DNA of 64,000 nucleotides from Candidatus Zymogenaceae bacterium (GTDB lineage: Bacteria > Desulfobacterota > Zymogenia > Zymogenales > Zymogenaceae): NCBI GenBank assembly GCA_016933535.1, contig JAFGAS010000059.1, positions 1 through 64,000 on the forward strand. The letters are read 5' to 3'. The stretch's first letter is position 1; each line of letters starts with the position of its first letter. Below the pieces are notes generated by a model that saw only the letters and a program-made list of their open reading frames with translations, was not told the DNA's origin and ran no database searches. Positions 1 to 64,000 of the stretch are shown piece by piece. The position numbers were made by a program, and so were the translations under genes.

Positions 1-1
1 C

Positions 2-88
2 AACTGGCTCAACGCCCTGTTCGGATACGAGGAGGCCAAGGCCCGCATCACAAAGATCGTCGGCGCCCAGGGACCGGAAAAGAAATAA
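2..88 (+). CDS. C-terminal end of an unidentified protein (cut by window edge)
   Basis: The second forward frame is open from the window edge to a TAA at 86-88 and gives 28 residues ending in G-P-E-K-K. The peptide is helical and charged, with a G-Y-E-E-A-K-A-R-I stretch. Too little is visible to name a family. It is accepted as coding because the frame is open from the first base with GC-rich third positions like its neighbours, and because a plausible ribosome-binding site and a new gene follow within 30 bases. Confidence 0.5.
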   Translation, partial: NWLNALFGYEEAKARITKIVGAQGPEKK

Positions 89-116
89 AGGGGAAAGACC
101 TTCTTGAGGGGGAGCC

Positions 117-503
117 ATAACCGACAAGAAGATAATCGCGTCGTATCTCGCGGTACTTTTTTTCCACGTCGCCCACGTCTTCGAGGAGACGTGGGGGCAC
201 TTCTTTTTGCTGGATCGAATGGATGAGGGGCTGTACCTTTTGACCAACCTGATTCTTTTTTCGATACCGCTGGTCGTCTTCTCTGTAATACTGGCGGGGA
301 GACGATTCGGCTACATTCTCGGGATCATCTATGCCGCCTTTATGGTGCTCAACGGGCTGGGGCAAAATGCCGCCGTAATCGTGACCGGCTCCTATTTTGG
401 GGGGTTTTCGGGATCGCTTTCGGGGATCGGCCTGATCATTGTCGGCGTACCTGCCGCCTTCTATCTGAAAAAGAGACTGCCGGCGCCCGGGAGTCGAGCG
501 TGA
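117..503 (+). CDS. HXXEE-type small membrane protein, possible AUA start
   Basis: The frame is open from 108 to the TGA at 501-503. Its first hydrophobic segment contains H-V-F-E-E (174-188), the motif that names the HXXEE family of small integral membrane proteins, and two or three more hydrophobic helices follow. The only standard start codon in frame is TTG at 207, which would delete the H-V-F-E-E motif. The best start by context is ATA at 117, four to five bases after a purine-rich GAGGGGGAG. That gives 128 residues, starting I/M-T-D-K-K and then the helix. Either AUA is used for initiation or one base differs from an ancestral ATG. Family function is unknown. The family call rests on motif and topology only. 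Confidence 0.55.
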   Translation: MTDKKIIASYLAVLFFHVAHVFEETWGHFFLLDRMDEGLYLLTNLILFSIPLVVFSVILAGRRFGYILGIIYAAFMVLNGLGQNAAVIVTGSYFGGFSGSLSGIGLIIVGVPAAFYLKKRLPAPGSRA

Positions 504-569
504 GTGGTATCGTCAAATCAGTCGATGGACAGAGTCGCGTCGGCCCCGTCGATAGGGATTGCTAATTTT

Positions 570-1232
570 ATGAAAAGAGAAGAAATAAAGACGGACAACG
601 GCCTCGACAAGGAATTCGAAACCTTCGGCGATGCCGAGCGGAAGATATTGGTGGCGGCCGTGGAGGTCTTCGCCCAGAAGGGGTTCGACGGGGCGCGGAC
701 CGACGAGATCGCATCCCGGGCGGGCGTCAACAAGGCGATGATCTACTACTACTTCCATTCAAAGGAAAAGCTCTATACGATCATCGTCGAGACAATATTC
801 GCAAGGGTCTCCTTCATCCTCGGCACGCACCTCTCCCTGGTCGACATGAACGCTCCCGAACAGGGAATTCATTCCTTTATCAACAACTATATCGATTTCA
901 TCTATAGTCATCGCATCTTTGTGAAGGTCATGTTGTGGGACCTTGCCCGTGGGGGCACGATCATCGCACGGGTCGTGGGCAGGGTCCTGCGCGATAAAAC
1001 CGATCAGATCAGGGCGATCTTTGAGCAGGCCACGCGGGAGGGCTACCTTCGCCCCGTTGATCCAAAACACCTGTTTGTCAGCATTATCGGCATGGTCGTA
1101 TTTTTCTTTTTTGCCGAGCCCGTTGTCCGTGTCATCTGGGGCGAAGAGCCGATCACGCCCGAGCACATTGCCGAAAGAAAAAAAGAGATAGGCGACCTTA
1201 TTATCCATGGAATTTTACCGAAGCAGGGGTAG
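570..1232 (+). CDS. TetR/AcrR-family transcriptional regulator
   Basis: This is a DNA-binding repressor of the TetR class, about 220 residues. The N-terminal helix-turn-helix reads T-R/D-E-I-A-S-R-A-G-V-N-K followed by the very typical M-I-Y-Y-Y-F-H-S-K-E-K-L-Y. The all-helical remainder is the ligand and dimer domain, with a hydrophobic patch V-V-F-F-F-F-A. An ATG at 570 starts just ahead of the conserved domain; in-frame GTG 504 and ATG 528 would add poorly conserved residues and are less likely. Only 3 bases separate it from the HlyD gene, so it most likely heads, and autoregulates, the exporter operon 1236-7402. The inducer is unknown. Confidence 0.88.
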   Translation: MKREEIKTDNGLDKEFETFGDAERKILVAAVEVFAQKGFDGARTDEIASRAGVNKAMIYYYFHSKEKLYTIIVETIFARVSFILGTHLSLVDMNAPEQGIHSFINNYIDFIYSHRIFVKVMLWDLARGGTIIARVVGRVLRDKTDQIRAIFEQATREGYLRPVDPKHLFVSIIGMVVFFFFAEPVVRVIWGEEPITPEHIAERKKEIGDLIIHGILPKQG

Positions 1233-1235
1233 GGT

Positions 1236-2039
1236 ATGGTTGACAAGAAAAAGATCATTATACCGGTTGCGGTTGTTCTTATTGCGGCCGTCGTTGTCGT
1301 GGTTGTGCTTCTGACGAAAAACGGCAACAATAAGAATGTCATAACCGGTTCGGGGACCATCGAGGCGACCGAGGTGGACGTCAGTCCACGGCTGTCCGGC
1401 GATATCCTTTCGATCAACTACGATGAGGGCGATCCCGTGGCGGCCGGGGACCTCCTGGTCGAGATCAAGGCCGATGAGCTGCTGGCCCAGCGGATGGGCG
1501 CGGAGGCGGTGTTCATCAACGCCGAGGCAAACCTCCGTCGCGTGAAAAGCCTCTTTAATGCCGGCGGTGTTTCAAGGATGGATTACGATTCCGCCGACAC
1601 CGCCTACCGCAGCGCAAAGTCCCATCTGGACTACATCGACGCGGCCCTGGCCAACTCCACGATATATGCCCCGATAAACGGGGTGGTCCTCACCAGGAAC
1701 CTGGAGGTGGGAGAGGTCGCCTTTCCCGGGTCCCCGATACTGACCCTTGCCGACCTCTCGAAGGTCTGGATAAAGATCTACGTGAGCGAGCCGGTCGTCG
1801 GTCTCATAAAGACGGGAGGCGCCGCCTCCATCGGGGTGGATACCTGGCCGGACCGAACGTTTCCCGGAGTGGTGACCTATATTTCCGACGAGCCGGAGTT
1901 TACTCCCAAGACCGTCCAGACCAAGGAGGAGCGCACCAAGCTCGTTTTTGCCGTGAAAATAGAGCTCGACAACCCGGAGGGCCTGCTGAAGCCGGGCATG
2001 CCCGCGGATGCAGAGATCGCCGTCAATACGAAAAGGTAG
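1236..2039 (+). CDS. HlyD-family periplasmic adaptor subunit
   Basis: This is the membrane-fusion (adaptor) subunit of an ABC exporter, 267 residues. It has an N-terminal anchor (about residues 4-27, very rich in I and V). The first lipoyl half starts at G-T-I-E-A-T-E-V-D-V and includes the Y-D-E-G-D-P-V-A-A-G-D-L-L turn. A short helical hairpin follows, then the second half with I-Y-A-P-I-N-G-V-V-L and a beta-barrel domain ending near L-K-P-G-M-P-A-D-A-E-I. It is shorter than most adaptors because the coiled coil is short, as in YbhG-like proteins. The ATPase gene starts 4 bases downstream. Confidence 0.9.
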   Translation: MVDKKKIIIPVAVVLIAAVVVVVVLLTKNGNNKNVITGSGTIEATEVDVSPRLSGDILSINYDEGDPVAAGDLLVEIKADELLAQRMGAEAVFINAEANLRRVKSLFNAGGVSRMDYDSADTAYRSAKSHLDYIDAALANSTIYAPINGVVLTRNLEVGEVAFPGSPILTLADLSKVWIKIYVSEPVVGLIKTGGAASIGVDTWPDRTFPGVVTYISDEPEFTPKTVQTKEERTKLVFAVKIELDNPEGLLKPGMPADAEIAVNTKR

Positions 2040-2043
2040 CACC

Positions 2044-2967
2044 GTGAACGAGCATGCCATTCAGACAAAAGGCCTGGTCAAGAGATACGAAGCCGTCTGT
2101 GCAGTGGACGGCCTTGACCTGACGGTACAGCGCGGAGAGGTATTCGGCCTCATCGGGCCGGACGGCGCCGGCAAGACGACGACCATGCGGATGCTGGCGG
2201 GCGTGCTGAGGCCCGACGGCGGGCAGGCCCTTGTCCTCGGATCGGACGTGATCGGCAATCCTGAGCAGGTCAAGGAGAAGATCGGCTATATGTCACAGCG
2301 TTTCGGACTCTACGAAGACCTGACGGTGGCCGAAAATATCGATTTCTACGCCGATCTCTACCTTGTCGGCAGGAAAGAGAGAGAGGCCCGTTTTAAGCGC
2401 CTCATGGAATTTTCGCGCCTGGGGCCCTTTCTCGGGAGGCTGGCCGGCAAGCTCTCCGGCGGCATGAAGCAAAAGCTGGGGCTTGCCTGCGCCCTCATTC
2501 ATACGCCGGACCTGCTGTTGTTGGACGAGCCGACAAACGGAGTCGACCCGGTTTCGCGGCGGGAATTCTGGAAGATCCTCTATGACCTGCTGGCCGAGGG
2601 GGTCACGATCTTCATCTCGACGCCGTACATGGACGAGGCCGACCGCTGCCACCGGGTGGGGATCATGGAAAAGGGAAAGCTGTTGATCTCGGACACACCC
2701 GAGGGGATCAGAAAAGGGATGAAGACCAGGATTATCGAGATCAAGTGTGCAAACCCCAAGAAGGCCGTGGCCCTCCTGCAAAAAATGGAGGGAGTGGCCG
2801 ACGTCGTTTTTTTCGGCGACAAGATCCATATCTCGGTGAGGTCGCAAAAGCCCGACGAATCGTCCATCAGGAAATTCCTCGAAAAGCAGGATACCGAACC
2901 GCGGTCGGTGAGGGCGATAACGCCGTCGCTCGAAGACGTTTTTTTTGAACTGTCGGACAGACCATGA
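2044..2967 (+). CDS. ABC exporter ATPase, YbhF N-half type
   Basis: This is the ATP-binding subunit of an ABC-2 exporter, 307 residues from the GTG at 2044. Walker A G-P-D-G-A-G-K-T-T is at residues 38-46, followed by the Q-loop region Y-M-S-Q-R-F, a canonical signature L-S-G-G-M-K-Q-K-L, and Walker B L-L-L-L-D-E-P-T-N-G-V-D-P. The switch (H-loop) position reads S-T-P-Y-M-D-E-A, so the usual histidine is proline. From family knowledge this matches the N-terminal half of the fused double ATPase YbhF, whose other half is encoded here separately at 6437-7402. The stop overlaps the first permease start by 4 bases. Confidence 0.9.
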   Translation: MNEHAIQTKGLVKRYEAVCAVDGLDLTVQRGEVFGLIGPDGAGKTTTMRMLAGVLRPDGGQALVLGSDVIGNPEQVKEKIGYMSQRFGLYEDLTVAENIDFYADLYLVGRKEREARFKRLMEFSRLGPFLGRLAGKLSGGMKQKLGLACALIHTPDLLLLDEPTNGVDPVSRREFWKILYDLLAEGVTIFISTPYMDEADRCHRVGIMEKGKLLISDTPEGIRKGMKTRIIEIKCANPKKAVALLQKMEGVADVVFFGDKIHISVRSQKPDESSIRKFLEKQDTEPRSVRAITPSLEDVFFELSDRP

Positions 2968-4094
2968 AGATACGACGCATCCGGGCGGTTACCAGAAAAG
3001 AGTGGAAGCAGATCATCAGGGACACGAGGAGCCTGATGCTCTCTCTCGGCATTCCGATGCTCCTTATTGTCCTTTTTTCCTGGGCGCTGAAACTGGACGT
3101 GAGTAATATCAAGACCCTCGTCCTGGACCGGGATAAGACCTCCACGAGCCGGGCATATATCGAGCGATTCGCCCATATCGAGTACTTTAGTATCATCGGA
3201 TACACCGATAAATACAGCGAGATCATCGGGTGTATAGACGCGGGCGAGGTGAAAGCGGCCATCGTCATCCCGAAGGGTTTCGGCGCAGATCTCAAGGCCG
3301 GGCGGGGCGCCGAGGTGCAGCTGATCGCCGACGGGACTGACCCCCTGACGGCCCAGGTCCTGGTGGGGTATGTTTCGGCGATCACGGCCGTCTTTTCCCA
3401 GGAGTATATCCTCCAGGCGCTGTCCAGGGCGGGCGTTACGGTCGGGAAGACACCGCTGGATGCCCAAGTCCGGGTCTGGTTCAACCCCGAGCTTGAGAGC
3501 AAGAACTTTATCATCCCTGGGCTGATTGCCGTCATCATGATGGTCATCGCCGGCCTCCTGACATCGCTGACCATCGCCCGGGAGTGGGAACGCGGGACGA
3601 TGGAACAGCTCATCTCCACCCCCGTGAAGGTCTCGGAGCTTCTTATCGGAAAGCTCATCCCCTACGTGGAGCTGGGGCTCATCGACTTTGTCCTGGCTCT
3701 GTTGGTGGGAACGCTCATCTTCGGAGTCCCGCTCAAGGGAAGCATACTTCTCCTCTTCGTCATGACGATCGTCTTCTTGGTCGGGGCAATGTCGCTGGGC
3801 CTCCTTATCTCGATTGTCGCCAAAAAACAAGTTCTCGCGAGTCAAATGGCGATCCTGATAACTTTCTTACCTGCGTTCATTATGTCGGGTTTCGTCTTTC
3901 CGATATCAAATATGCCGTTGGTTTTAAAGGCTATCACCTACCTTGTTTCCGCCCGTTATTTCGTGACGATTCTCAAGGGGATATTCCTCAAGGGCGTCGG
4001 GGTTTCCATCCTTTGGGCAGAGGGTATTCTCCTGTTGGTCTTTACCGGCGTTATTCTCATGGCGGCGTTGAGAATATTCAAGAAGGAGCTTTAA
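2964..4094 (+). CDS. ABC-2 type permease 1 (YbhS/YbhR-like)
   Basis: This is a membrane subunit of the exporter, 376 residues. One N-terminal transmembrane helix (L-S-L-G-I-P-M-L-L-I-V-L-F) is followed by a large periplasmic domain (about residues 50-190). A C-terminal block of five helices starts at F-I-I-P-G-L-I-A-V. The cytoplasmic turn E-W-E-R-G-T-M-E-Q-L-I-S-T-P-V is the family hallmark. It starts inside the ATPase stop (ATGA) and ends 4 bases before permease 2, so translation is probably coupled. It is the most divergent of the three permeases here. Confidence 0.9.
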   Translation: MKIRRIRAVTRKEWKQIIRDTRSLMLSLGIPMLLIVLFSWALKLDVSNIKTLVLDRDKTSTSRAYIERFAHIEYFSIIGYTDKYSEIIGCIDAGEVKAAIVIPKGFGADLKAGRGAEVQLIADGTDPLTAQVLVGYVSAITAVFSQEYILQALSRAGVTVGKTPLDAQVRVWFNPELESKNFIIPGLIAVIMMVIAGLLTSLTIAREWERGTMEQLISTPVKVSELLIGKLIPYVELGLIDFVLALLVGTLIFGVPLKGSILLLFVMTIVFLVGAMSLGLLISIVAKKQVLASQMAILITFLPAFIMSGFVFPISNMPLVLKAITYLVSARYFVTILKGIFLKGVGVSILWAEGILLLVFTGVILMAALRIFKKEL

Positions 4095-4098
4095 CGGT

Positions 4099-5247
4099 AT
4101 GTGGGAACGGATCGTTCAAATCTTCAAGAAGGAGATGATACAGATCTTCCGGGATAAACGGATGCGGGCGATGGTGTTTTTGCCGCCGATAGTGCAGCTG
4201 ATCGTCTTCGGCTACGCGGCCACCACCGACGTGAAGCACATATCGCTGGCGCTCCTGGACGAGGACAGGACGACAGTCAGCCGCGATTTCGTCGAGAAAT
4301 TCGAGGCGGGGAGATACTTCTCGGTCGCGCGGTATCTGTCGTCTCCTGCTCAGGCCGACGTACTCATGGATAAAGGTGAGGTTGACGCCTTTATTTATAT
4401 CAAGAAAGGGTTTGAACAGGCCATCAAGAAGGGCGACGGCGCCGACGTACTCATCGTCGTGGACGGCACGAATTCCAACATGGCGTCGGTGACGCTGGGT
4501 TACGTCAACAGGATAGTAAACGCCTATTCCGAGGAAATACTGACCGAAAAGGTCATGCGGCTGGCGTCGCTCCGGTCGGGCTCGTCGGTCCCCGTCTTGA
4601 TAGGTCCGACCGTTCTGGTTGAGAGAACGTGGTTTAACGAAGACCTCGAGAGCCGCAACTACTTCATCCCGGGGATCGTCGCCCTCCTGCTGACCCTCAT
4701 TGCCGTCATGATGACATCCATGGCCATCGTCAAGGAGCGCGAGGTGGGGACGATGGAGCAGCTTATCGTTACCCCCATCAGGCCCATCGAGCTCATCGTC
4801 GGAAAGCTGTTACCCTTTGCCGTTATCGGGTATATCGACGTGGCCCTTATCACGGCCATCGGGACCCTCTGGTTCGGGGTGCCCCTCAAGGGGAGCATTC
4901 CGCTCCTCTTCTTCTCAACGGCCTTCTTTCTGTTGCCCGCGCTCGGGGTGGGGCTATTCATCTCGACGATATCGGCCACCCAGCAGGAGGCCATGTTGAG
5001 CACGTTTCTCTTCTTTTTCCCGGCGATGCTCATGAGCGGGTTTGTCTTTCCGATCGACTCGATGCCCCCGGCCATGCAGATTGTCACATACGCGGACCCC
5101 ATGAGGTACATGATCCACATCCTGCGCGGGATCTTCCTTAAAGGATTGGGAGTGCGCTATCTGTGGGTCGATTTCCTGGGGCTATTCGTGCTGGGTACCG
5201 TGGTGGTTGGCTTTGCCGTGATGCGCTTCAGCAAGAGGCTCAAGTAG
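4099..5247 (+). CDS. ABC-2 type permease 2
   Basis: This is the second exporter permease, 382 residues, with the same architecture: one N-terminal helix after F-R-D-K-R-M-R-A-M-V-F-L-P-P, a periplasmic domain, F-I-P-G-I-V-A-L and the turn E-R-E-V-G-T-M-E-Q-L-I-V-T-P-I. It closely resembles permease 3 along its whole length, including the shared P-I-x-x-x-E-L-I and W-F-G-V-P stretches, so the two look like a tandem duplication. A gap of 47 bases separates it from permease 3. In E. coli ybhGFSR two different permeases pair; here three are encoded. Confidence 0.9.
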   Translation: MWERIVQIFKKEMIQIFRDKRMRAMVFLPPIVQLIVFGYAATTDVKHISLALLDEDRTTVSRDFVEKFEAGRYFSVARYLSSPAQADVLMDKGEVDAFIYIKKGFEQAIKKGDGADVLIVVDGTNSNMASVTLGYVNRIVNAYSEEILTEKVMRLASLRSGSSVPVLIGPTVLVERTWFNEDLESRNYFIPGIVALLLTLIAVMMTSMAIVKEREVGTMEQLIVTPIRPIELIVGKLLPFAVIGYIDVALITAIGTLWFGVPLKGSIPLLFFSTAFFLLPALGVGLFISTISATQQEAMLSTFLFFFPAMLMSGFVFPIDSMPPAMQIVTYADPMRYMIHILRGIFLKGLGVRYLWVDFLGLFVLGTVVVGFAVMRFSKRLK

Positions 5248-5294
5248 GGGAATCGACGCAAACCGGAAAATGGACACAGCGGTGAGGAAGACCG

Positions 5295-6437
5295 ATGTTT
5301 GAGCGTATCATCCACATAGTGAGAAAAGAATTTCGGCAGATGTTCAGGGACAGAATGATGCGCTTTCTCATATTTCTTCCCCCGATCATGGAGATGCTCG
5401 TCTTCGGGTACGCCGCCTCATTTGACGTCAACAGCATCCCCACGGCGATCCTAGACGAGGATAAAACCCCGGCCAGCAGGGCATTCGTCGAGGAATTCTC
5501 CTCAAACGGTTACTTCAATTTCACCCAGTATCTTTCGTCTCCCGATCAGATTGATTCGCTCTTTGACCGCGTGGATGTAACCGTCTGCGTCTACGTCAAG
5601 AAAGGATTTGAGCGCTCGATCGGGAGCGGTACGGCGGCCGAGGTCTTAATCGTCGTGGACGGCACCGATTCGTCCAACGCATCGGTCGTGGTGGGCTATA
5701 TCACCAGGATCGTGAATTCGTATTCCGAAGACATCCTCCTGGAAAGGATCACCAAGTTTCGCGGCGTCAACCCGACGGTCCCCATTTCAGCAAACCGGGT
5801 CGATCTGATTGAGAGGACGTGGTACAACGAGGAGCTCAAGAGCCGGAACTTCTTTATCCCCGGGATCATCGCGAATATCCTGACTGTTGTCGGGATCATG
5901 ATGTCGGCAATGTCGATCGTCAAGGAGCGGGAGATCGGGACAATGGAGCAGATAATCGTTACGCCGATATCGCCGCTTGAGCTCATCATTGGGAAAATGA
6001 TACCATTGGTGGTAATCGCCTACATCGACGTCTGCCTGGTAACCGCGATTGGGACGCTCTGGTTCGGCGTCCCCTTCAAGGGTAGCTTTATCTTCCTCTT
6101 CGTGGCGGTCGCCTTCTTTTTCGCCGCAAACCTAAGCTTCGGATTGTTGATCTCGACAGTGTCGGCCACCCAGCAACAGGCGATGATGAACACGTTTCTT
6201 TACACGTTTCCCGCGATGCTTTTTTCGGGATTCGCTTTCCCTATCGAGTCAATGCCGTACGCGATTGTCCTGATCACCTATGCCAACCCGATGCGATACT
6301 TTATCGAGCTTCTCCGTGGAATATTCATCAAAGGAATGGGGCCAACACAGCTCTGGCCGAGTCTCCTGGGGCTCTTACTTATCAGCATCATCGCTCTCGC
6401 CGTAAGCGTCGCGCGCTTTCGAAAGAGGATTGCCTAA
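5295..6437 (+). CDS. ABC-2 type permease 3 (paralogue of permease 2)
   Basis: This is the third exporter permease, 380 residues. It starts at an ATG after a weak purine stretch (GAGGAAGACCG). It has an N-terminal helix, a periplasmic domain and a C-terminal membrane block beginning F-F-I-P-G-I-I-A-N. The hallmark turn is E-R-E-I-G-T-M-E-Q-I-I-V-T-P-I. It is more similar to permease 2 than to permease 1. Its TAA stop overlaps the ATG of the second ATPase by one base (TAATG). Confidence 0.9.
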   Translation: MFERIIHIVRKEFRQMFRDRMMRFLIFLPPIMEMLVFGYAASFDVNSIPTAILDEDKTPASRAFVEEFSSNGYFNFTQYLSSPDQIDSLFDRVDVTVCVYVKKGFERSIGSGTAAEVLIVVDGTDSSNASVVVGYITRIVNSYSEDILLERITKFRGVNPTVPISANRVDLIERTWYNEELKSRNFFIPGIIANILTVVGIMMSAMSIVKEREIGTMEQIIVTPISPLELIIGKMIPLVVIAYIDVCLVTAIGTLWFGVPFKGSFIFLFVAVAFFFAANLSFGLLISTVSATQQQAMMNTFLYTFPAMLFSGFAFPIESMPYAIVLITYANPMRYFIELLRGIFIKGMGPTQLWPSLLGLLLISIIALAVSVARFRKRIA

Positions 6438-7402
6438 TGGAAGATGCGGTTGTCGTAAAGGATCTTACGCGGGTCTTCGGGGATTTCGTCGCCGTTGATC
6501 GTGTCAGCTTTTCCGTGAAACGGGGGGAGATCTTCGGTTTCTTGGGGCCCAACGGCGCGGGCAAGTCGACCACCATCAGGATGCTCAACGGCATCCTGAT
6601 GCCCACGTCGGGACAGGCCCACGTCCTCGGGTTTGATATCTATACCCAGGTCGATCGGATCAAGGAGAACATCGGGTACATGTCCCAGAAGTTTTCCCTC
6701 TATGACGACCTGAAGGTGATAGAGAATATCGAGTTTTACGGCGGCATCTATCAGGTTGCCAAACAGAAGAGGCAGCAGAGATACGAATGGGCCCTCAGGA
6801 TGGCGGGACTGACCGATAAACGTGAGGCGATAACCGGGGCGCTGGCGGTGGGATGGAAACAGCGCCTGGCCCTCGGGTGCGCCCTGCTGCACGAGCCGCA
6901 GGTCCTTTTTTTGGATGAGCCGACCAGCGGGGTCGATCCGAAATCACGGCGGGACTTCTGGGACCTGATCGGGGAGATCGCCGACCGGGGAACAACGGTC
7001 TTTGTGACGACCCACTACATGGACGAGGCCGAGCACTGCGATCGTCTCGGCCTTATCTACCGGGCCAGGCTCATCACCATCGGCACGCCCGAAGAGCTCA
7101 AGTACGGCTCGATGCCCGGTACCGTGGTCGAGGTGGAGGCGTCCGACCCCGTGAGGGCGGCCGACCTTGTCCGAAATGTGAATGGGGTGCTGGAAGCGGC
7201 GGTCTTCGGGGCCAACCTGCACGTGGTCGTCCGCGATAAAAAGGAAGGGATCCGTACGATCTCCCGGGTCCTTGCCGGCGCCGCAATCGAGGTCACCTCG
7301 ATCCGCCCCATCGAGCCGTCGCTCGAAGACGTCTTCGTCTCCCTTATCCGCAGCGAGGACCTCGCCGACGAAAACGGCGCGCGCGATGCTGCAGGTTCCT
7401 AA
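6437..7402 (+). CDS. ABC exporter ATPase, YbhF C-half type
   Basis: This is the second ATP-binding subunit, 321 residues. Walker A G-P-N-G-A-G-K-S-T is at residues 37-45, with Q-loop Y-M-S-Q-K-F, Walker B V-L-F-L-D-E-P-T-S-G-V-D-P and an intact switch histidine in T-T-H-Y-M-D-E-A. The signature motif is degenerate: A-L-A-V-G-W-K-Q-R-L in place of L-S-G-G-Q. This is the mirror image of the partner at 2044-2967, which keeps the signature but lacks the switch histidine. The C-terminal tail is like that of other drug-type ABC-2 ATPases. It ends the exporter operon, and a convergent operon follows 28 bases later. Confidence 0.9.
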   Translation: MEDAVVVKDLTRVFGDFVAVDRVSFSVKRGEIFGFLGPNGAGKSTTIRMLNGILMPTSGQAHVLGFDIYTQVDRIKENIGYMSQKFSLYDDLKVIENIEFYGGIYQVAKQKRQQRYEWALRMAGLTDKREAITGALAVGWKQRLALGCALLHEPQVLFLDEPTSGVDPKSRRDFWDLIGEIADRGTTVFVTTHYMDEAEHCDRLGLIYRARLITIGTPEELKYGSMPGTVVEVEASDPVRAADLVRNVNGVLEAAVFGANLHVVVRDKKEGIRTISRVLAGAAIEVTSIRPIEPSLEDVFVSLIRSEDLADENGARDAAGS

Positions 7403-7430
7403 TACTATGGCTTTTCCGGAAGGACCGTCC

Positions 7431-7850
7431 TCAGCGCCGGGATTCGGCCTTTAAAAACGCACAGAAGGCGTCCGCCTGCTGTTTTGCCTGCCGCTCTATG
7501 GGGTTTCCCGCGTAGCCCCGCCTCAGATGGTGCCAAACATATGTTATCGACATCCGTATCGGCCCCATTTGGCGCCACTGGACCACGTGGAACATCTCTT
7601 CGGCCATGATACGGGGGTTCGTGAGGACGAGTTCTGCCCCCCGGCGGATATTGACGTTGTTTCCGATGACGACGGCCGAATAATGGAAGGGAACGATATA
7701 GGGGAGGATACCGTCCCGGCGGAAGCGGACGGCCGAGAGATCGGAGCCGAAGAAGGCGCCGATGGAACGGATAAGCGCCTCGTTACCGACCGAGGGGATT
7801 CCGGCTCCCCACAGGCGGTCTCGCATTCGGATGAAGAAACCCTTGGGCAC
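7431..7850 (-). CDS. DUF4157-like small protein, degenerate metalloprotease motif
   Basis: This protein has 139 residues and a GTG start whose G is shared with the TAG stop of the gene before it. The core I-R-R-G-A-E-L-V-L-T-N-P-R-I followed by A-E-E-M-F-H-V-V-Q-W resembles DUF4157 and related gluzincin-like domains, which carry H-E-x-x-H-x-x-Q. Here the first histidine of that motif is glutamate (E-E-M-F-H). A downstream N-P-I-E-R-Q-A supplies the glutamate that acts as third metal ligand in such enzymes. It may be an inactive relative or use a different ligand set. No signal peptide is seen. Function is unknown. Confidence 0.6.
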   Translation of the reverse strand: MPKGFFIRMRDRLWGAGIPSVGNEALIRSIGAFFGSDLSAVRFRRDGILPYIVPFHYSAVVIGNNVNIRRGAELVLTNPRIMAEEMFHVVQWRQMGPIRMSITYVWHHLRRGYAGNPIERQAKQQADAFCAFLKAESRR

Positions 7851-8428
7851 TAATTTTGCCTTCCCTCGATAACTGCCAGCAGCATCGCCGCGGCGGTCCC
7901 GAGCCGGCGGTCAAGCCTGCGGCCCGTGTCCATCCCGAAATCGATATCCATCTGATAGACGAACGGATTGAACCTTTGTTTGCAGACGGCCACGCGGGTA
8001 TCGCCGACGGCCATGTCGTAATCCTGCGGCAGCAGGGCGCCGAATATCATGAGGCGCAGCAGGGCCCGCCCGATGCTGTCTTCCCACAGCCTCCCGATGG
8101 GCCGATCGTTTTCGTCCAGCACGTCCCATTCGTCGCGCACCATGGATTTGAGCCCTTTACGGCGCAACGCCCCGACTTTCCGGCCTTCGGCGGGATCGAT
8201 GACGTCGTAGGCGGCGTAAAAATCGATGATCGTGCGCGCCTTGATGAGCAAAATCTCCCGCGTCTTTGCCTCGTCGCCGTAAACGCGGATGTCCTCTTTA
8301 AACTTGAGCAGCTTCTGCTCGACGTAGAGGACCAACATCCCCTGGGGATTATAGAGGCGCAGTTTTCCCGTCAGCGCGAAGAACTGCCGCTTGAGCAGGT
8401 AAGAGTCGAAGTGGAAGGAGGGATCCAT
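7850..8428 (-). CDS. LURP-one-related / tubby-like conserved protein
   Basis: This protein has 192 residues and begins with the conserved Y-L-L-K-R-Q-F-F-A-L-T-G-K-L-R-L-Y-N-P stretch. K-L-L-K-F-K-E-D-I-R-V-Y, the D-F-Y-A-A-Y-D-V-I-D segment and V-G-A-L-R-R-K-G-L-K-S follow. These strand-rich blocks match the LURP-one/scramblase-like beta-barrel fold found in many bacteria as a cytosolic protein of unknown role. A hydrophobic C-terminal half contains A-L-L-R-L-M-I-F-G-A-L-L. It overlaps the next gene by one base. The family assignment is from pattern memory. Confidence 0.65.
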   Translation of the reverse strand: MDPSFHFDSYLLKRQFFALTGKLRLYNPQGMLVLYVEQKLLKFKEDIRVYGDEAKTREILLIKARTIIDFYAAYDVIDPAEGRKVGALRRKGLKSMVRDEWDVLDENDRPIGRLWEDSIGRALLRLMIFGALLPQDYDMAVGDTRVAVCKQRFNPFVYQMDIDFGMDTGRRLDRRLGTAAAMLLAVIEGRQN

Positions 8429-8487
8429 GGCTTATTCCTTCATTACCGATGATAAATAGTGGTCTTTCCTATTGAGGGACCGTGCCG

Positions 8488-9702
8488 TCAGCCGACCTTT
8501 ACCGGCTCCGGTGGGGCATCGGTCAAGAGCTCCGGTCCGGCTGGGCCGACAAAGAAGGTGTTTTCGATGCCCACCGCGCCGATGTCTTTGAAAATAAATT
8601 TGGGTTCGAGCGCAAAGACGTGGCCCTCGACCAGCTGTTCCGTGGAGCCCCTGGCGATGACCGGCGACTCATCCACTTCAAGGCCGATCCCGTGGCCGAT
8701 ATAGGAGAGCCTGCCATCGGCAATCCCCATGAAATTATCCAGGAGGCCGTGCCCGTCGGCGATGCGCTCGGCGGCCGCAAAGAGGTCCCCCGCCCGCGCG
8801 CCCGGCTGGGCGAGTTTGATTACCTCCCGCTCGATCTCCAGAGAGGCGTCGTAGGCGTACCGGGCCTTTGAGGGAAGCTCCTTGCGATAATAAAGGCGGG
8901 CCCCGTCGGCCAGGTACCCCCCCCACGCCCCCACCATGTCGACAAGGATCGGCTCGCCGTCGCCGATGATTTTCGGAGACGCGCCCTGGGGAAAGGCCGG
9001 AGATATCCCCATGCCCGACACCGGCCCGTCCAGCGACGAGCCGACGGCCCCCGAGGGTCCCGACACCACGACGCCGTAGAAGAGCTCCTGGCAGAAGGCC
9101 CTCAGGCGGATGGTCCCCTGGTGTCCGATGCCCCTGAGGTGGGCCTCGGCGGCAATGGCTATGTCGATTTCCCGGGCGTTGGGGAAAAAGAAGGAAGGCA
9201 CGGCGCGGAAAAGAGAGACGAGCTGGCGTGCCGCGCGGTTGATCAATTTCTTTTCGAGGGGCGACTTGACCGCCCTGATCTTTCTGATGAGGCCCGAGGC
9301 GTCGTGAAACGTCGTATCGGGAAAAAGTTTGGATAAAGAAAGGTAGTTCTTGGCCGGCAGGACGTCCATCTCCAGCCCGATCGATGCCGGGTTGTCGAAC
9401 CCCTCCCGGGCAAGCGCTTCGGGAAGGTCCCGCAGCCTTGCCAGCGGCCGTATGGTCGGAAACTTCGATTCGGCGGCGGCCCGCCGCAGGTCATTGATGA
9501 CACAAAGGACGCCCGGCCCCCCGGTTTGGTCCGCGGGGATAAACAGGGCCCCCCTCTGGGCCGTGCCGGTGAAGTAGTAGATATCGACGTGTTGAAGGAT
9601 CAAGAGGCCGGAAAGGCCCGCCGCGCGGGCGGCCTCAGACGCCTTTTGGACGCGGACCATGATCTCGCTTGTCGGCAGACCGTTGAAACGCTCAAGCCTC
9701 AC
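8488..9702 (-). CDS. M24-family metallopeptidase (Xaa-Pro aminopeptidase-like)
   Basis: This is a creatinase-fold aminopeptidase, 404 residues, cytosolic. The N-terminal domain (about 1-170) is the non-catalytic half. The C-terminal pita-bread domain has all five expected metal ligands in order: Asp in I-L-V-D-M, Asp 11 residues later in Y-L-A-D-G-A-R, His in I-G-H-G-I-G-L, Glu in F-A-L-E-P-K and Glu in V-G-I-E-N-T. It is therefore probably active on peptides with proline at the second position or related substrates. Its start overlaps the end of the pseudouridine synthase gene by 4 bases (ATGA), placing it in the scpAB operon. Confidence 0.88.
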   Translation of the reverse strand: MRLERFNGLPTSEIMVRVQKASEAARAAGLSGLLILQHVDIYYFTGTAQRGALFIPADQTGGPGVLCVINDLRRAAAESKFPTIRPLARLRDLPEALAREGFDNPASIGLEMDVLPAKNYLSLSKLFPDTTFHDASGLIRKIRAVKSPLEKKLINRAARQLVSLFRAVPSFFFPNAREIDIAIAAEAHLRGIGHQGTIRLRAFCQELFYGVVVSGPSGAVGSSLDGPVSGMGISPAFPQGASPKIIGDGEPILVDMVGAWGGYLADGARLYYRKELPSKARYAYDASLEIEREVIKLAQPGARAGDLFAAAERIADGHGLLDNFMGIADGRLSYIGHGIGLEVDESPVIARGSTEQLVEGHVFALEPKFIFKDIGAVGIENTFFVGPAGPELLTDAPPEPVKVG

Positions 9703-10436
9703 GGCTCCTCCTTCACACCGAGCGCCGAGAAGAGGAGCTTACTCTCCCGAGCGGTCAACTTCCTCACCTCGCCCGGGGCCAACCCCTCCAGGGAGAGCGG
9801 CCCGATAGCGACCCTCCTGATCTTGAGGACGCGCTTCCTGAAGAAGGCGAACATCTTCTTGATCTGGCGGTTTCTCCCTTCGGCAAGCGTGACCTCGTAC
9901 CAGGCGTTGCTCGGCCTGACCTCCAGCGGTATGATCCTGGCGGGCAGCGTCCTTTTCCTCTCGATGGATATTCCAGCGCGAAACCGCACCAGTTCGTTTT
10001 CGGCCAGAGAGCCCTCAACCTTTACCTGATAGGTCTTGGGGACTTTCGACCGGGGGTGCATGGCGAGATTGGCAACCTGCCCGTCGTTGGTCAGAAGCAT
10101 CAGACCGTCGGCGTCGAAATCGAGACGGCCCGCCGGGAAGACCCGAACGGACAGCCCCCGGGTAAAGTCGGAGATCGACGGCCTGCCCTCGGGGTCGTCC
10201 ATGGTAGAGACGACGTTTTTCGGTTTGAAGAAGAGGTAGTAGTGTTTCTTCTTATGGCCGCCGATCGGCTCGCCATCTACCATGATGTGGTCGATACGCG
10301 GATCGACCATGAATCCGAGCCCGGTTTCGACGACGCCGTTGATCAGCACCCGTCCCTGCCGTATGAGCTCGTCGGCCTCCCGAACGGATGCGATACCGTC
10401 CTGCGATATAACGCGGTTAAGTCTTATTTTTGTCAT
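9699..10436 (-). CDS. rluB: 23S rRNA pseudouridine synthase, RluB/RsuA family
   Basis: This enzyme isomerises a uridine in ribosomal RNA to pseudouridine. It has 245 residues. An N-terminal S4 RNA-binding domain (I-R-L-N-R-V-I-S-Q-D-G) is followed by the catalytic domain with G-R-L-D-F-D-A-D-G-L, whose Asp is the nucleophile. The start at 10436 (M-T-K-I-R-L-N) is chosen because it directly precedes the S4 domain and overlaps the scpB end by 20 bases. The scpA-scpB-rluB order is a widely conserved gene neighbourhood. RluB is favoured over RluE/RsuA by the S4 domain and the neighbours, but the target site is not proven. Confidence 0.9.
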   Translation of the reverse strand: MTKIRLNRVISQDGIASVREADELIRQGRVLINGVVETGLGFMVDPRIDHIMVDGEPIGGHKKKHYYLFFKPKNVVSTMDDPEGRPSISDFTRGLSVRVFPAGRLDFDADGLMLLTNDGQVANLAMHPRSKVPKTYQVKVEGSLAENELVRFRAGISIERKRTLPARIIPLEVRPSNAWYEVTLAEGRNRQIKKMFAFFRKRVLKIRRVAIGPLSLEGLAPGEVRKLTARESKLLFSALGVKEEP

Positions 10437-11013
10437 TGGTTGTAAATAGGGTCTTCTGTTCCTCGATGTCTCCCTCCGAGAAGAGGGCCCCCATCTCCCG
10501 TATCGTCGGAAGGGACTTGAGGTCCTTGAGCCCGAAGGTTTCGAGAAAATCTTTGGTGGTGCCGTAGAGGAGGGGCTTGCCGGGAACGTCCTTCTTACCA
10601 AGGATGCGGATGAGGTTCCTCTCCAGCAGAATTTTTACAACGCCTCCCGAGTCCACTCCCCTGATCCTCTCAATATCGGAGCGGACGACAGGCTGTCGGT
10701 AGGCTATGATCGCCAGGGTCTCGAGGGCCGCCCGGGAAAGCCTCTTGGGCTTTTCCTCGAGCATTAACTTGATATATTCCGAGAACTCCGACCGGGTCCG
10801 AAACTGATATCCCCCGGCAACCTCGACGACGAATATCCCGCCGCTTGACTCATCGTAGATCTTTCTGAGGTCCGAAAGAGCCCCTCTGATCTCCCGGGGC
10901 GAAACATCCGGGACAATCCGCTTGATCTCGTCTTCGGTGAGAGGTTTCTCAGAGGCGAAGATAAGCGCCTCGATAATCCCGATGAGTTTCTCTTTTTCCA
11001 CGGCGTCAGGCAT
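10417..11013 (-). CDS. scpB: Segregation and condensation protein B
   Basis: This is a kleisin-associated winged-helix protein of the SMC condensin complex, acting in chromosome segregation, 198 residues. Visible family blocks are I-I-E-A-L-I-F-A-S-E-K-P-L-T, A-L-E-T-L-A-I-I-A-Y-R-Q-P-V and the near-invariant R-S-D-I-E-R-I-R-G-V-D-S. The ATG at 11013 gives M-P-D-A-V-E-K-E-K; an in-frame upstream start lies inside scpA and is less likely. It overlaps scpA by 8 bases and rluB by 20, indicating translational coupling. Confidence 0.94.
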   Translation of the reverse strand: MPDAVEKEKLIGIIEALIFASEKPLTEDEIKRIVPDVSPREIRGALSDLRKIYDESSGGIFVVEVAGGYQFRTRSEFSEYIKLMLEEKPKRLSRAALETLAIIAYRQPVVRSDIERIRGVDSGGVVKILLERNLIRILGKKDVPGKPLLYGTTKDFLETFGLKDLKSLPTIREMGALFSEGDIEEQKTLFTTNDKNKT

Positions 11014-11749
11014 CCTCAGTGACCGCCCTAAAGAGGCGGATTGTCCCAAAGGGCTGTGCCTGGTAGATGCGCACAACCCGGTCCTTTATCAATTCCAGCA
11101 AGGCCAGAAACGTGAGGACGATCGCCATCCGAGAGGGTTCCTCGAGGAAGAGATCCTCAAATACCATTTCCCCCCGCTCCAATATCATCTGGGAGAGCTC
11201 GACCATCCTTTCCTGAATCGTTAATTCCCCTATGCTTATCTGATGAATCGTTTCTTTCGGCGCGGCCAACAACACTTTTTGGAGGGCGGCCACCAGCTCA
11301 AAGAGGGTGAGGTCCGTGAGCTTCTCGTCCTCGGTTTCCAGCACCATCCTCCCACCCCGGAGAAATACGTCTCTGAGCAGGATATCGAACTCATCCAGCT
11401 GCCGGGCCGCGTCCTTGAACCGCTCGTATTCGGCAAGTTTCAGGGCAAGCTCCATCCGCGGATCGAGCTCTTCTTGCTCCTGGTCTTCGGCTCGGTCCGG
11501 GGGCAGGAGCATCCTTGACTTGATATGGGCAAGCGTTGCCGCCATCACGAGGTATTCTCCGGCGATGTCGAGGTTGAGTACCTTCATGATTTCGATATGA
11601 TCCATATATTGACGCGTGATCTCGGCGATCGGGATGTCAAAGATGTCATACTCGTTCTTTTTGACCAGATAGAGAAGCAGATCAAGCGGCCCCTCGAAAA
11701 TAGGCAGCCTCACCCGATACGTACTCTCATCGGTGAGAAACTCATCCAT
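11006..11749 (-). CDS. scpA: Segregation and condensation protein A (kleisin)
   Basis: This is the kleisin subunit that bridges SMC heads with ScpB, 247 residues. The N-terminal block Y-R-V-R-L-P-I-F-E-G-P-L-D-L-L-L-Y-L-V is diagnostic. It is followed by D-I-F-D-I-P-I-A-E-I-T-R-Q-Y and an acidic linker. The C-terminal winged-helix part V-L-T-F-L-A-L-L-E-L-I-K contacts the SMC head in this family. It lies 12 bases downstream of the M50 gene. Confidence 0.94.
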   Translation of the reverse strand: MDEFLTDESTYRVRLPIFEGPLDLLLYLVKKNEYDIFDIPIAEITRQYMDHIEIMKVLNLDIAGEYLVMAATLAHIKSRMLLPPDRAEDQEQEELDPRMELALKLAEYERFKDAARQLDEFDILLRDVFLRGGRMVLETEDEKLTDLTLFELVAALQKVLLAAPKETIHQISIGELTIQERMVELSQMILERGEMVFEDLFLEEPSRMAIVLTFLALLELIKDRVVRIYQAQPFGTIRLFRAVTEDA

Positions 11750-11761
11750 GGCCGGTTTCCC

Positions 11762-12505
11762 TTACCTGAGGGTCGTCATGAGAACGCCGAAAAGATTGCT
11801 CCCCAACAACAGCCACGCGATGAGCCCGGTAACGGCCGACAGTAAGCCGCTGAATATGCGAAACGGATCGAGAAAGAGGATTGCCACCACAATAATCATC
11901 CCGAAAGGTTCGATTCGGGAGTATGCCCGCGCCGCGCCCTCCGGAAGCAAACCGACGGCGATTCTGCCACCGTCCAGCGGAGGGATGGGGATCAGGTTGA
12001 AGATGGCAAGAATCACCGAAAGGAAGAAGGTGTAGAAGAGGATATAGGCGGCAGAGACCGCCAGGGCACCAAAAACAGACGTCGAGGCGCCGCGGGATAC
12101 GATCTGCCCGATCAGGTTCGGGTCGGCGATGACAAGGAGCCTGAGCAAAAAAGCTGCGATCAGGGCAATCAGTATGTTCGTCGCGGGTCCCGCCAGGGCC
12201 ACGATAGCCATTCCCTTCTTGGGGTTTCTCAGGCGCATGAAGTTGACCGGGACCGGGCGGGCATAGCCGAATACGAAACCCGCCTTCAGGAGAATAAGGA
12301 GCCCGGGGATGAGTATTGTCCCGATCGGGTCTATATGAGGCAGGGGATTGAGGGTAAGCCTGCCCGCGTCGCGGGCGGTGGTATCCCCGAGCTTGAGGGC
12401 GATGTACCCGTGGGCGACCTCATGAAAGATCACCGCGATCATAATCGGGATGATCCAGAGAAGCGCCTGCCTGATGAGTGCGAGAATGTCCAGAATAACC
12501 TCCAA
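11762..12505 (-). CDS. M50-family membrane metalloprotease (site-2 protease-like)
   Basis: This is an intramembrane zinc protease of the short Rhomboid-like M50 type, 247 residues, in the inner membrane. H-E-V-A-H at residues 28-32 lies in the first helix, N-P-L-P-H-I-D-P-I-G follows, and the third ligand motif is N-L-I-P-I-P-P-L-D-G-G-R-I. No PDZ domain is present. The family often sits beside scpA. The start is uncertain: the longest frame begins with TTG at 12505, but a GGAGG lies immediately inside it, so initiation a few codons later at a rare start is possible. Substrates are unknown. Confidence 0.85.
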   Translation of the reverse strand: MEVILDILALIRQALLWIIPIMIAVIFHEVAHGYIALKLGDTTARDAGRLTLNPLPHIDPIGTILIPGLLILLKAGFVFGYARPVPVNFMRLRNPKKGMAIVALAGPATNILIALIAAFLLRLLVIADPNLIGQIVSRGASTSVFGALAVSAAYILFYTFFLSVILAIFNLIPIPPLDGGRIAVGLLPEGAARAYSRIEPFGMIIVVAILFLDPFRIFSGLLSAVTGLIAWLLLGSNLFGVLMTTLR

Positions 12506-12817
12506 AACGTCGCCCTGCCGAGAGCGCCGTGGCTGGTAAAAAGAACCGCCCGAACCGGGACGGTATTCAAGAGAAGACGAAATCCGCCCGTCCGGGGGGA
12601 GACGGCCGAATCAATCGGCCCCCTTTTGTCGACGATACGCCCCTGTCTACAGGAGCGGCGCCGATACTGGGCTCTATAAAGTGCCGGCGGCCGGGCGCGG
12701 GTAAAATAGATCCAACTGGCGGCTATAGGCGCGACCGCCGGAAGCGACCGCGGTTCTCATCGGTGAGCCCGTCATTCCGATACGCGCGGTTACGGTGCCG
12801 TACGGCGGTAAAACTCT
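12506..12817 (-). other. Gene-free stretch, probable long leader of the M50-scpAB operon
   Basis: About 310 bases hold no convincing gene on either strand. They lie downstream of the promoter at 12818-12848 and upstream of the M50 start, so if that promoter is used the mRNA has a leader of roughly 300 bases. The stretch has several GC-rich self-complementary runs, for example GGCCGAatcaaTCGGCC at 12604-12620. No known riboswitch or T-box could be recognised. Confidence 0.4.
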
Positions 12818-12848
12818 ATTATAATCACAGCACAAACCCGTTCGTCAA
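12818..12848 (-). promoter_or_regulatory. Sigma-70-type promoter for the M50-scpA-scpB-rluB operon
   Basis: On the minus strand TTGACG (12848 to 12843) is followed after 19 bases by TATAAT (12823 to 12818). The -35 box overlaps the stop codon of the upstream nucleotidyltransferase gene. Both hexamers are near consensus but the spacer is 2 bases longer than ideal. Confidence 0.5.
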
Positions 12849-15553
12849 GGAGAAATTACGTGGGCGACCGATTCCCTTTCTTTAAGATAGGTTTTCCTGA
12901 CGTAAAAGAGCTCCGATCCCCGATCGGTGACCTTTCCGTCGAGCCGCTGCAGCAGAAGATCATTCAGGATGACGGAGAATATTTCTCCCGGCTCGATACC
13001 GAGGGACCGGAGGTCGTCGCCGGTCACCTCCACCCTGATTGCCTTGAGACGGGTAATAAACAGCGATATATAGCGCCGAATCGTATCGTTTGCGCTCATG
13101 GCCATCATAAACAGGAGCGTTTCGAGCATGAGGGGATCGAGTATCCGATAAATCTCGCTGGGGACAAGCTCCCGGGCCACGGACAGCTTTCTTGAGGCCG
13201 ACGTGACCCTCTCCAGTTGCCCGATCATCCTTTTTTGGTCCTGATGGCCGATCATGAGGCGTGCGAGGAGCCCCTTCCTGTCGTCAACGGTCAGATCCCA
13301 AATCAATGCGAACAGGAAGAGGCTGTTCTTATCGTACGTCTCCGGGAGGAAGAGGAGGTCGTACCAGGAGCGGACCTCCTTTACCTTCGAGAAGCGCGCC
13401 TCCATTTGCTCGGAGGTCTTGAGGTTCGGATGGATAAACTTAAGCAGGTCAAATGAGGATAGCCGCTCGATGATGACATACGGATCTTCCTCGTCAAAGA
13501 TGAGCTCCAGTTCCGAAAGGAGCCGAATGCCGGCCAGCCTGTCAAAGACATTGAGCTTGACGGCGTTCTTGATGAGTTTTTCCGTTTGCTTGCCGATGGA
13601 AAAGTCAAACCGCTTTTCGAAGCGGACGGCACGAAATATCCGCGTGGGGTCTTCAACAAACGAGAGATTCTGGATTACCCGTATGACTTTGTCCTTGAGG
13701 TCCCTGATGGCCCCGAAAAAATCTATGAGCGTTCCGAACCCTCGGGGATTGAGCTTCACCGCCAGGGTGTTGATGGAAAAATCGCGCCGGTAAAGGTCCA
13801 GCTTGAGGGTCGAACCTTCGACGACCGGCAGCGCCCCGGGGTATTCATAATACTCCGTTCGAGCCGTAGCGATATCCACCTTGAAACCGTCGGGATATAC
13901 GACCACGGCGGTTCCGAATTTTTCGTGTGGCCTGACGCGCGCCCCGGCCGTCCTTTCGAGGTGGCGCGCAAACGCGATACCGTCGCCCTCGATGACAATA
14001 TCGATATCGAAGTTATTCCGCCTGAGCCAGAGGTCCCGCACAAATCCTCCGACCGCATAGGCATTAAAGCCCAGGTCGTCGGCGGCTTTTCCGAGGTCCC
14101 TTAGAATGTCCATGATACGGGGAGTCAGCCGCTCCTCCATCAGTTTGACTACGGATTTGGTACGCAGAAGAGACCCGGCTTCCAGTTCATCGTCGGGGGA
14201 ATGGCCGCGTGGCGCCGCTCCATAGTAGAGCGCCCGCAGAAGATCGGTCCTCGTGATCGCGCCCATAAGCCGGGAATCGAGGACCACGGGCAAGAAACGC
14301 TGGTTCCTGTCGATGATCAGGGCCTGAATATCCCTCAGGGGGGTCTGGGGAGTGATCGTTGCGACCTCGGTGTTCATGAGCTCCCGAACCGGGAGGTCCC
14401 CTATGCCGTGGAACAGGCCCCGTTCGATGGTCTGCCGGGAAACCGTTCCAATCAGGCGGTTGTCGCCTTCCACCACCGCCAGGACATTGACGTTGTAGCG
14501 AGAGAGCATCTCGGCGGTATCCCTGAGGGTAAGGTCGGGCGAAACCGATTTAACCGGAAACGACATGATCTCGGCCGCCGTTCTGACGGGGTTTACCTTT
14601 TCGTGAAGCACCCTTACGAGCTTTTCCTTGGCCTCCACGAGCGTCATTCCGGAGACAGATGCCGAGGCCGCCGTCGAGTGTCCCCCGCCTCCGAAGACGA
14701 GCGCGATTTCGCCCACGTCCACTTCTTCCAGGCGGCTGCGGGCCACCAGATACGTCCGGTCGCCCAGCAGTGCCAGGACGAACAGGACATTAAGATTTTC
14801 CATGTCTTTGATCTTGTGGACGAGAACGGCAAGGTCTCCCACGTAGGATTCCTTGGTGATGGCAACGATCGTGACGTCGATGCCGTTTATCGTATGAGTT
14901 TCACGGTTCCTCAGCATCTCCCCGAGCATCTGGACCTGATCTGCGGTCAGCTCCTGGGTGAGCATGTCCGAGACGATGTTAAGGTTGGCGCCGGTCGTCA
15001 GCAGAAAGGCGGCGGCTGTGAGGTCTTCAGGCGTGGTGGATGTAAACGTCAGGGAGCCGGTATCCTCATAGATGCCCAGCATCATAATCGTGGCCTCATC
15101 CGGGGTGAGCGGTATGTTGCGCTCCTGGAGTATCTTGGCAAAGATCGTCGCGGTGGCCCCCGTCGGACGGATGACCTGGTGCGATCCGGTTATATCTTTA
15201 TCGCTGTCGGGGTGGTGGTCGTAAATGTGGACGTCGATGTTGGGCTTGTCGAGAAGCCGTTTAAATGGGCCGATCCTGTCCTTTTGGCGTATATCCACGA
15301 GGATGAGCCGGTCGACCGTGTCGAAGTCCACGTCCTTGATCCGAACGAAGTCAAAGGCGTAGAACGTGGAGCGGACAAAGAAATCCCTCAGGCTCTTTTC
15401 CTGAGATCCGGAAAAGGTCATCATGGCATCGGGATAGAGCTTCTTGGCGGCCAGCATCGACGCCATCGCGTCGAAGTCCGCGTTGACGTGGGTGGTGATT
15501 ACTTCCACGACGCTGTTCCTGGCAACCCCTTCGGGGTGATTCCGGTTACTCAA
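12845..15553 (-). CDS. DHH / double-CBS / tRNA nucleotidyltransferase fusion (A-adding type)
   Basis: This is a 902-residue multidomain enzyme. The N-terminal DHH phosphoesterase core has H22-x-N-x-D26-x-D28 and D-H-H at 112-114, and a DHHA1 part carries G-G-G-G-H-S. Two CBS domains (about residues 315-435) follow. The class II nucleotidyltransferase core has A-V-G-G-F-V-R-D and F-D-I-D-I-V-I-E-G-D (about 497-522), and an RNA-binding helical tail closes the protein. From family knowledge this layout matches Aquifex and Geobacter proteins that add the terminal A of tRNA CCA ends. In such genomes a separate CC-adding enzyme exists, but none is in this window. The CBS pair suggests adenine-nucleotide sensing (inference). 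It overlaps the upstream gene by 8 bases. Confidence 0.9.
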   Translation of the reverse strand: MSNRNHPEGVARNSVVEVITTHVNADFDAMASMLAAKKLYPDAMMTFSGSQEKSLRDFFVRSTFYAFDFVRIKDVDFDTVDRLILVDIRQKDRIGPFKRLLDKPNIDVHIYDHHPDSDKDITGSHQVIRPTGATATIFAKILQERNIPLTPDEATIMMLGIYEDTGSLTFTSTTPEDLTAAAFLLTTGANLNIVSDMLTQELTADQVQMLGEMLRNRETHTINGIDVTIVAITKESYVGDLAVLVHKIKDMENLNVLFVLALLGDRTYLVARSRLEEVDVGEIALVFGGGGHSTAASASVSGMTLVEAKEKLVRVLHEKVNPVRTAAEIMSFPVKSVSPDLTLRDTAEMLSRYNVNVLAVVEGDNRLIGTVSRQTIERGLFHGIGDLPVRELMNTEVATITPQTPLRDIQALIIDRNQRFLPVVLDSRLMGAITRTDLLRALYYGAAPRGHSPDDELEAGSLLRTKSVVKLMEERLTPRIMDILRDLGKAADDLGFNAYAVGGFVRDLWLRRNNFDIDIVIEGDGIAFARHLERTAGARVRPHEKFGTAVVVYPDGFKVDIATARTEYYEYPGALPVVEGSTLKLDLYRRDFSINTLAVKLNPRGFGTLIDFFGAIRDLKDKVIRVIQNLSFVEDPTRIFRAVRFEKRFDFSIGKQTEKLIKNAVKLNVFDRLAGIRLLSELELIFDEEDPYVIIERLSSFDLLKFIHPNLKTSEQMEARFSKVKEVRSWYDLLFLPETYDKNSLFLFALIWDLTVDDRKGLLARLMIGHQDQKRMIGQLERVTSASRKLSVARELVPSEIYRILDPLMLETLLFMMAMSANDTIRRYISLFITRLKAIRVEVTGDDLRSLGIEPGEIFSVILNDLLLQRLDGKVTDRGSELFYVRKTYLKERESVAHVISP

Positions 15554-17213
15554 ACCACCGCCGGGAGAACTTCTTAAGCGTGCCGTCGTCCTTCATCGAT
15601 TTGAGGACGTTGTCGATTCCCTTGAGATACGCCGGATCTCCGGGCCGCGGCATAGCCGCGCTGTAGGGAGAGATGACCATCGGCTTTTCGGTCATCACGA
15701 AATCTCTATCATCGAGCATATCCGAAAGCAGGAAATCGGCCGCATTCTTATCGACGATAGCGGCGTCCACTTCCCCCCGGTTGAGGGCGCGCAGACAGAT
15801 CTCGGTCGAAGAATATCCTTTGGAGAACAGGCCGGGGAGTTTTCGAACGTACACTTCCTCCACGCTGCCGGAGACGACCCCTACTTTCTTGCTGATCAGC
15901 TCAAAGATTTCCCTGGGAACCAGGTCGTTCTTCTTGACCACCAGGACCGATTCCTCGATACCCCACGGCTCGCCGACGAGAAAAGAGGCCGTTCTCTCTT
16001 CGTCTATCATCACCATCGGCTCGATATCGGACCGCGTTGCCGCAAGTCCGCTCGGAATCCGGGCACCCGAGAAGGAATTGAAGACGATTTCCCGGCCGAG
16101 CCTTCTTCCCATCTCGTTCATAACGTCAATAACGTATCCCACAAGGATTCCATCTTCATCGATATACTCATAGGGCGGCGTCTTGACGTTGAGGGAGACG
16201 ACGAGCTTCGTCTTCCTGCGCTCCGACAGATAGTCGGGCACCGTGATTTTTCCCGAGGTCAGAAGCGATTTTCGCTCGGCGATCTTCTGCCTCTGGGCGC
16301 CGTCAACCGACGTGGAAAAACCGGAGAGGTCAAGCCCCCCGTTTGTAAAGCTCATCAGGTAAACGCCGCCGACGGCCTTGCCGGAAACGGCGTCATCCAG
16401 TATCTTCTTGACGGCCGTGTCGTATCGATAGATGACGGAGGCGGCCACGTATTTGGGGGAGAGTTTCCTTTCGTCGTTTCCAAGTCCGATGATGGACATC
16501 TTCATTTTTTCTGCGGTCGAAACCCCGCCGAGGGTGCCCGTGCCGGAGACAATAAACACGGTATCGGCCCCCTTCTTGGCCAGCCGCATGACGGCCTCTT
16601 TTGTCTTGTCCCGGTCATAAAGGCCGTTTGCGTCGCCTTCCTCGGCGACGTATGAGACGATCGTCTCGGCGTCTCTCCGGGCATCCTTTACGCCGCCGGC
16701 AAACCCGTATTCAAACCGTTTGATCGGGTCAAAGGGTGCGCCGCCGACAAACGCGATCTTATTGGTCCTCGTGATCGTCCCCGCGATGTAGCCGGCCAGG
16801 TAACCCGCCTCGTCTTCCTCGAAAATGACCGAGGCAAGGTTATTGAGGGGTGCGCCTTCCGCGCCGATGAGTATGAACTGCACATCGGGGTTGGCCCGGG
16901 CGGCCTCAACGAGTGCGCCGCTCATTCCTCCCTCGTCGGTGGAAATCACGATGTCGGCCCCGAGGGCCAGCAGGTCTCCAACGGTCTTGTCGGGATAGAG
17001 CTCGAGGCGGGGAACCCTGACGATTGTAAGCCTTGTGTTCCTGGCCATCTCGGCCAGGACGGTGCTTACCGCGTCGTTATATCCGCCGTCTCCCATGCCG
17101 CGGCTGTCCATGACCCATCCGATCGTGATGGGGTGTTCGGTATCCTGCGCCGGACAAAGGGGTGCGAACAGAAAGAGAAAGAAGACAAAAAGCCACGGTC
17201 TGATGCGCTTCAT
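15546..17213 (-). CDS. Fused double periplasmic binding protein: BMP family plus SBP_bac_3 family
   Basis: This is a secreted 555-residue protein. The ATG at 17213 has a good GGAGG six bases upstream and opens a clear signal peptide (K-R-I-R, then a hydrophobic stretch ending C-P-A-Q). Residues about 30-325 look like the BMP/Med (PnrA) nucleoside-binding fold: I-G-W-V-M-D-S-R-G-M-G-D-G-G-Y-N-D, D-E-A-G-Y-L-A-G-Y-I-A-G and F-E-Y-G-F-A-G-G-V. Residues about 338-555 look like a family 3 solute-binding protein: P-P-Y-E-Y-I-D-E-D-G-I-L-V-G-Y-V-I-D-V and V-G-V-V-S-G-S-V-E-E-V. No permease, ATPase or sensor domain is encoded nearby. Two different binding-protein folds on one chain is unusual. Substrates are unknown. 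Confidence 0.82.
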   Translation of the reverse strand: MKRIRPWLFVFFLFLFAPLCPAQDTEHPITIGWVMDSRGMGDGGYNDAVSTVLAEMARNTRLTIVRVPRLELYPDKTVGDLLALGADIVISTDEGGMSGALVEAARANPDVQFILIGAEGAPLNNLASVIFEEDEAGYLAGYIAGTITRTNKIAFVGGAPFDPIKRFEYGFAGGVKDARRDAETIVSYVAEEGDANGLYDRDKTKEAVMRLAKKGADTVFIVSGTGTLGGVSTAEKMKMSIIGLGNDERKLSPKYVAASVIYRYDTAVKKILDDAVSGKAVGGVYLMSFTNGGLDLSGFSTSVDGAQRQKIAERKSLLTSGKITVPDYLSERRKTKLVVSLNVKTPPYEYIDEDGILVGYVIDVMNEMGRRLGREIVFNSFSGARIPSGLAATRSDIEPMVMIDEERTASFLVGEPWGIEESVLVVKKNDLVPREIFELISKKVGVVSGSVEEVYVRKLPGLFSKGYSSTEICLRALNRGEVDAAIVDKNAADFLLSDMLDDRDFVMTEKPMVISPYSAAMPRPGDPAYLKGIDNVLKSMKDDGTLKKFSRRWFE

Positions 17214-17282
17214 AATTCCTCCGGAAATCAAAATGAGTTCTCATCCGGCGTTGCGATCGACGCCGATGGTGTATCTAACCCT

Positions 17283-18437
17283 TTAAATATACCCGTCCAT
17301 CAACTCACGGATTTTCGCCGTGGCGTCGTCCGTGTCGGTGACGGCCAGCCGATCCCGTATCCGTTCGGCCCGCATCCTCACGTCCGGGTCCGAGATGTCT
17401 TGGACGCCCCGGACAAGGCCCGCCCGGCGCGCCAGCACAAACAGGAGCCGCTCCGGTTGGGGAAGCCCGAGGTAGCGGTCTACGGCCGAGAGCATCCGCT
17501 GCCTGTCGTCGGGAAGCCTTCCCTCGATCTCCTCAAGGAGGTTGAGGATATGGTCGGATACGATAACGCTGGTGATGCCCGCAAGCCCTGAGATGAAAAG
17601 CCGGATCTCAGCGGCGACCTCGTCGTCCGTCAGCAGCTCAAACTCACCGGACTGGACCTCTTCGGCCAGCGGCATGACCCGGTGGACGTGGAGCGACCGG
17701 AGCCGGATAAAATGGGGATTGACGGCGTTGAGCACCCGGGCGGTCTGTTCGGCGTGCTGCCTCGTCCAGCGCCTTCCCCCCAGCCCCGGCATGACGTATT
17801 CGGAAAGCTCCAGACCGGCATCCCTTACGTTGAGACCCCCCCGTATGTGAATGTCGGCGGTCGATCCCTTTTTCATGTATTTCAATACGTCGTCCGAACC
17901 GCTCTCCATCCCGATATGGACGCGGGTCAGGCCCGCCTCCCTCAGGGACTTGAGGTCTTGGGGTTTTATCCGGGCGACGGTCGCCGACCGGGCATACGTC
18001 GTGATCCGGCTTACGCCGGGAAACGCCTTTTTCAGATGGGCCAGCACCTCGGCCACGTCGGCCGGTTTCATGACCAGGCTGTCGGCGTCCTGCAGAAAGA
18101 CATTCTGGCCGCCCGAGAAAAGCCAGAAGGCGATATATTTCGCCTCCTGCCCGGCCCCCAGCGTCCCGGAAAAGACCTCCCGGGCCACCGCCTCGGTCAC
18201 CTCTCCGCCCGCGCCCATGCGCCACGAAAGCCCCTTGATCTCTTCGGCTGCCGCGGCCATCGCGTCGATGTCGCCCTTTATGTCGTCGACGTCCCTCAGC
18301 GAAAACCGCGCCCCCTTGTAGACCGGGCAGAAGGCGCACTTATTCCAGGGGCAGTTGCGCGTCAGGCGCACAAGGAGGCTCCTGGCTTCGCTCGGCGGCC
18401 GGATGGGGCCCTGTTCGAAAGTAGCTGAAAGAACCAT
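17283..18437 (-). CDS. Radical SAM protein
   Basis: This is an enzyme with a [4Fe-4S] cluster that cleaves S-adenosylmethionine, 384 residues from the ATG at 18437. The cluster motif is C-P-W-N-K-C-A-F-C, a C-x4-C-x2-C spacing found in a COG1032-like branch (compare C-S-W-N-R-C-T-F-C proteins), not the commoner C-x3-C-x2-C. I-T-T-Y-A-R-S-A-T and V-H-I-G-M-E-S-G-S are typical barrel strands. No B12-binding domain is seen at the N terminus. Substrate is unknown. It lies 69 bases upstream of the binding-protein gene and could be its operon partner. Confidence 0.85.
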   Translation of the reverse strand: MVLSATFEQGPIRPPSEARSLLVRLTRNCPWNKCAFCPVYKGARFSLRDVDDIKGDIDAMAAAAEEIKGLSWRMGAGGEVTEAVAREVFSGTLGAGQEAKYIAFWLFSGGQNVFLQDADSLVMKPADVAEVLAHLKKAFPGVSRITTYARSATVARIKPQDLKSLREAGLTRVHIGMESGSDDVLKYMKKGSTADIHIRGGLNVRDAGLELSEYVMPGLGGRRWTRQHAEQTARVLNAVNPHFIRLRSLHVHRVMPLAEEVQSGEFELLTDDEVAAEIRLFISGLAGITSVIVSDHILNLLEEIEGRLPDDRQRMLSAVDRYLGLPQPERLLFVLARRAGLVRGVQDISDPDVRMRAERIRDRLAVTDTDDATAKIRELMDGYI

Positions 18438-18506
18438 AATCAATTTAGTATAACAGACAGTGAGCGGCAATGTCAATCAGAAGGAATTTGTGATCCTGAG
18501 TTTTGT

Positions 18507-18581
18507 GGACACTATACTTAATTCGTTAGGTCTTTTGAACAAGCTGAAAAATCCGGAATTAAGTATGGTGTCCCCTTAATT
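18507..18581. repeat. Palindromic repeat element, copy 1
   Basis: This is an imperfect palindrome of about 75 bases. The left arm ATACTTAATTC, with GGACAC before it, is at 18507-18524. The right arm GAATTAAGTAT, followed by GGTGTCC, is at 18556-18573; the arms differ at one position. CCCCTTAATT continues the right side. A second copy with the same core lies at 19692-19771. From memory such ATTAAGTATGGTGTCCCC-type arms occur as REP-like elements linked to Y1 (REP-associated tyrosine) transposases; no such transposase is in the window. Confidence 0.7.
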
Positions 18582-18592
18582 CAGGGGAAACA

Positions 18593-18662
18593 GGCGGTTT
18601 GCGAACCGCCCCTATAAGCACCGGGACGTAATTTCGCCCGTGTGGGCGGCATTCTTGCCGCC
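18593..18662. repeat. Two GC-rich hairpins (REP-like)
   Basis: The first hairpin is GGCGGTT-tgcg-AACCGCC (18593-18610). The second is GGGCGGC-attctt-GCCGCCC (18643-18662) and ends 2 bases from the stop of the DUF3179 gene. There is no T-run on the minus side, so they look like repetitive extragenic palindromes and not Rho-independent terminators, although they may still shield the mRNA end. Confidence 0.5.
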
Positions 18663-18664
18663 CG

Positions 18665-19639
18665 TCAAGGCCGTACTTTTTCCCTATACACCCGGCATCC
18701 GGGAAACGTGAGGGCAAACCCGAACCAGCGCGAAACCAGCTGCATAGGCCGGTGGGTGAAGAGCTGGTTTCCGGCGTTGTCCCACAGCGCTCCGTCCCGG
18801 ACGACCTTTCCGTCCGAAAGGACAATAGCATCCTCCTCCCACCGGGCCGAGCCTCCTTTGATGAAGACCGCGGCGGGGACGTTCGAACCCGGATCAAGAT
18901 AGACCAACAACTGCCGTCCTTCGAACTCGTCGGTGAGAAGCCGGCCTTTTTTCTTAATTATGTCTCTCGGGTAGTATACCGAGCCCGTATCCGACCAGAC
19001 GCCCAGGCCGATCTCCCACCGGGGCAGGCGCCCGTCTTCGTCTCCCATCGTCGATCTTGCCAGCGGCAACAAAAACCGCCCCAGGGACCGGCGCATCCAG
19101 TCAAGCGAGACGGACATGATCCGTTCGGGAACTGACTGCCTGCCCACCGCAATCCGGGCGTTTGGGTGGGACCCCAGCGCTGAGGCCGCCGTCGAGTGCA
19201 GCAGCGGCGAGACAGGCAGGCGCTTTCCCGCGAGCTTACCGTCGACGCACTCGCCGGTGATGTGGTCCCACCACGATCCCGTCTCGCGGTCTCCGATCAG
19301 GACCATCCCGTTGTAGGTTCCGGCGATTTTAAACGAGAGGAGTTTACCGTCGACCTCCGGGGTCACGACCACCCCAGTATTGCAGGAGGGTCAGAAGAAG
19401 ACCCCCCAGTTTGTGCCGGAAAGCTGGCCCTGGGCGACGTGGTAATAGGACATCTGCGAGGTAAGCAGGACGATCGCGGCGTCACCACGCTCGACCACGA
19501 GGACCGGGGCGTCGCCCCTGATTTCGCCCCTTTTCAGGACGTCGGAGAGCGGCCGCGTTTCTTTTACCCGAAAGGGCCGGATAAAGTCGCCGCCGGCCGT
19601 TATTACCCGTGTCCTGTCAAACACCGCGGTAACGGTCAT
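18665..19639 (-). CDS. DUF3179-family protein with in-frame TGA, probable selenoprotein
   Basis: One continuous frame of 324 codons runs from an ATG at 19639 (AGGAGA nine bases upstream) to 18665, interrupted only by a TGA at 19393-19391 (codon 83). The N-terminal part (M-S-Y-Y-H-V, then N-W-G-V-F-F) and the C-terminal part (N-T-G-V-V-V-T-P, G-T-Y-N-G-M-V-L, E-T-G-S-W-W-D-H-I-T-G-E-C) together make one normal DUF3179 domain. The TGA falls exactly where the family has the first Cys of a C-P-x-C motif, giving U-P-S-C-N-T-G. A hairpin with a GGTC loop starts 15 bases after the TGA. The best reading is selenocysteine at position 83 in a redox or metal site. The alternative is a recent nonsense mutation. 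Function of DUF3179 is unknown, and no sel genes are in the window. Confidence 0.75.
19354..19390 (-). promoter_or_regulatory. SECIS-like hairpin after the in-frame TGA
   Basis: Read on the minus strand from the TGA: a 15-base spacer, then GGGGT, loop GGTCGTG, ACCCC. An outer CCTCC/GGAGG pairing is also possible (19389-19385 with 19358-19354). The apical loop starts 20 bases after the TGA and contains GGTC, as does the E. coli fdhF SECIS loop, which lies 18 bases after its TGA. It is inside the reading frame, as bacterial SECIS elements are. Confidence 0.6.
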
Positions 19640-19691
19640 GTGGGTCTCCTGTGTGATTGATAACGCCCGGGTGGCCCGGATGCGAGGGGGA

Positions 19692-19771
19692 ATTAAGGGG
19701 ACGCCATACTTAATTCCGGTTTCTTAGTTTAATCGAGGAGTATAATGAATTAAGTATAGTAGCCCCTTAAT
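19692..19771. repeat. Palindromic repeat element, copy 2
   Basis: The left arm is ATTAAGGGG, ACGCC, ATACTTAATTC (19692-19716). The right arm is GAATTAAGTAT, AGTAG, CCCCTTAAT (19747-19771). The outer nine and inner eleven bases of the arms match exactly; four mismatches lie between. It shares its core with the element at 18507-18581, and the two together bracket the DUF3179 gene. Confidence 0.7.
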
Positions 19772-19778
19772 CCGCTTC

Positions 19779-20669
19779 CTATCCCCGCGTCCTTTCGATA
19801 AACTCGATGATATGGCGCGCGATCTCTTCGGGCTTCTCTTCCTGAAGAAAATGCCCGGCGTCGCTGATGGTGACCGGAGGCTGGTCCTTTGCCGTCGGTA
19901 TGAGCTCCCGGAAGAACCCGTCCGCTCCTTTGGATATCGGGTCCTTATCCGAAAAGAGGACCAGGGCCGGCTTTTCCCACCGCGAGAGCGCGTCGCGGGT
20001 CCTGGAATTTTCGAGGGCCACGGGGGAATCGGGCGCTATGGGGACCATCAGGGGCCAGGCCCGCGCCCCGGCCTTAAACGAACCGTCCGGGAAGGGGGCG
20101 GTGTAGCCCGCAATGACCTCGTCGGTGACTCCGTCGGGTTTGGCCAGCCCCATCCTGATAACGACGTCGATGGGAAGGTCCGGAGTGTTGGCCACGAATT
20201 CCCGCCATTGCATGAAGGCCGGTGATGTCTTCCTGCCGGTGGGAAGCCCGGTATTGAGGATCACGAGTCTCTTTATGAGGCGCGGGTTTTGAGCGGCAAA
20301 CGAAAGGCCGATCATCCCCCCCCAGTCGTGGACGACCAGCGTTATATCCACGAGATCGAGTTTTTCGACGAAACCCTTAAGCGTCCCGGTGTGCATCCCG
20401 AATGAATAATCGGAGGGGTCGGCCGGTTTATCGGATTTGCCGAATCCGACGAAATCCGGCGCAAGCACCCGGTGAGACCGGGCAAGGGGGCCGATCATCT
20501 TTCGATAGAGAAACGACCAGGTCGGCTCCCCGTGCAGGAGGAGGATGGGCTGCCCCGATCCTTCGTCGACGTAATGGACGGTAAGTCCCCCAACCTCAAC
20601 GAACCGGGGGGTAAAGGGAAAATCGGGAAGGTTATCAAACCGGCCTTCGGGAGTCCGTATGATGCGCAT
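19779..20669 (-). CDS. Haloalkane dehalogenase-like alpha/beta hydrolase
   Basis: This protein has 296 residues. The alpha/beta-hydrolase features are the oxyanion motif H-G-E-P-T-W (46-51), nucleophile Asp115 in V-V-H-D-W-G-G, a likely acid at Asp243 in F-S-D-K-D-P and the base His273 in D-A-G-H-F-L-Q-E-E. An aspartate nucleophile followed by Trp is characteristic of haloalkane dehalogenases (DhlA-like subfamily I), which hydrolyse carbon-halogen bonds. Related epoxide hydrolases share these motifs, so substrate remains open. It appears monocistronic, with its own promoter at 20714-20741. Confidence 0.8.
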   Translation of the reverse strand: MRIIRTPEGRFDNLPDFPFTPRFVEVGGLTVHYVDEGSGQPILLLHGEPTWSFLYRKMIGPLARSHRVLAPDFVGFGKSDKPADPSDYSFGMHTGTLKGFVEKLDLVDITLVVHDWGGMIGLSFAAQNPRLIKRLVILNTGLPTGRKTSPAFMQWREFVANTPDLPIDVVIRMGLAKPDGVTDEVIAGYTAPFPDGSFKAGARAWPLMVPIAPDSPVALENSRTRDALSRWEKPALVLFSDKDPISKGADGFFRELIPTAKDQPPVTISDAGHFLQEEKPEEIARHIIEFIERTRG

Positions 20670-20713
20670 AGCGTCCTCCTGTAAATAGTCCGTGGATATG
20701 TATTCTCCTCACT

Positions 20714-20741
20714 ATTATCCCACTTTTCGGGGGCAAGTCAA
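20714..20741 (-). promoter_or_regulatory. Sigma-70-type promoter for the hydrolase gene
   Basis: On the minus strand TTGACT (20741 to 20736), 16 bases, then GATAAT (20719 to 20714). Each hexamer matches consensus at five of six positions. It lies about 45 bases upstream of the start codon, which is preceded by AGGAGG. Confidence 0.5.
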
Positions 20742-20834
20742 AGATTATCCGGTGAGTGATGAGTCCTTGCCACGGGCGATCGCACGGTGCGTGTAACAAC
20801 CGTCCGGCACGATCGCCGCCGGAGCTATTTTTTC

Positions 20835-20863
20835 TTGACTTACCCCATAAATTGGGCTAATTA
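20835..20863 (+). promoter_or_regulatory. Weak promoter candidate for the fabG-acp-fabZ operon
   Basis: TTGACT at 20835-20840, 17 bases, then TAATTA at 20858-20863. The -35 box is good and the -10 box is poor. TATTAT at 20876-20881 is an alternative -10 but lacks a matching -35. The placement 28 bases before the start codon fits a short leader. Confidence 0.3.
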
Positions 20864-20890
20864 AGACCTTTAAACTATTATGGATTTCTT

Positions 20891-21637
20891 ATGGATTTCG
20901 ATTTCGGCGGGAAAGCGGCCCTGGTCACCGGTGGCTCCAAGGGGATCGGCAGGTCGATCAGCCTGGCGCTTGCCGCCCGCGGAGCGTATGTTATAATAAA
21001 CTACGCCGGCGACGATGACGCCGCTATGAAGACCGTCTCGGATATCACCGATGCGGGGGGGACGGCCGTCGCCGTAAAGGCCGATGTGGCCGACACCGCC
21101 GCGGTAGAGGAGATGTTCGGCAGGATCCGCAAAGACCCCGGACGCCTGGACATCCTTATCAACAACGCGGGAATCATCAGGGACAAGCTTCTCATGTTTA
21201 TGGGACCCGACGACTGGGACCGGGTGATCGCCGTTAACCTCACGGGGGTCTACAACACGGCCAAGTCCGCCTCCCGGATTATGATCGGACAGAAATACGG
21301 CAAGATCGTCAACATCGTCTCCCCGTCTGCCATCGTGGGCAGGGCGGGCCAGACGAACTACGCCGCGGCCAAAGGGGGCGTCATCGGCTTTACGAAGTCC
21401 CTGGCCAGGGAGCTTGCCCGATTCTCCATATGGGTCAATGCGGTCTCCCCCGGGATCATCCAGACCGAGATGCTTTCCGGGATTCCCGAAGAAGTGAAAG
21501 ACACGTTTCTCACGGCGGTGCCCATGGGGCGTTTCGGCACCCCCGACGAAGTTACGGGCGCCGTCCTTTTTCTTGCATCGGAGCGATCCAACTATATAAC
21601 CGGTCAGGTACTCTGCGTGGACGGCGGCCTGACCTGA
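20891..21637 (+). CDS. fabG: 3-oxoacyl-ACP reductase (FabG-type SDR)
   Basis: This is an NAD(P)H-dependent reductase, 248 residues. The Rossmann motif is T-G-G-S-K-G-I-G at the N terminus. I-L-I-N-N-A-G-I is the structural motif. The catalytic set is Ser in V-S-P-S-A-I and Tyr/Lys in N-Y-A-A-A-K-G-G-V. The C-terminal L-C-V-D-G-G-L-T is usual for FabG. It is followed by an acyl carrier protein and a FabZ-like dehydratase, which supports a role on ACP-bound substrates. No ketosynthase is nearby, so this may be a specialised second set and not the main fatty-acid genes. Confidence 0.85.
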   Translation: MDFDFGGKAALVTGGSKGIGRSISLALAARGAYVIINYAGDDDAAMKTVSDITDAGGTAVAVKADVADTAAVEEMFGRIRKDPGRLDILINNAGIIRDKLLMFMGPDDWDRVIAVNLTGVYNTAKSASRIMIGQKYGKIVNIVSPSAIVGRAGQTNYAAAKGGVIGFTKSLARELARFSIWVNAVSPGIIQTEMLSGIPEEVKDTFLTAVPMGRFGTPDEVTGAVLFLASERSNYITGQVLCVDGGLT

Positions 21638-21689
21638 GACGACAACAACACGCGTACTGCACCGCGGTATTAGAATCAAGGAGGACTAT

Positions 21690-21956
21690 TTGGAAGACAA
21701 AAAGGCGCTGGCCGAACGGCTCAAGAAGCTGATCGTAGAGAGCCTTGGGATCGAAGACGTCACCCCCGACGATATCAAGGACGACGATCCGCTCTTCGGC
21801 GACGGACTGGGACTGGATTCCATCGACGCGCTGGAGCTGGTGGTGGCCCTCGAAAAAGAGTTCGGGATCGTTATCGCCGACGAGGAGGTGGGAAAGAAGA
21901 TATTCGTTTCCATCAACACACTGGCCGATTTCGTGGCCAAAGAACGCAAGATGTGA
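21690..21956 (+). CDS. Acyl carrier protein
   Basis: This is a small acidic carrier protein, 88 residues, with a TTG start seven bases after AAGGAGG. The phosphopantetheine attachment serine lies in G-L-G-L-D-S-I-D-A-L-E-L, and F-G-I-V-I-A-D-E-E follows as in typical ACPs. It presumably carries the substrates of the flanking FabG- and FabZ-like enzymes. Confidence 0.92.
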   Translation: MEDKKALAERLKKLIVESLGIEDVTPDDIKDDDPLFGDGLGLDSIDALELVVALEKEFGIVIADEEVGKKIFVSINTLADFVAKERKM

Positions 21957-22056
21957 TCTGCTGTGACTTCGGGCTCCAACAATTGGCGGCGAGACGAATC
22001 GGTAAAGCCCCCGGTGTCCCGGCCGATGGTTGTCGGCGCTCGATATCCACTTTTTT

Positions 22057-22503
22057 ATGAGATTTTCAAAAAACGACATCATCGCCGTCATCCCACACCG
22101 GCCGCCGGTCCTGTTGATCGACGAGATCCAGGACGTCCAGTTTAGGAAACGGGGTGTCGGGGTGCGGCGGATCACTGCCGACGACGACTTCATCGGGACC
22201 TACCTTCCGCCGGAGGGGATCATGCCCCGGACGCTCTTGATCGAGGCGCTGGCCCAGACCGCTGCCTTTGTGGCGGCGGGGGGAAAGCTCATGCCCGGCG
22301 CAGAGCAGGGTGACTACCCCACCATCGGCTACCTCGTCAGGATAGCCGATGTCTTTTTTTCGGGAGACGCCCGTCAGGGCGATACGATCCGGCTTTTTGT
22401 GGATCTGGTCTCGTCTCTCGGCGCCGTCTATAAATTCGCCGGTGTCGTCCGGGTCGGTGATATCGAGATATGCCGGGGAAATCTCACCTTTTCGGTGGCA
22501 TAG
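22057..22503 (+). CDS. FabZ/FabA-like 3-hydroxyacyl-ACP dehydratase
   Basis: This is a hot-dog-fold dehydratase, 148 residues from the ATG at 22057. The active-site histidine region is I-P-H-R-P-P-V-L-L-I-D and the acidic helix is L-L-I-E-A-L-A-Q-T-A-A. It differs from housekeeping FabZ in the weak P-R-T-L-L replacing P-G-V-L, so it may act on unusual acyl chains. A strong terminator follows 18 bases after the stop, closing a three-gene operon. A TTG at 22030 is a possible but less likely start. Confidence 0.8.
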   Translation: MRFSKNDIIAVIPHRPPVLLIDEIQDVQFRKRGVGVRRITADDDFIGTYLPPEGIMPRTLLIEALAQTAAFVAAGGKLMPGAEQGDYPTIGYLVRIADVFFSGDARQGDTIRLFVDLVSSLGAVYKFAGVVRVGDIEICRGNLTFSVA

Positions 22504-22521
22504 CGGAATAAAGATAGACGC

Positions 22522-22557
22522 AAAGAAGCCCTCGCTCACGAGGGCTTCTTTGTATTC
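22522..22557 (+). terminator. Rho-independent terminator, probably bidirectional
   Basis: Stem AAAGAAGCCCTCG (22522-22534), loop ctca, CGAGGGCTTCTTT (22539-22551), then a T-rich tail. The perfect 13-bp stem lies between convergent genes and has T or A runs on both sides, so it can end both the fabG-acp-fabZ and the SH3b transcripts. Confidence 0.9.
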
Positions 22558-22593
22558 TTTTCTTGACGAGCGGATAAACGGCAATAGGCCGGA

Positions 22594-23268
22594 TCAGTCG
22601 TTTATCAGCGATTCTCCGGGCGCGAGCATATGGAGCTCCGGAGGGAGTATAACCCCGTTCGTGGTCAGTGTCGTCACGCCGTAGGATTTTTCCACCAAAA
22701 ACACGCCCGACGTCCCGTCGTTCCAGTTGGCGGTGATGGTCCTGCCGTCAAAGGTATAGGTCCCGAGGACCGGCGGATAGGTAACAACCCGGTCTCCGCC
22801 CCCCACAAACGTCGACTCGACGAACTTGGCGGTCATGTTGGGATAAAACGAAAAGGTGATGTTGGGGGCATCAAAGTACATCGGCCAGTCGCCGAGGATA
22901 TCGGTGAGCAGGGCCCGCCCGCCCGCGGGGGTGATGGGCGCGGTCGATCGGTAATCGCTCTCCGACGGGATGGACACGCCGATATCGATCTTGACGTACT
23001 TGCCGAAGACGTACCCGTAGACTCCCTTATAGATAATGTAGTACCAGTAGCCGGTGAAGCCGGCGATGGAGTCCGTCGCGTCGGTGTGGGCCAGCGCCTC
23101 GATGCGCGTTCCCTTATTCAGGGACCCCACGACCTTTGCGTCCGTGGTCGGCTTTTCCCGAATATTCAGGGCGTCGCCGGTGATCGTGGCGTTTTCGGCG
23201 GCAAAGCAATCCAGGGAGGCGGCCAAAAGAAGCAAAAGCAAAACGGGAAGAAAGACATATCGTCTCAT
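22594..23268 (-). CDS. Secreted SH3b-domain protein A
   Basis: This protein has 224 residues, with a signal peptide (R-R-Y, then a leucine-rich stretch ending C-F-A-A). A bacterial SH3 domain (about 25-95) reads A-L-N-I-R-E-K-P, L-N-K-G-T-R-I-E-A-L and Y-G-Y-V-F-G-K-Y-V. A C-terminal domain of about 110 residues (D-W-P-M-Y-F-D-A-P onward) looks like a small lipocalin-like beta domain. SH3b domains usually bind peptidoglycan or cell-wall peptides. The block G-F-T-G-Y-W-Y-Y-I is shared with the genes at 23391 and 28942. Confidence 0.75.
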   Translation of the reverse strand: MRRYVFLPVLLLLLLAASLDCFAAENATITGDALNIREKPTTDAKVVGSLNKGTRIEALAHTDATDSIAGFTGYWYYIIYKGVYGYVFGKYVKIDIGVSIPSESDYRSTAPITPAGGRALLTDILGDWPMYFDAPNITFSFYPNMTAKFVESTFVGGGDRVVTYPPVLGTYTFDGRTITANWNDGTSGVFLVEKSYGVTTLTTNGVILPPELHMLAPGESLIND

Positions 23269-23390
23269 AACGGCATCCTCATAATTGGCTGTTTTGTGAG
23301 GTCATCGCGCTACGCGATGAAACATCGATGCCCGAAGCGTCGTCCCCGCCGGCTCGACGGGTCCCGGGCATTAACGGAATCTTCGGGGAG

Positions 23391-23726
23391 TCAGTCCCCC
23401 GGCCCGAAGTATTGGCTCTCCGACGGTATGAAGACGCCCACGTCGGGTTGTATATACTTGCCGAATACGTACCCATATATACCCCGGCAGTTGATATAGT
23501 ACCAGTAGCCGGTAAAACCGTCAAGCGTATCGGTAAAGTCGGTGTGGGCAAGTATCTGTACCCGTGTTCCCTTGCCGAGCTGGGTCACGACCCCCGTGTT
23601 GATGGACGGCGCCGGGCGAAGATTAACGCCGCTGCCGGTAATGACGGCGTTGTTTATTGCATAGACATCGACGACAAACGCCAGACAGAACAGGACGACC
23701 AGCAGCAGGATGGATGGTCTTTTCAA
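23391..23726 (-). CDS. Secreted SH3b-domain protein B (short)
   Basis: This protein has 111 residues. The start is a TTG at 23726 with GAGGAGGG placed six bases before it. A signal peptide (K-R-P-S-I, then L-L-L-V-V-L-F-C-L-A-F) precedes one SH3b domain: G-V-N-L-R-P-A-P, L-G-K-G-T-R-V-Q-I-L, G-F-T-G-Y-W-Y-Y-I and Y-G-Y-V-F-G-K-Y-I. The tail G-V-F-I-P-S-E-S-Q-Y matches protein A (G-V-S-I-P-S-E-S-D-Y), so B looks like a duplicate of A without its C-terminal domain. Confidence 0.75.
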   Translation of the reverse strand: MKRPSILLLVVLFCLAFVVDVYAINNAVITGSGVNLRPAPSINTGVVTQLGKGTRVQILAHTDFTDTLDGFTGYWYYINCRGIYGYVFGKYIQPDVGVFIPSESQYFGPGD

Positions 23727-23783
23727 TGGGCCCTCCTCTCGGTAACGTCACGGGCATAGATGCCAACGATCCGGGTGTCCAAT

Positions 23784-24890
23784 CTAATACAGACCCCTGA
23801 GAATCTCAAGATATTTTTTGAAATTTTCAAGCGATACCTCCGGGGACACGTTGTGGTCCAGCGACGGGATAAACCCGCCTGCGGGCAGCATTGCCGAGAC
23901 TTTCTCCGTAACTTCGCGCTCGATGGCCGTGCTGTCTGTAAAGAGGGCGCGCTTGTCCAGACCGCCGAGGATGACGAGGTCCGGGTACTGCTCCCTGACC
24001 CTTCTCACGTCCATGCCCGCCTGTACCTCGAAGGGTAGCATCATGGTGATCCCGGTCTCTATAAACAGGGGGATCAAGAGCGACACGTCGCCGTCGGAAT
24101 CGACCGTAAATACCCGAATGTCGGTATCGGCCCTGACATCTTGGATAAGACGGCGGTAATAGGGGGCCATGAATTCGGCAAAGGCCTTGGGTGAGATCAT
24201 CGGGCCGTTCTTGTAGGACATGTCCTCGAAAAAAAAGACCCAGTCCACCGGGACCTTTTCACTGAGCTTCTTGAGCATCACGGAGTTCATCCGAAGCCAC
24301 TGGGCGCCGATCGCGTGCAGGAGCGCCGGGTCCCGCCTCATTGCGACCGAAAGCCCCGTCAGCCCCAACAAAAGGCGAAGCATCCCGAACAGCCCGCAAC
24401 AGTGGGCGCAGGTATAGGTTTCGTCGCCCCTGGCCCTGGCCATGTCGACCATGAAATCGAGAAACTGGCCGAAGCGCTCGGGGGTTTCGGGGTCCAGGCG
24501 CCAGGCGAGCTCCTCGAAATCCGCGAGAGTCTTTACCGGATGGTCGAGATACTGGGGGATGGTGGAGCGGCCGTCGGCCTTGACGCGCACGGTGCTGCCG
24601 CCCACGTCGCGCTTGATGGTATAGTCAGGGCCCTCCTGGATGATTTCTTCGGTAAACGCCGGCCAGAATCCCGGCTCGTAGTCGGTATTTGCGGCGATGG
24701 GAAGCCAGGACAGCGGGTCAAAACCGAAGTATTCCGGTGCGGTAAAGGCGGCGTCGATCACCGTCTCCGGCAGGCCCTCGGTGTGCCAGCGGCTCAAAGT
24801 CTCGTCCCAGAAGCCGAGGGCGTCAAAATATATCGGCCGATCTACCGGCTCGAATCTCGTCAGGGCGTGGAATCGCTCTCGAACGTTCAT
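23784..24890 (-). CDS. Uroporphyrinogen decarboxylase-family (URO-D) protein
   Basis: This protein has 368 residues, with a TIM-barrel URO-D fold: N-terminal M-N-V-R-E-R-F-H-A-L, F-F-F-E-D-M-S-Y-K-N-G-P in the middle, V-F-T-V-D-S-D-G-D and I-L-G-G-L-D-K-R-A-L near the end, and S-L-D-H-N-V-S-P-E-V at the C terminus. This branch resembles MtaA-like corrinoid methyltransferases more than heme-synthesis HemE. C-A-H-C-C-G-L-F-G could supply metal ligands. In anaerobes such genes often serve methyl or ether metabolism, but no corrinoid protein is adjacent, so substrate is unknown. Confidence 0.78.
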   Translation of the reverse strand: MNVRERFHALTRFEPVDRPIYFDALGFWDETLSRWHTEGLPETVIDAAFTAPEYFGFDPLSWLPIAANTDYEPGFWPAFTEEIIQEGPDYTIKRDVGGSTVRVKADGRSTIPQYLDHPVKTLADFEELAWRLDPETPERFGQFLDFMVDMARARGDETYTCAHCCGLFGMLRLLLGLTGLSVAMRRDPALLHAIGAQWLRMNSVMLKKLSEKVPVDWVFFFEDMSYKNGPMISPKAFAEFMAPYYRRLIQDVRADTDIRVFTVDSDGDVSLLIPLFIETGITMMLPFEVQAGMDVRRVREQYPDLVILGGLDKRALFTDSTAIEREVTEKVSAMLPAGGFIPSLDHNVSPEVSLENFKKYLEILRGLY

Positions 24891-24977
24891 GGTGGTATAT
24901 TCCGTTAGTCTTTTGAGCCGTTGCTGAAGCGGTGAACCGGTTGCCTCAACAGTACCATCGAAAAGAAGCGAATCGTT

Positions 24978-25077
24978 ATCCTCTGTGCTATTGCGTCTTC
25001 GTGGTGAAGGTGTCCAGTTCGTCCCGGAAGAAAGGATATCACCACAAAGGCACTAAGACACGAAGGCACAAAGAGAC
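24978..25077. repeat. Imperfect palindromic REP-like element
   Basis: The left arm has CTGTGCTATTGCGTCTTCGT followed by GGTGAA (24983-25009). The right arm has CACCACAAAGGCACTAAGAC followed by ACGAAGGCACAAAGAGA (25040-25077). Reverse-complementing the right arm gives a CTTTGTGCCTTCGTG...CCTTTGTGGTG pattern matching the left one loosely. ACCACAAAGGCAC-type sequences are frequent extragenic repeats in many genomes. Confidence 0.45.
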
Positions 25078-25106
25078 AAAGGTCCAAACAAGGACCCGCG
25101 GCGCCG

Positions 25107-26525
25107 CTACAGCACCTCGGCCTTGATCAGGTTCGTCGTCCCCGGCTTTCCCCCGGGCAGGCCCGCCGTTATCACCACGAGATCTCCCGCCTTGACGAGT
25201 CCCGTCCTGATTGCCTCCTCTCGCGCCGCCCGGGTCATGTCCTCTACGTTTGCGCCGAAGGCCGCCTGACGGGGCATCACCCCGAAGGTAAGGGTAAGGC
25301 GGCGTACCGTGTGGATATCGGCCGAAAGCGCGATGACCGGCTGCCTGGGCTTGTGGCGCGCCACCAGCCGGGGGGTCGTGCCCGACGAGGTGGGGGTGAT
25401 GACGGCGGCGGCGTCAAGCGTTCGCGCCACATGATAGGCGGCATGGCAGACGGCGTGTGTGATGTCGTGCCCCCGGTACTTCTCCGATTCGATCGACCAG
25501 TGCTCGGGATACGGCGATGCCGCAGCCGTGGCAATCCGCGCCATAATCGACACGACGAGGGCGGGATTCTTGCCCACCGCCGTCTCCTCGGAGAGCATGA
25601 CGGCGTCCGTCCCGTCGATGACGGCGTTGGCGACGTCGGCCACCTCCGCCCGGGTGGGCCGCTGTTCGGCCACCATGCTCTCCAGCATCTGCGTAGCGGT
25701 GATGACGGGCTTGCCGATCCGGTTGGCCAGGTCGATCAGCCGTTTCTGGACGAGCGGCACCTCCTCCAGGGGGGTCTCCACGCCCAGGTCCCCCCGGGCT
25801 ATCATCAGGCCGTCGGCCGCGTCGATAATCGCCTCGATGTCGGCCACAGCCTCGGCCTTCTCGATCTTGGCGATGACGTGCGCCTTACCGCCGCGGGAGG
25901 CGATGAGGTCCTTGACACGGCTGATATCGGCGGCAGTCCGCACAAACGAAACGGAGATCCAGTCGACGCCGGCCTCGATCCCGAAGGCGAGGTCCTGTTC
26001 GTCCTTTTCGGTCAGGGACGCCGCCGAGAGGAGCGTGTCCGGGAAGTTGACGCCCTTTCGCGACGTCACATCGCCGCCCTCTGTCACGTGCGCGACGACG
26101 AGATCCCCGATCACCTCCCGGACCACCAGCTCTATGATACCGTCGGCGATGAAGACCCGGTCATCCGGCTTCACCTCGCCGGCCAGCGGCTCGTATGCGA
26201 TCGGGATAACGGTCTTTCCGTCCGTTACGCCGGACCCGCCGGTGCCGCTCAAAACGACCGTCTGGCCCTCGACCAGCCGTATCGCCGTGTCGCCGATGTC
26301 CCCCACGCGGATCTTGGGCCCGGCCAGGTCCATGATGATCCCGATGGGACGCCCGACGATTGCCTCCACGTGCCTGATGCGGCCGATGACCTCCCGGTGC
26401 TGTTCTTTAGTGCCGTGTGAGAGGTTGAGGCGGGCGCAGTCCATCCCGGCCCGCGCCATTTGCTCGATCATCTCCGGGGACCGTGAGGCGGGCCCGATGG
26501 TACAGACGATCTTGGTGGGTCTCAT
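25107..26525 (-). CDS. pyk: Pyruvate kinase
   Basis: This enzyme transfers phosphate from phosphoenolpyruvate to ADP in the last step of glycolysis. It has 472 residues, the usual length. It starts at R-P-T-K-I-V-C-T-I-G-P-A-S and contains A-R-L-N-L-S-H-G, the active-site V-I-A-K-I-E-K-A, the metal-site M-I-A-R-G-D-L-G-V-E and the family signature K-P-V-I-T-A-T-Q-M-L-E-S-M. A C-terminal regulatory domain is present. Its start codon overlaps the lgt stop by 4 bases. Confidence 0.95.
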   Translation of the reverse strand: MRPTKIVCTIGPASRSPEMIEQMARAGMDCARLNLSHGTKEQHREVIGRIRHVEAIVGRPIGIIMDLAGPKIRVGDIGDTAIRLVEGQTVVLSGTGGSGVTDGKTVIPIAYEPLAGEVKPDDRVFIADGIIELVVREVIGDLVVAHVTEGGDVTSRKGVNFPDTLLSAASLTEKDEQDLAFGIEAGVDWISVSFVRTAADISRVKDLIASRGGKAHVIAKIEKAEAVADIEAIIDAADGLMIARGDLGVETPLEEVPLVQKRLIDLANRIGKPVITATQMLESMVAEQRPTRAEVADVANAVIDGTDAVMLSEETAVGKNPALVVSIMARIATAAASPYPEHWSIESEKYRGHDITHAVCHAAYHVARTLDAAAVITPTSSGTTPRLVARHKPRQPVIALSADIHTVRRLTLTFGVMPRQAAFGANVEDMTRAAREEAIRTGLVKAGDLVVITAGLPGGKPGTTNLIKAEVL

Positions 26526-27334
26526 CGTTTGGCACCCTTCCGGCGGGGTTTGGGGTCATCCTTTTTCATGAGGAGGTAGCCGATCATGATGCCGCCGGCC
26601 AGCACCATCGGCGCCGATAGGATCTGTCCCATGGTAAAGGGACCGAAGATGAAACCGAGCTGGGCGTCCGGCTCGCGGAAGAACTCGTTGATAAACCGGA
26701 AGAGCCCGTAAAAGAGAAAGAAGGACCAAAACGGAATACCGCGCCGTACGCCGCGCACGTTCATGAAAAAGAGGATAATGAACAGGAGGAAACCCTCCGT
26801 GAGCGACTCGTAGAGCTGGGACGGATGGCGGCAGACCGGACCCCCTTCGGGGAAGACCGTGCACCAGGCAACGTCGGTAATCCTCCCGTAGAGCTCGCCG
26901 TTGATGAAATTGCCGATTCTGCCCAGCCCGATTCCAAGGGGGGCGGCGGCAACGACGATATCCGCGACATCGTAAAATAGCACCTTCTTCTTCCAGCAGT
27001 AATAGAGGGTGCCGATAAAGACCCCGATAAACCCACCGTGGAAAGACATCCCCCCCTCCCAGAGGGCGAGGATCTTGAGGGGATTAAGAAGGTAGAAACC
27101 GGGGGCGTAAAAAAGGCAGTAGCCGATCCTTCCCCCCACGATGACGCCCAGCATGGCGTAAAAGATAAAATCCCAGAGGTCCTCGCCGGCCAGCTTCACG
27201 TTCTTCTTGACGGCCAGGTACCGCATGACGAAAAAGGCGATGATAAAACCGAGGAGATACATCATCCCGTACCAGCGGATCTGGATCTTCCAGATATTGA
27301 ATATGACCGGGTCTAAGTTCGGATAGGGTATCAT
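26522..27334 (-). CDS. lgt: Prolipoprotein diacylglyceryl transferase
   Basis: This inner-membrane enzyme moves diacylglycerol from phosphatidylglycerol to the lipobox cysteine of prolipoproteins. It has 270 residues and about seven helices. I-Q-I-R-W-Y-G-M-M-Y near the start, S-F-H-G-G-F-I-G, and the signature G-R-I-G-N-F-I-N-G-E-L-Y-G-R are all present, as is the R-H-P-S-Q-L-Y-E-S motif. It is co-transcribed with pyk. Confidence 0.95.
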   Translation of the reverse strand: MIPYPNLDPVIFNIWKIQIRWYGMMYLLGFIIAFFVMRYLAVKKNVKLAGEDLWDFIFYAMLGVIVGGRIGYCLFYAPGFYLLNPLKILALWEGGMSFHGGFIGVFIGTLYYCWKKKVLFYDVADIVVAAAPLGIGLGRIGNFINGELYGRITDVAWCTVFPEGGPVCRHPSQLYESLTEGFLLFIILFFMNVRGVRRGIPFWSFFLFYGLFRFINEFFREPDAQLGFIFGPFTMGQILSAPMVLAGGIMIGYLLMKKDDPKPRRKGAKR

Positions 27335-27421
27335 GGTTGTTCCTTACAATAAGGTGTCGAAACATCCGGGAAAGTCCGCGGGCCGGGCCTGTGCCGAATC
27401 CCGGGGCGTCTTTTCCCTTAT

Positions 27422-28822
27422 CTACGGTGCTGCCCGTTTGCGAAACCGACCGTAGGAGACCAGGGCCCGTGCCGCCCAGACGGCCCTGCCGGGGTCGGGA
27501 AATACGGGTATCCGCCGCTCCTCGAACGCGGCATACCACCTTAAAAAGATCGAGTTCTCCCCCCCCATGAAACAGGCTATGACGGGTTTTTCGGGATGTT
27601 CGTCCCGAATCCGTGAGACGACCCCGGCCGCGTCGAAGTCGGACTCCGGTATGAGGGTGAATATGAGAATGAGTATATCCACGTCCGGCTGGCCGATCAG
27701 GGCCCGGGCAATGACCTCGTAGGCCCGCTCGGGTCCCACGTTCTCTATGGCAAACCACATGTCCACGGGGTTCTTTACCTGTGCCCATGTCGGGAAAACC
27801 GCCTCCATCTTTCTCTTCGTCTCGCCGGCCAGGGGAGGGGTCGTCAGGCCCGTTTCGCCGAGGGCATCTGCGGTCAGCACGCACCCCACTCCGGTAATCG
27901 AGACCACGCCGATTCGCCCGCCGCGGGCGGGGCCGCAGAACGAGAAGACCTTGAGGGCGTCATAGAATCGGTCAAAATCGGTCGCGCGGGTAACCCCGAG
28001 GGAAGAAAACAGCCCGTCGTAGATCCCGTCGGTCCCGGCCAGGCTTCCGGTGTGGGATGAAATAGCGTCCGCCCCCCGCTCGGTCCTGCCCGACTTGAGG
28101 GCCACGACCGGTTTTTTCTCCGAGACCGTAGCGACGGTCTGGAGGAACCGCCTTCCGTCTCGAACCCCCTCGAGGTAGACGCCCACCACGTCGGTGGCCC
28201 GATCATCTCCCAGAAACGAGAGAACCTCCGTCTCGTCCACGTCGGCCTTGTTGCCGAGGCAGGCCACCTTGGCAACGGAGAAGTTCTGGGAAGAGGTAAT
28301 CCACCGGAAGAACCCGGACGCGAACATACCCGTTTGTCCGAAAAAGGAAACCGTCCCCGGCTCGGGCTTCGTGAGCGTCGTAATAGACGTGACGAATCGG
28401 TCTTTGACGTTTACGGTTCCGATGCTGTTGGGCCCCATGAGCCGCATTTCGAATCGCGCCGCGATATCGACCACCTCGCGTTCGAGCCGCCTTCCAACCT
28501 CGTCGCCGGAATCGGAGAAACCCGCCGTGGAAATGATAACGCCCTTAACGCCCTTTCTGCCGCATTCCTCCATCGCCCCGGGCACCAGGTCGCGCGGGAT
28601 GACCATCATGGCAAGCTCCAGCGCGCCGGGGATGTCACGGACGCTCGGATAGGTCCGGTGACCGAGGATTGACCCGCCCCGCGGATTGATCGGGTATATC
28701 GATCCCCCCCACCCAAACTCGTGAAGGTTTTGTATAACGATGTGGCCCCCCTTCTTGGGATTTTCGGATGCCCCGATAATCGCGAAGCTCGCGGGATTAA
28801 AGAAGATGTCGACGGCAGGCAT
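27422..28822 (-). CDS. Acyl-CoA synthetase (ADP-forming), alpha-type subunit
   Basis: This protein has 466 residues. The CoA-binding Rossmann part opens with I-I-G-A-S-E-N-P-K-K-G-G and G-G-S-I-Y-P-I-N-P, and two succinyl-CoA-synthetase-like ligase domains follow. The phosphorylatable His is in S-S-H-T-G-S-L-A-G. The ATP-grasp beta domain is absent and is not encoded next door. Enzymes of this class make acetate or another acid plus ATP from the acyl-CoA in anaerobes. Alone it would need a separate beta chain, or it may act in protein acylation control. Confidence 0.82.
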   Translation of the reverse strand: MPAVDIFFNPASFAIIGASENPKKGGHIVIQNLHEFGWGGSIYPINPRGGSILGHRTYPSVRDIPGALELAMMVIPRDLVPGAMEECGRKGVKGVIISTAGFSDSGDEVGRRLEREVVDIAARFEMRLMGPNSIGTVNVKDRFVTSITTLTKPEPGTVSFFGQTGMFASGFFRWITSSQNFSVAKVACLGNKADVDETEVLSFLGDDRATDVVGVYLEGVRDGRRFLQTVATVSEKKPVVALKSGRTERGADAISSHTGSLAGTDGIYDGLFSSLGVTRATDFDRFYDALKVFSFCGPARGGRIGVVSITGVGCVLTADALGETGLTTPPLAGETKRKMEAVFPTWAQVKNPVDMWFAIENVGPERAYEVIARALIGQPDVDILILIFTLIPESDFDAAGVVSRIRDEHPEKPVIACFMGGENSIFLRWYAAFEERRIPVFPDPGRAVWAARALVSYGRFRKRAAP

Positions 28823-28941
28823 GGATCTTATCTGCTCATAAATAATGGATAAACGGTAAAACTCGCCCCGTCTGCCCCCGGCACGGGTACATTCCGGGGT
28901 CCCCGGGACATGCCGGTAGAGCGGCCCGGATGCGCCCCCGG

Positions 28942-29622
28942 CTACTGCGTCGTCTCGCTTTTTCCCTGAATCATCTTGTCCAGCTCATTAATCCTGGCGC
29001 CGAGTGTCGTCCCGTCGGGCAGGAGCGCGCCCGGGTTGTAGGTCTGGAGCTGTTTTTTGATTTTTTCCGCGTTTTTGATATCCCCGGTCCCGGCGTATCC
29101 GGCCGAAAGCGACCATGTCGCAAAGAGGCGGTAGGGTTCAAGCTCTTTCACATAGGCCGAGAGGATGGGGTCTTGAGACATTTCCCCGACGTCGGCGATA
29201 AATCGGCCCGAACCGTCTATGAGGGCGTCGTAGAATCCCGCATTACGGATGTCGACGAGGTTTCGGACCGCGCGGTCGCAGTAGTCGATCAGCTCAGCCG
29301 TCGTGAAGATCCGGGCGAGACCCGTCGCTTTTGTTGAGGGAGAAATAAACTGGCCGAAGACCCAGCCGGTCTTGCCCCGGTAGCCGATAAGATACCAGTA
29401 GTCGGTAAAACCCTCGATATCGACGGGCTTGGGCTTTCGTCCGAGGATATCCACGGCGGCTCCTTCGCTCAACAGCCCGACCGCCGGCGAATCGCCCGCG
29501 GCCGACTCGTGCATCTGCACGCGGGAGCCGATAACGATTGCGCCGCGCTCCAGCGCGGAGGAGTGGCCGGCCGCGGCTATGCCGATAACGATCACGATCA
29601 CCAGGACAATCACGTGCTTCAT
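28942..29622 (-). CDS. Secreted SH3b-domain protein C with helical C-terminal domain
   Basis: This protein has 226 residues from the ATG at 29622, which overlaps the stop of the upstream gene (ATGA). A signal peptide (K-H-V, then a run of I and V) is followed by an SH3b domain: L-S-E-G-A-A-V-D-I-L, G-F-T-D-Y-W-Y-L-I and G-W-V-F-G-Q-F-I. A helical C-terminal domain contains Y-C-D-R-A-V-R-N-L and A-E-K-I-K-K-Q-L. It is the third member of the set with 22594 and 23391, but follows an EI24-like membrane protein in an operon with glycerate kinase. Confidence 0.72.
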   Translation of the reverse strand: MKHVIVLVIVIVIGIAAAGHSSALERGAIVIGSRVQMHESAAGDSPAVGLLSEGAAVDILGRKPKPVDIEGFTDYWYLIGYRGKTGWVFGQFISPSTKATGLARIFTTAELIDYCDRAVRNLVDIRNAGFYDALIDGSGRFIADVGEMSQDPILSAYVKELEPYRLFATWSLSAGYAGTGDIKNAEKIKKQLQTYNPGALLPDGTTLGARINELDKMIQGKSETTQ

Positions 29623-30443
29623 GGCTTTTTCCTTTCCTTGCGCGATAGGACCGCCGGGGTCATGTCGGGAACCTTTCCGTACCAGGTCTCGATCTCGCAG
29701 AAGAGAATGGTTGCGCCGACGACGGTCAGGGGGATGACGACGAAATTGAGAAACGGGATTAAGACCCAAACGAGCGCCCCCGCCCCAAAACCGAGACACG
29801 GGCCGGCGTGACGGAAGATAAACCGCCATTTGGCGGCAAACGGGACCCTTCTCCTGGCCAGGGCGTAGTCGAGATTATCGTAGGCAAGGAAGAGCATGGT
29901 GACAATATTGCCGAAGACGAGGTAGAATATTTTTCCGACAACGGGGATGAGAAAGACGATAAACAAGAAAAGCAGGAGCGCCAGCATAACGGCCGTCCGT
30001 TTGATCTCGTTTTTCAGGGAGATGATGATGTCTTTGGACAGGAGACCGAGCGAGAAGGGCTCATCTTTTTTTACTCCCTCGAATATCTGTTCGGTCTTCT
30101 GGGAGAGCACCTCGTTGAAGGGCACGCAGATAATCCCCGCCAGGATATAAAAGACCACGGCGGCAAAAACGATGAGTACCAGAACCAGTACGGCCTGGAT
30201 CGTATAGGACAGTACAATCCAGTACCATTGATCCTGGCCGGGCACAATATAGTCGGTCAGGCTCCGGGAAAAATGTATGCCGAAATAGAACATCGCCAGG
30301 ATCAGGATGATGTTGATAAGGGTGGGGAACGCCGCATATGCGAGAAGCCGCGGGTGGGCCATGAGAAAACGCATTGCGCGCAACGGGGCAAAGAGCCCCC
30401 TGGTGAACCTGCCGATGATGCCGGGAACGCGTGTTGGGCTCAT
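29619..30443 (-). CDS. EI24/CysZ-like integral membrane protein
   Basis: This protein has 274 residues and about four to six transmembrane helices. It starts R-F-T-R-G-L-F-A-P-L-R-A and contains the pattern L-A-G-I-I-C-V-P-F-N-E-V-L-S and the loop Y-D-N-L-D-Y-A-L-A-R-R-R-V-P-F-A. These match EI24-domain proteins, whose best-studied member CysZ is a sulfate channel. Sulfate transport is only one possibility. Both ends overlap neighbouring genes by 4 bases. Confidence 0.75.
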   Translation of the reverse strand: MSPTRVPGIIGRFTRGLFAPLRAMRFLMAHPRLLAYAAFPTLINIILILAMFYFGIHFSRSLTDYIVPGQDQWYWIVLSYTIQAVLVLVLIVFAAVVFYILAGIICVPFNEVLSQKTEQIFEGVKKDEPFSLGLLSKDIIISLKNEIKRTAVMLALLLFLFIVFLIPVVGKIFYLVFGNIVTMLFLAYDNLDYALARRRVPFAAKWRFIFRHAGPCLGFGAGALVWVLIPFLNFVVIPLTVVGATILFCEIETWYGKVPDMTPAVLSRKERKKP

Positions 30444-31762
30444 CCGGCGACCTCCGGGGTAATAAAGACGAGGCGGATATCCATGACGTTAATCCTCGTG
30501 GGGCCGGTAACGACCAGATCGCCGAGGGCGTGAAAGAAGGTATACGAATCGTTATTTTTGAGATAGTCCCGGGCATCCAGTCCCTTTTCCCGCGCCAGCG
30601 CCACGGTGTCAAACGCGGTAAATGCGCCGGCGGCGTCCGTGGGGCCGTCGGTCCCGTCGCTGCCGCAAAAAAGGCCGAAGATTCCGCGGATACCGTCCGT
30701 CTCCCGGGCAAACGCGAGGGCGAATTCCGTGTTTCTGCCGCCCTTGCCCGAACCCGTGACCGTGACGGTCGTCTCACCGCCGGAGATGAGACAGGCCGGC
30801 GGGGCGAGCGGCCGTCCGTAGCGCCGGACCTCCCGGGCGATAGCGGCGTGAAAACGGGCCAGTTCGTGTGTGTCGCCGGCAAAGGATGATGAAAGGACAA
30901 ACGCGGAAAAACCGAGGTCGACGGCCCGTTGCTGTGCGGCGACCAGCGCCGTTGCCGCGCTTGCCACGACGATATTGGTAACGCCCTCAAAGACCGGGTC
31001 GCCCGGTTTGGGAGTCTCGGGGACGCGGCCTTCGGCCCCCGCGGCCAGGTGCTGTAAAACGGGGGGGACAACCCGTTTGGTGAGTCCGTATGTATTGAGG
31101 ACGTCCAGGGCGTCGGCAAACGTCGTTGTGTCGGGGGCGGTAGGCCCGGAGGCGATGGCGGAGACGTCGTCGCCGACCACGTCCGAAAGGATAAGCGATA
31201 CCAGCCGGGCCGGCCGGGCGTATTGAGCAAGCCTCCCCCCCGAAAACACGGAGAGGTGTTTTCGTACGGTGTTGATCTGGCGGATATCGGCCGATGAGTC
31301 GATGAGGAGTCTATTGGTATGGGCCAGGTCAGCCAGCGTCAGACCCTCGGCCGGCAGGCTTGTGAGCGCCGAGCCGCCGCCGGACAGCAACACGAGCACG
31401 AGGTCTTCGGGGGCCGTTGCCTTGACCATGTCGATGATCCTCTCGGTTGCGGCGGCCCCGTTTTCGTCCGGGATGGGGTGGCCGGCCTCGATGACCTCAA
31501 ACCGGGCCGCCTTATTACCGTGGCCGTATTTGGTCAGGGCGATACAGTCGGTAATACGATCGGCCATGGTCTCGCGGGCCGCCTCGACCATCGGCAGGGC
31601 GGCCTTGCCGATGCCGACCACACAGATACGGGCGGATTTCCCGATCTCGTCGGCCAGCTCCGAAAGGGCGTGCCTTACCACCGCCTTCGGATCGACACTT
31701 GCCACGCTGTTGCGGAAGATATCGAGAGCCTGTTCCTTTATCCGTCGGCGTAAATCATTCAT
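30440..31762 (-). CDS. Glycerate 2-kinase (GckA/MOFRL family)
   Basis: This is a cytosolic enzyme of 440 residues that phosphorylates glycerate to 2-phosphoglycerate. The N-terminal DUF4147 domain carries V-V-G-I-G-K-A-A-L-P-M and V-L-L-S-G-G-G-S-A-L, and the C-terminal MOFRL domain ends with the S-D-G-T-D-G-P-T-D-A-A-G motif. It feeds lower glycolysis, which fits the pyruvate kinase gene 4 kb downstream on the same strand. It is the first gene of a likely three-gene operon with the EI24-like and SH3b genes. Confidence 0.88.
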   Translation of the reverse strand: MNDLRRRIKEQALDIFRNSVASVDPKAVVRHALSELADEIGKSARICVVGIGKAALPMVEAARETMADRITDCIALTKYGHGNKAARFEVIEAGHPIPDENGAAATERIIDMVKATAPEDLVLVLLSGGGSALTSLPAEGLTLADLAHTNRLLIDSSADIRQINTVRKHLSVFSGGRLAQYARPARLVSLILSDVVGDDVSAIASGPTAPDTTTFADALDVLNTYGLTKRVVPPVLQHLAAGAEGRVPETPKPGDPVFEGVTNIVVASAATALVAAQQRAVDLGFSAFVLSSSFAGDTHELARFHAAIAREVRRYGRPLAPPACLISGGETTVTVTGSGKGGRNTEFALAFARETDGIRGIFGLFCGSDGTDGPTDAAGAFTAFDTVALAREKGLDARDYLKNNDSYTFFHALGDLVVTGPTRINVMDIRLVFITPEVAG

Positions 31763-31814
31763 GTTATGGAGAAATCAGAAAAGGTTTTCGGGGCGGCGTC
31801 ATCGTCAAAAAATC

Positions 31815-31843
31815 TTGATTTTTGGGCGACGATTTCCTATAAT
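31815..31843 (+). promoter_or_regulatory. Sigma-70-type promoter for the zinc-ribbon gene
   Basis: TTGATT at 31815-31820, 17 bases, then a perfect TATAAT at 31838-31843. It lies 73 bases before the start codon, in the divergent region with the glycerate kinase gene. Confidence 0.65.
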
Positions 31844-31916
31844 GTTGTTCAATTCTTGCACAACCGAGGGGCAAAATCAATAGTTAAATTCTTCCGGGGA
31901 CGTTTGGGGGTGTGTT

Positions 31917-33209
31917 ATGAAGATCACCTGCCCGCATTGCGGCCTTGTCGGTAAAATCGGCGAGGATAAATTGAAGGCCTCATCGGGAAGCGTCAGATGC
32001 CCCCGCTGCCATAAGGCCTTTATGCCTAACGGAGGCAAGGGTTCCGCAGGAGGTGACAAATCCGCCGGAGCCGGCGGCGTCTCGCCGGGAAAGTCGGCGG
32101 CCAAGAAAGACCCCGTGCTCTTCGGGGCCCGATCGGGAGACGATATTTCCTATACGAAGGTCATGGAGGAAAACGGGCTGGTGCCGGAAGAGGACATCAC
32201 CATTGAGATCGAGTCAATGGACGTGGCCGATATTCCCGACCGGATCGATGCAGAAGAGATCATCTCCCTCGGAGAAGACGACATCATTTCTATCAATGAT
32301 ATGTCGATGGATCTGGGGCGGCCCGGAGACAAGGGGGAGGCGCCGGCGGCCGGACAAATCGTTCCGCAGACACCGGACTATATCCCCGACCCCATCCCGG
32401 TGGAAGCAACAGAAAAGAAATCCGCCGCAAAACCGCAAGCGGGTCTTTTTGGCTTCCTTGGTCGTGGTCGAAAGGCCTCGACAGGGGCCGAGCGTTTGGC
32501 GTCGGACCGGCCGGAGCCGCGAAAGGCGGGCATCAGGAAGGGTTTCATTCTTTTTTTCATAGTCGTTCTTGCCCTGTGGGGTGGATACCGGTTTCTTTCC
32601 GCCTATTGGCCGCCCTATGCCCAGGAAAAGGCATTCCTCACCGATTCGAGAACCCTCTTCGACAAGTATCATGAGCTGCGGGTCTATCTCAAGGTGGGGC
32701 TGCCCGATCCCGTCTTCGCCACGAAGGTGGCCGAAGCCGCCTACGTCTGGGAAGTCTACCGGGAGAAGCACGAATCGGTCTACCGGAAGGACCCCCTGTT
32801 TGCCTCGCTGATGATTATGGGCAGGCTCTTTTTGACGATCAAGGAGCTCCTGGACAGGGATATGTATCCGGATAACTACCTGGGGTTCGAGTGGGGCGAG
32901 GGATTTCCCTTTGGAACGAAGGAGGAGTACGTCAATGCGATGGTAGGCAGTATACCTATCTGCATCAATGCGGCCGAGGAAAATTTCGTCTTTTCCAAGA
33001 AGGTGCTGGATCATGAGGACGGCCTCAATTTTATTACAACGACCGCCACAGATATCCTGAATCTGCCCGGCGGGCCGTCCCGGGCCGACTATGCGTCCGA
33101 ACTGAAACGCGCCAACAAGACCTTAATGGCCCTTGATACGCAAATGCCGGTCCTCAAAAAGGCGATTGCCGATGTACGGGATATCGTAAACGATCTTCCC
33201 GGTAAATGA
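31917..33209 (+). CDS. MJ0042-type zinc-ribbon membrane protein
   Basis: This protein has 430 residues. The N-terminal zinc ribbon has C5-x2-C8 and C28-x2-C31 (M-K-I-T-C-P-H-C; V-R-C-P-R-C-H-K). A long acidic linker (about 65-170) with E-E-D-I-T-I-E-I-E and D-D-I-I-S-I-N-D repeats follows, then a single transmembrane helix at about 209-226. The C-terminal extracytoplasmic helical domain (about 230-430) has no recognised family. The layout is common in Desulfobacterota and myxobacterial proteins of unknown role. Only 10 bases separate its stop from the next gene. Confidence 0.7.
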   Translation: MKITCPHCGLVGKIGEDKLKASSGSVRCPRCHKAFMPNGGKGSAGGDKSAGAGGVSPGKSAAKKDPVLFGARSGDDISYTKVMEENGLVPEEDITIEIESMDVADIPDRIDAEEIISLGEDDIISINDMSMDLGRPGDKGEAPAAGQIVPQTPDYIPDPIPVEATEKKSAAKPQAGLFGFLGRGRKASTGAERLASDRPEPRKAGIRKGFILFFIVVLALWGGYRFLSAYWPPYAQEKAFLTDSRTLFDKYHELRVYLKVGLPDPVFATKVAEAAYVWEVYREKHESVYRKDPLFASLMIMGRLFLTIKELLDRDMYPDNYLGFEWGEGFPFGTKEEYVNAMVGSIPICINAAEENFVFSKKVLDHEDGLNFITTTATDILNLPGGPSRADYASELKRANKTLMALDTQMPVLKKAIADVRDIVNDLPGK

Positions 33210-33219
33210 GGTGACGACG

Positions 33220-34020
33220 GTGAAAAACACGACGCTCCTATCTGTCCTAACGATTCTGCTTATCTCGCTCGGCGCGGTGTCCGTATCGGCGGGTGGATAT
33301 GAAGATATGGTACTGGTTCCGGGGGGGGAATTCGTTATGGGCAGCTCGACAGGAGAGACCGACGAGCGGCCGGAACACCGGGTCTTCGTGAAGGATTTTT
33401 TTATCGACCGCTTCGAGGTGACCAACGATAAATACGCGGCCTTTTTGAATAAGGTGGGAAATCAGCCGGAGGGTGGGGCGTATTATCTGTTCGTCGGCAG
33501 TGCCGACTGCAGAATCGACGAGATAAGGGGGGCGTTTATCGTCCAGGAGGGCTACGGCGACCACCCAGTGACTATGGTGACCTACTATGGGGCGGAGGCC
33601 TATGCAAAATGGGCCGGTAAACGGCTTCCCACCGAGGCCGAGTGGGAGAAGGCCGCCCGCGGGGGACTGACGGACAGGAAATACCCCTGGGGCAACGATA
33701 TCGATACGCTGTCGGCCAACTACGGGAGAAGGCGCATGGGGACGACTCCCGTTGGGTCGTTTGCGCCGAACGGATTCGGGCTCTATGATATGGCGGGCAA
33801 CGTCGCCGAGATGGTCGGCGATTACTATGACGGGCGCTACTACCGGTCGTCTCCTTCGGCCGATCCGAAGGGGCCCGAGACGGGAGAGGTGCGCGTCGTC
33901 AGGGGTGGAAGCTGGCTTTCCGGCCCCGTAGGGGTCGGCGTTTGGGTACGGGAGGACGGGGTGCTTCCTTATATTACTCTGCCGAACGTCGGATTCCGAT
34001 GTGTTAAAGGCGCCCGGTAA
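33220..34020 (+). CDS. Secreted SUMF1/formylglycine-generating-like protein
   Basis: This protein has about 266 residues. A GTG at 33220 with GAGGTGA six bases before it opens a signal peptide (K-N-T-T-L-L, ending V-S-A-G-G). The SUMF1 C-type-lectin-like fold is clear: M-V-L-V-P-G-G-E-F-V-M-G-S, F-F-I-D-R-F-E-V-T-N, K-R-L-P-T-E-A-E-W-E-K-A-A-R, Y-P-W-G-N, D-M-A-G-N-V-A-E-M and V-R-G-G-S-W. The paired cysteines of true formylglycine-generating enzymes are missing (only the isolated G-F-R-C near the end), so sulfatase activation is unlikely. A ligand-binding or structural role is more probable. Confidence 0.85.
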   Translation: MKNTTLLSVLTILLISLGAVSVSAGGYEDMVLVPGGEFVMGSSTGETDERPEHRVFVKDFFIDRFEVTNDKYAAFLNKVGNQPEGGAYYLFVGSADCRIDEIRGAFIVQEGYGDHPVTMVTYYGAEAYAKWAGKRLPTEAEWEKAARGGLTDRKYPWGNDIDTLSANYGRRRMGTTPVGSFAPNGFGLYDMAGNVAEMVGDYYDGRYYRSSPSADPKGPETGEVRVVRGGSWLSGPVGVGVWVREDGVLPYITLPNVGFRCVKGAR

Positions 34021-34103
34021 CAACCCGGGCAATTACAAACGGCTCGCGCGCTCGTCCGAGTATCGGGTCCTATTGTCCAAATCCCTATTTTCGACGGCTT
34101 CCC

Positions 34104-34826
34104 GTGCACACCATAGGTATTATCGCCGCCCTCAGACAGGAGGCCGATCCCTTCATTAAGGGTCTGGACGCCTCCCATTGTTCGCACGCCGGCCCGCTTA
34201 CCGTCCACCGGGGGGCCGTCGGCGGAAGGCCGGTCTCTCTGGTCGTCTCCGGCGTCGGGAGGAGCGCCGCCCGGGATGCCGCCGAGGCGCTTATCGAGTT
34301 GTCGCGCCCGAATCTGATCATTTCAATCGGTTTTGCCGGGGGACTGGCCGAGGAGGCGGCCGCCGGCACCGTCGTCGTCGGCAGCGAGATCGTCGATGAT
34401 GCCGGGGGTCGCGAGGCGTTTCCCGCCCCCGACGGAGTTGTCCTGCCCGCCGGGGCAAAGCGGGGCGTCATACTCACGTCGCGGCGTTTTATCCATGCCG
34501 TCGACCACAAGAGGGACCTGTGGGATCGATTCGGCGCCGTGGCCGTCGATATGGAGAGCATCCATATCGGCCGGATCGCCCGGGCAGCGGAGATCCCCGT
34601 TCTGGTCGTTCGCGTGATCTCCGACGACCTCTCGGCCGAGCTTCCCCTGATGGGCTCGGTCATGACGACGGACGGGCGGCTCGATATCCAAAGGGCGATT
34701 CCCTATTTCCTTTTTCACCCGGATACGATTATTCCGTTCGTTCGTTTCTTAGGGGGTCTGAAATCTCATGCCGATACGCTCAACCGCTACCTCAGGCAAC
34801 TGATTATCTCGCTGCCGAAGGCATGA
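34104..34826 (+). CDS. MTA/SAH nucleosidase-family (PNP_UDP) protein
   Basis: This protein has 240 residues and a GTG start. The nucleoside phosphorylase fold shows H-T-I-G-I-I-A-A-L-R-Q-E-A, V-V-S-G-V-G-R-S-A-A, S-I-G-F-A-G-G-L and the ribose-binding A-V-D-M-E-S. R-V-I-S-D-D-L carries the catalytic Asp of nucleosidases (compare S-D in MTA/SAH nucleosidase). Possible substrates are methylthioadenosine, S-adenosylhomocysteine, futalosine or adenosylhopane; the sequence alone does not decide. Confidence 0.8.
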   Translation: MHTIGIIAALRQEADPFIKGLDASHCSHAGPLTVHRGAVGGRPVSLVVSGVGRSAARDAAEALIELSRPNLIISIGFAGGLAEEAAAGTVVVGSEIVDDAGGREAFPAPDGVVLPAGAKRGVILTSRRFIHAVDHKRDLWDRFGAVAVDMESIHIGRIARAAEIPVLVVRVISDDLSAELPLMGSVMTTDGRLDIQRAIPYFLFHPDTIIPFVRFLGGLKSHADTLNRYLRQLIISLPKA

Positions 34827-34959
34827 TAGGGTGAAAACGGGCCGGCTGCGGGTGCGTCCGCCGATGGGCCGGGCCGACCGGGGAACCCGGAGCATCGCTC
34901 GCGTCTTCCTGATGACCGATAGGCCGCGGCGGACGGTTTGTTTGAGACGGTAGCGGGTC

Positions 34960-35229
34960 GTGCTTAATGTGTCGTATATCTTCGGGGCGGCGGTGGATAC
35001 CATCCAAAAATACTATCGGATCGACAGGAACGGTATAGCCCTTCTCAAGTTTATACTCGAATCGTACGACAACGCGGCCGTGATGCGAACCGTCGATGAA
35101 AAGGGCTCGATCGTCGAGATCCTCGTATCCCCCGGCTTTCTTAGTGATGTCCAGGCGGTGATCGCCGAGTACAGGGACGAGTTCAATATCCAGGAAATTG
35201 GCCGTCCCGACGGTTTGGAGCCGCTGTAA
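34960..35229 (+). CDS. DUF4911 small conserved protein
   Basis: This protein has 89 residues and a GTG start. It has a mixed alpha/beta pattern with Y-Y-R-I-D-R-N-G-I-A-L-L-K-F-I-L-E-S-Y-D-N and I-V-E-I-L-V-S-P-G-F. This layout matches the DUF4911 family, small proteins of unknown role found mainly in Desulfobacterota and Firmicutes. It lies 14 bases before the AMMECR1 gene and is probably co-translated. Confidence 0.6.
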   Translation: MLNVSYIFGAAVDTIQKYYRIDRNGIALLKFILESYDNAAVMRTVDEKGSIVEILVSPGFLSDVQAVIAEYRDEFNIQEIGRPDGLEPL

Positions 35230-35243
35230 AAGGAGGCGGTGCC

Positions 35244-35804
35244 ATGGGTGAATTAAAATTTTCCGATGAGCAGAAGAAAAAGTTGCTCGCCCTGGCCAGG
35301 AAGACCATCGAGGAGGGGGCGCACGGCAAGAAAAAGCCGAAGGCACTACCGGACGATGAGGGCCTGACGATACCGGCGGGAGCCTTCGTGTCGCTCCACA
35401 AGCGGGGGATGCTCAGGGGCTGTATCGGGAGGTTCGAGGCGGATTCTCCCCTCTCAGAGACGGTCGTCGATATGGCCTGGGCCGCGTCGAGGAAAGACCC
35501 CCGATTCAACGAAATCGAGACCGAAGAGCTTTCCGATATTGATATCGAGATCTCCGTCCTCTCGCCGCTGAAAAAGATCTCGGATGTCAAGGAGATCGAG
35601 GTGGGCAGGCACGGGATATATATCATTCGGGGGGGGCTGCGCGGGACGCTTCTGCCCCAGGTGGCCCTTGAGCAGGGGTGGAACCGGGAAGGATTCCTGC
35701 GCCATACCTGCATGAAGGCGGGCCTGCCGCCGGACGCCTACAAGGACGAGAGTACCGATATCTACATCTACGACGCGCTGGTCTTCGGGGAAAAGGAGCG
35801 GTGA
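35244..35804 (+). CDS. AMMECR1-domain protein
   Basis: This protein has 186 residues with an ATG after AGGAGGCGGTGCC. The AMMECR1 hallmarks are present: G-A-F-V-S-L-H-K-R-G-M-L-R-G-C-I-G-R, then A-A-S-R-K-D-P-R-F, D-I-E-I-S-V-L-S-P-L and the glycine loop G-I-Y-I-I-R-G-G-L-R-G-T-L-L-P-Q-V. The L-R-G-C-I-G sextet is the conserved candidate active or binding site. The family is widespread and its biochemical role is unclear. It is often linked to radical SAM (AmmeMemoRadiSam) systems, but those partners are not next to it here. Confidence 0.88.
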   Translation: MGELKFSDEQKKKLLALARKTIEEGAHGKKKPKALPDDEGLTIPAGAFVSLHKRGMLRGCIGRFEADSPLSETVVDMAWAASRKDPRFNEIETEELSDIDIEISVLSPLKKISDVKEIEVGRHGIYIIRGGLRGTLLPQVALEQGWNREGFLRHTCMKAGLPPDAYKDESTDIYIYDALVFGEKER

Positions 35805-35959
35805 TCCTGCCGGGCGTAGATATCTTCTTTGGCGAAGTATAGGCCTCTGAAGACGGACTCATGATAAGGAGTCACGGAAAGGGGATCGTTCGAATCATTT
35901 TCTGGTAAATATTCGCGTGGGCCTTCTGCATTGAGTCTCCTTCTCTTTAGCTTAGACAA

Positions 35960-35978
35960 ATAGGTACCGGGAACCTAT
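35960..35978. promoter_or_regulatory. Inverted repeat before the island gene (possible operator)
   Basis: ATAGGT (35960-35965), seven bases, then ACCTAT (35973-35978), ending 7 bases before the ATG. It could be a repressor site or the stem of a short 5' hairpin. The -10/-35 placement of the gene is unclear. Confidence 0.3.
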
Positions 35979-35985
35979 ATCTATT

Positions 35986-37206
35986 ATGATTAAGATAGAA
36001 GACTATGAGAAAATTCATCTAGTCCTTGACACTTTCCATCACTTAGACTTAGCCCGTTGGAACACCCCGTTAAACTATAATAGCGTTAATTATTTTACGG
36101 ATGAGTTAACGGATGACGAGAAGCTGTTGACGCATTGGCTTTGCTATATAACCGACAGACAAATGTCTTTTCAAAGGGTGTGGGATATCGGCGGTTACGT
36201 CCTTTCTTATCTAGTCTTGGCATACAGGAAAGGGGATGTGGAAGCGATATTTCGTTCGTGCGTAGTAGAAAAGGACGACACTCTGTCTCTTGTATGTGAA
36301 CGAAATCAAGATAATACTCGCGGGAATAGTATTCTTGACAGATATGATCGTCTAGCCAGAAATACGGTACCATTCAAGTCACGATACATGCCGGAGGATC
36401 TAATTTCTATTTTTAGGACACTCATACGACTTGACAAATACGCGGAAAGGAGCTTATCGAGTTATATTCGAAAAGCACTAGAAGGAGAAACGAAGAAGCC
36501 GACTTATAACAATATTAGAAGAATTGCCTCAGCATTATGTGACCTAACCTACGCCGATAGCAGACCCATATCTCAAGCTGATTTTGGTAATGCGATCAGT
36601 GAAGAGAACAAACACTGTGCGTCGTTTAAACCAAGGGCCTTCGACCCCGCCCGTAAGCTATTTGGCAGGAAACGGCTTTGGTGCTCTTTGCGAGACTATC
36701 TAAAAAGCCAAGAGTTTAATGCGGTTCTTGTAAGTAGTTTTAAGGAAGCGAATTTTTCATGCGCTCAGGATTGGGAAAGAACGAATCCTGATTTAAGAAA
36801 AGCATTGCATTCCTTAGAATTGCCAGGAGACGTTTGGAATAATGAGCCATTATTTAGGAAGGGTCTTTTTGAACCATATTTCGATAAGCAAAGCGTGCCT
36901 AATTCGTGGGATATGCCTAAAACAATAAGAGAACTTTATACTGAAATCAAGAAAACTCACCCCGATATCTCGTTCTACCCCGAACAGCTCGATGTCTCGT
37001 TTAATTTTGTTCCGAAGATGTGTGTCCCGGGGGAATGTGACATATGTCTATTTGGCACTGGAATCGACAGCATCTGCCACCAACAGGATGGCACCTTATG
37101 TTCAGTTCTTCTCGTTTCGTGCGGATATCGGCAAGAATGCAAACCGGCCAACTGTTTTTTCAAGGAAAACAACGTAAAAGGGTTATGTAAAACGGTGTTG
37201 ACATAA
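35986..37206 (+). CDS. Unrecognised cysteine-rich protein in a lower-GC island
   Basis: This protein has 406 residues and I do not recognise the family. Codon use is clearly AT-richer than in the flanking genes (many TTA, ATA, AGA and AAA codons), which suggests recent transfer. The N-terminal two thirds look helical: Y-I-T-D-R-Q-M-S-F-Q-R-V-W-D-I-G-G, and basic patches such as A-R-K-L-F-G-R-K-R-L-W-C. The last 61 residues hold nine cysteines (346, 351, 354, 364, 372, 379, 385, 390, 401) beginning C-V-P-G-E-C-D-I-C, consistent with a zinc or iron-sulfur site. No signal peptide or membrane segment is seen. A nucleic-acid or defence role is possible but unproven. It has no operon partner. Confidence 0.75.
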   Translation: MIKIEDYEKIHLVLDTFHHLDLARWNTPLNYNSVNYFTDELTDDEKLLTHWLCYITDRQMSFQRVWDIGGYVLSYLVLAYRKGDVEAIFRSCVVEKDDTLSLVCERNQDNTRGNSILDRYDRLARNTVPFKSRYMPEDLISIFRTLIRLDKYAERSLSSYIRKALEGETKKPTYNNIRRIASALCDLTYADSRPISQADFGNAISEENKHCASFKPRAFDPARKLFGRKRLWCSLRDYLKSQEFNAVLVSSFKEANFSCAQDWERTNPDLRKALHSLELPGDVWNNEPLFRKGLFEPYFDKQSVPNSWDMPKTIRELYTEIKKTHPDISFYPEQLDVSFNFVPKMCVPGECDICLFGTGIDSICHQQDGTLCSVLLVSCGYRQECKPANCFFKENNVKGLCKTVLT

Positions 37207-37274
37207 TATCGAATCGCAGGTCGTTTTGCAAGTTAGGAGAAACTTTACTGACTAAGTCGGAAGTACAAGGTGAT

Positions 37275-37389
37275 GTCATCGCGAGTCCCCGAAGGGGGCG
37301 TGGCGATCTCGGACGGTGATGTACATAAGAACAGTATTTCCGGTAATCCCTGTTCGAGATTGCCACGTCGCTTCGCTCCTCGCAATGAC
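37275..37389. repeat. Long palindromic extragenic element
   Basis: The left arm starts GTCATCGCGAGTCCCCGAAG and ends CGTGGCGATCTC (37275-37310). The right arm starts GAGATTGCCACGTC and ends CTCCTCGCAATGAC (37356-37389). The arms are near reverse complements, with a 45-base spacer. GTCATTGCGAGG...GTGGCAATCTC palindromes are common MITE/REP-like repeats in diverse bacteria. It lies between the low-GC gene and the aspartate aminotransferase gene. Confidence 0.75.
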
Positions 37390-37462
37390 GGTTTTCGCGT
37401 TAGTACTGAAAGAGACCAGTTAATACCTTTATCAGTAGTTTCTTATTAAGGCTCCTTTAAGG

Positions 37463-38662
37463 TCATTTAAGCTTCCTTACCGCCTCCCCGATCCTCCTGA
37501 CACCCTCGGTGATCTGGGCCGTGGAGGCGGCATACGACAGACGCACGCAGTTGTCGTCGCCGAACTCGGCCCCCGGCACCAGCGCCACCTTCGCCTCCGA
37601 GAGGAGGAATGCCGCAAAGTCCATCGAGCCCGTGATCTTCGTGCCCGAATACGACATTCCGAAGGTCCCCGATACGTCGGGGAAGGCGTAGAAGGCCCCC
37701 TCTGGGTTGCGGCAAGTAACGCCGGGTATCGCATTGAGGCCGTCGACGATGAGCTTTCGGCGCGCCTCGAACTCGCGCCTCATCTGCTCCACCTCGTCCT
37801 GGGGTCCCGTGAGCGCTTCGACGGCGGCCCACTGGGCAACGGAGGAGGCGTTGGTGGTGCTCTGGCTCTGGATCTTGGTCATGGCCGAGATCAGCGCCTC
37901 GGGTCCGGCGGCGTACCCGATGCGCCAGCCGGTCATGGCATAGGTCTTGGAGACCCCGTTGACAATAATGGTCATCTGACGGATGTCGTCTCCAAGGGAC
38001 GCGATGCTTGTGTGCGTAAAACCGTCGTAGACCAGCTTCTCATAGATCTCGTCGGAGACGACATAGACGCTTTTCTCGACACAGAAACGGCCGATGTCGG
38101 CAAGCTCGCCTTCGGTATACGATCCCCCGGAGGGATTGGACGGATAATTGAGGATCAGCGCCTTGGTCCGGGGGGTCGTATATCGGGCAAGATCATCAGA
38201 GTCGATCTTGAAGTCTTTATCCCTTCCGGTGGGGATAATGACCGGCGCCGCGCCGGCAAGCTCCACCATCGGGGGGTAAGAGACCCAGTAGGGGGCGGGC
38301 ACCAGCACCTCGTCGCCCGGCTCGAAGAAGGCCATGCACAGGTTGTAGAGGGAATGCTTTCCTCCGCAGGAGACAATGATCTCGGAGGGTTTGTACGTGA
38401 TGCTATTATCGCGTTTGAATTTCTCGATGACGGCGGCCTTGAGCTCCTTGATTCCCCCCACGTCGGTATACTTGGTCTTGCCCGCCTGAATTGACCTGAT
38501 GCCGGATTCCTTGATATTTGCCGGCGTATCGAAATCCGGCTCGCCGACCCCGAACCCGATGACGTCTTCACCCTTGGCCCTGAGCTCATTGGCCTTGGCG
38601 GTGATGGCCAAGGTGGCCGACGGTTTGAGGTTAATGACGCGGTCGGATAGTTTTCGTTTCAT
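37463..38662 (-). CDS. Aspartate aminotransferase (class I)
   Basis: This is a PLP enzyme of 399 residues interconverting aspartate/oxaloacetate and glutamate/2-oxoglutarate. The lysine that binds PLP is in V-S-K-T-Y-A-M-T-G-W-R-I-G-Y. Other markers are Y-T-D-V-G-G-I, the N-Y-P-S-N-P-S-G-G and S-D-E-I-Y-E-K-L-V-Y motifs, and V-R-L-S-Y-A at the C terminus. It is of the Thermus/Bacillus AspB (Ib) type; related enzymes can also use prephenate. It sits 7 bases after coaD and ends the long minus-strand run. Confidence 0.9.
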   Translation of the reverse strand: MKRKLSDRVINLKPSATLAITAKANELRAKGEDVIGFGVGEPDFDTPANIKESGIRSIQAGKTKYTDVGGIKELKAAVIEKFKRDNSITYKPSEIIVSCGGKHSLYNLCMAFFEPGDEVLVPAPYWVSYPPMVELAGAAPVIIPTGRDKDFKIDSDDLARYTTPRTKALILNYPSNPSGGSYTEGELADIGRFCVEKSVYVVSDEIYEKLVYDGFTHTSIASLGDDIRQMTIIVNGVSKTYAMTGWRIGYAAGPEALISAMTKIQSQSTTNASSVAQWAAVEALTGPQDEVEQMRREFEARRKLIVDGLNAIPGVTCRNPEGAFYAFPDVSGTFGMSYSGTKITGSMDFAAFLLSEAKVALVPGAEFGDDNCVRLSYAASTAQITEGVRRIGEAVRKLK

Positions 38663-38669
38663 GATATCA

Positions 38670-39170
38670 TTACCCCTTCTGGTTGTGGTCCTTGAATTTT
38701 TCCTTGAGCTTATCGGCTACATAGTCGGTCACCAGGTCCTGCACCGACCCCCCCGCCATGGCGGTGGCCTTGATGATATTGGAGCTGACGTAGAGGTAGC
38801 GATAGCCGGTCATCATAAAAAAGGTCTCGATGTTTCGGTTGAGCTTGCGGTTCATCAACGCCAGCTGCAGCTCGTACTCGAAATCGGAAACCGCCCGCAG
38901 TCCCCGGATAATCGCCTTGGCCTTGACCGAAGCGGCATAGTCGACCAGGAGCCCGTCGAAGGTATCCACGATGATCCGGTCGTTGTGCTCGGAGAGCGCC
39001 TGCTTGATCATATCAATCCGCTCCTCGGGACTGAACAGCGTGACCTTGTAGGGATTGATGCCGATGGCGATGATGATCTTATCGAAGACCTTGACCGCGC
39101 GCTCGGCCAGATCGATATGTCCCATCGTGATGGGATCGAAGGTTCCCGGGAGAATAGCAAGGCTGGGCAT
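38670..39170 (-). CDS. coaD: Phosphopantetheine adenylyltransferase
   Basis: This enzyme makes dephospho-CoA from 4'-phosphopantetheine and ATP, the penultimate step of CoA synthesis. It has 166 residues. The nucleotidyltransferase motif is P-G-T-F-D-P-I-T-M-G-H-I-D-L, followed by Y-A-A-S-V-K-A-K-A-I-I-R-G-L-R and the Y-L-Y-V-S-S-N-I-I-K block. It lies 8 bases after rsmD; rsmD-coaD is a conserved pair. Confidence 0.95.
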   Translation of the reverse strand: MPSLAILPGTFDPITMGHIDLAERAVKVFDKIIIAIGINPYKVTLFSPEERIDMIKQALSEHNDRIIVDTFDGLLVDYAASVKAKAIIRGLRAVSDFEYELQLALMNRKLNRNIETFFMMTGYRYLYVSSNIIKATAMAGGSVQDLVTDYVADKLKEKFKDHNQKG

Positions 39171-39178
39171 GGTTCACC

Positions 39179-39739
39179 TCATGCTCGTGTGAAAAAGGTA
39201 ATTCCCGTATCGCCGTAGATTCTCGTTGAATCAGGTTTCAGGTCCCCGTAAGAATGGCCGGGGACCGTTTTAGTGCTGTGCTGCCAGATAAGAACGCCGG
39301 CCGGCGCGATGACGCCGTGATCGAGAAGGGAAAAAATTATTTCCCCGGCCCGGTTGTACGCATAGGGGGGATCCAGGAAAACGATCTCCGCCGAAACGCC
39401 GAGCTTCCCGAGCGCCTTGATCCCCTTGAGGGCATCCAGCGTCATTAGGGAGACGCGGTCGCCAAGCCCGAGGTTCTTTACATTTCTCTTGAGGATCTCG
39501 ACCACCCGCGGATTTCTCTCGATGAAAAAGGCGCGGGCGGCCCCCCGGCTGACGGCCTCGATCCCGATATTTCCCGTGCCGCAAAAACAGTCCACGAAGG
39601 TCGAGTCGACAATAGTGTCGCCAAGGATAGAAAAGAGGGCCTCTTTCACCCGCGATCCGGTGGGCCTGACCATCGTCCCCTCTGGATTGATGAGCCGCCT
39701 CCCCTTGAGATCTCCCGAAATAACCCTCATTGCCCGCAT
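39179..39739 (-). CDS. rsmD: 16S rRNA (guanine966-N2) methyltransferase
   Basis: This is an SAM-dependent RNA methyltransferase of 186 residues. The N terminus R-V-I-S-G-D-L-K-G-R-R-L and R-P-T-G-S-R-V-K-E-A-L-F-S-I-L are diagnostic. The SAM site is V-D-C-F-C-G-T-G-N-I-G-I-E-A, and the catalytic loop is I-V-F-L-D-P-P-Y. A second in-frame ATG lies 9 bases inside. It starts 3 bases after the hisF stop. Confidence 0.93.
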   Translation of the reverse strand: MRAMRVISGDLKGRRLINPEGTMVRPTGSRVKEALFSILGDTIVDSTFVDCFCGTGNIGIEAVSRGAARAFFIERNPRVVEILKRNVKNLGLGDRVSLMTLDALKGIKALGKLGVSAEIVFLDPPYAYNRAGEIIFSLLDHGVIAPAGVLIWQHSTKTVPGHSYGDLKPDSTRIYGDTGITFFTRA

Positions 39740-39742
39740 GTC

Positions 39743-40567
39743 CTATAACCTGACCGGCACCCCGCGCTCTTTCAGATGCTCTTTGGCGGCGCGTATGGAG
39801 TGTTCGCGAAAGTGAAAGATGGAGGCCGCCAGCGCTGCGTCCGCCCCAGCAAGCGTGAGTCCCTCAAAGATATGATCCAGCGTGCCCACGCCCCCCGAGG
39901 CGATGACGGGGATGGTCACCCGGTCAACCACCGCACGGGTGAGACTCAGGTCGTAACCTTCCTTGGTTCCGTCAAAGTCCATGGATGTCAGCATAATCTC
40001 GCCCGCACCCAATTCCTCCATCCTGGTCACCCATTGAAGCGCGTCGATGCCCGTGACCTGCCGCCCGCCGTGGGTCACCACCTCCCAGGTAAGGTCTTCC
40101 CGGCTGTTTTTGTCCGGTATCCTCCGGCCGCTTTCCTTGATATGGCGGCCCCACTCTTCGGGCCTTCTCCGCTTTGCATCCACGGCCACCACGATGCACT
40201 GGGAACCGAAGCGCTGCGCCGCCTTGAAGACGAAGCCCGGGTCGTTGACGGCGGCGGTATTGATGGAGACCTTGTCGGCGCCGGCCACGAGGAGCTTTCG
40301 GATGTCCTCGATCGTCCTGATACCTCCCCCGACGGTCAGCGGCATGAAGATTTCCTCGGCCGTTCTCCTGACCACGTCCAGGATGATGTCCCGCTTGTCG
40401 GAGGAAGCGGTGATGTCGAGAAACGTCAGCTCGTCGGCCCCCTCCCGGTCATAGAAAGAGGCGTTCTCCACGGGGTCCCCGGCGTCGGTCAGGTCGATGA
40501 AATTGACCCCCTTGACGACCCGCCCGTCTTTGACGTCCAGGCAGGGTATGATTCGCTTGGCAAGCAT
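39743..40567 (-). CDS. hisF: Imidazole glycerol phosphate synthase, cyclase subunit
   Basis: This enzyme, together with HisH, closes the imidazole ring in histidine synthesis. It has 274 residues. It starts [19 protein letters not shown], with the first catalytic Asp at residue 11 and the second in [13 protein letters not shown] and A-S-G-G-V-G-T are the phosphate sites. It is about 20 residues longer than most HisF proteins because of an insertion between A-K-R-R-R-P-E-E and L-T-W-E-V. The ATG at 40567 is chosen by the conserved N terminus. Confidence 0.95.
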
Positions 40568-40638
40568 GATTGATCTATTGCTCGTATGTAGGATAATTTC
40601 GTTTGAACGATCCCCGGGCGAGCCGGCCCGGCCGCCTT

Positions 40639-41385
40639 CTACCCTTGTGGAACGATCGAGTCCGCCGCGGCGTTGGCCGGCGCCAGATCCACCGTCCCCT
40701 CGTAGAGCGCCCGCCCCACGATGACACCGATCACCCCGTCCGCGTATAACTCGGCCGCCTCTTTGACGTCCGAGATATCCTTGACCCCCCCGGAGGCGAT
40801 CACCGGTATGCCCCCCTCCTGCGCCATCCGGCGCGTTCCCTCTCGGTCGATTCCGGTTCCCACGCCGTCCCGGGCGATATCGGTATAGATGACGGCCGCG
40901 ATCCCGGCGCCGGCATAAGAGCGGGCAAGGTCGACGGCCGACAGGTTTCCCCCCTCCCGCCAGGCCTTTGTCCTGACGAGGCCGTCCCGGGCGTCGATAC
41001 CCAGGATGATCCGGCCGGGGTGGCGGGCCGAGGCCTGCAGGACAAAGTCGCGATCCTCGACGGCCGCGGTCCCGACGACAACCCATTGGACTCCGGCCGC
41101 CAGATAGGTCTCGACCGCCTCCATCGAACGCACGCCCCCCCCGATCTCGACGGGGACGCCTGCCGTCCGGGCGATTGCCTCGATCGCCTCCCGGTGGACG
41201 GGCGATCCCCCCCTGGCGGCGTCAAGGTCGACCAGGTGGAGCCGGCGCGCCCCCATCCCGACCCAGTGTCGGGCCGCCGCGACGGGATCATCAAAATAAC
41301 GGGTCTCGCGGTCAAAATCGCCCTCGGCCAGCCTGACGGCCTTTCCCCCCCGCATATCGACGGCCGGAATGACTACGAATCCCAT
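40639..41385 (-). CDS. hisA: ProFAR isomerase (phosphoribosylformimino AICAR-RP isomerase)
   Basis: This (beta/alpha)8-barrel enzyme of 248 residues converts ProFAR to PRFAR, the substrate of HisH/His[14 protein letters not shown] holds the catalytic Asp. [18 protein letters not shown] and I-V-G-R-A-L-Y-E-G are present. The gene overlaps hisH by 13 bases and lies 71 bases before hisF. Confidence 0.95.
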
Positions 41386-42011
41386 TGGTCCACCAACGCC
41401 GCGAAGGATTTGAGGATAGAAAGCCCCTTTTCCTGGCTCTTTTCCGGGTGAAACTGGGTTGCGAAGACATTTTTATATCTCAGCGCCGATACGAACTGGC
41501 CGCCGTAGTCGGTGGTCCCCGCCGCTGCGTCCCGATTTTCGGGTACGACGTAAAACGAATGCACGAAATAGAAATAGTCGTCATCGGAGACGGCGTCAAA
41601 GGGCGCCTCCCGCGTGTGCCACGTTACCCGGTTCCACCCCATGTGGGGAATCTTGAGGCGGTCTTTACCCTCGAAAGGTCCGCCGGAAAACCGGACGACG
41701 CTGCCCTTGACGATACCCAGGCCCTCGTGCCTGCCGAACTCAAAACTTTCGGCAAAAAGGAGCTGAAGGCCCAGGCAGATCCCGAAAAACGGCCTGCCCG
41801 TCGCGATGAAGTCGAGGATCGGCCGGGTGAGGCGGGAGCGGTCGAGGTTCTTCATGCAGTCGGCAAAGGCCCCCACGCCGGGAAGCACTACCCCCGCGCT
41901 GTCGGCGATGACGGCGGCGTCAGACGTGACGACCGCCTCGGCCCCGACCTTCTCCAACGCCTTGGCCACGCTCCTGAGGTTGCCCATCCCGTAATCGACG
42001 ACGGCGATCAC
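41373..42011 (-). CDS. hisH: Imidazole glycerol phosphate synthase, glutaminase subunit
   Basis: This is a class I amidotransferase of 212 residues that feeds ammonia to HisF. The N terminus V-D-Y-G-M-G-N-L-R-S-V and the triad Cys in F-G-I-C-L-G-L-Q-L-L with His/Glu in Q-F-H-P-E-K-S are intact. Its ATG overlaps the stop of the aminotransferase gene by 4 bases, so it is coupled to a sugar-nucleotide gene. Confidence 0.95.
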   Translation of the reverse strand: MIAVVDYGMGNLRSVAKALEKVGAEAVVTSDAAVIADSAGVVLPGVGAFADCMKNLDRSRLTRPILDFIATGRPFFGICLGLQLLFAESFEFGRHEGLGIVKGSVVRFSGGPFEGKDRLKIPHMGWNRVTWHTREAPFDAVSDDDYFYFVHSFYVVPENRDAAAGTTDYGGQFVSALRYKNVFATQFHPEKSQEKGLSILKSFAALVDQWDS

Positions 42012-43180
42012 TTTTCCCCCCCATAAAATACCGATATCTCGTCCGCGATGTATTGCTGCATATCGGCCGTTAACTCCGGATAGATGGGCAGCGCCAGGCT
42101 TCGCTGTGCGGCGGTCTCGGCGTGAGGGAAATCCCCTTGGTTATAACCGAGGTACCGGTAGCATTCCTGCAGGTGCAGCGGAACCGGATAGTAGACCTCG
42201 GTGCCGATGTCAGCCCGCGAAAGGTGGCCGCGCAGGTCATCGCGCCGGTCGACCATGATGACGAACTGGTTGTAGATATGATAGCATCCTTCCGTTTGGA
42301 TGGGGACCGTGACCGGGCCATCAGGGGCGACTAACCCCCGCTCGGTAAAGAGGCTGCGGTAGCGGTCGGCGTTGTTCCTTCTCCCCTCGGTCCAGGCATC
42401 AAGGTGTTTGAGCTTGACCCTGAGGACGGCGGCCTGCAGGGCGTCCAGCCTGCTGTTGACGCCGACCACCCGGTGATAATATTTCGGCTTGCTGCCGTGG
42501 TTTCTCAGGACCTTCAGGTCCTCGGCCGTCTTTTCGGACGAGGTGGTGATCATTCCGCCGTCTCCGAAACCGCCGAGATTCTTGCTGGGGAAAAAAGAGA
42601 AGCATCCCATCCGGCCGATTGCGCCGGCGTTTCCCGCGGGCGAACGGGAGCCGATCGCCTGGGCGGCATCTTCCACCACGAAGAGGCCAAATCGGGATGC
42701 CGTGCCGGCGATGGAGGCCATGTCGGCCGTCTGGCCGAAGAGGTGGACCGGCATCACGCCGCGGACTGTTTCACCGCCGGCGGTGACGGGGGACGTTGAG
42801 TTTTTCGTGAGGCCGACCATGAGGTCGTCCAACCGGCCGGGGTCCATATTGAAGGTGACGGGATCGATGTCGACAAAAATCACCGACGCGCCGGTCCGCG
42901 TGACGGAGCCCGCCGTCGCAAAAAAGGAGTAGGGGGTGGTAACCACGGCGTCACCGGGTCCCAGGCCCCTTTCCATCATGGCCAGGAGTATCGCGTCGCT
43001 TCCCGACGCGACCCCGACGCCGTATCCGGCCCCCGTATACGCGGCGATCTCGGCCTCGAGGGCCTCCACCTCGGGTCCGAGGACGAAATACTGGGACGAG
43101 ATCACCCGGTCGACGGCATCCTTTACTTCATCTCTGATCGTGGCGTACTGTGCCTTTAAATCCAGCAGGGGAACTTTCAT
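42008..43180 (-). CDS. DegT/DnrJ/EryC1 sugar aminotransferase (WbpE-like)
   Basis: This is a PLP-dependent sugar-nucleotide aminotransferase of 390 residues. P-L-L-D-L-K-A-Q-Y, Y-F-V-L-G-P-E-V-E-A-L-E and V-A-S-G-S-D-A-I-L-L open the fold. E-D-A-A-Q-A-I-G and F-S-F-F-P-S-K-N-L-G-G-F-G-D-G-G carry the PLP Asp and Lys. The closest well-known relatives (WbpE/WlbC) aminate UDP-3-keto-GlcNAcA in surface polysaccharide synthesis. The neighbouring acetyltransferase would act on the product, which supports this role. The start is the ATG at 43180. Confidence 0.87.
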   Translation of the reverse strand: MKVPLLDLKAQYATIRDEVKDAVDRVISSQYFVLGPEVEALEAEIAAYTGAGYGVGVASGSDAILLAMMERGLGPGDAVVTTPYSFFATAGSVTRTGASVIFVDIDPVTFNMDPGRLDDLMVGLTKNSTSPVTAGGETVRGVMPVHLFGQTADMASIAGTASRFGLFVVEDAAQAIGSRSPAGNAGAIGRMGCFSFFPSKNLGGFGDGGMITTSSEKTAEDLKVLRNHGSKPKYYHRVVGVNSRLDALQAAVLRVKLKHLDAWTEGRRNNADRYRSLFTERGLVAPDGPVTVPIQTEGCYHIYNQFVIMVDRRDDLRGHLSRADIGTEVYYPVPLHLQECYRYLGYNQGDFPHAETAAQRSLALPIYPELTADMQQYIADEISVFYGGEK

Positions 43181-43191
43181 TGGGGTTTCCC

Positions 43192-43770
43192 TTATCCTTT
43201 CTCGTGTTGGACCGTGTTGTTTTGTTTTCGGTAGCGTCTTTCGCACTCCGGGCAGACGGCGTGTCCGGCCCGGTCGAACTCGATCGACACCCCGCACATG
43301 CAGACCCAGCCCGCCGGGCGGGCCGGACTTCCCATTACGACGGCAAAATCCGCGACGTCCTTTGTCACCACGGCCCCTGCCGCCACCAACGAATAATCTC
43401 CCAGCGCCGTCCCACAGATGATCGTGGCGTTGGCACCGATCGTCGCCCCCCGGCCGACTCGCGTCTTCTCGTAACGGTCCTTCCTGGGGAATTGGCTGCG
43501 GGGCGTCCGTATGTTGGTGAAGACAACCGACGGCCCCAGGAAGGCGAGATCTTCAACGACCACCCCGTCGTAGACGGAGACGTTGTTCTGGATCTTTACG
43601 CCGTTTCCGATTGTTGCGGTTGGGGCGATATAGACGTTCTGCCCTATGTTTACGTCGTTTCCGATCCTTGCCCCGGACGAAATATGAGAGAAGTGCCAGA
43701 CTTTCGTTCCGGCGCCGACCTCGGCACCCTCGTCGACCACGGCCGTCGGGTGGATGAAGATATCGTCCAT
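43192..43770 (-). CDS. Left-handed beta-helix N-acetyltransferase (WbpD/WlbB-like) with zinc ribbon
   Basis: This is a hexapeptide-repeat acetyltransferase of 192 residues from the ATG at 43770. I-H-P-T-A-V-V-D-E, V-W-H-F-S-H-I-S, V-F-T-N-I-R-T-P-R-S and K-T-R-V-G-R-G-A-T-I-G-A-N-A-T-I match WbpD, which acetylates the 3-amino group of UDP-2-acetamido-3-amino-glucuronate. After the helix a C-terminal C-M-C-G and C-P-E-C form a zinc ribbon. It lies 11 bases before the aminotransferase gene, as wbpD and wbpE do in other clusters. The dehydrogenase and oxidoreductase of the pathway are not in this window. Confidence 0.87.
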   Translation of the reverse strand: MDDIFIHPTAVVDEGAEVGAGTKVWHFSHISSGARIGNDVNIGQNVYIAPTATIGNGVKIQNNVSVYDGVVVEDLAFLGPSVVFTNIRTPRSQFPRKDRYEKTRVGRGATIGANATIICGTALGDYSLVAAGAVVTKDVADFAVVMGSPARPAGWVCMCGVSIEFDRAGHAVCPECERRYRKQNNTVQHEKG

Positions 43771-43801
43771 ATGGGCCACGTCTACCCCTTTTAGTGCCGG
43801 G

Positions 43802-44659
43802 TTACAGCTTTCTTCCCTTAAAGAAGAACGGAACACCCGCGGTAATCCAGAAACCGATGATAAAATACCGTACCAGGTTGGAGACGGGTGCGTCCGGGAG
43901 CAGCATTTTTACAAGAACCTTGATCGCGAAAACAACGGCGATACCCGCCACCACTTTGACGATCTGATACCACCAGACCGATTTGGGCTCGAAGAAAATA
44001 TATTCTTCCTCGATGATAAAGCCGATGGACATACCGGCCAGCGTTCCGATCACCCGCACCGCCGTATCGTCGGCATTGATGAAGAAAAGGACCGCACTCA
44101 AGGCGATGACGATGATAATCAGGGGGATTGTCTTGGGACTAATCCCTCGTACCGGGTGGGTCGTGTCGTAAATGAAATAAAGGCCCAGGATCACGGCGCC
44201 GATGGCCCAGCCGCCGACCACGTCGATGGGCCAGTGGACACCGAGGTAGAGCCGCGAAACTCCGACGGCGATTATCAGGATTAGGGCCAAAATCCATCCC
44301 CAGGTCCTTTTGAGCTGCCAGGCGATCGTTCCCCAGAAGACGGTGGCTCCCTGCGAGTGGCCGCTCGGAAACGCGTATCCCCCCCCCGACTCGGGGTAGA
44401 TAACCCGCACTACGGCGGGATCGGGCCTCGGTGTCTGGAATATTCCTTTTAAAAGGTCGTTGACGTACGCCGACAAGAGAAACAGGACGCCGAGCTTGAA
44501 GGCGAATTTCTTATCCACGCACCAGTAGAGGATCGGAACGGCGATCAGATAAAACTCCTCATTGCCCAGGAAAGTTACGGCGATGAAAAACCAATCGAGC
44601 ACGGGATTCGCAATCTGCTGAATAAAGAGAATGATATCAGGACTTGACAGGTATTCCAT
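43802..44659 (-). CDS. PAP2-family membrane phosphatase
   Basis: This protein has 285 residues and about seven helices. The three PAP2 active-site motifs are all present: K-G-I-F-Q-T-P-R-P, the P-S-G-H in A-F-P-S-G-H-S-Q-G, and S-R-L-Y-L-G-V-H-W-P-I-D. It probably dephosphorylates a lipid such as undecaprenyl diphosphate or phosphatidic acid, facing the periplasm. The C-terminal 100 residues add extra hydrophobic helices beyond the minimal domain. It lies between tonB and the sugar genes. Confidence 0.88.
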   Translation of the reverse strand: MEYLSSPDIILFIQQIANPVLDWFFIAVTFLGNEEFYLIAVPILYWCVDKKFAFKLGVLFLLSAYVNDLLKGIFQTPRPDPAVVRVIYPESGGGYAFPSGHSQGATVFWGTIAWQLKRTWGWILALILIIAVGVSRLYLGVHWPIDVVGGWAIGAVILGLYFIYDTTHPVRGISPKTIPLIIIVIALSAVLFFINADDTAVRVIGTLAGMSIGFIIEEEYIFFEPKSVWWYQIVKVVAGIAVVFAIKVLVKMLLPDAPVSNLVRYFIIGFWITAGVPFFFKGRKL

Positions 44660-44741
44660 GAGACGGCTCTCCTTGAAAAGCGTAAGTGCTCCTTATACAC
44701 TGTTTTGAGAAAAACGGCAACGAATTTTTGAGGCGAGATAG

Positions 44742-45656
44742 TCAGCGGACACCGTACAGCGACGTGATATATTCAAAATTTGCCGTGATTCGAAGCCGTT
44801 TTGTGCCGATGGAAGCGGGGATTGGATTGAACGGAGAGGCGATCCTCACCGCGTTGACCGCGTATTCGTCGAGAATCTCGTATCCGGATGATTTGAGAAG
44901 CTTGATGCTCGATACGTTTCCGCCCGGTTCGATCGTGAAGACTATGGTAAGCCTGCCCCCCTCGTTCCGTTCCTGGGACTGGCGGGGATAACTCCATGCC
45001 AACTCGATTTGGCGCTTTATGTGGGCGAAATAGGCGTAGTATTTGAACTCGGTGGTGTTCAGGGAGACGTTCTCTTCTTCGGTGATCCCCGGGGAGGTTG
45101 TCCCAAGGGGCTGATCGAGCCGCGCCACGTCATCCCCATCGGGTATCAGGTCGTTTACGGTAAGGCGTTCTTTGTCGGGGCGCACGACCGACTCATCCCG
45201 CTTTTTGGCGAGCTCAGAGCCCGTCTCCTTCTTGGCGACGAGCCGATCGGGGGTCGTGGATTTGTCCCGGCTCGCGTTTTCTTCGGGCTGGGGCGGTGGA
45301 GAAAGGACCGCGCCGGGGTGGCGCGATGTGCCGCCGCCGAGGGGCGATCCGCGCCGAATGGTCTCGCGCTCTACCTGCCGGTTCTTGTCTGAGAGCCGAT
45401 GGGAATCGACTTGTTTGTCGGTCTCGTTCTGTTGGGGAAAGTCGTTAAACTCGTATCGCTCATTATCCCGGTCGTCCTTGAGGTCGACCAGGAGGGGTTG
45501 GTCCGGTTTCGTTGCCGCGTCTATCGTCAGCAGGGAGAAGGTTGCCAGCAGGATAACGTGAAAAAGAATGGAGCACAGAAGAAATATCTCGGCCCTCTTG
45601 GCCGAACCCCTGCGTTCCCGTTTGCTCACAAGAGAGTATTTAGATTCGGTAACCAT
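44742..45656 (-). CDS. tonB: Energy transducer TonB-like protein
   Basis: This protein has 304 residues from the ATG at 45656. One N-terminal transmembrane helix (I-F-L-L-C-S-I-L-F-H-V-I-L-L) contains the His typical of TonB. A long charged, proline-poor periplasmic linker follows, then a C-terminal TonB domain (about 215-300) with Y-P-R-Q-S-Q-E-R, G-R-L-T-I-V-F-T-I-E-P-G-G and L-L-K-S-S-G-Y-E-I-L-D. No exbB or exbD is adjacent, so it would share those of another locus. It has its own consensus promoter. Confidence 0.82.
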   Translation of the reverse strand: MVTESKYSLVSKRERRGSAKRAEIFLLCSILFHVILLATFSLLTIDAATKPDQPLLVDLKDDRDNERYEFNDFPQQNETDKQVDSHRLSDKNRQVERETIRRGSPLGGGTSRHPGAVLSPPPQPEENASRDKSTTPDRLVAKKETGSELAKKRDESVVRPDKERLTVNDLIPDGDDVARLDQPLGTTSPGITEEENVSLNTTEFKYYAYFAHIKRQIELAWSYPRQSQERNEGGRLTIVFTIEPGGNVSSIKLLKSSGYEILDEYAVNAVRIASPFNPIPASIGTKRLRITANFEYITSLYGVR

Positions 45657-45691
45657 TACAGCCGCCAATGCCCGAAAATCCTTGACATTTA

Positions 45692-45720
45692 ATTATACGT
45701 TAAGGCATACGAGGTGTCAA
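45692..45720 (-). promoter_or_regulatory. Consensus sigma-70 promoter for tonB
   Basis: On the minus strand TTGACA (45720 to 45715), exactly 17 bases, then TATAAT (45697 to 45692). Both hexamers are perfect. It lies about 36 bases before the tonB start and probably drives the tonB-PAP2-sugar-his run. Confidence 0.8.
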
Positions 45721-45743
45721 TGACAAAGCCCCCCTATCTCTCC

Positions 45744-45772
45744 TTGACAACCGCAGGCGCATCCTCTACAAT
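45744..45772 (+). promoter_or_regulatory. Sigma-70 promoter for the sirtuin gene
   Basis: TTGACA at 45744-45749, exactly 17 bases, then TACAAT at 45767-45772. It diverges from the tonB promoter 24 bases away and leaves a leader of about 110 bases before the sirtuin ATG. Confidence 0.7.
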
Positions 45773-45891
45773 CAGAAACAATGGGCGGCGGCGGGTGCCG
45801 CGCAACGCTCGCCGGATGGACGGGGGCCGATGGTCGTCAAGGGTCCGCGGCGGGCGGATGGACAGGGGAACAAGGCAACAGGGAGGACGGA

Positions 45892-46656
45892 ATGCTTGAG
45901 CGGGTTGGCCGCTGTGCGCGGTTGATCTATTTTTCAAAGAACACCCTTGCCCTGACCGGGGCGGGAGTTTCCACCGAAAGCGGTATCCCCGATTTTCGAA
46001 GCGACAAGAGCCTGCTCTGGGAGCGGATTCATGCCTATCGTTTCATGCCCATCGATGCCTATCGGGACGGGGTCGACGACTACATCGGGATGTTTTGGCG
46101 CTACTGGTTTCCCCTCCTGATGCCGATGATACACGCCCAACCCAATATAAACCATTACTTTCTTGCGCGCCTGGCCGAGGCCAGCCTCCTTTCTACCGTC
46201 GTTACCCAGAACGCCGACGGGCTCCACGGCAAGGCCGGCAGCTCGAACGTCCTGGAAATACATGGAAGCATCAGCGGCGGCCGCTGCTTTTCGTGCAAGA
46301 CGACATGCCCCATGGACTACATCCTGGACGAGATACAGGCGGTACGCATACCGCCGGTGTGCGCCCAATGCGGGGGGATCGTGGGCCCCGATATCGTGTT
46401 TGCCTTCGAGCGCACTCCCGACTACGACAAGGCGCTTGAACGTGCCGCAAAGACGGATCTCCTGCTCGTAATGGGCTCGTCGCTCCTGGTGGATCACGTC
46501 AAAGAGATCGTGGTGGGCGCCCTTAACAACGGGGCGCACCTGGTCATCATCAACAACCAGCCCACACCCTTTGACGACGCGGCCGACGTCGTGATCCACG
46601 AGCAGCTCTCGCAGGTAACCAGGACATTGTGGGAAACGATGGAGCGCTATTGGTAG
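45892..46656 (+). CDS. Sir2-family NAD-dependent protein deacylase
   Basis: This is a cytosolic sirtuin of 254 residues from the ATG at 45892, preceded by AGGGAGGA. The NAD site is L-T-G-A-G-V-S-T-E-S-G-I-P-D-F-R-S and the catalytic His lies in E-I-H-G-S. T-Q-N-A-D-G-L-H is intact. The zinc ribbon uses C-F-S-C and C-A-Q-C. An in-frame extension back to 45781 is Gly/Arg-rich and is not used. It may deacetylate acyl-CoA synthetases; one synthetase-like alpha chain lies in the window (27422-28822) but no link is shown. Confidence 0.9.
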   Translation: MLERVGRCARLIYFSKNTLALTGAGVSTESGIPDFRSDKSLLWERIHAYRFMPIDAYRDGVDDYIGMFWRYWFPLLMPMIHAQPNINHYFLARLAEASLLSTVVTQNADGLHGKAGSSNVLEIHGSISGGRCFSCKTTCPMDYILDEIQAVRIPPVCAQCGGIVGPDIVFAFERTPDYDKALERAAKTDLLLVMGSSLLVDHVKEIVVGALNNGAHLVIINNQPTPFDDAADVVIHEQLSQVTRTLWETMERYW

Positions 46657-46805
46657 CCGAGCGTCATACCGTCCGGGAAAACGGGCACGCTTCCCGGAAA
46701 CGGATAACGCCGGGAGACACCGCGCGAGTCTCTCCGACATGAGGTTTTGAACGGGGCGGTGTGTATCCGACAACGACGTGGTGAGAATCATGAGGCGGGC
46801 GTACG

Positions 46806-47534
46806 ATGGTTGATCTCAGAGAAGCAGTCTCCTATTACGTTTTTTCGAAACAGGCGGTCATCGACGACGTCAGGGAGGTAATCCGCTGGCCGCTTACCAT
46901 GCTGCTCAACCACCTGATATTTCCCCGCCGCTCCTGGTATGCGGCGGCGGCCCGGGGCACGATCATCAACGCGGCAAACGGCAGGGCGTGCGTCGCCCTT
47001 GTCTATAAGGGCGTGGAGGTTTCCTCATACCGCGAGCTTCGTCTCGGAAAAGACTCCGTCATAGAGGAAGGGACGACGATTCAGGGCGCGCTGACGCTCG
47101 GGGACCTGGCGGTTATCGGGAGGCGGGTATCGATCGAGGGCCCGGTAACCCTCGGGTACGGCTCGTCGATCCGGGAGGGGTGCGTGGCCATCAGCCACAC
47201 GACCCTCGAGGATTGGGTGGGGATATCGTCCAACGTCCATTTCATCACCTTTACCCACGACATCGGAGATATCACCCGGCGGGTGGGTAAGATAAAATTC
47301 AAACCGATCCTGGTCCGCTCCGGAACCTGGATCGGCACCCGGACGACGGTCCTGCCCGGGGTGACCATCGGCGTGGGATGCGTCGTCGGGGCGGGATCGC
47401 TCGTGACAAAAGACATTCCCGACAATTCCCTTGCCATTGGCCGCCCCGCCCAGGTGATCCGAAAGCTCGGCCCCGGCCCCGGCGGCGGGCTGCCACCCGA
47501 GCTGGAGAAGTCCTGGAGATGGGAAAAGTGGTAG
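46806..47534 (+). CDS. Hexapeptide-repeat acyltransferase
   Basis: This protein has 242 residues. The left-handed beta-helix core is visible as I-E-E-G-T-T-I-Q-G-A-L-T-L-G-D-L-A-V-I-G, followed by V-S-I-E-G-P-V-T-L-G-Y-G-S-S-I and the G-T-W-I-G-T-R-T-T-V-L-P-G-V-T-I-G-V block. G-A-G-S-L-V-T-K-D-I-P-D-N-S-L-A-I-G-R-P-A is the usual C-terminal coil. A helical N-terminal extension (about 1-65) precedes it. Acceptor and acyl donor are unknown. Confidence 0.82.
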   Translation: MVDLREAVSYYVFSKQAVIDDVREVIRWPLTMLLNHLIFPRRSWYAAAARGTIINAANGRACVALVYKGVEVSSYRELRLGKDSVIEEGTTIQGALTLGDLAVIGRRVSIEGPVTLGYGSSIREGCVAISHTTLEDWVGISSNVHFITFTHDIGDITRRVGKIKFKPILVRSGTWIGTRTTVLPGVTIGVGCVVGAGSLVTKDIPDNSLAIGRPAQVIRKLGPGPGGGLPPELEKSWRWEKW

Positions 47535-47589
47535 GAGCCGCGCGGAATTGCGCAAGCGGCCGACATCGGCAGCGGGTTGATACGAGATA

Positions 47590-48447
47590 ATGAAGAATAA
47601 GAAAACGAGGGCGCCGGCGGTCTCCCGGGATGCGGGATTGGGCGATGATCTCACAAAAAAAGTCGCGGACGCCCGGAACATGCTGACCCGCCTCGGCAGG
47701 GTGGTGGTCGCTTTTTCGGGAGGGGTCGACAGCACGTTGCTGCTTGCCCTGGCATCCGAGACCCTCGGGGCCGAAAACGTCCTGGCGGCGGTCGGAATTT
47801 CGCCCAGTATTCCGGCCGGGGAGCTCGAAGAGGCCCGGCGGCTCGCCGAGACGATCGGGGCCGAACTGGTCGAGTTTGCCTCACACGAATTTGACGACCC
47901 CAACTTTACCCGAAATCCCCCGGACCGCTGCTACCACTGCAAGATGGCGCTCTACGCCGAAATATGGGGGATCGCCCGGGAGCGCGGGTTTGATGCGGTG
48001 GTCAGCGGGGCCAACGCTGACGATCCGGGAGACTTTCGGCCGGGCCTGGACGCCGGTAAGCGCATGGGGATAAAAAACCCGCTGATGGATGCCGGGCTCA
48101 CCAAGGCCGACATCAGGGCCGTATCCCGGACGCTGGGCCTTCCTACGTGGGATAAGCCCGCCATGGCCTGCCTTGCCAGCCGTATTCCCTACGACAGCCC
48201 GATTACGCCCGAGCGGCTCGACCGCGTCCGGCGGGCGGAGGATGCGCTGCACGCGCTCGGGTTTGCGCAGTGCCGCGTCAGGGATTACGAGACGCTGGCG
48301 CGCATCGAGGTTCCCGCGGACCTCCTTTCCCGGGCGGTGGCAGAACGTGGGGCCGTCGTTTCCGCCCTCACGGCGCTCGGGTATGTATACGTAACGCTGG
48401 ACCTGGCGGGCCTCAGGAGCGGCTCGATGAACGAGGTCTTACGGTAA
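47590..48447 (+). CDS. larE: LarE-type ATP-dependent sacrificial sulfur transferase
   Basis: This protein has 285 residues. The PP-loop S-G-G-V-D-S is at 43-48, and the LarE-typical N-P-P-D-R-C-Y-H-C-K motif, G-A-N-A-D-D and W-D-K-P-A-M-A-C-L-A-S-R-I-P-Y follow. In LarE the conserved cysteine donates sulfur to the pyridinium dithiocarboxylate nickel-pincer cofactor of lactate racemase and relatives. The three cysteines (two in C-Y-H-C, one in A-C-L) match the cluster-binding variant. larB and larC are not adjacent, so the cofactor pathway must be completed elsewhere. Confidence 0.88.
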   Translation: MKNKKTRAPAVSRDAGLGDDLTKKVADARNMLTRLGRVVVAFSGGVDSTLLLALASETLGAENVLAAVGISPSIPAGELEEARRLAETIGAELVEFASHEFDDPNFTRNPPDRCYHCKMALYAEIWGIARERGFDAVVSGANADDPGDFRPGLDAGKRMGIKNPLMDAGLTKADIRAVSRTLGLPTWDKPAMACLASRIPYDSPITPERLDRVRRAEDALHALGFAQCRVRDYETLARIEVPADLLSRAVAERGAVVSALTALGYVYVTLDLAGLRSGSMNEVLR

Positions 48448-48766
48448 AAGGCCGGGCCTTTCGCCCGTCCGGCCGCCGCGCAGGGCGCGTGTTTCGGCGG
48501 AGAGAAATTTTTTGAGACTGTCATTTTCTTCTTATCCTTTCTCCAAATCCATTCTTATTGTTTTATTGTAATTGCGTATCGGCATCCAAACGGGAGAGGC
48601 TTCTGTTCTGCAACGTCTTAGACTTGCCATTTTAGAAAACCTTCTTTGTTTCACCGTGTGCCCTGAGCCGAACAGCCGATAATGTTTTAGAGCATCGACC
48701 TCAAAGAGGAAAAACTTTATCGTGATGGGAGGCGCGCTACCTGCCATGAAACCGAAAAGGAGGTTG

Positions 48767-48841
48767 ATGGCAAATAAACAGAACGAAGAACCGGGAAATA
48801 GAGTGAGTCGGTGCCGGAATATTCTTGAAAAAAGAGACTGA
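48767..48841 (+). CDS. Possible 24-residue small ORF
   Basis: ATG at 48767 is preceded by AAAAGGAGG with a 3-base spacer, and the frame M-A-N-K-Q-N-E-E-P-G-N-R-V-S-R-C ends at a TGA at 48839-48841. An in-frame ATG at 48746 would extend it by seven basic residues. No homologue is recognised. The only evidence is the strong ribosome-binding site. Confidence 0.2.
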   Translation: MANKQNEEPGNRVSRCRNILEKRD

Positions 48842-48869
48842 TTGAAATATGATTTAATAAAGATATAAT
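48842..48869 (+). promoter_or_regulatory. Sigma-70-type promoter for the small secreted protein
   Basis: TTGAAA at 48842-48847, 16 bases, then a perfect TATAAT at 48864-48869. It leaves a leader of about 95 bases before the ATG at 48971. The surrounding DNA is AT-rich. Confidence 0.65.
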
Positions 48870-48970
48870 TAATATAAATTTCACTACACGCATAATATAC
48901 CCGTTTCCCGTATAAATAAAAATGGCGGAAAGGGACAGAGGTTTTTTCTAACGAAGAACAGGAGGATACC

Positions 48971-49345
48971 ATGAAGGTGTTGAGGATTTTTGCAGCAGTG
49001 GCGATAGTAACACTGATTTTTACAGGATTTGTTTTTGCCGAGGAGGATTACATCGTATTGTGGGGAGAACAAACTGAAGGATGGGGCGGGACAAACGCAA
49101 AGACAGATGGAAACAAAGTAACTCTTGAAGAAGCAGCTACCATCATTAAGGTGGAAGGAAATGCCAAGGGATACTGTATTTGGTCCGGGGGAAAGTCTGT
49201 CCTCTGTGGCGGCTCGGCTAAAAACAAAAGTATTGTAAATGAGATACTTCCTCCAGGCACGTACACAGTTCTCCCCGGCCTGTATGAACAGAGCAAGGCA
49301 ACCGTCACCATTTACCTGCAGTATAATAAAAAATTGATATTTTAA
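48971..49345 (+). CDS. Small secreted protein of unknown function
   Basis: This protein has 124 residues and an excellent AGGAGG seven bases before the ATG. A signal peptide (K-V-L-R-I-F-A-A-V-A-I-V-T-L, ending V-F-A-E-E) leaves about 100 residues of mature protein, probably beta-rich: Y-I-V-L-W-G-E-Q-T, G-Y-C-I-W-S-G-G-K-S-V-L-C-G-G, P-G-T-Y-T-V-L-P-G-L-Y. The two cysteines could form a disulfide. Base composition is AT-richer than the region. It is a monocistronic unit with its own promoter and two terminators. I recognise no family. Confidence 0.72.
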   Translation: MKVLRIFAAVAIVTLIFTGFVFAEEDYIVLWGEQTEGWGGTNAKTDGNKVTLEEAATIIKVEGNAKGYCIWSGGKSVLCGGSAKNKSIVNEILPPGTYTVLPGLYEQSKATVTIYLQYNKKLIF

Positions 49346-49378
49346 CTGAAAATGAATTGAGGGAACATAGAATTAAAT

Positions 49379-49404
49379 GAAGGCGAAAAAGCCTTCCTTT
49401 TCTA
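49379..49404 (+). terminator. Rho-independent terminator 1
   Basis: GAAGGC (49379-49384), loop GAAAAA, GCCTTC (49391-49396), then CTTTTC. A short 6-bp stem 33 bases after the stop of the secreted protein. Confidence 0.7.
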
Positions 49405-49416
49405 TTTAGGAAAAGC

Positions 49417-49446
49417 GAGAGGGGCCAAAAACGGCCCCTCTTTTTC
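49417..49446 (+). terminator. Rho-independent terminator 2
   Basis: AGAGGGGCC (49418-49426), loop AAAAAC, GGCCCCTCT (49433-49441), then TTTTC. A strong 9-bp stem directly after terminator 1, giving a tandem pair. Confidence 0.85.
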
Positions 49447-49480
49447 ATTCAAACATCGGAAACTGTACCGTGCCCTTCTT

Positions 49481-49740
49481 CTACTCCTTCACAATAGAAT
49501 CTACCTCATCCGTTTCGATGGCAAGCGATGCCTCCATATTCTTTCCCATGAGCTGCATCGCTTGTTCCCGCATGGTGCCTGCATAGAAGAGCTAGTAGAC
49601 TTTCACCGGTTTCTTCTGACCAGATAAGTCTCTCTTGTCTCATCACAAGGACAGCAGCGGGTGCTGACGACATGGTAGGTCCCCTCCACCACCTCCGGCG
49701 GTGCATGATCTCGAAGAATACTCAATGTCTTAGGCTCGGC
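49481..49740 (-). pseudogene. Degraded gene remnant, helicase C-terminus-like
   Basis: On the minus strand a frame ends at a TAG at 49481-49483 and reads L-F-Y-A-G-T-M-R-E-Q-A-M-Q-L-M-G-K-N-M-E-A-S-like. Upstream in the same frame a TAG interrupts it (K-V-Y-stop). Another frame upstream (to 49740) reads P-E-V-V-E-G-T-Y-H-V-V-S-T-R-C-C-P-C and ends at a TGA. The first piece resembles the last helices of SNF2/DEAD-type helicases (T-x-x-E-x-A-L-x-L-M-G-x-K). It looks like the decayed tail of a larger gene. The family call is tentative. Confidence 0.35.
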
Positions 49741-49760
49741 CTTTTCCGTTCGCCGGACAT

Positions 49761-51144
<1,384 letters not shown>

Positions 51145-51152
51145 TTGATAGC

Positions 51153-51181
51153 ATGGTAAGGGATATCGTCTTTTCTGTCAA
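51153..51181 (-). promoter_or_regulatory. Sigma-70-type promoter for metY
   Basis: On the minus strand TTGACA (51181 to 51176), 17 bases, then TACCAT (51158 to 51153). The -35 box is perfect and the -10 box matches four of six. The leader would be about 90 bases. Confidence 0.55.
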
Positions 51182-51674
51182 GAATTTATTGTACCGCAGA
51201 AGGCCGATACGGACCCATATCCTATCTGGGGCAATGGAACGCGTCTTCTCATCTGAAGCCACGGACACGTCGTCTCCTCATGTATGGGGCGAGCAAAGGC
51301 AGGCGGGCGTCCCGGATACGGCCGTACCGGCTCTTTCGGCCCTGTCTCTTGTCAATCTCAACGTATAATGGTACTATTTATCTATATACCTATATTCGGT
51401 GAGGGTGGGGAGGGACTTATACTATCTACAAGGCGGTACTCCCTTTGCGAATCTGCCGCCTTCCCGGTATTTTTTCACAATGGGTACGATACCCGCCATG
51501 TCTTTTTCGACCTGCGGGATTGTGGCGTGTCTCGGTTATGGCAGATGAGACGAGCTCCGCCGATGCCTTCGATGGGCGGCGCGCCGTGGACGGTTATGCC
51601 GACCCGCGTTTTTATATGTTGACCCCGTATGACAGCACGAAGACTCCACCTGACGGTTAAAGAGGGAATATCGT
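51182..51674. other. Gene-free stretch before the response regulator
   Basis: About 490 bases between the metY promoter and the regulator gene at 51675. Short open frames here have no ribosome-binding sites and no recognisable products. GAGGGAATATCGT just before 51675 supplies the regulator's ribosome-binding site. No clear promoter, repeat or RNA gene was seen. Confidence 0.4.
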
Positions 51675-52685
51675 ATGAAGGATACGACAGACCGAATCAG
51701 CACGATACTTGTTGCCGATGATGAGCCGAACGTCCGCGACGTGATCGGGATGATGCTTTCGGGCGAAGGTTACCACCTGATCTTTGCGGAGAACGGCGCG
51801 GAGGCCGTCGATAAGGCGCACGAGATTGTTCCCGACCTGATCCTCTTGGACGTCATGATGCCGAAGATGGACGGCTATGAGGTGTGCCGGAGGCTTCGAG
51901 GAGAGCCGATCCTTGCCCAGGTACCCATTATTATGATAACCGCCCTCGGCGACACGGCATCGAAGATCCGCGGCATCAACAGCGGGGCCGACGACTTCAT
52001 ATCGAAACCGTTTGACCTGGCCGAGCTCACCGCGAAGATAAAAAACATCATCCGGCTCAACCGCTTTCGGCAGATCATCACCGAGAAAGAGAACCTCAAA
52101 CGCGCCCATGTCGACCTTCAGGAGGCCTACAACGCCACTCTGGAGGGGTGGGCGCGGGCCCTCGAGCTGAGGGACGCCGAAACCCAGGGGCATTGCCTGC
52201 GCGTCACCGATCAAACGATGAGTCTTGCCCGGGCAATGGGAATATCGGACGACAATCTCGACCACGTTCATCGGGGGGCACTGCTGCACGACATCGGAAA
52301 GATGGGGATTCCCGACGCGATACTCCTCAAACCCGGTCCCCTTACCGAGGAAGAATGGGTGGTGATGAAGAAGCACCCCGAATACGCCTACCGGTTGTTG
52401 TCCCCGATCGAGTATCTGCGGTCGGCCCTCGATATTCCCTACTGCCACCATGAAAAATGGGACGGAACGGGTTACCCGAGGGGATTAAAGGAGGAAGGAA
52501 TCCCGCTGGCCGCCCGTGTTTTTGCCGTGGTGGATGTATTCGACGCCCTGAGCACGGATCGTCCCTATCGCCCGGCCTTCTCGACGGATTGGACTATCGT
52601 CTACCTGAGGGAAAAGGCCGGATCTCACTTCGACCCCGCGGTCGTTGAGGCGTTCCTCACGATTACCGGACGGGGCGATTCGTGA
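51675..52685 (+). CDS. Response regulator with HD-GYP domain
   Basis: This two-component output protein of 336 residues probably hydrolyses cyclic di-GMP. The receiver domain (about 10-125) has the acidic pair A-D-D-E-P, phospho-acceptor Asp in L-I-L-L-D-V-M-M-P and Lys in S-K-P-F-D. A coiled-coil linker follows. The HD-GYP domain (about 165-330) has H-D-I-G-K-M-G-I-P and H-H-E-K-W-D-G-T-G-Y-P, with the G-Y-P of the name. No histidine kinase is adjacent, so it is an orphan regulator. Confidence 0.93.
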   Translation: MKDTTDRISTILVADDEPNVRDVIGMMLSGEGYHLIFAENGAEAVDKAHEIVPDLILLDVMMPKMDGYEVCRRLRGEPILAQVPIIMITALGDTASKIRGINSGADDFISKPFDLAELTAKIKNIIRLNRFRQIITEKENLKRAHVDLQEAYNATLEGWARALELRDAETQGHCLRVTDQTMSLARAMGISDDNLDHVHRGALLHDIGKMGIPDAILLKPGPLTEEEWVVMKKHPEYAYRLLSPIEYLRSALDIPYCHHEKWDGTGYPRGLKEEGIPLAARVFAVVDVFDALSTDRPYRPAFSTDWTIVYLREKAGSHFDPAVVEAFLTITGRGDS

Positions 52686-52780
52686 ACCGCGGCCTATAGC
52701 CCTGGATCGTACGGGCCGTGCCGCCCGATCAACCCGTCTCCCGTTCACTAGATGTGCCGGGGCGCCACCCGCCGCGGGAT

Positions 52781-53581
52781 TCAGGTTGTCAGAGAACCCT
52801 TGAGAGAGGAGATAAAGGACTCCACCTCTTCCAGCATTCTCCCCTCGTCGCCGCCGTGTTGCTCAATCAGGCTCACGAGGGCGCTTCCCACCACCACCCC
52901 GTCGGCGACGGCGCCGACCCTCCGGGCCGTTTCGGGATCGGCTATTCCAAACCCTACCGCCACGGGCAGATCGGTGATATCCCTGACGGCCGATATCCGC
53001 TCTTCCAGATCGGCGGGCAGGCTGTTTCTCGCGCCGGTCACCCCCGTCACTGATATATAGTAGAGAAAACCGGAGGCGTCCGCAACAATTCTCCCCAGAC
53101 GTCGGCCGCCGCTCACCGGAGAGACGAGGTTAATGAAATCGATGCCTGCCGGATCGGTGTGCCGTCTGATCTCGCCGGCCTCCTCGAAGGGGAGATCGAC
53201 GATCAGCAGGCCGTCGATCCCCGCCCGACGGGCCCGGTCGGCGAATCCGGCCGGCCCGTATTTCATGATCGGATTGAAGTATCCGAAGAGGACCAGCGGC
53301 GTTGAGAGGCGCGGCCCGACCTCCCCGATCATGTCCAGGATGCCGGCCAGCGTCGTCCCGCTCTTGAGCGAGCGCACCTGTGCCCGCTGGATCGTCGGCC
53401 CGTCGGCCGTCGGGTCGGAAAAGGGGACCCCGATTTCGATGATATCGGCCCCGGCCCGGCCGACGGCCAGAAGGAGCCTCTCCGTGACGGCAAGGCTCGG
53501 ATCACCGGCCGTGAGGTAGACAATAAGGGCCTTCTGTCCGTTAGATTTCAGCCTCTGAAATGTGTCGCCGATTCTGCTCAT
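52781..53581 (-). CDS. trpA: Tryptophan synthase alpha chain
   Basis: This enzyme of 266 residues cleaves indole-3-glycerol phosphate to indole for TrpB. The catalytic Glu is in [11 protein letters not shown] and the Asp in [10 protein letters not shown] and [16 protein letters not shown] and V-V-G-S-A-L-V bind phosphate. The ATG at 53581 overlaps the trpB stop by 4 bases. A longer reading into trpB is not used. It is the last gene of the trp operon. Confidence 0.96.
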
Positions 53582-54771
53582 CTGAGGGTTTCCTCCATGA
53601 GGGAGGCGATCGTGTTTATGTCCTTGTCGCCTCGTCCGGAAAGGTTGACGATGATGTTGCCCCCCTTGCCGATGTCCGGGGCGATGCAGACGGCCGCCGC
53701 CACCGCGTGGGCGCTTTCCAGCGCGGGAATGATCCCTTCGAGCCGCGTGAGGGTATGGAAGGCCTCGACGGCGGCATTGTCGTCCACGGCCCGATAGGAG
53801 ACCCGCCCGCTGTCTGCAAACAGGCTGTGCTCCGGCCCCACCCCGGGATAGTCCAGGCCGGCGGAGATCGAGTGGGTCTCGGTTATCTGGCCGTGCTCGT
53901 CCTGCAACACATAGGTCTTGGCGCCGTGCAGCACCCCGACGCTCCCGCCGCAGATCGATGCGGCATGTCGCGACGACGCGATACCGTCGCCGGCGGCCTC
54001 GACCCCGATCATGGCCACGTCGTCGCCCACAAAGGGATAGAAGAGCCCCATAGCGTTGGATCCGCCCCCGACGCAGGCCACCAGGCAGTCGGGGAGGCGG
54101 CCGATGGCCTGTTTGATCTGGCGCTTGGCCTCTCGTCCGATGACGGCCTGGAAGTCCCGCACGATCATGGGGTAGGGGTGCGGACCGGCCACGGTGCCGA
54201 TTATGTAGAAGGTGTCCCGGACGGTGGAGACCCAGTCGCGCATTGCCTCGTTCATGGCATCTTTGAGGGTGGCCGAGCCGGAATCGACGGGTCGGACCCC
54301 GGCCCCCAAAAGCTTCATACGAAAGACGTTGAGGGACTGGCGCTGGATATCGGTTGTACCCATGAAGACCTCGCACGACAAGCCGAAAAGGGCCGCCGCC
54401 GTGGCGGTGGCCACCCCGTGTTGGCCCGCGCCGGTTTCGGCGATGAGCCGCGACTTGCCCATGCGGCGCGCGAGGATAGCCTGTCCCAGCGTGTTGTTAA
54501 TCTTGTGGGCGCCGGTGTGGCAGAGGTCCTCGCGTTTGAGCCAAATGCGCGCCCCGCCGGCATGTTCGGTAAGCCGGCGGGCGGGCCAGAGGGGGGTGGG
54601 CCTGCCCGCGTATTTCGCCAGGTAGGGGCCGATCTCCGAAAACAATCGCCTTTCCCGTTTCTCCCGCCTATAGGACTGTTCCAACTCGATCAGGGCGGGC
54701 ATCAGCGTTTCCGCCACATACCGGCCCCCGTATTGGCCGAAGTGTCCGCGGGCGTCAGGATATCTTGTCAT
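53578..54771 (-). CDS. trpB: Tryptophan synthase beta chain
   Basis: This PLP enzyme of 397 residues joins indole and serine. [12 protein letters not shown] opens it, the PLP Lys is in [13 protein letters not shown], and [10 protein letters not shown] and [10 protein letters not shown] are intact. It is of the TrpB1 type, which works with TrpA. The ATG at 54771 lies inside the trpF end (17-base overlap). Confidence 0.96.
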
Positions 54772-55399
54772 GGGTCGTGCCTCCATAGCTGCGTGCCGCC
54801 TGGATGAAGCGGCGTATCTTGATATGGTCCTTGATTCCCGGGCTCTCTTCCACCCCCGAGGCCACGTCGACACCGTAAGGCCGTAAGCGGCCGACGACGT
54901 TCCCGACGTTCTGGGGCGTCAGGCCGCCGGCGATAATGATCCGGCCTGCGCCGATATCCTCGTCCAGAAGGTCCCAGTCGAAAGGGACGCCGGTGCCGCC
55001 GTAGGCACCGGGGGCAAACGAGTCCAGCACAAAGGTGGTGCCGGAGGGGTAGACGGCCAGCGACCGAAGGTCGCAGCTTTCCCTCACGCGGACGGCCCGG
55101 ATGACGGGGAACGGGGCATCGGCCAGAAAATCGGCCGGTTCGTCTCCGGAAAGTTGCACGGCCGTAAGCCCGCATCGATGAACCGTTTCGACGATGAACT
55201 CCCGGTCCCGGTTCACGAAGACGCCGACCCGGGCGACGAACGGGGATATCTCCCGACAGATCATTCGGGCGTTCCCGGGGGAGATATAGCGGGGGCTCTC
55301 GGGGTAAAAGACGAACCCGAGGGCGTCGGCCCCGGCTCCCTCGGCGGCCAGCGCGTCGGCGAGCCTGGTGATGCCGCATATCTTTACACGTACCGACAT
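54755..55399 (-). CDS. trpF: Phosphoribosylanthranilate isomerase
   Basis: This (beta/alpha)8 enzyme of 214 residues converts phosphoribosylanthranilate to CdRP. It starts [10 protein letters not shown] with the catalytic Cys, and contains [13 protein letters not shown] and the phosphate loop near I-I-A-G-G-L-T-P. The Asp acid lies in V-D-V-A-S-G-V-E. The ATG at 55399 follows trpC by 10 bases. Confidence 0.95.
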
Positions 55400-55409
55400 G
55401 ATGACCTCC

Positions 55410-56264
55410 CTATAATGTCTCGGTGCCCGGTCTTTGTGCCAGTTGGCCAAGCGTCCGGCCCATGTCGCCGATATCGGGTATCCGCATGAGCGTCTCCCCG
55501 ATGAGAAAGGAACGGATGCCTGCCCGCGCGCACTCATCGATGTCGGCGCGTGAGCGGATACCGCTCATGGCCACCGGGGTGACCTCGTCGGGGATGTGCC
55601 GGCTCAGGCGCACGGCCGTATCCCGGTCGACGCCAAACGTCTCGAGATTCCGATTGTTTATCCCGATTGTGTCGGCCCCCGCCGAAAGCGCCGTCTCAAG
55701 CTCATGTTGGGTATTTATCTCCACGAGGGCGTCCATGCCCAGGTCGCGGGCCACCCCGATGAGATCGGCAAGGAGCCCCGGCTGGACGATCTTGACGATC
55801 AAGAGGAGGGCATCGGCGCCCAACACCCGGGACTCGTATACCTGATACGGGTCGACGATAAAGTCCTTTCTCAGAAGCGGCAGGCCTACCGCGGTGCGCA
55901 CCTGCTCCAGATACGCGGGATCCCCAAGGAAGAAGTCCGGCTCCGTGAGTACGGAAAGGGCGGCCGCGCCGTTTTGTGCAAGGCAGCGCGCCAGCTCTGC
56001 GGGGCGAAAATCACTTCTGATGACGCCCCGGGAGGGGCTTGCCTTTTTCAGCTCCGCGACGACGGCCACGTCCGTTTTCCCGGGGGATACGGCGGCGCGA
56101 AACTCCCTCGGGGGTTCGAGGTCGTCTATTCGGCTCAGAAGATCCCGCACGGTGGTCAGGCGCTTTGCGTCCCGGATGTGCCGCCGCCGGGCCTCGACGA
56201 TCCGCCGGAGGATCGGAGTCGAGTCGGTTGTGTGAGTTGTGCTCATTGATGTCGGCCTCCTCAT
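55410..56264 (-). CDS. trpC: Indole-3-glycerol phosphate synthase
   Basis: This enzyme of 284 residues closes the indole ring from CdRP. V-A-V-V-A-E-L-K-K-A-S-P-S-R-G holds the catalytic Lys and Glu. Further Lys in L-R-K-D-F-I-V and I-G-I-N-N-R-N-L-E-T-F are present. The ATG at 56264 overlaps the trpD stop (ATGA); a second ATG lies 18 bases inside. TrpC and TrpF are separate genes here, not fused as in E. coli. Confidence 0.95.
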   Translation of the reverse strand: MRRPTSMSTTHTTDSTPILRRIVEARRRHIRDAKRLTTVRDLLSRIDDLEPPREFRAAVSPGKTDVAVVAELKKASPSRGVIRSDFRPAELARCLAQNGAAALSVLTEPDFFLGDPAYLEQVRTAVGLPLLRKDFIVDPYQVYESRVLGADALLLIVKIVQPGLLADLIGVARDLGMDALVEINTQHELETALSAGADTIGINNRNLETFGVDRDTAVRLSRHIPDEVTPVAMSGIRSRADIDECARAGIRSFLIGETLMRIPDIGDMGRTLGQLAQRPGTETL

Positions 56265-57289
56265 GCGCTAGTCGGTGCGGCTGTAAAATCCCGCAGTGCA
56301 TACAGCTTTCGATAGGCCGCGCCACTGTCCACGGATTCTTCGGCCTTAGCGAGCCCCGCCTCAAGGTCGGCGGCCACCCCGCTGACCATCAGACCCGCGG
56401 CGGCATTGAGCAGCGTCACGTCCCGTTTCGGACCTCGCAGCCCCCTGAGCAGATCCTCGATGATTTGGGCGTTTTCGGCGGGCGTTCCGCCCATGAGATC
56501 CTCGACGCGCGAGATAGTTATCCCGTATCGCTCGGGGTTAAGGATAAATTCATCGATCATGCCGTCGTGAACGTACGAGACGCTGGTGGGCCCGGCGGTG
56601 GTGATCTCATCCAGTCCGTCCCCGTGGACGATCATCGCCCGTTTGGTCCCGAGCGTGATGAGCGCCTCGGCTATCACGTGGCAGAGGGCGGGGTCGTAGA
56701 CCCCCAATAGCTGGGCCTCGGCGCCGGCGGGGTTGGTAAGAGGCCCCAGGATGTTAAAAATAGTACGAAACCCCAGCTCTTTGCGCGGCTCGCTTACGTG
56801 TTTCATGGCCGCGTGCAGCCTCGGTGCAAACAGGAACCCGATGCCGACCTCTTCGATACACCGTTTTACCCGTTCGGGCTCAATGGTGATATCCACGCCG
56901 AGGGCCTCCAGCACGTCGGCGCTTCCCGACCGGCTTGATACTCCCCGGTTGCCGTGTTTTGCTACGCGGGCGCCGGCGCCCGCCGCCACGAAGGCCGCCG
57001 CCGTCGAGATGTTAAACGTCCGGCTTGAGTCACCGCCCGTCCCGCAGGTATCCAAAAGGCAGTTGCCGTTGGACGGCCGGGGTGATATCCTCACGGCCCT
57101 TTTTCTCATGGCCGCCGCGGCGCCGGCGATCTCCTGGACCGTCTCGCCCTTCAGCCGGAGCCCGGTCACAAACGCGCCGATCTGAGCCGGTGAGGCCCGG
57201 CCGGTCATGATATACTCCATGGCCGTCTCCATTTCGTTAAAGGAGAGGTCCTGGGCGTCGGCTACCTTCTCCAAAAGGAACTTAATCAT
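56261..57289 (-). CDS. trpD: Anthranilate phosphoribosyltransferase
   Basis: This enzyme of 342 residues attaches phosphoribosyl to anthranilate. The PRPP motif is C-G-T-G-G-D-S-S-R-T-F-N-I-S-T. K-H-G-N-R-G-V-S-S and V-H-G-D-G-L-D-E-I are typical. It is not fused to TrpG. It overlaps trpG by 8 bases and trpC by 4. Confidence 0.96.
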   Translation of the reverse strand: MIKFLLEKVADAQDLSFNEMETAMEYIMTGRASPAQIGAFVTGLRLKGETVQEIAGAAAAMRKRAVRISPRPSNGNCLLDTCGTGGDSSRTFNISTAAAFVAAGAGARVAKHGNRGVSSRSGSADVLEALGVDITIEPERVKRCIEEVGIGFLFAPRLHAAMKHVSEPRKELGFRTIFNILGPLTNPAGAEAQLLGVYDPALCHVIAEALITLGTKRAMIVHGDGLDEITTAGPTSVSYVHDGMIDEFILNPERYGITISRVEDLMGGTPAENAQIIEDLLRGLRGPKRDVTLLNAAAGLMVSGVAADLEAGLAKAEESVDSGAAYRKLYALRDFTAAPTSA

Positions 57290-57857
57290 GAGTGCCTCCC
57301 ATTAATAAAAAGTTTTTAAGTATTTGTCTTCCGTGCTCGGTCATGATCGACTCGGGATGAAACTGTATGCCGAAAACGGGGCGCTGCCGATGCCGCACGG
57401 CCATGATCTCCTCGTCGTCGGTCGTTGCCGTGACCTCAAGGCAATCGGGAACCGAATGGGGATCGATAACCAGCGAGTGATAGCGTGCGGCACAAAAGGG
57501 CCTGGGGATATCCGTGAAAATGTCCCCCCGGTCGTGGTAGACGGGCGAACACTTGCCGTGCATGATCCGCTTTGCCCTGATGATCCGGGCGCCGAAGGCG
57601 GCCCCGATGGCCTGATGGCCAAGACATACCCCGAGGATGGGCGCCCATGTGCATTGCCTGATCAGGTCTATCGAGACCCCGGCGTCCTGCGGAATGCCGG
57701 GACCGGGGGAGATCACGATGTATTCGGGAGAGAGCTCCCGGGCCCGGTCGGCGGTTATCGCGTCGTTGCGGAAGACCGCGGGCGTCGTGCCCATCTCTCC
57801 GAGGTACTGGACGAGATTATAGGTAAACGAGTCGTAATTATCGATCACCAGGATCAT
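57282..57857 (-). CDS. trpG: Anthranilate synthase glutaminase component
   Basis: This is a class I glutamine amidotransferase of 191 residues. V-I-D-N-Y-D-S-F-T-Y-N-L-V-Q-Y-L opens it. The triad is Cys in G-V-C-L-G-H-Q-A-I-G and His/Glu in Q-F-H-P-E-S-I. It supplies ammonia to TrpE; such subunits may also serve PabA function. It starts 10 bases after trpE. Confidence 0.96.
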   Translation of the reverse strand: MILVIDNYDSFTYNLVQYLGEMGTTPAVFRNDAITADRARELSPEYIVISPGPGIPQDAGVSIDLIRQCTWAPILGVCLGHQAIGAAFGARIIRAKRIMHGKCSPVYHDRGDIFTDIPRPFCAARYHSLVIDPHSVPDCLEVTATTDDEEIMAVRHRQRPVFGIQFHPESIMTEHGRQILKNFLLMGGTHD

Positions 57858-57867
57858 TGAAATCCTC

Positions 57868-59358
57868 CTATCTATACGCCATATTATCGGTAGCCATCTC
57901 GATGGCCTTGATCATACCCCTGGCCTTATCGGCGGTTTCCTGGAATTCCCTCTCGGGATCGGAGTCGTAGACGATCCCGGCGCCGGCCTGGAGGTAGACC
58001 GATCCGTTCTTGATCACCATGGTGCGAATGGTGATGCACATGTCCATGTTCCCCGAGAAACCGATATATCCCACAGAGCCGCCGTAGGGCCCCCGACGAT
58101 AAGGCTCCAGTTCGTCGATGATCTCCATGGCGCGAATCTTCGGCGCCCCGGTCAGGGTGCCGGCGGGAAAGGCGGCCCGCAGTACGTCGAATGCGTCCTT
58201 GCCTTTGATGAGTCTTCCCTCTATGTCCGATGCTATGTGCATCACGTGGGAATACTTCTCAACCCGCATCAGTTCCTTGACGCCGACACTGCCGAATTCG
58301 GATACCCGCCCGAGGTCGTTTCTCCCCAGGTCCACGAGCATGATATGCTCGGCCAGCTCCTTGGGATCGGCCAGGAGCTCTCTGGCCAACCGATCGTCCT
58401 CGGCCGGACTCTTTCCCCTGGGCCGGGTGCCGGCGATGGGCCGTATCTCGACTTTTCCCCGGTCGAGCCGCACGAGGACCTCTGGGGACGAGCCGACGAG
58501 GGTTACCGCGTCGAATTTCAGGTAAAAGAGATAGGGGGAGGGGTTGACGCTCCTCAGCGCGCGGTAGAGATCGAAAGAGTCGGCGGTTGTCTTGACCTCC
58601 AGGCGCCGGGAAAGCACGACCTGGATGATGTCGCCGCTTTCGATGTATTCCTTACCGCGGGCGACGGCCCTGAGAAAGTCCTCTTTTTCGGTTGGGGATA
58701 CCGGCGGCGGCACGTCGGGCGGCCTCTTGTCCGCCGATGCGCCGGCCCGGAGCGGGCGGGCCAGGCGCCCCTGTATTGCGTCTATCTGCCGGGCCGCCTC
58801 TTCATACGAAGAGGCCGGGTCCGTGTCTTCTTCGAGGAAGATATTGACCACCACCTTGATGGTATTTTTGACGTTGTCGAAGATGACGACCGTATGGGCG
58901 ATCATAAAATACATATCGTAAACCATGAGGTCATCGGGCCCCTTTTCGTGAAGACGCTCCATGAATCGGACCATGTCATATCCGATATACCCGACGGCGC
59001 CGCCGAAAAAACGGGGCAGACCCTCGACCTCCACCGTCCGGTATTGTCCCATGAACTCCCGCAGCTTTTCGAGGGGATCGTCAACCCGACCCTCGAAGAT
59101 CGTCCGTCCGATGCGCTTGATCTCGACAAATTGTCCGCGGCAGCGAAAGACGATACAGGGGCCGATGCCGATGAAGCTGAACCGTCCCCATTTTTCTCCC
59201 CCCTGTACGCTTTCGAGAAGAAAGGCGTGGTAGGGGCCGTCCAGTTTCCTGAACGCGCTGACGGGTGTCTCCATATCGGCGAGAAACTCCCGGTAGACCG
59301 GGATAAGGTTACCTGTCCGGGAAAGCCGCTTGAATTCCGAGAACGACGGGGTGAGCAT
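57868..59358 (-). CDS. trpE: Anthranilate synthase component I
   Basis: This enzyme of 496 residues converts chorismate and ammonia to anthranilate. The N-terminal domain has F-L-L-E-S-V, the Trp-binding L-L-E-S element of feedback inhibition. The catalytic part has I-R-P-I-A-G-T-R-P-R-G, H-I-M-L-V-D-L-G-R-N-D and P-A-G-T-L-T-G-A-P-K-I-R-A. It starts 18 bases after the T-run of attenuator hairpin 2, behind AGGAGG. It is the first structural gene of the operon, regulated by the leader upstream. Confidence 0.96.
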   Translation of the reverse strand: MLTPSFSEFKRLSRTGNLIPVYREFLADMETPVSAFRKLDGPYHAFLLESVQGGEKWGRFSFIGIGPCIVFRCRGQFVEIKRIGRTIFEGRVDDPLEKLREFMGQYRTVEVEGLPRFFGGAVGYIGYDMVRFMERLHEKGPDDLMVYDMYFMIAHTVVIFDNVKNTIKVVVNIFLEEDTDPASSYEEAARQIDAIQGRLARPLRAGASADKRPPDVPPPVSPTEKEDFLRAVARGKEYIESGDIIQVVLSRRLEVKTTADSFDLYRALRSVNPSPYLFYLKFDAVTLVGSSPEVLVRLDRGKVEIRPIAGTRPRGKSPAEDDRLARELLADPKELAEHIMLVDLGRNDLGRVSEFGSVGVKELMRVEKYSHVMHIASDIEGRLIKGKDAFDVLRAAFPAGTLTGAPKIRAMEIIDELEPYRRGPYGGSVGYIGFSGNMDMCITIRTMVIKNGSVYLQAGAGIVYDSDPEREFQETADKARGMIKAIEMATDNMAYR

Positions 59359-59376
59359 GACCGATACCTCCTTTTA

Positions 59377-59409
59377 CAAAAAAAGCCGCGGGGATAGTGA
59401 CCCGCGGCT
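59377..59409 (-). terminator. trp attenuator hairpin 2 (next to trpE)
   Basis: On the minus strand: AGCCGCGGG (59409 to 59401), loop TCACTATC, CCCGCGGCT, then seven T. A complete Rho-independent terminator ending 18 bases before the trpE start. Confidence 0.85.
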
Positions 59410-59417
59410 GAATAAAT

Positions 59418-59456
59418 AAAAAAAGGCCGCGGGTTTTGAGATTCACCCGCGGCCTC
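59418..59456 (-). terminator. trp attenuator hairpin 1
   Basis: On the minus strand: GGCCGCGGGT (59454 to 59445), loop of ten, ACCCGCGGCC (59434 to 59425), then seven T. It lies directly upstream of hairpin 2. The two stems share a CCGCGGG core, so arms of one could pair with the other. Confidence 0.88.
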
Positions 59457-59483
59457 TATTGTCTTATATATGGGTAGACGATA

Positions 59484-59579
59484 TTATTGGACGGACGAAC
59501 CTCCTCGTATGGTGTTACGCCACACCCACCAGTTACCGCTGGACACTACCCGAGATTGCATTGCGAACATCTCTTTCAT
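59484..59579 (-). CDS. trpL: trp leader peptide with Trp codons
   Basis: This is a 31-residue leader peptide, M-K-E-M-F-A-M-Q-S-R-V-V and later S-G-N-W-W-V-W-R-N, ending at a TAA at 59486-59484. Three Trp codons in four (TGG TGG GTG TGG) sit 27 bases upstream of the first terminator stem. Ribosome stalling at these codons would control attenuation, as in known trp leaders. Further in-frame ATGs at codons 4 and 7 are possible starts. The ribosome-binding site is weak. Confidence 0.85.
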   Translation of the reverse strand: MKEMFAMQSRVVSSGNWWVWRNTIRGGSSVQ

Positions 59580-59630
59580 GAGTGATTGACTCATTGCATG
59601 ACTATATATTATACACTTCTAACTTTGGCA

Positions 59631-59658
59631 ACTATACCACGATCCAATCGGCTGTCAA
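59631..59658 (-). promoter_or_regulatory. Sigma-70 promoter for the trp operon
   Basis: On the minus strand TTGACA (59658 to 59653), 16 bases, then TATAGT (59636 to 59631). It would start transcription near 59624, about 45 bases before trpL. No E. coli-type TrpR operator was recognised. Confidence 0.75.
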
Positions 59659-59991
59659 CCATTATTTTTGGCTCATCTCACATTTTATCAGAAAAGAAGG
59701 CTTTCCTGTTCCAGGCGGGCAATCCGGGACTTTTCTCGTCCCGAAATCCGGGTGATCGCGGGGCTGCGGTCAATGGAGCGTACGGTTTGCCTTCTAAACG
59801 ATCCCCATTCACGGCGGAAAGACAATATGTCTCCTCCATACTCATCTATCCATACAAAGGAGCCTCGCTATCCGGTATAATCCGCAAGATCGGCCGCCTG
59901 CGCCTTACCTTTCGCCTCCTTATGCCCGATTTTCAAAGACCGGTTGTCCCATCAATGACGCGAGGATAATGCCGCCGACCCGAATAGTGAC

Positions 59992-60012
59992 GGGGGCTCA
60001 ACGCCCCCCTTT
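59992..60012 (+). terminator. Terminator-like hairpin in the long intergenic region
   Basis: GGGGGC (59992-59997), loop TCAAC, GCCCCC (60003-60008), then C and TTT. A short T-run weakens the call. What transcript it would end is unclear. Confidence 0.35.
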
Positions 60013-60216
60013 GTCGGTTTGGCAGAAAGCCGGCCGGTATCGCTTTACCATGGGAATCTTACGACCCAAATCATATCAGGCACGCAGTAATAGTGGATAT
60101 TGTACGATGGACAAAATATCGTGTGTCCGTAAAACGGCCAAAAAAGTACTTGACGCAGTGAATATGCGATTATATACTGTGTTAGAAAAGTTATACTAAT
60201 GGATATTAATATTAAG

Positions 60217-60246
60217 TTAACTTAATGTGATAAAAACTGATATAAT
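60217..60246 (+). promoter_or_regulatory. Promoter candidate in AT-rich segment
   Basis: TTAACT at 60217-60222, 18 bases, then a perfect TATAAT at 60241-60246. It could drive a non-coding RNA or a long leader of the barrel gene. Confidence 0.35.
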
Positions 60247-60621
60247 TGAACAACTTCCGCACGCACCGGGATGTGAACAACGCCGTAGAGTAATGGTTAA
60301 TCTTTCCCCCCTTACTATGAAAAGGACGATCGGGATGTCCGGATAAGGGCTCTCATTTTATGCCAGAATTCTCGAATGTTCCCCGTGCGAAATAGTGGGC
60401 TGGGGACTGGGCAGGTGGGTATGCTGCCGTTGCGCCTCCTTTCCGGTATATGGACCCGGATCAGTATCGTCCTTCTTCCTTTCGGCCGTGTATCAATTCA
60501 CGGGAGGTGAAACGGGATCGTTTCATATTTGTAACATCCCCCGGAAATATCAAGCGCGGCCCTAAAACGATAGAAGGATAACATACCGTTATTATAGAGC
60601 TTTAAAAGAACTATTCGAAAA

Positions 60622-60652
60622 TGGACTTTTTGGTATAAAAAATGCTTATAAT
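60622..60652 (+). promoter_or_regulatory. Promoter candidate for the barrel-protein gene
   Basis: TGGACT at 60622-60627, 19 bases, then TATAAT at 60647-60652. The -10 box is perfect and the -35 box is moderate. It gives a leader of about 78 bases to the GTG at 60737. Confidence 0.45.
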
Positions 60653-60736
60653 GAACTCTGGTAGTTTTTATGCAACATGCCCTCTACTTGGATATATACG
60701 TAACATCTAACATACCTGCGGGAGGAATGCGCGACA

Positions 60737-63172
60737 GTGAAAAAGATCAGAATTACTGGAGGGATCTCACGGGTGTTCCTATTCTGCGTTTTAATGCTCC
60801 TGCTGCCCGTATTGACCTATGCGGTCAGGATCGAGGATAAAGACACCGGAACCGATCTGCTCCTTATGGGACTGGGGGTCCTCAGGGTCAACTACACGTC
60901 GGTGGACGGTAATCCCATTATCTTCGAGGATAGCGACCGGGGGCTTCCCGCGTATTTCTCGAATTCCTCAAAGGTGGATTTTCTGGTAGACGGCACCGTA
61001 TACCATAACTACCAGGTGGAAGGTTACGTCCATTATCGGGACATCACCTATAACCTCGAGCCGAACCTGTCGGTCTATTTTAAGATCAAAAAGGACCTCA
61101 ATTACCTGTCCATCGGCGATCACCAGGAAGGCGTCTTCACCGATACCCTCTTTACCCGTTTCGAGCCGGAGTTTCGGGGCACCATGCTCCACATCGAGGA
61201 TAAGAACTATGGACTCGAGCTCTTCGGCGGGGCCGTCCGGGGAAGCCAGGTCGAGGATGAGATCGACGCCGACGGCAGCTCCGGGCCGTACTATACCTCA
61301 TACTCCCCGGTGATGGCGGCAACTGAATCCGTCGTTATTCGCGTCCGCGACAAGAACAACCCCTCCCTTATACTCAAGAACAATAAACAGCAGCGCGGGA
61401 TCGACTATACGATCGACTATGATACCGGCAAGATAAGGTTCACCTACCCGGTGGATTCCACCGACTTTTCCGGAAACCCGATTTTCATCGTGGTGACCTA
61501 TCAGTATGACGATCCCGACGGCGCGTACAGCCGATACGTCGCCGGAGGGCGTGTCTGGTTTCTGCCGCACGAATTTGTCAGGATGGGACTGACCTACCTC
61601 ACAAACGGCCCCGTTAACGACACGATCGGGGGCAGCTGGGACGACCGTATCCAGATCTACGGCACGGACCTCACCATCGACAATAAGGACACTTTTTACC
61701 TGGGGGCCGAATTTGCGGCCGGCACTACCCCGAGCGTCAGTGATACGACGAATTTTGCCTACCGGGGTAATTTTATATGGAAACCGAGGGCGGATTTCCG
61801 CCTCTGGGGCGGCTACTACCGCGTGGACAAAGACTTTCCGACCTTCGGCACCACGAGCTTCGATATCGAAAAAATCGTCAAGGATATCAGGTACGAAGTC
61901 CCCTTCGATTTCAAATCGGGGACGGATATCTATGACCTGAACCCCGATCTCGATGTCGGCCTGGGGACCGATGAAGAGTCCTGGGGGCTGGCCGGAGAAT
62001 ATATAATTGCCCCAAACCACACGCTGTCGGCCGGCTACCGGGAGATCAGGGACAATATCCCTTACAATGACGGCCTGCCCCGGACCACCACCCGGGATGT
62101 CTACGTTTCCTACCGTTACAATCCGGTAGACCGGTTCAATTATTTTGTAGGCACCCAGTGGATCAGGAGTCTGGACGATCTGGCTCCCAAGACCGCCGAT
62201 ACCGAAACGTATCGCCTCATCATGGGGATGAAGGGTCCCCTCGGGAGATCCCGCATCACCGGCCCGGCGAAGTTCGAGGCGGCCTACGTATTGGATGAAT
62301 TTAGGGATTACGTGGACGACGACCAGAGCCAGATGACCCACTACCTCCTGGCCCGGCTGGACATCATGCCGGTTGACAATCTTACGTTCTTCTTCGAGCA
62401 GGACGAGATCCTGGTCGCGGGACGCGGGGAGGACGGGATCGCGCTTTGGGGAAACGCCACCTGGGTCGGCGTCGATTATCGGCGTAAGCGCCTGCGGGCC
62501 GAGGCGGTCTACAAGTTCCTGACGGAACACGACTATGCCCTGGGGCGGGAAGTCACGCGGGAGCATCTGACCTCGGCAATTGTCACCTACAAACCAACCG
62601 ATACGGTGGGAGTGCGCCTTAAGGTCGAAGTCGGGTTCAACACCGATGCGTCGACCCTGCCGGAAACGACGAGCGTCGATTATATTGCCGAAGCGGAGAT
62701 TGTCTGGGACATCAGGCCGGATCTGGTTGTTTCCGTATCCTATTCACTGGATACCTCTGCCGATAAAACCGGAGACATTGGTGACGAAACGCTCGAAGAC
62801 GAGGCGGTTGTCAGGATAGAATACTCTCCCGAGCCGGGCGACCTGTCGCTCTATGGTGAGTACCGATTCGAGCAAAGCTATCTGAAGACCGACCCGCTGG
62901 CCGCAGAAGAGACCAGGACGAATACCTTTATAATCGGGGGGCGGTATAAATTCCTTCCCGACTGGGAGGTCGTCAGCGGGTTTAAATACGCCGGGACAAC
63001 CGGCGCCCTGGAAAGTCACAAAATGGATAGCTTTGTTGAGGTCGGTTACGACGTCCTGGACTACCTGAAACTCTCTCTCGGATACGAGCACCAGGAATTG
63101 TACGACCGGGACGACCCCGATACCGATTACAAAGCCGATATCGGCTACCTTAAAATGACGGGTAAATTTTAA
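60737..63172 (+). CDS. Large outer-membrane beta-barrel protein
   Basis: This protein has 811 residues and a GTG start after GGGAGGA. A signal peptide (K-K-I-R, a hydrophobic stretch, ending T-Y-A-V) is followed by a region with a Y-T-I-D-Y-D-T-G-K-I-R-F-T-Y-P-V motif, seen in surface and cell-wall-associated proteins with beta-sandwich domains. The C-terminal half has many alternating aromatic strands (Y-R-F-E-Q-S-Y, G-Y-E-H-Q-E-L-Y) and ends on phenylalanine (L-K-M-T-G-K-F), the classic BAM signal of outer-membrane barrels. Substrate and family are not recognised. The next gene, 21 bases on, is probably co-exported. Confidence 0.75.
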   Translation: MKKIRITGGISRVFLFCVLMLLLPVLTYAVRIEDKDTGTDLLLMGLGVLRVNYTSVDGNPIIFEDSDRGLPAYFSNSSKVDFLVDGTVYHNYQVEGYVHYRDITYNLEPNLSVYFKIKKDLNYLSIGDHQEGVFTDTLFTRFEPEFRGTMLHIEDKNYGLELFGGAVRGSQVEDEIDADGSSGPYYTSYSPVMAATESVVIRVRDKNNPSLILKNNKQQRGIDYTIDYDTGKIRFTYPVDSTDFSGNPIFIVVTYQYDDPDGAYSRYVAGGRVWFLPHEFVRMGLTYLTNGPVNDTIGGSWDDRIQIYGTDLTIDNKDTFYLGAEFAAGTTPSVSDTTNFAYRGNFIWKPRADFRLWGGYYRVDKDFPTFGTTSFDIEKIVKDIRYEVPFDFKSGTDIYDLNPDLDVGLGTDEESWGLAGEYIIAPNHTLSAGYREIRDNIPYNDGLPRTTTRDVYVSYRYNPVDRFNYFVGTQWIRSLDDLAPKTADTETYRLIMGMKGPLGRSRITGPAKFEAAYVLDEFRDYVDDDQSQMTHYLLARLDIMPVDNLTFFFEQDEILVAGRGEDGIALWGNATWVGVDYRRKRLRAEAVYKFLTEHDYALGREVTREHLTSAIVTYKPTDTVGVRLKVEVGFNTDASTLPETTSVDYIAEAEIVWDIRPDLVVSVSYSLDTSADKTGDIGDETLEDEAVVRIEYSPEPGDLSLYGEYRFEQSYLKTDPLAAEETRTNTFIIGGRYKFLPDWEVVSGFKYAGTTGALESHKMDSFVEVGYDVLDYLKLSLGYEHQELYDRDDPDTDYKADIGYLKMTGKF

Positions 63173-63193
63173 ACAAAAGATGGGTTTTTACCG

Positions 63194-64000
63194 ATGAAAC
63201 CACGGATAACGTTGCTCCTTAGATTAACTCTCTTCGTTTCGTTTTTTGTCCTGATTCCGTACGCCCTCGTCAACGGTACGCAGACCCTGACGGGCTGCCT
63301 CACCAACGCGGCCGAGGCGTGCGCGTGTCCGGTAGCGGGTGTCAGCGTCGATCCGATGAGCCGGACGATCGAGCCGGGAGAGAGCACCACGTATCAGGTG
63401 ACGGTCTCCCTGTATTCTTCATATCATTTTAAGGGATTGATCGTCATCTCGCTTACGGACCTCCCGTCGGGCGTGTCCTGCCCTGCAATCGAGATATCGG
63501 ACAGTGACGGGGACCTGACCGCAGTCGGAACTCTCTCGGTCAGCTCCACGTGCGGGTTAACGCCCGAAACGTATCGTCCGAAGCTCACTGTCGTTGCGCG
63601 GTATCCTAATCCTGATTCATATGATCCGTATACCGGCAATCCCAAGAATGTGACTCTCACCGTCACTGCTCCGATCCCCTGCTTTACGGTAGACGCCCAC
63701 GAGAAAAAGCACGTTAAGGCCGGCGAGGACACCTTCTTCACGACGGTGGTCAAATGGTGCGGGGGATATACCGGGAACGTAACGCTGTCCGTCGACAAGG
63801 ACGGCCTTCCCGCCGGCGTGACGTACGATTTCGATACCAACCCCGTATCCCCGGCAGGACACGCGTGTGAGGGGAACGCCCAGACAAAGCTTAACATCCA
63901 TACTGAATCCTATACCCCGTCCGGCGAGTATACCCTCGTCGTCCGGGGAACGAGCGGAGACATAACGGACACGGATACGGTCACCCTCACCGTCACGGAA
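63194..64000 (+). CDS. Secreted repeat protein, 3' end beyond the window
   Basis: An ATG at 63194 opens a frame without stop to the window edge (269 residues so far). A signal peptide (K-P-R-I-T-L-L-L-R-L, then F-V-S-F-F-V-L) is followed by beta-rich Ig-like units of about 100 residues. Each carries a pattern such as T-I-E-P-G-E-S-T-T-Y-Q-V-T-V or H-V-K-A-G-E-D-T-F-F-T-T-V-V and closes with L-T-V-T. The cysteines (C-A-C-P, C-F-T-V, W-C-G-G) may form disulfides. It looks like a surface or periplasmic protein paired with the barrel protein upstream. Confidence 0.72.
   Translation, partial: MKPRITLLLRLTLFVSFFVLIPYALVNGTQTLTGCLTNAAEACACPVAGVSVDPMSRTIEPGESTTYQVTVSLYSSYHFKGLIVISLTDLPSGVSCPAIEISDSDGDLTAVGTLSVSSTCGLTPETYRPKLTVVARYPNPDSYDPYTGNPKNVTLTVTAPIPCFTVDAHEKKHVKAGEDTFFTTVVKWCGGYTGNVTLSVDKDGLPAGVTYDFDTNPVSPAGHACEGNAQTKLNIHTESYTPSGEYTLVVRGTSGDITDTDTVTLTVTE

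Follow-up and report, generated by a model that had tools for sequence, protein, structure and literature searches.

On the minus strand of the window, the 64,000-nucleotide stretch of Candidatus Zymogenaceae DNA analysed here, positions 18665 to 19639 in all likelihood encode a selenoprotein of the DUF3179 family, in which an internal TGA codon is read as selenocysteine (Sec). This reading, drawn from sequence comparison, agrees with the original prediction and is backed by several kinds of evidence: homologues carry cysteine at the position of the TGA, the genome holds tRNA-Sec, selA and selD, a downstream hairpin fits the bacterial SECIS (bSECIS) model, and orthologues keep the TGA free of further disabling mutations. 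In the proposed mechanism, the internal UGA at codon 83 would be decoded as Sec by SelB and tRNA-Sec, steered by a downstream hairpin with its apical loop, GGUCGUG, at a distance of 20 nt, while the terminal UGA, at which no hairpin of that geometry is present, would act as an ordinary stop.

The gene, which is defined by its frame, a Pfam match and a syntenic orthologue (L014/L102), comprises 324 codons including U83 and is followed by a terminal TGA at 18667-18665. Its frame runs for 82 codons to the TGA at 19393-19391 and continues for another 241 codons to the terminal TGA, and the internal TGA is the sole interruption between 19639 and 18668; the 324 codons contain neither a frameshift nor a second disabling change. 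A Shine-Dalgarno-like AGGAG, read directly at 19646-19650 (minus strand), stands 6 nt before the ATG at 19639. When the TGA is read through, the product matches a single DUF3179 domain (PF11376, residues 40-264) that spans the TGA, with 78.5 bits and an E-value of 7.7e-22 against a cut-off of 27 bits, which bears out the earlier proposal that the two halves of the frame form one such domain. The TGA occupies the first position of the C-P-x-C motif of the family, giving U-P-S-C, with the partner Cys at codon 86 (19382-19384, minus strand). The protein of 324 residues has no evident signal peptide. No matching DUF3179 selenoprotein model was found in NCBIfam, where a match to AllR lay far under the cut-off, and a scan of the window at the Rfam gathering thresholds returned no annotated RNA.

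Among 395 genomes searched from the same phylum, 39 contained DUF3179 relatives, and the column corresponding to codon 83 was scored in 30 genes, namely that of the window and 29 others from this search. TGA was present in 17 of the 30 and Cys in the remaining 13; the alternative residue was always Cys and never Trp, in keeping with the suggestion that the TGA stands in for the first Cys of the motif. That TGA should fall precisely on the Cys column in so many homologues is far beyond chance. In the phylum sampled, the commonest Sec forms are UPLT, UPLA and UPLS; many Sec members, reading UPLT, do not have the second Cys. The closest relative, found in a genome of the same family (G051), is about 45% identical to the window protein and reads UAEC. 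It shares with the window the gene order hydrolase, FabG, FabA-like, SH3, URO-D, pyruvate kinase and Lgt, and is therefore taken as an orthologue that has retained the TGA. Identity between the two proteins is 40% before the TGA and 47% after it, a pattern that translation of the downstream part would predict.

Outside the phylum, TGA likewise stands at this codon in full-length relatives from Melghirimyces profundicolus (UGVC) and Marinithermofilum abyssi (UVVC), named isolate strains of the Thermoactinomycetaceae (Bacillota) that both possess SelB. In the order of Melghirimyces, the subfamily is present in 9 of 42 genomes, often as tandem copies, and occurs in TGA forms as well as Cys forms (CNIC, CPIC, CAIC). 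Several genomes of this order (L103, L104, L105 and L106) contain at least two DUF3179 copies, some of them adjacent, with Sec and Cys versions mixed. The Cys copy in L090 retains a hairpin resembling a SECIS, GGAACC..GGTTCC, which may be left over from earlier use of Sec. On the tree, the fewest-changes count gives four Sec/Cys changes, two of which are forced by well-supported branches. An alignment of four members of the soluble subfamily shows invariant residues that include U83, C86, H67, the Cys of codon 131 in ITGxC (19247-19249, minus strand) and the Cys of codon 315 near the C-terminus (18695-18697, minus strand); the column of His66, which adjoins His67, shows conservation of 90% or more across the wider DUF3179 family.

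Downstream of the internal TGA, the candidate SECIS element CUGGGGU[GGUCGUG]ACCCCGG occupies positions 19357-19377 of the minus strand. Published bSECIS criteria (PMC13188914) specify a loop of 3-9 nt with G in one of its first two positions, a stem of 4-16 bp, a spacing of 16-37 nt and a minimum free energy of at most -7.5 kcal/mol, and the window hairpin falls within all four limits, with its 7-nt loop GGUCGUG, 7-bp stem, 20-nt distance from TGA to loop and energy of -11.1 kcal/mol. As the original prediction proposed, the element resembles that of Escherichia coli fdhF: both have a stem-loop just past the UGA, a GGUC with G at the start of the loop and a 7-bp upper stem, although the sequence outside the loop differs from that of fdhF, and the window element is a candidate for SelB binding. 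Taken singly, the hairpin is not beyond chance (60-nt fold z = 0.19; amino-acid-preserving shuffle p = 0.15), and it reaches significance only across homologues. Against codon-preserving shuffles, whose codon weights were those of the window's own genes and are approximate for the other genomes, the median p was 0.037 in the 17 TGA genes versus 0.58 in the 13 Cys genes. Across 15 sequences, comprising the UPLT type and relatives, 88.6% of cells pair, and the covariation exceeds that of nearly all shuffles and of all slid registers. The covariation signal comes mainly from one pair between a wobble position and a first base (A-U, C-G, U-A, G-U, U-G); these sequences are related and not independent, and the covariation accordingly supports the hairpin structure without proving it. 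A separate hairpin, GGGCGGC..GCCGCCC at 18644-18663, begins 1 nt past the terminal TGA and is more likely a terminator-like element, since its loop is too near the TGA for the bSECIS model.

The genome from which the window derives is represented by an assembly of 2.94 Mb in 86 contigs that is 89% complete. It contains a tRNA-Sec with the anticodon UCA, selA (586 bits) and a Sec-type selD (361 bits), and the latter gene (L050, G000:C78:16036-16968) is itself a selenoprotein gene, with an in-frame TGA in the motif AAGUAAK. The proposed search for selA, selB, selC and selD therefore succeeded for all but selB, for which nothing above the cut-off was found in this incomplete assembly. The same was true of infB, which encodes the essential IF-2, and SelB is present in each of the three other genomes of the family. 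As both IF-2 and SelB were not found, genes essential for translation are missing from the assembly and calls of absence in it are unreliable; the missing selB consequently counts for little and most likely reflects missing sequence.

Two other explanations of the internal TGA have to be weighed, and each is very improbable. If the codon were a nonsense mutation in a decaying DUF3179 gene, or an error of sequencing or assembly, the draft state of the source and the failure to find selB in it would be readily accommodated. Such an accident would nevertheless have to recur at one and the same codon: the TGA is shared by the syntenic orthologue and by two isolates from another phylum, and within the window's own phylum about 15 further DUF3179 genes have it too; moreover, decay is at odds with a frame otherwise intact over 324 codons and with a level of identity past the TGA that equals or exceeds that before it. 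Equally remote is the idea that UGA is reassigned throughout the genome to another residue, such as Trp, or is read through by chance. Any code in which TGA is a sense codon would leave the frame open, but the gene itself is closed by a TGA where the C-termini of its homologues also lie, its neighbours read normally with table 11, scored homologues offer Cys and not Trp at the column, and the machinery for Sec is present.

With the TGA read as Sec, the product consists of two related repeats, residues 40-165 and 200-324, which hhalign aligns with an E-value of 6.6e-18. The first of these (19145-19522, minus strand) carries the Sec and, according to AlphaFold2 and Foldseek, has a predicted Rieske-like fold. 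AlphaFold2 models reached a pLDDT of 92 both for the whole protein and for the Sec half (residues 40-165). Foldseek searches with the whole-protein model gave no PDB match and only meaningless hits. With the model of the Sec half, Rieske proteins fill all of the top 20 rows, the best E-value being 0.014 and the probability reaching 1.00, and TM scores to the target are mostly 0.50-0.57 for small Rieske ferredoxins. The UxxC motif, judged by eye, lies near the CxxH loop of Rieske ferredoxins and the NirD small subunit. These proteins differ from the window protein in that a CxH motif is lacking in the latter, where UxxC stands in place of the CxxH of the Rieske CxH...CxxH ligands, and no sequence homology is detectable: hhalign gave no profile similarity to Rieske ferredoxins (probability 1.4%), and searches of Pfam and of PDB sequences for such a relationship were negative. 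The Rieske-like character of the Sec half is suggestive, a lead only.

As regards chemistry, the exchange of Cys for Sec in a CxxC pair makes thiol/selenol redox the most likely activity. In the first repeat, which carries Sec83-Pro-Ser-Cys86, Sec83 would be the selenol that attacks and Cys86 its resolving partner, and this role for the pair is somewhat favoured. Other UxxC redox selenoproteins, such as the thioredoxin, DsbG-like and Prx-like proteins, likewise have Sec for the first Cys of CxxC, but the window protein shows no sign of a thioredoxin fold and is instead predicted to be a duplicated domain, mostly beta, one half of which is Rieske-like. The main alternative is a metal site ligated by Se and S, in which U83 and C86 would lie within a Rieske-like fold, Sec would replace the Cys of the CxxH loop and His67 would perhaps be a further ligand. 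The Rieske proteins at the top of the Foldseek ranking for residues 40-165, the invariance of His67 and Cys131 in the four-sequence alignment and the conserved His66 column favour this arrangement; the modest best E-value, the want of similarity to Rieske profiles and the absence of the CxH of loop 1 make it rather unlikely. UPLT members, without the second Cys, fit neither a four-ligand site nor a simple UxxC pair. The redox or metal-linked function put forward for DUF3179 in the original prediction is plausible but unproven. More tentatively still than the redox pair, the structural models allow the whole family to be pictured as a duplicated Rieske-like redox fold that would have lost its [2Fe-2S] cluster and acquired a CxxC or UxxC(T) selenol site in place of the CxxH loop, a picture we consider doubtful.

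Neighbouring genes in the window encode an alpha/beta hydrolase, FabG and a radical SAM protein, and do not point to any functional link. The window and the G051 genome have the hydrolase/FabG neighbourhood in common, but the surroundings of the Melghirimyces gene showed no such arrangement. The selenoprotein gene is flanked by two long hairpins, at 18495-18585 and 19690-19771, both based on the motif GAATTAAGTATxGTGTCC; allowing one mismatch, the genome contains nine occurrences of this motif, one of them adjoining a gene resembling a REP-associated tyrosine transposase (L112 1564-2214), for which reasons the flanking hairpins are probably REP elements. Elsewhere in the window, positions 15546-17231 encode a protein of 561 residues in which a PnrA-like (Bmp) substrate-binding domain is joined to an SBP_bac_3 domain, bringing together two kinds of solute-binding protein in one chain.

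The implied novelty of DUF3179 as a selenoprotein family proved wrong. A 2022 review (PMC9312934), crediting work on an Olavius algarvensis symbiont (Zhang & Gladyshev, NAR 2007), tabulates DUF3179 (UxxC/T) among predicted selenoprotein families, and a 2026 review (PMC13188914) tabulates it again as a selenoprotein family. Since the family is already listed as containing Sec, the window gene is a well-supported further member of a known selenoprotein family and not the founder of a new one. It shares with the known Sec-containing DUF3179 proteins (PF11376, UxxC/T) the same Pfam domain, the same UxxC and the UGA at the Cys position of the family, but belongs to a short branch with the motif UxxC-[NH]-[TS]-G, which differs from the UPLT type, common in the sampled phylum, and also occurs in Thermoactinomycetaceae. 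The new elements are a soluble subfamily in which Sec and Cys have been exchanged several times, Sec members of DUF3179 in Thermoactinomycetaceae, the internal duplication and the suggestive, model-derived Rieske-like fold of the Sec half. Within a partial coverage of the literature, no paper naming both Thermoactinomycetaceae and selenoproteins was found.

A predicted and little-studied selenoprotein family is thereby confirmed in another lineage, and the presence of both Sec and Cys versions, some in tandem, in isolate strains (Melghirimyces, Marinithermofilum) means that the family can be studied in practice. Should the Rieske-like fold be borne out, DUF3179 would gain a structural setting and an active site open to testing; if the broader picture of the family is true as well, DUF3179 would represent a structural class of selenoproteins outside the thioredoxin fold, spread over at least two phyla and marked by repeated exchange of Sec and Cys.
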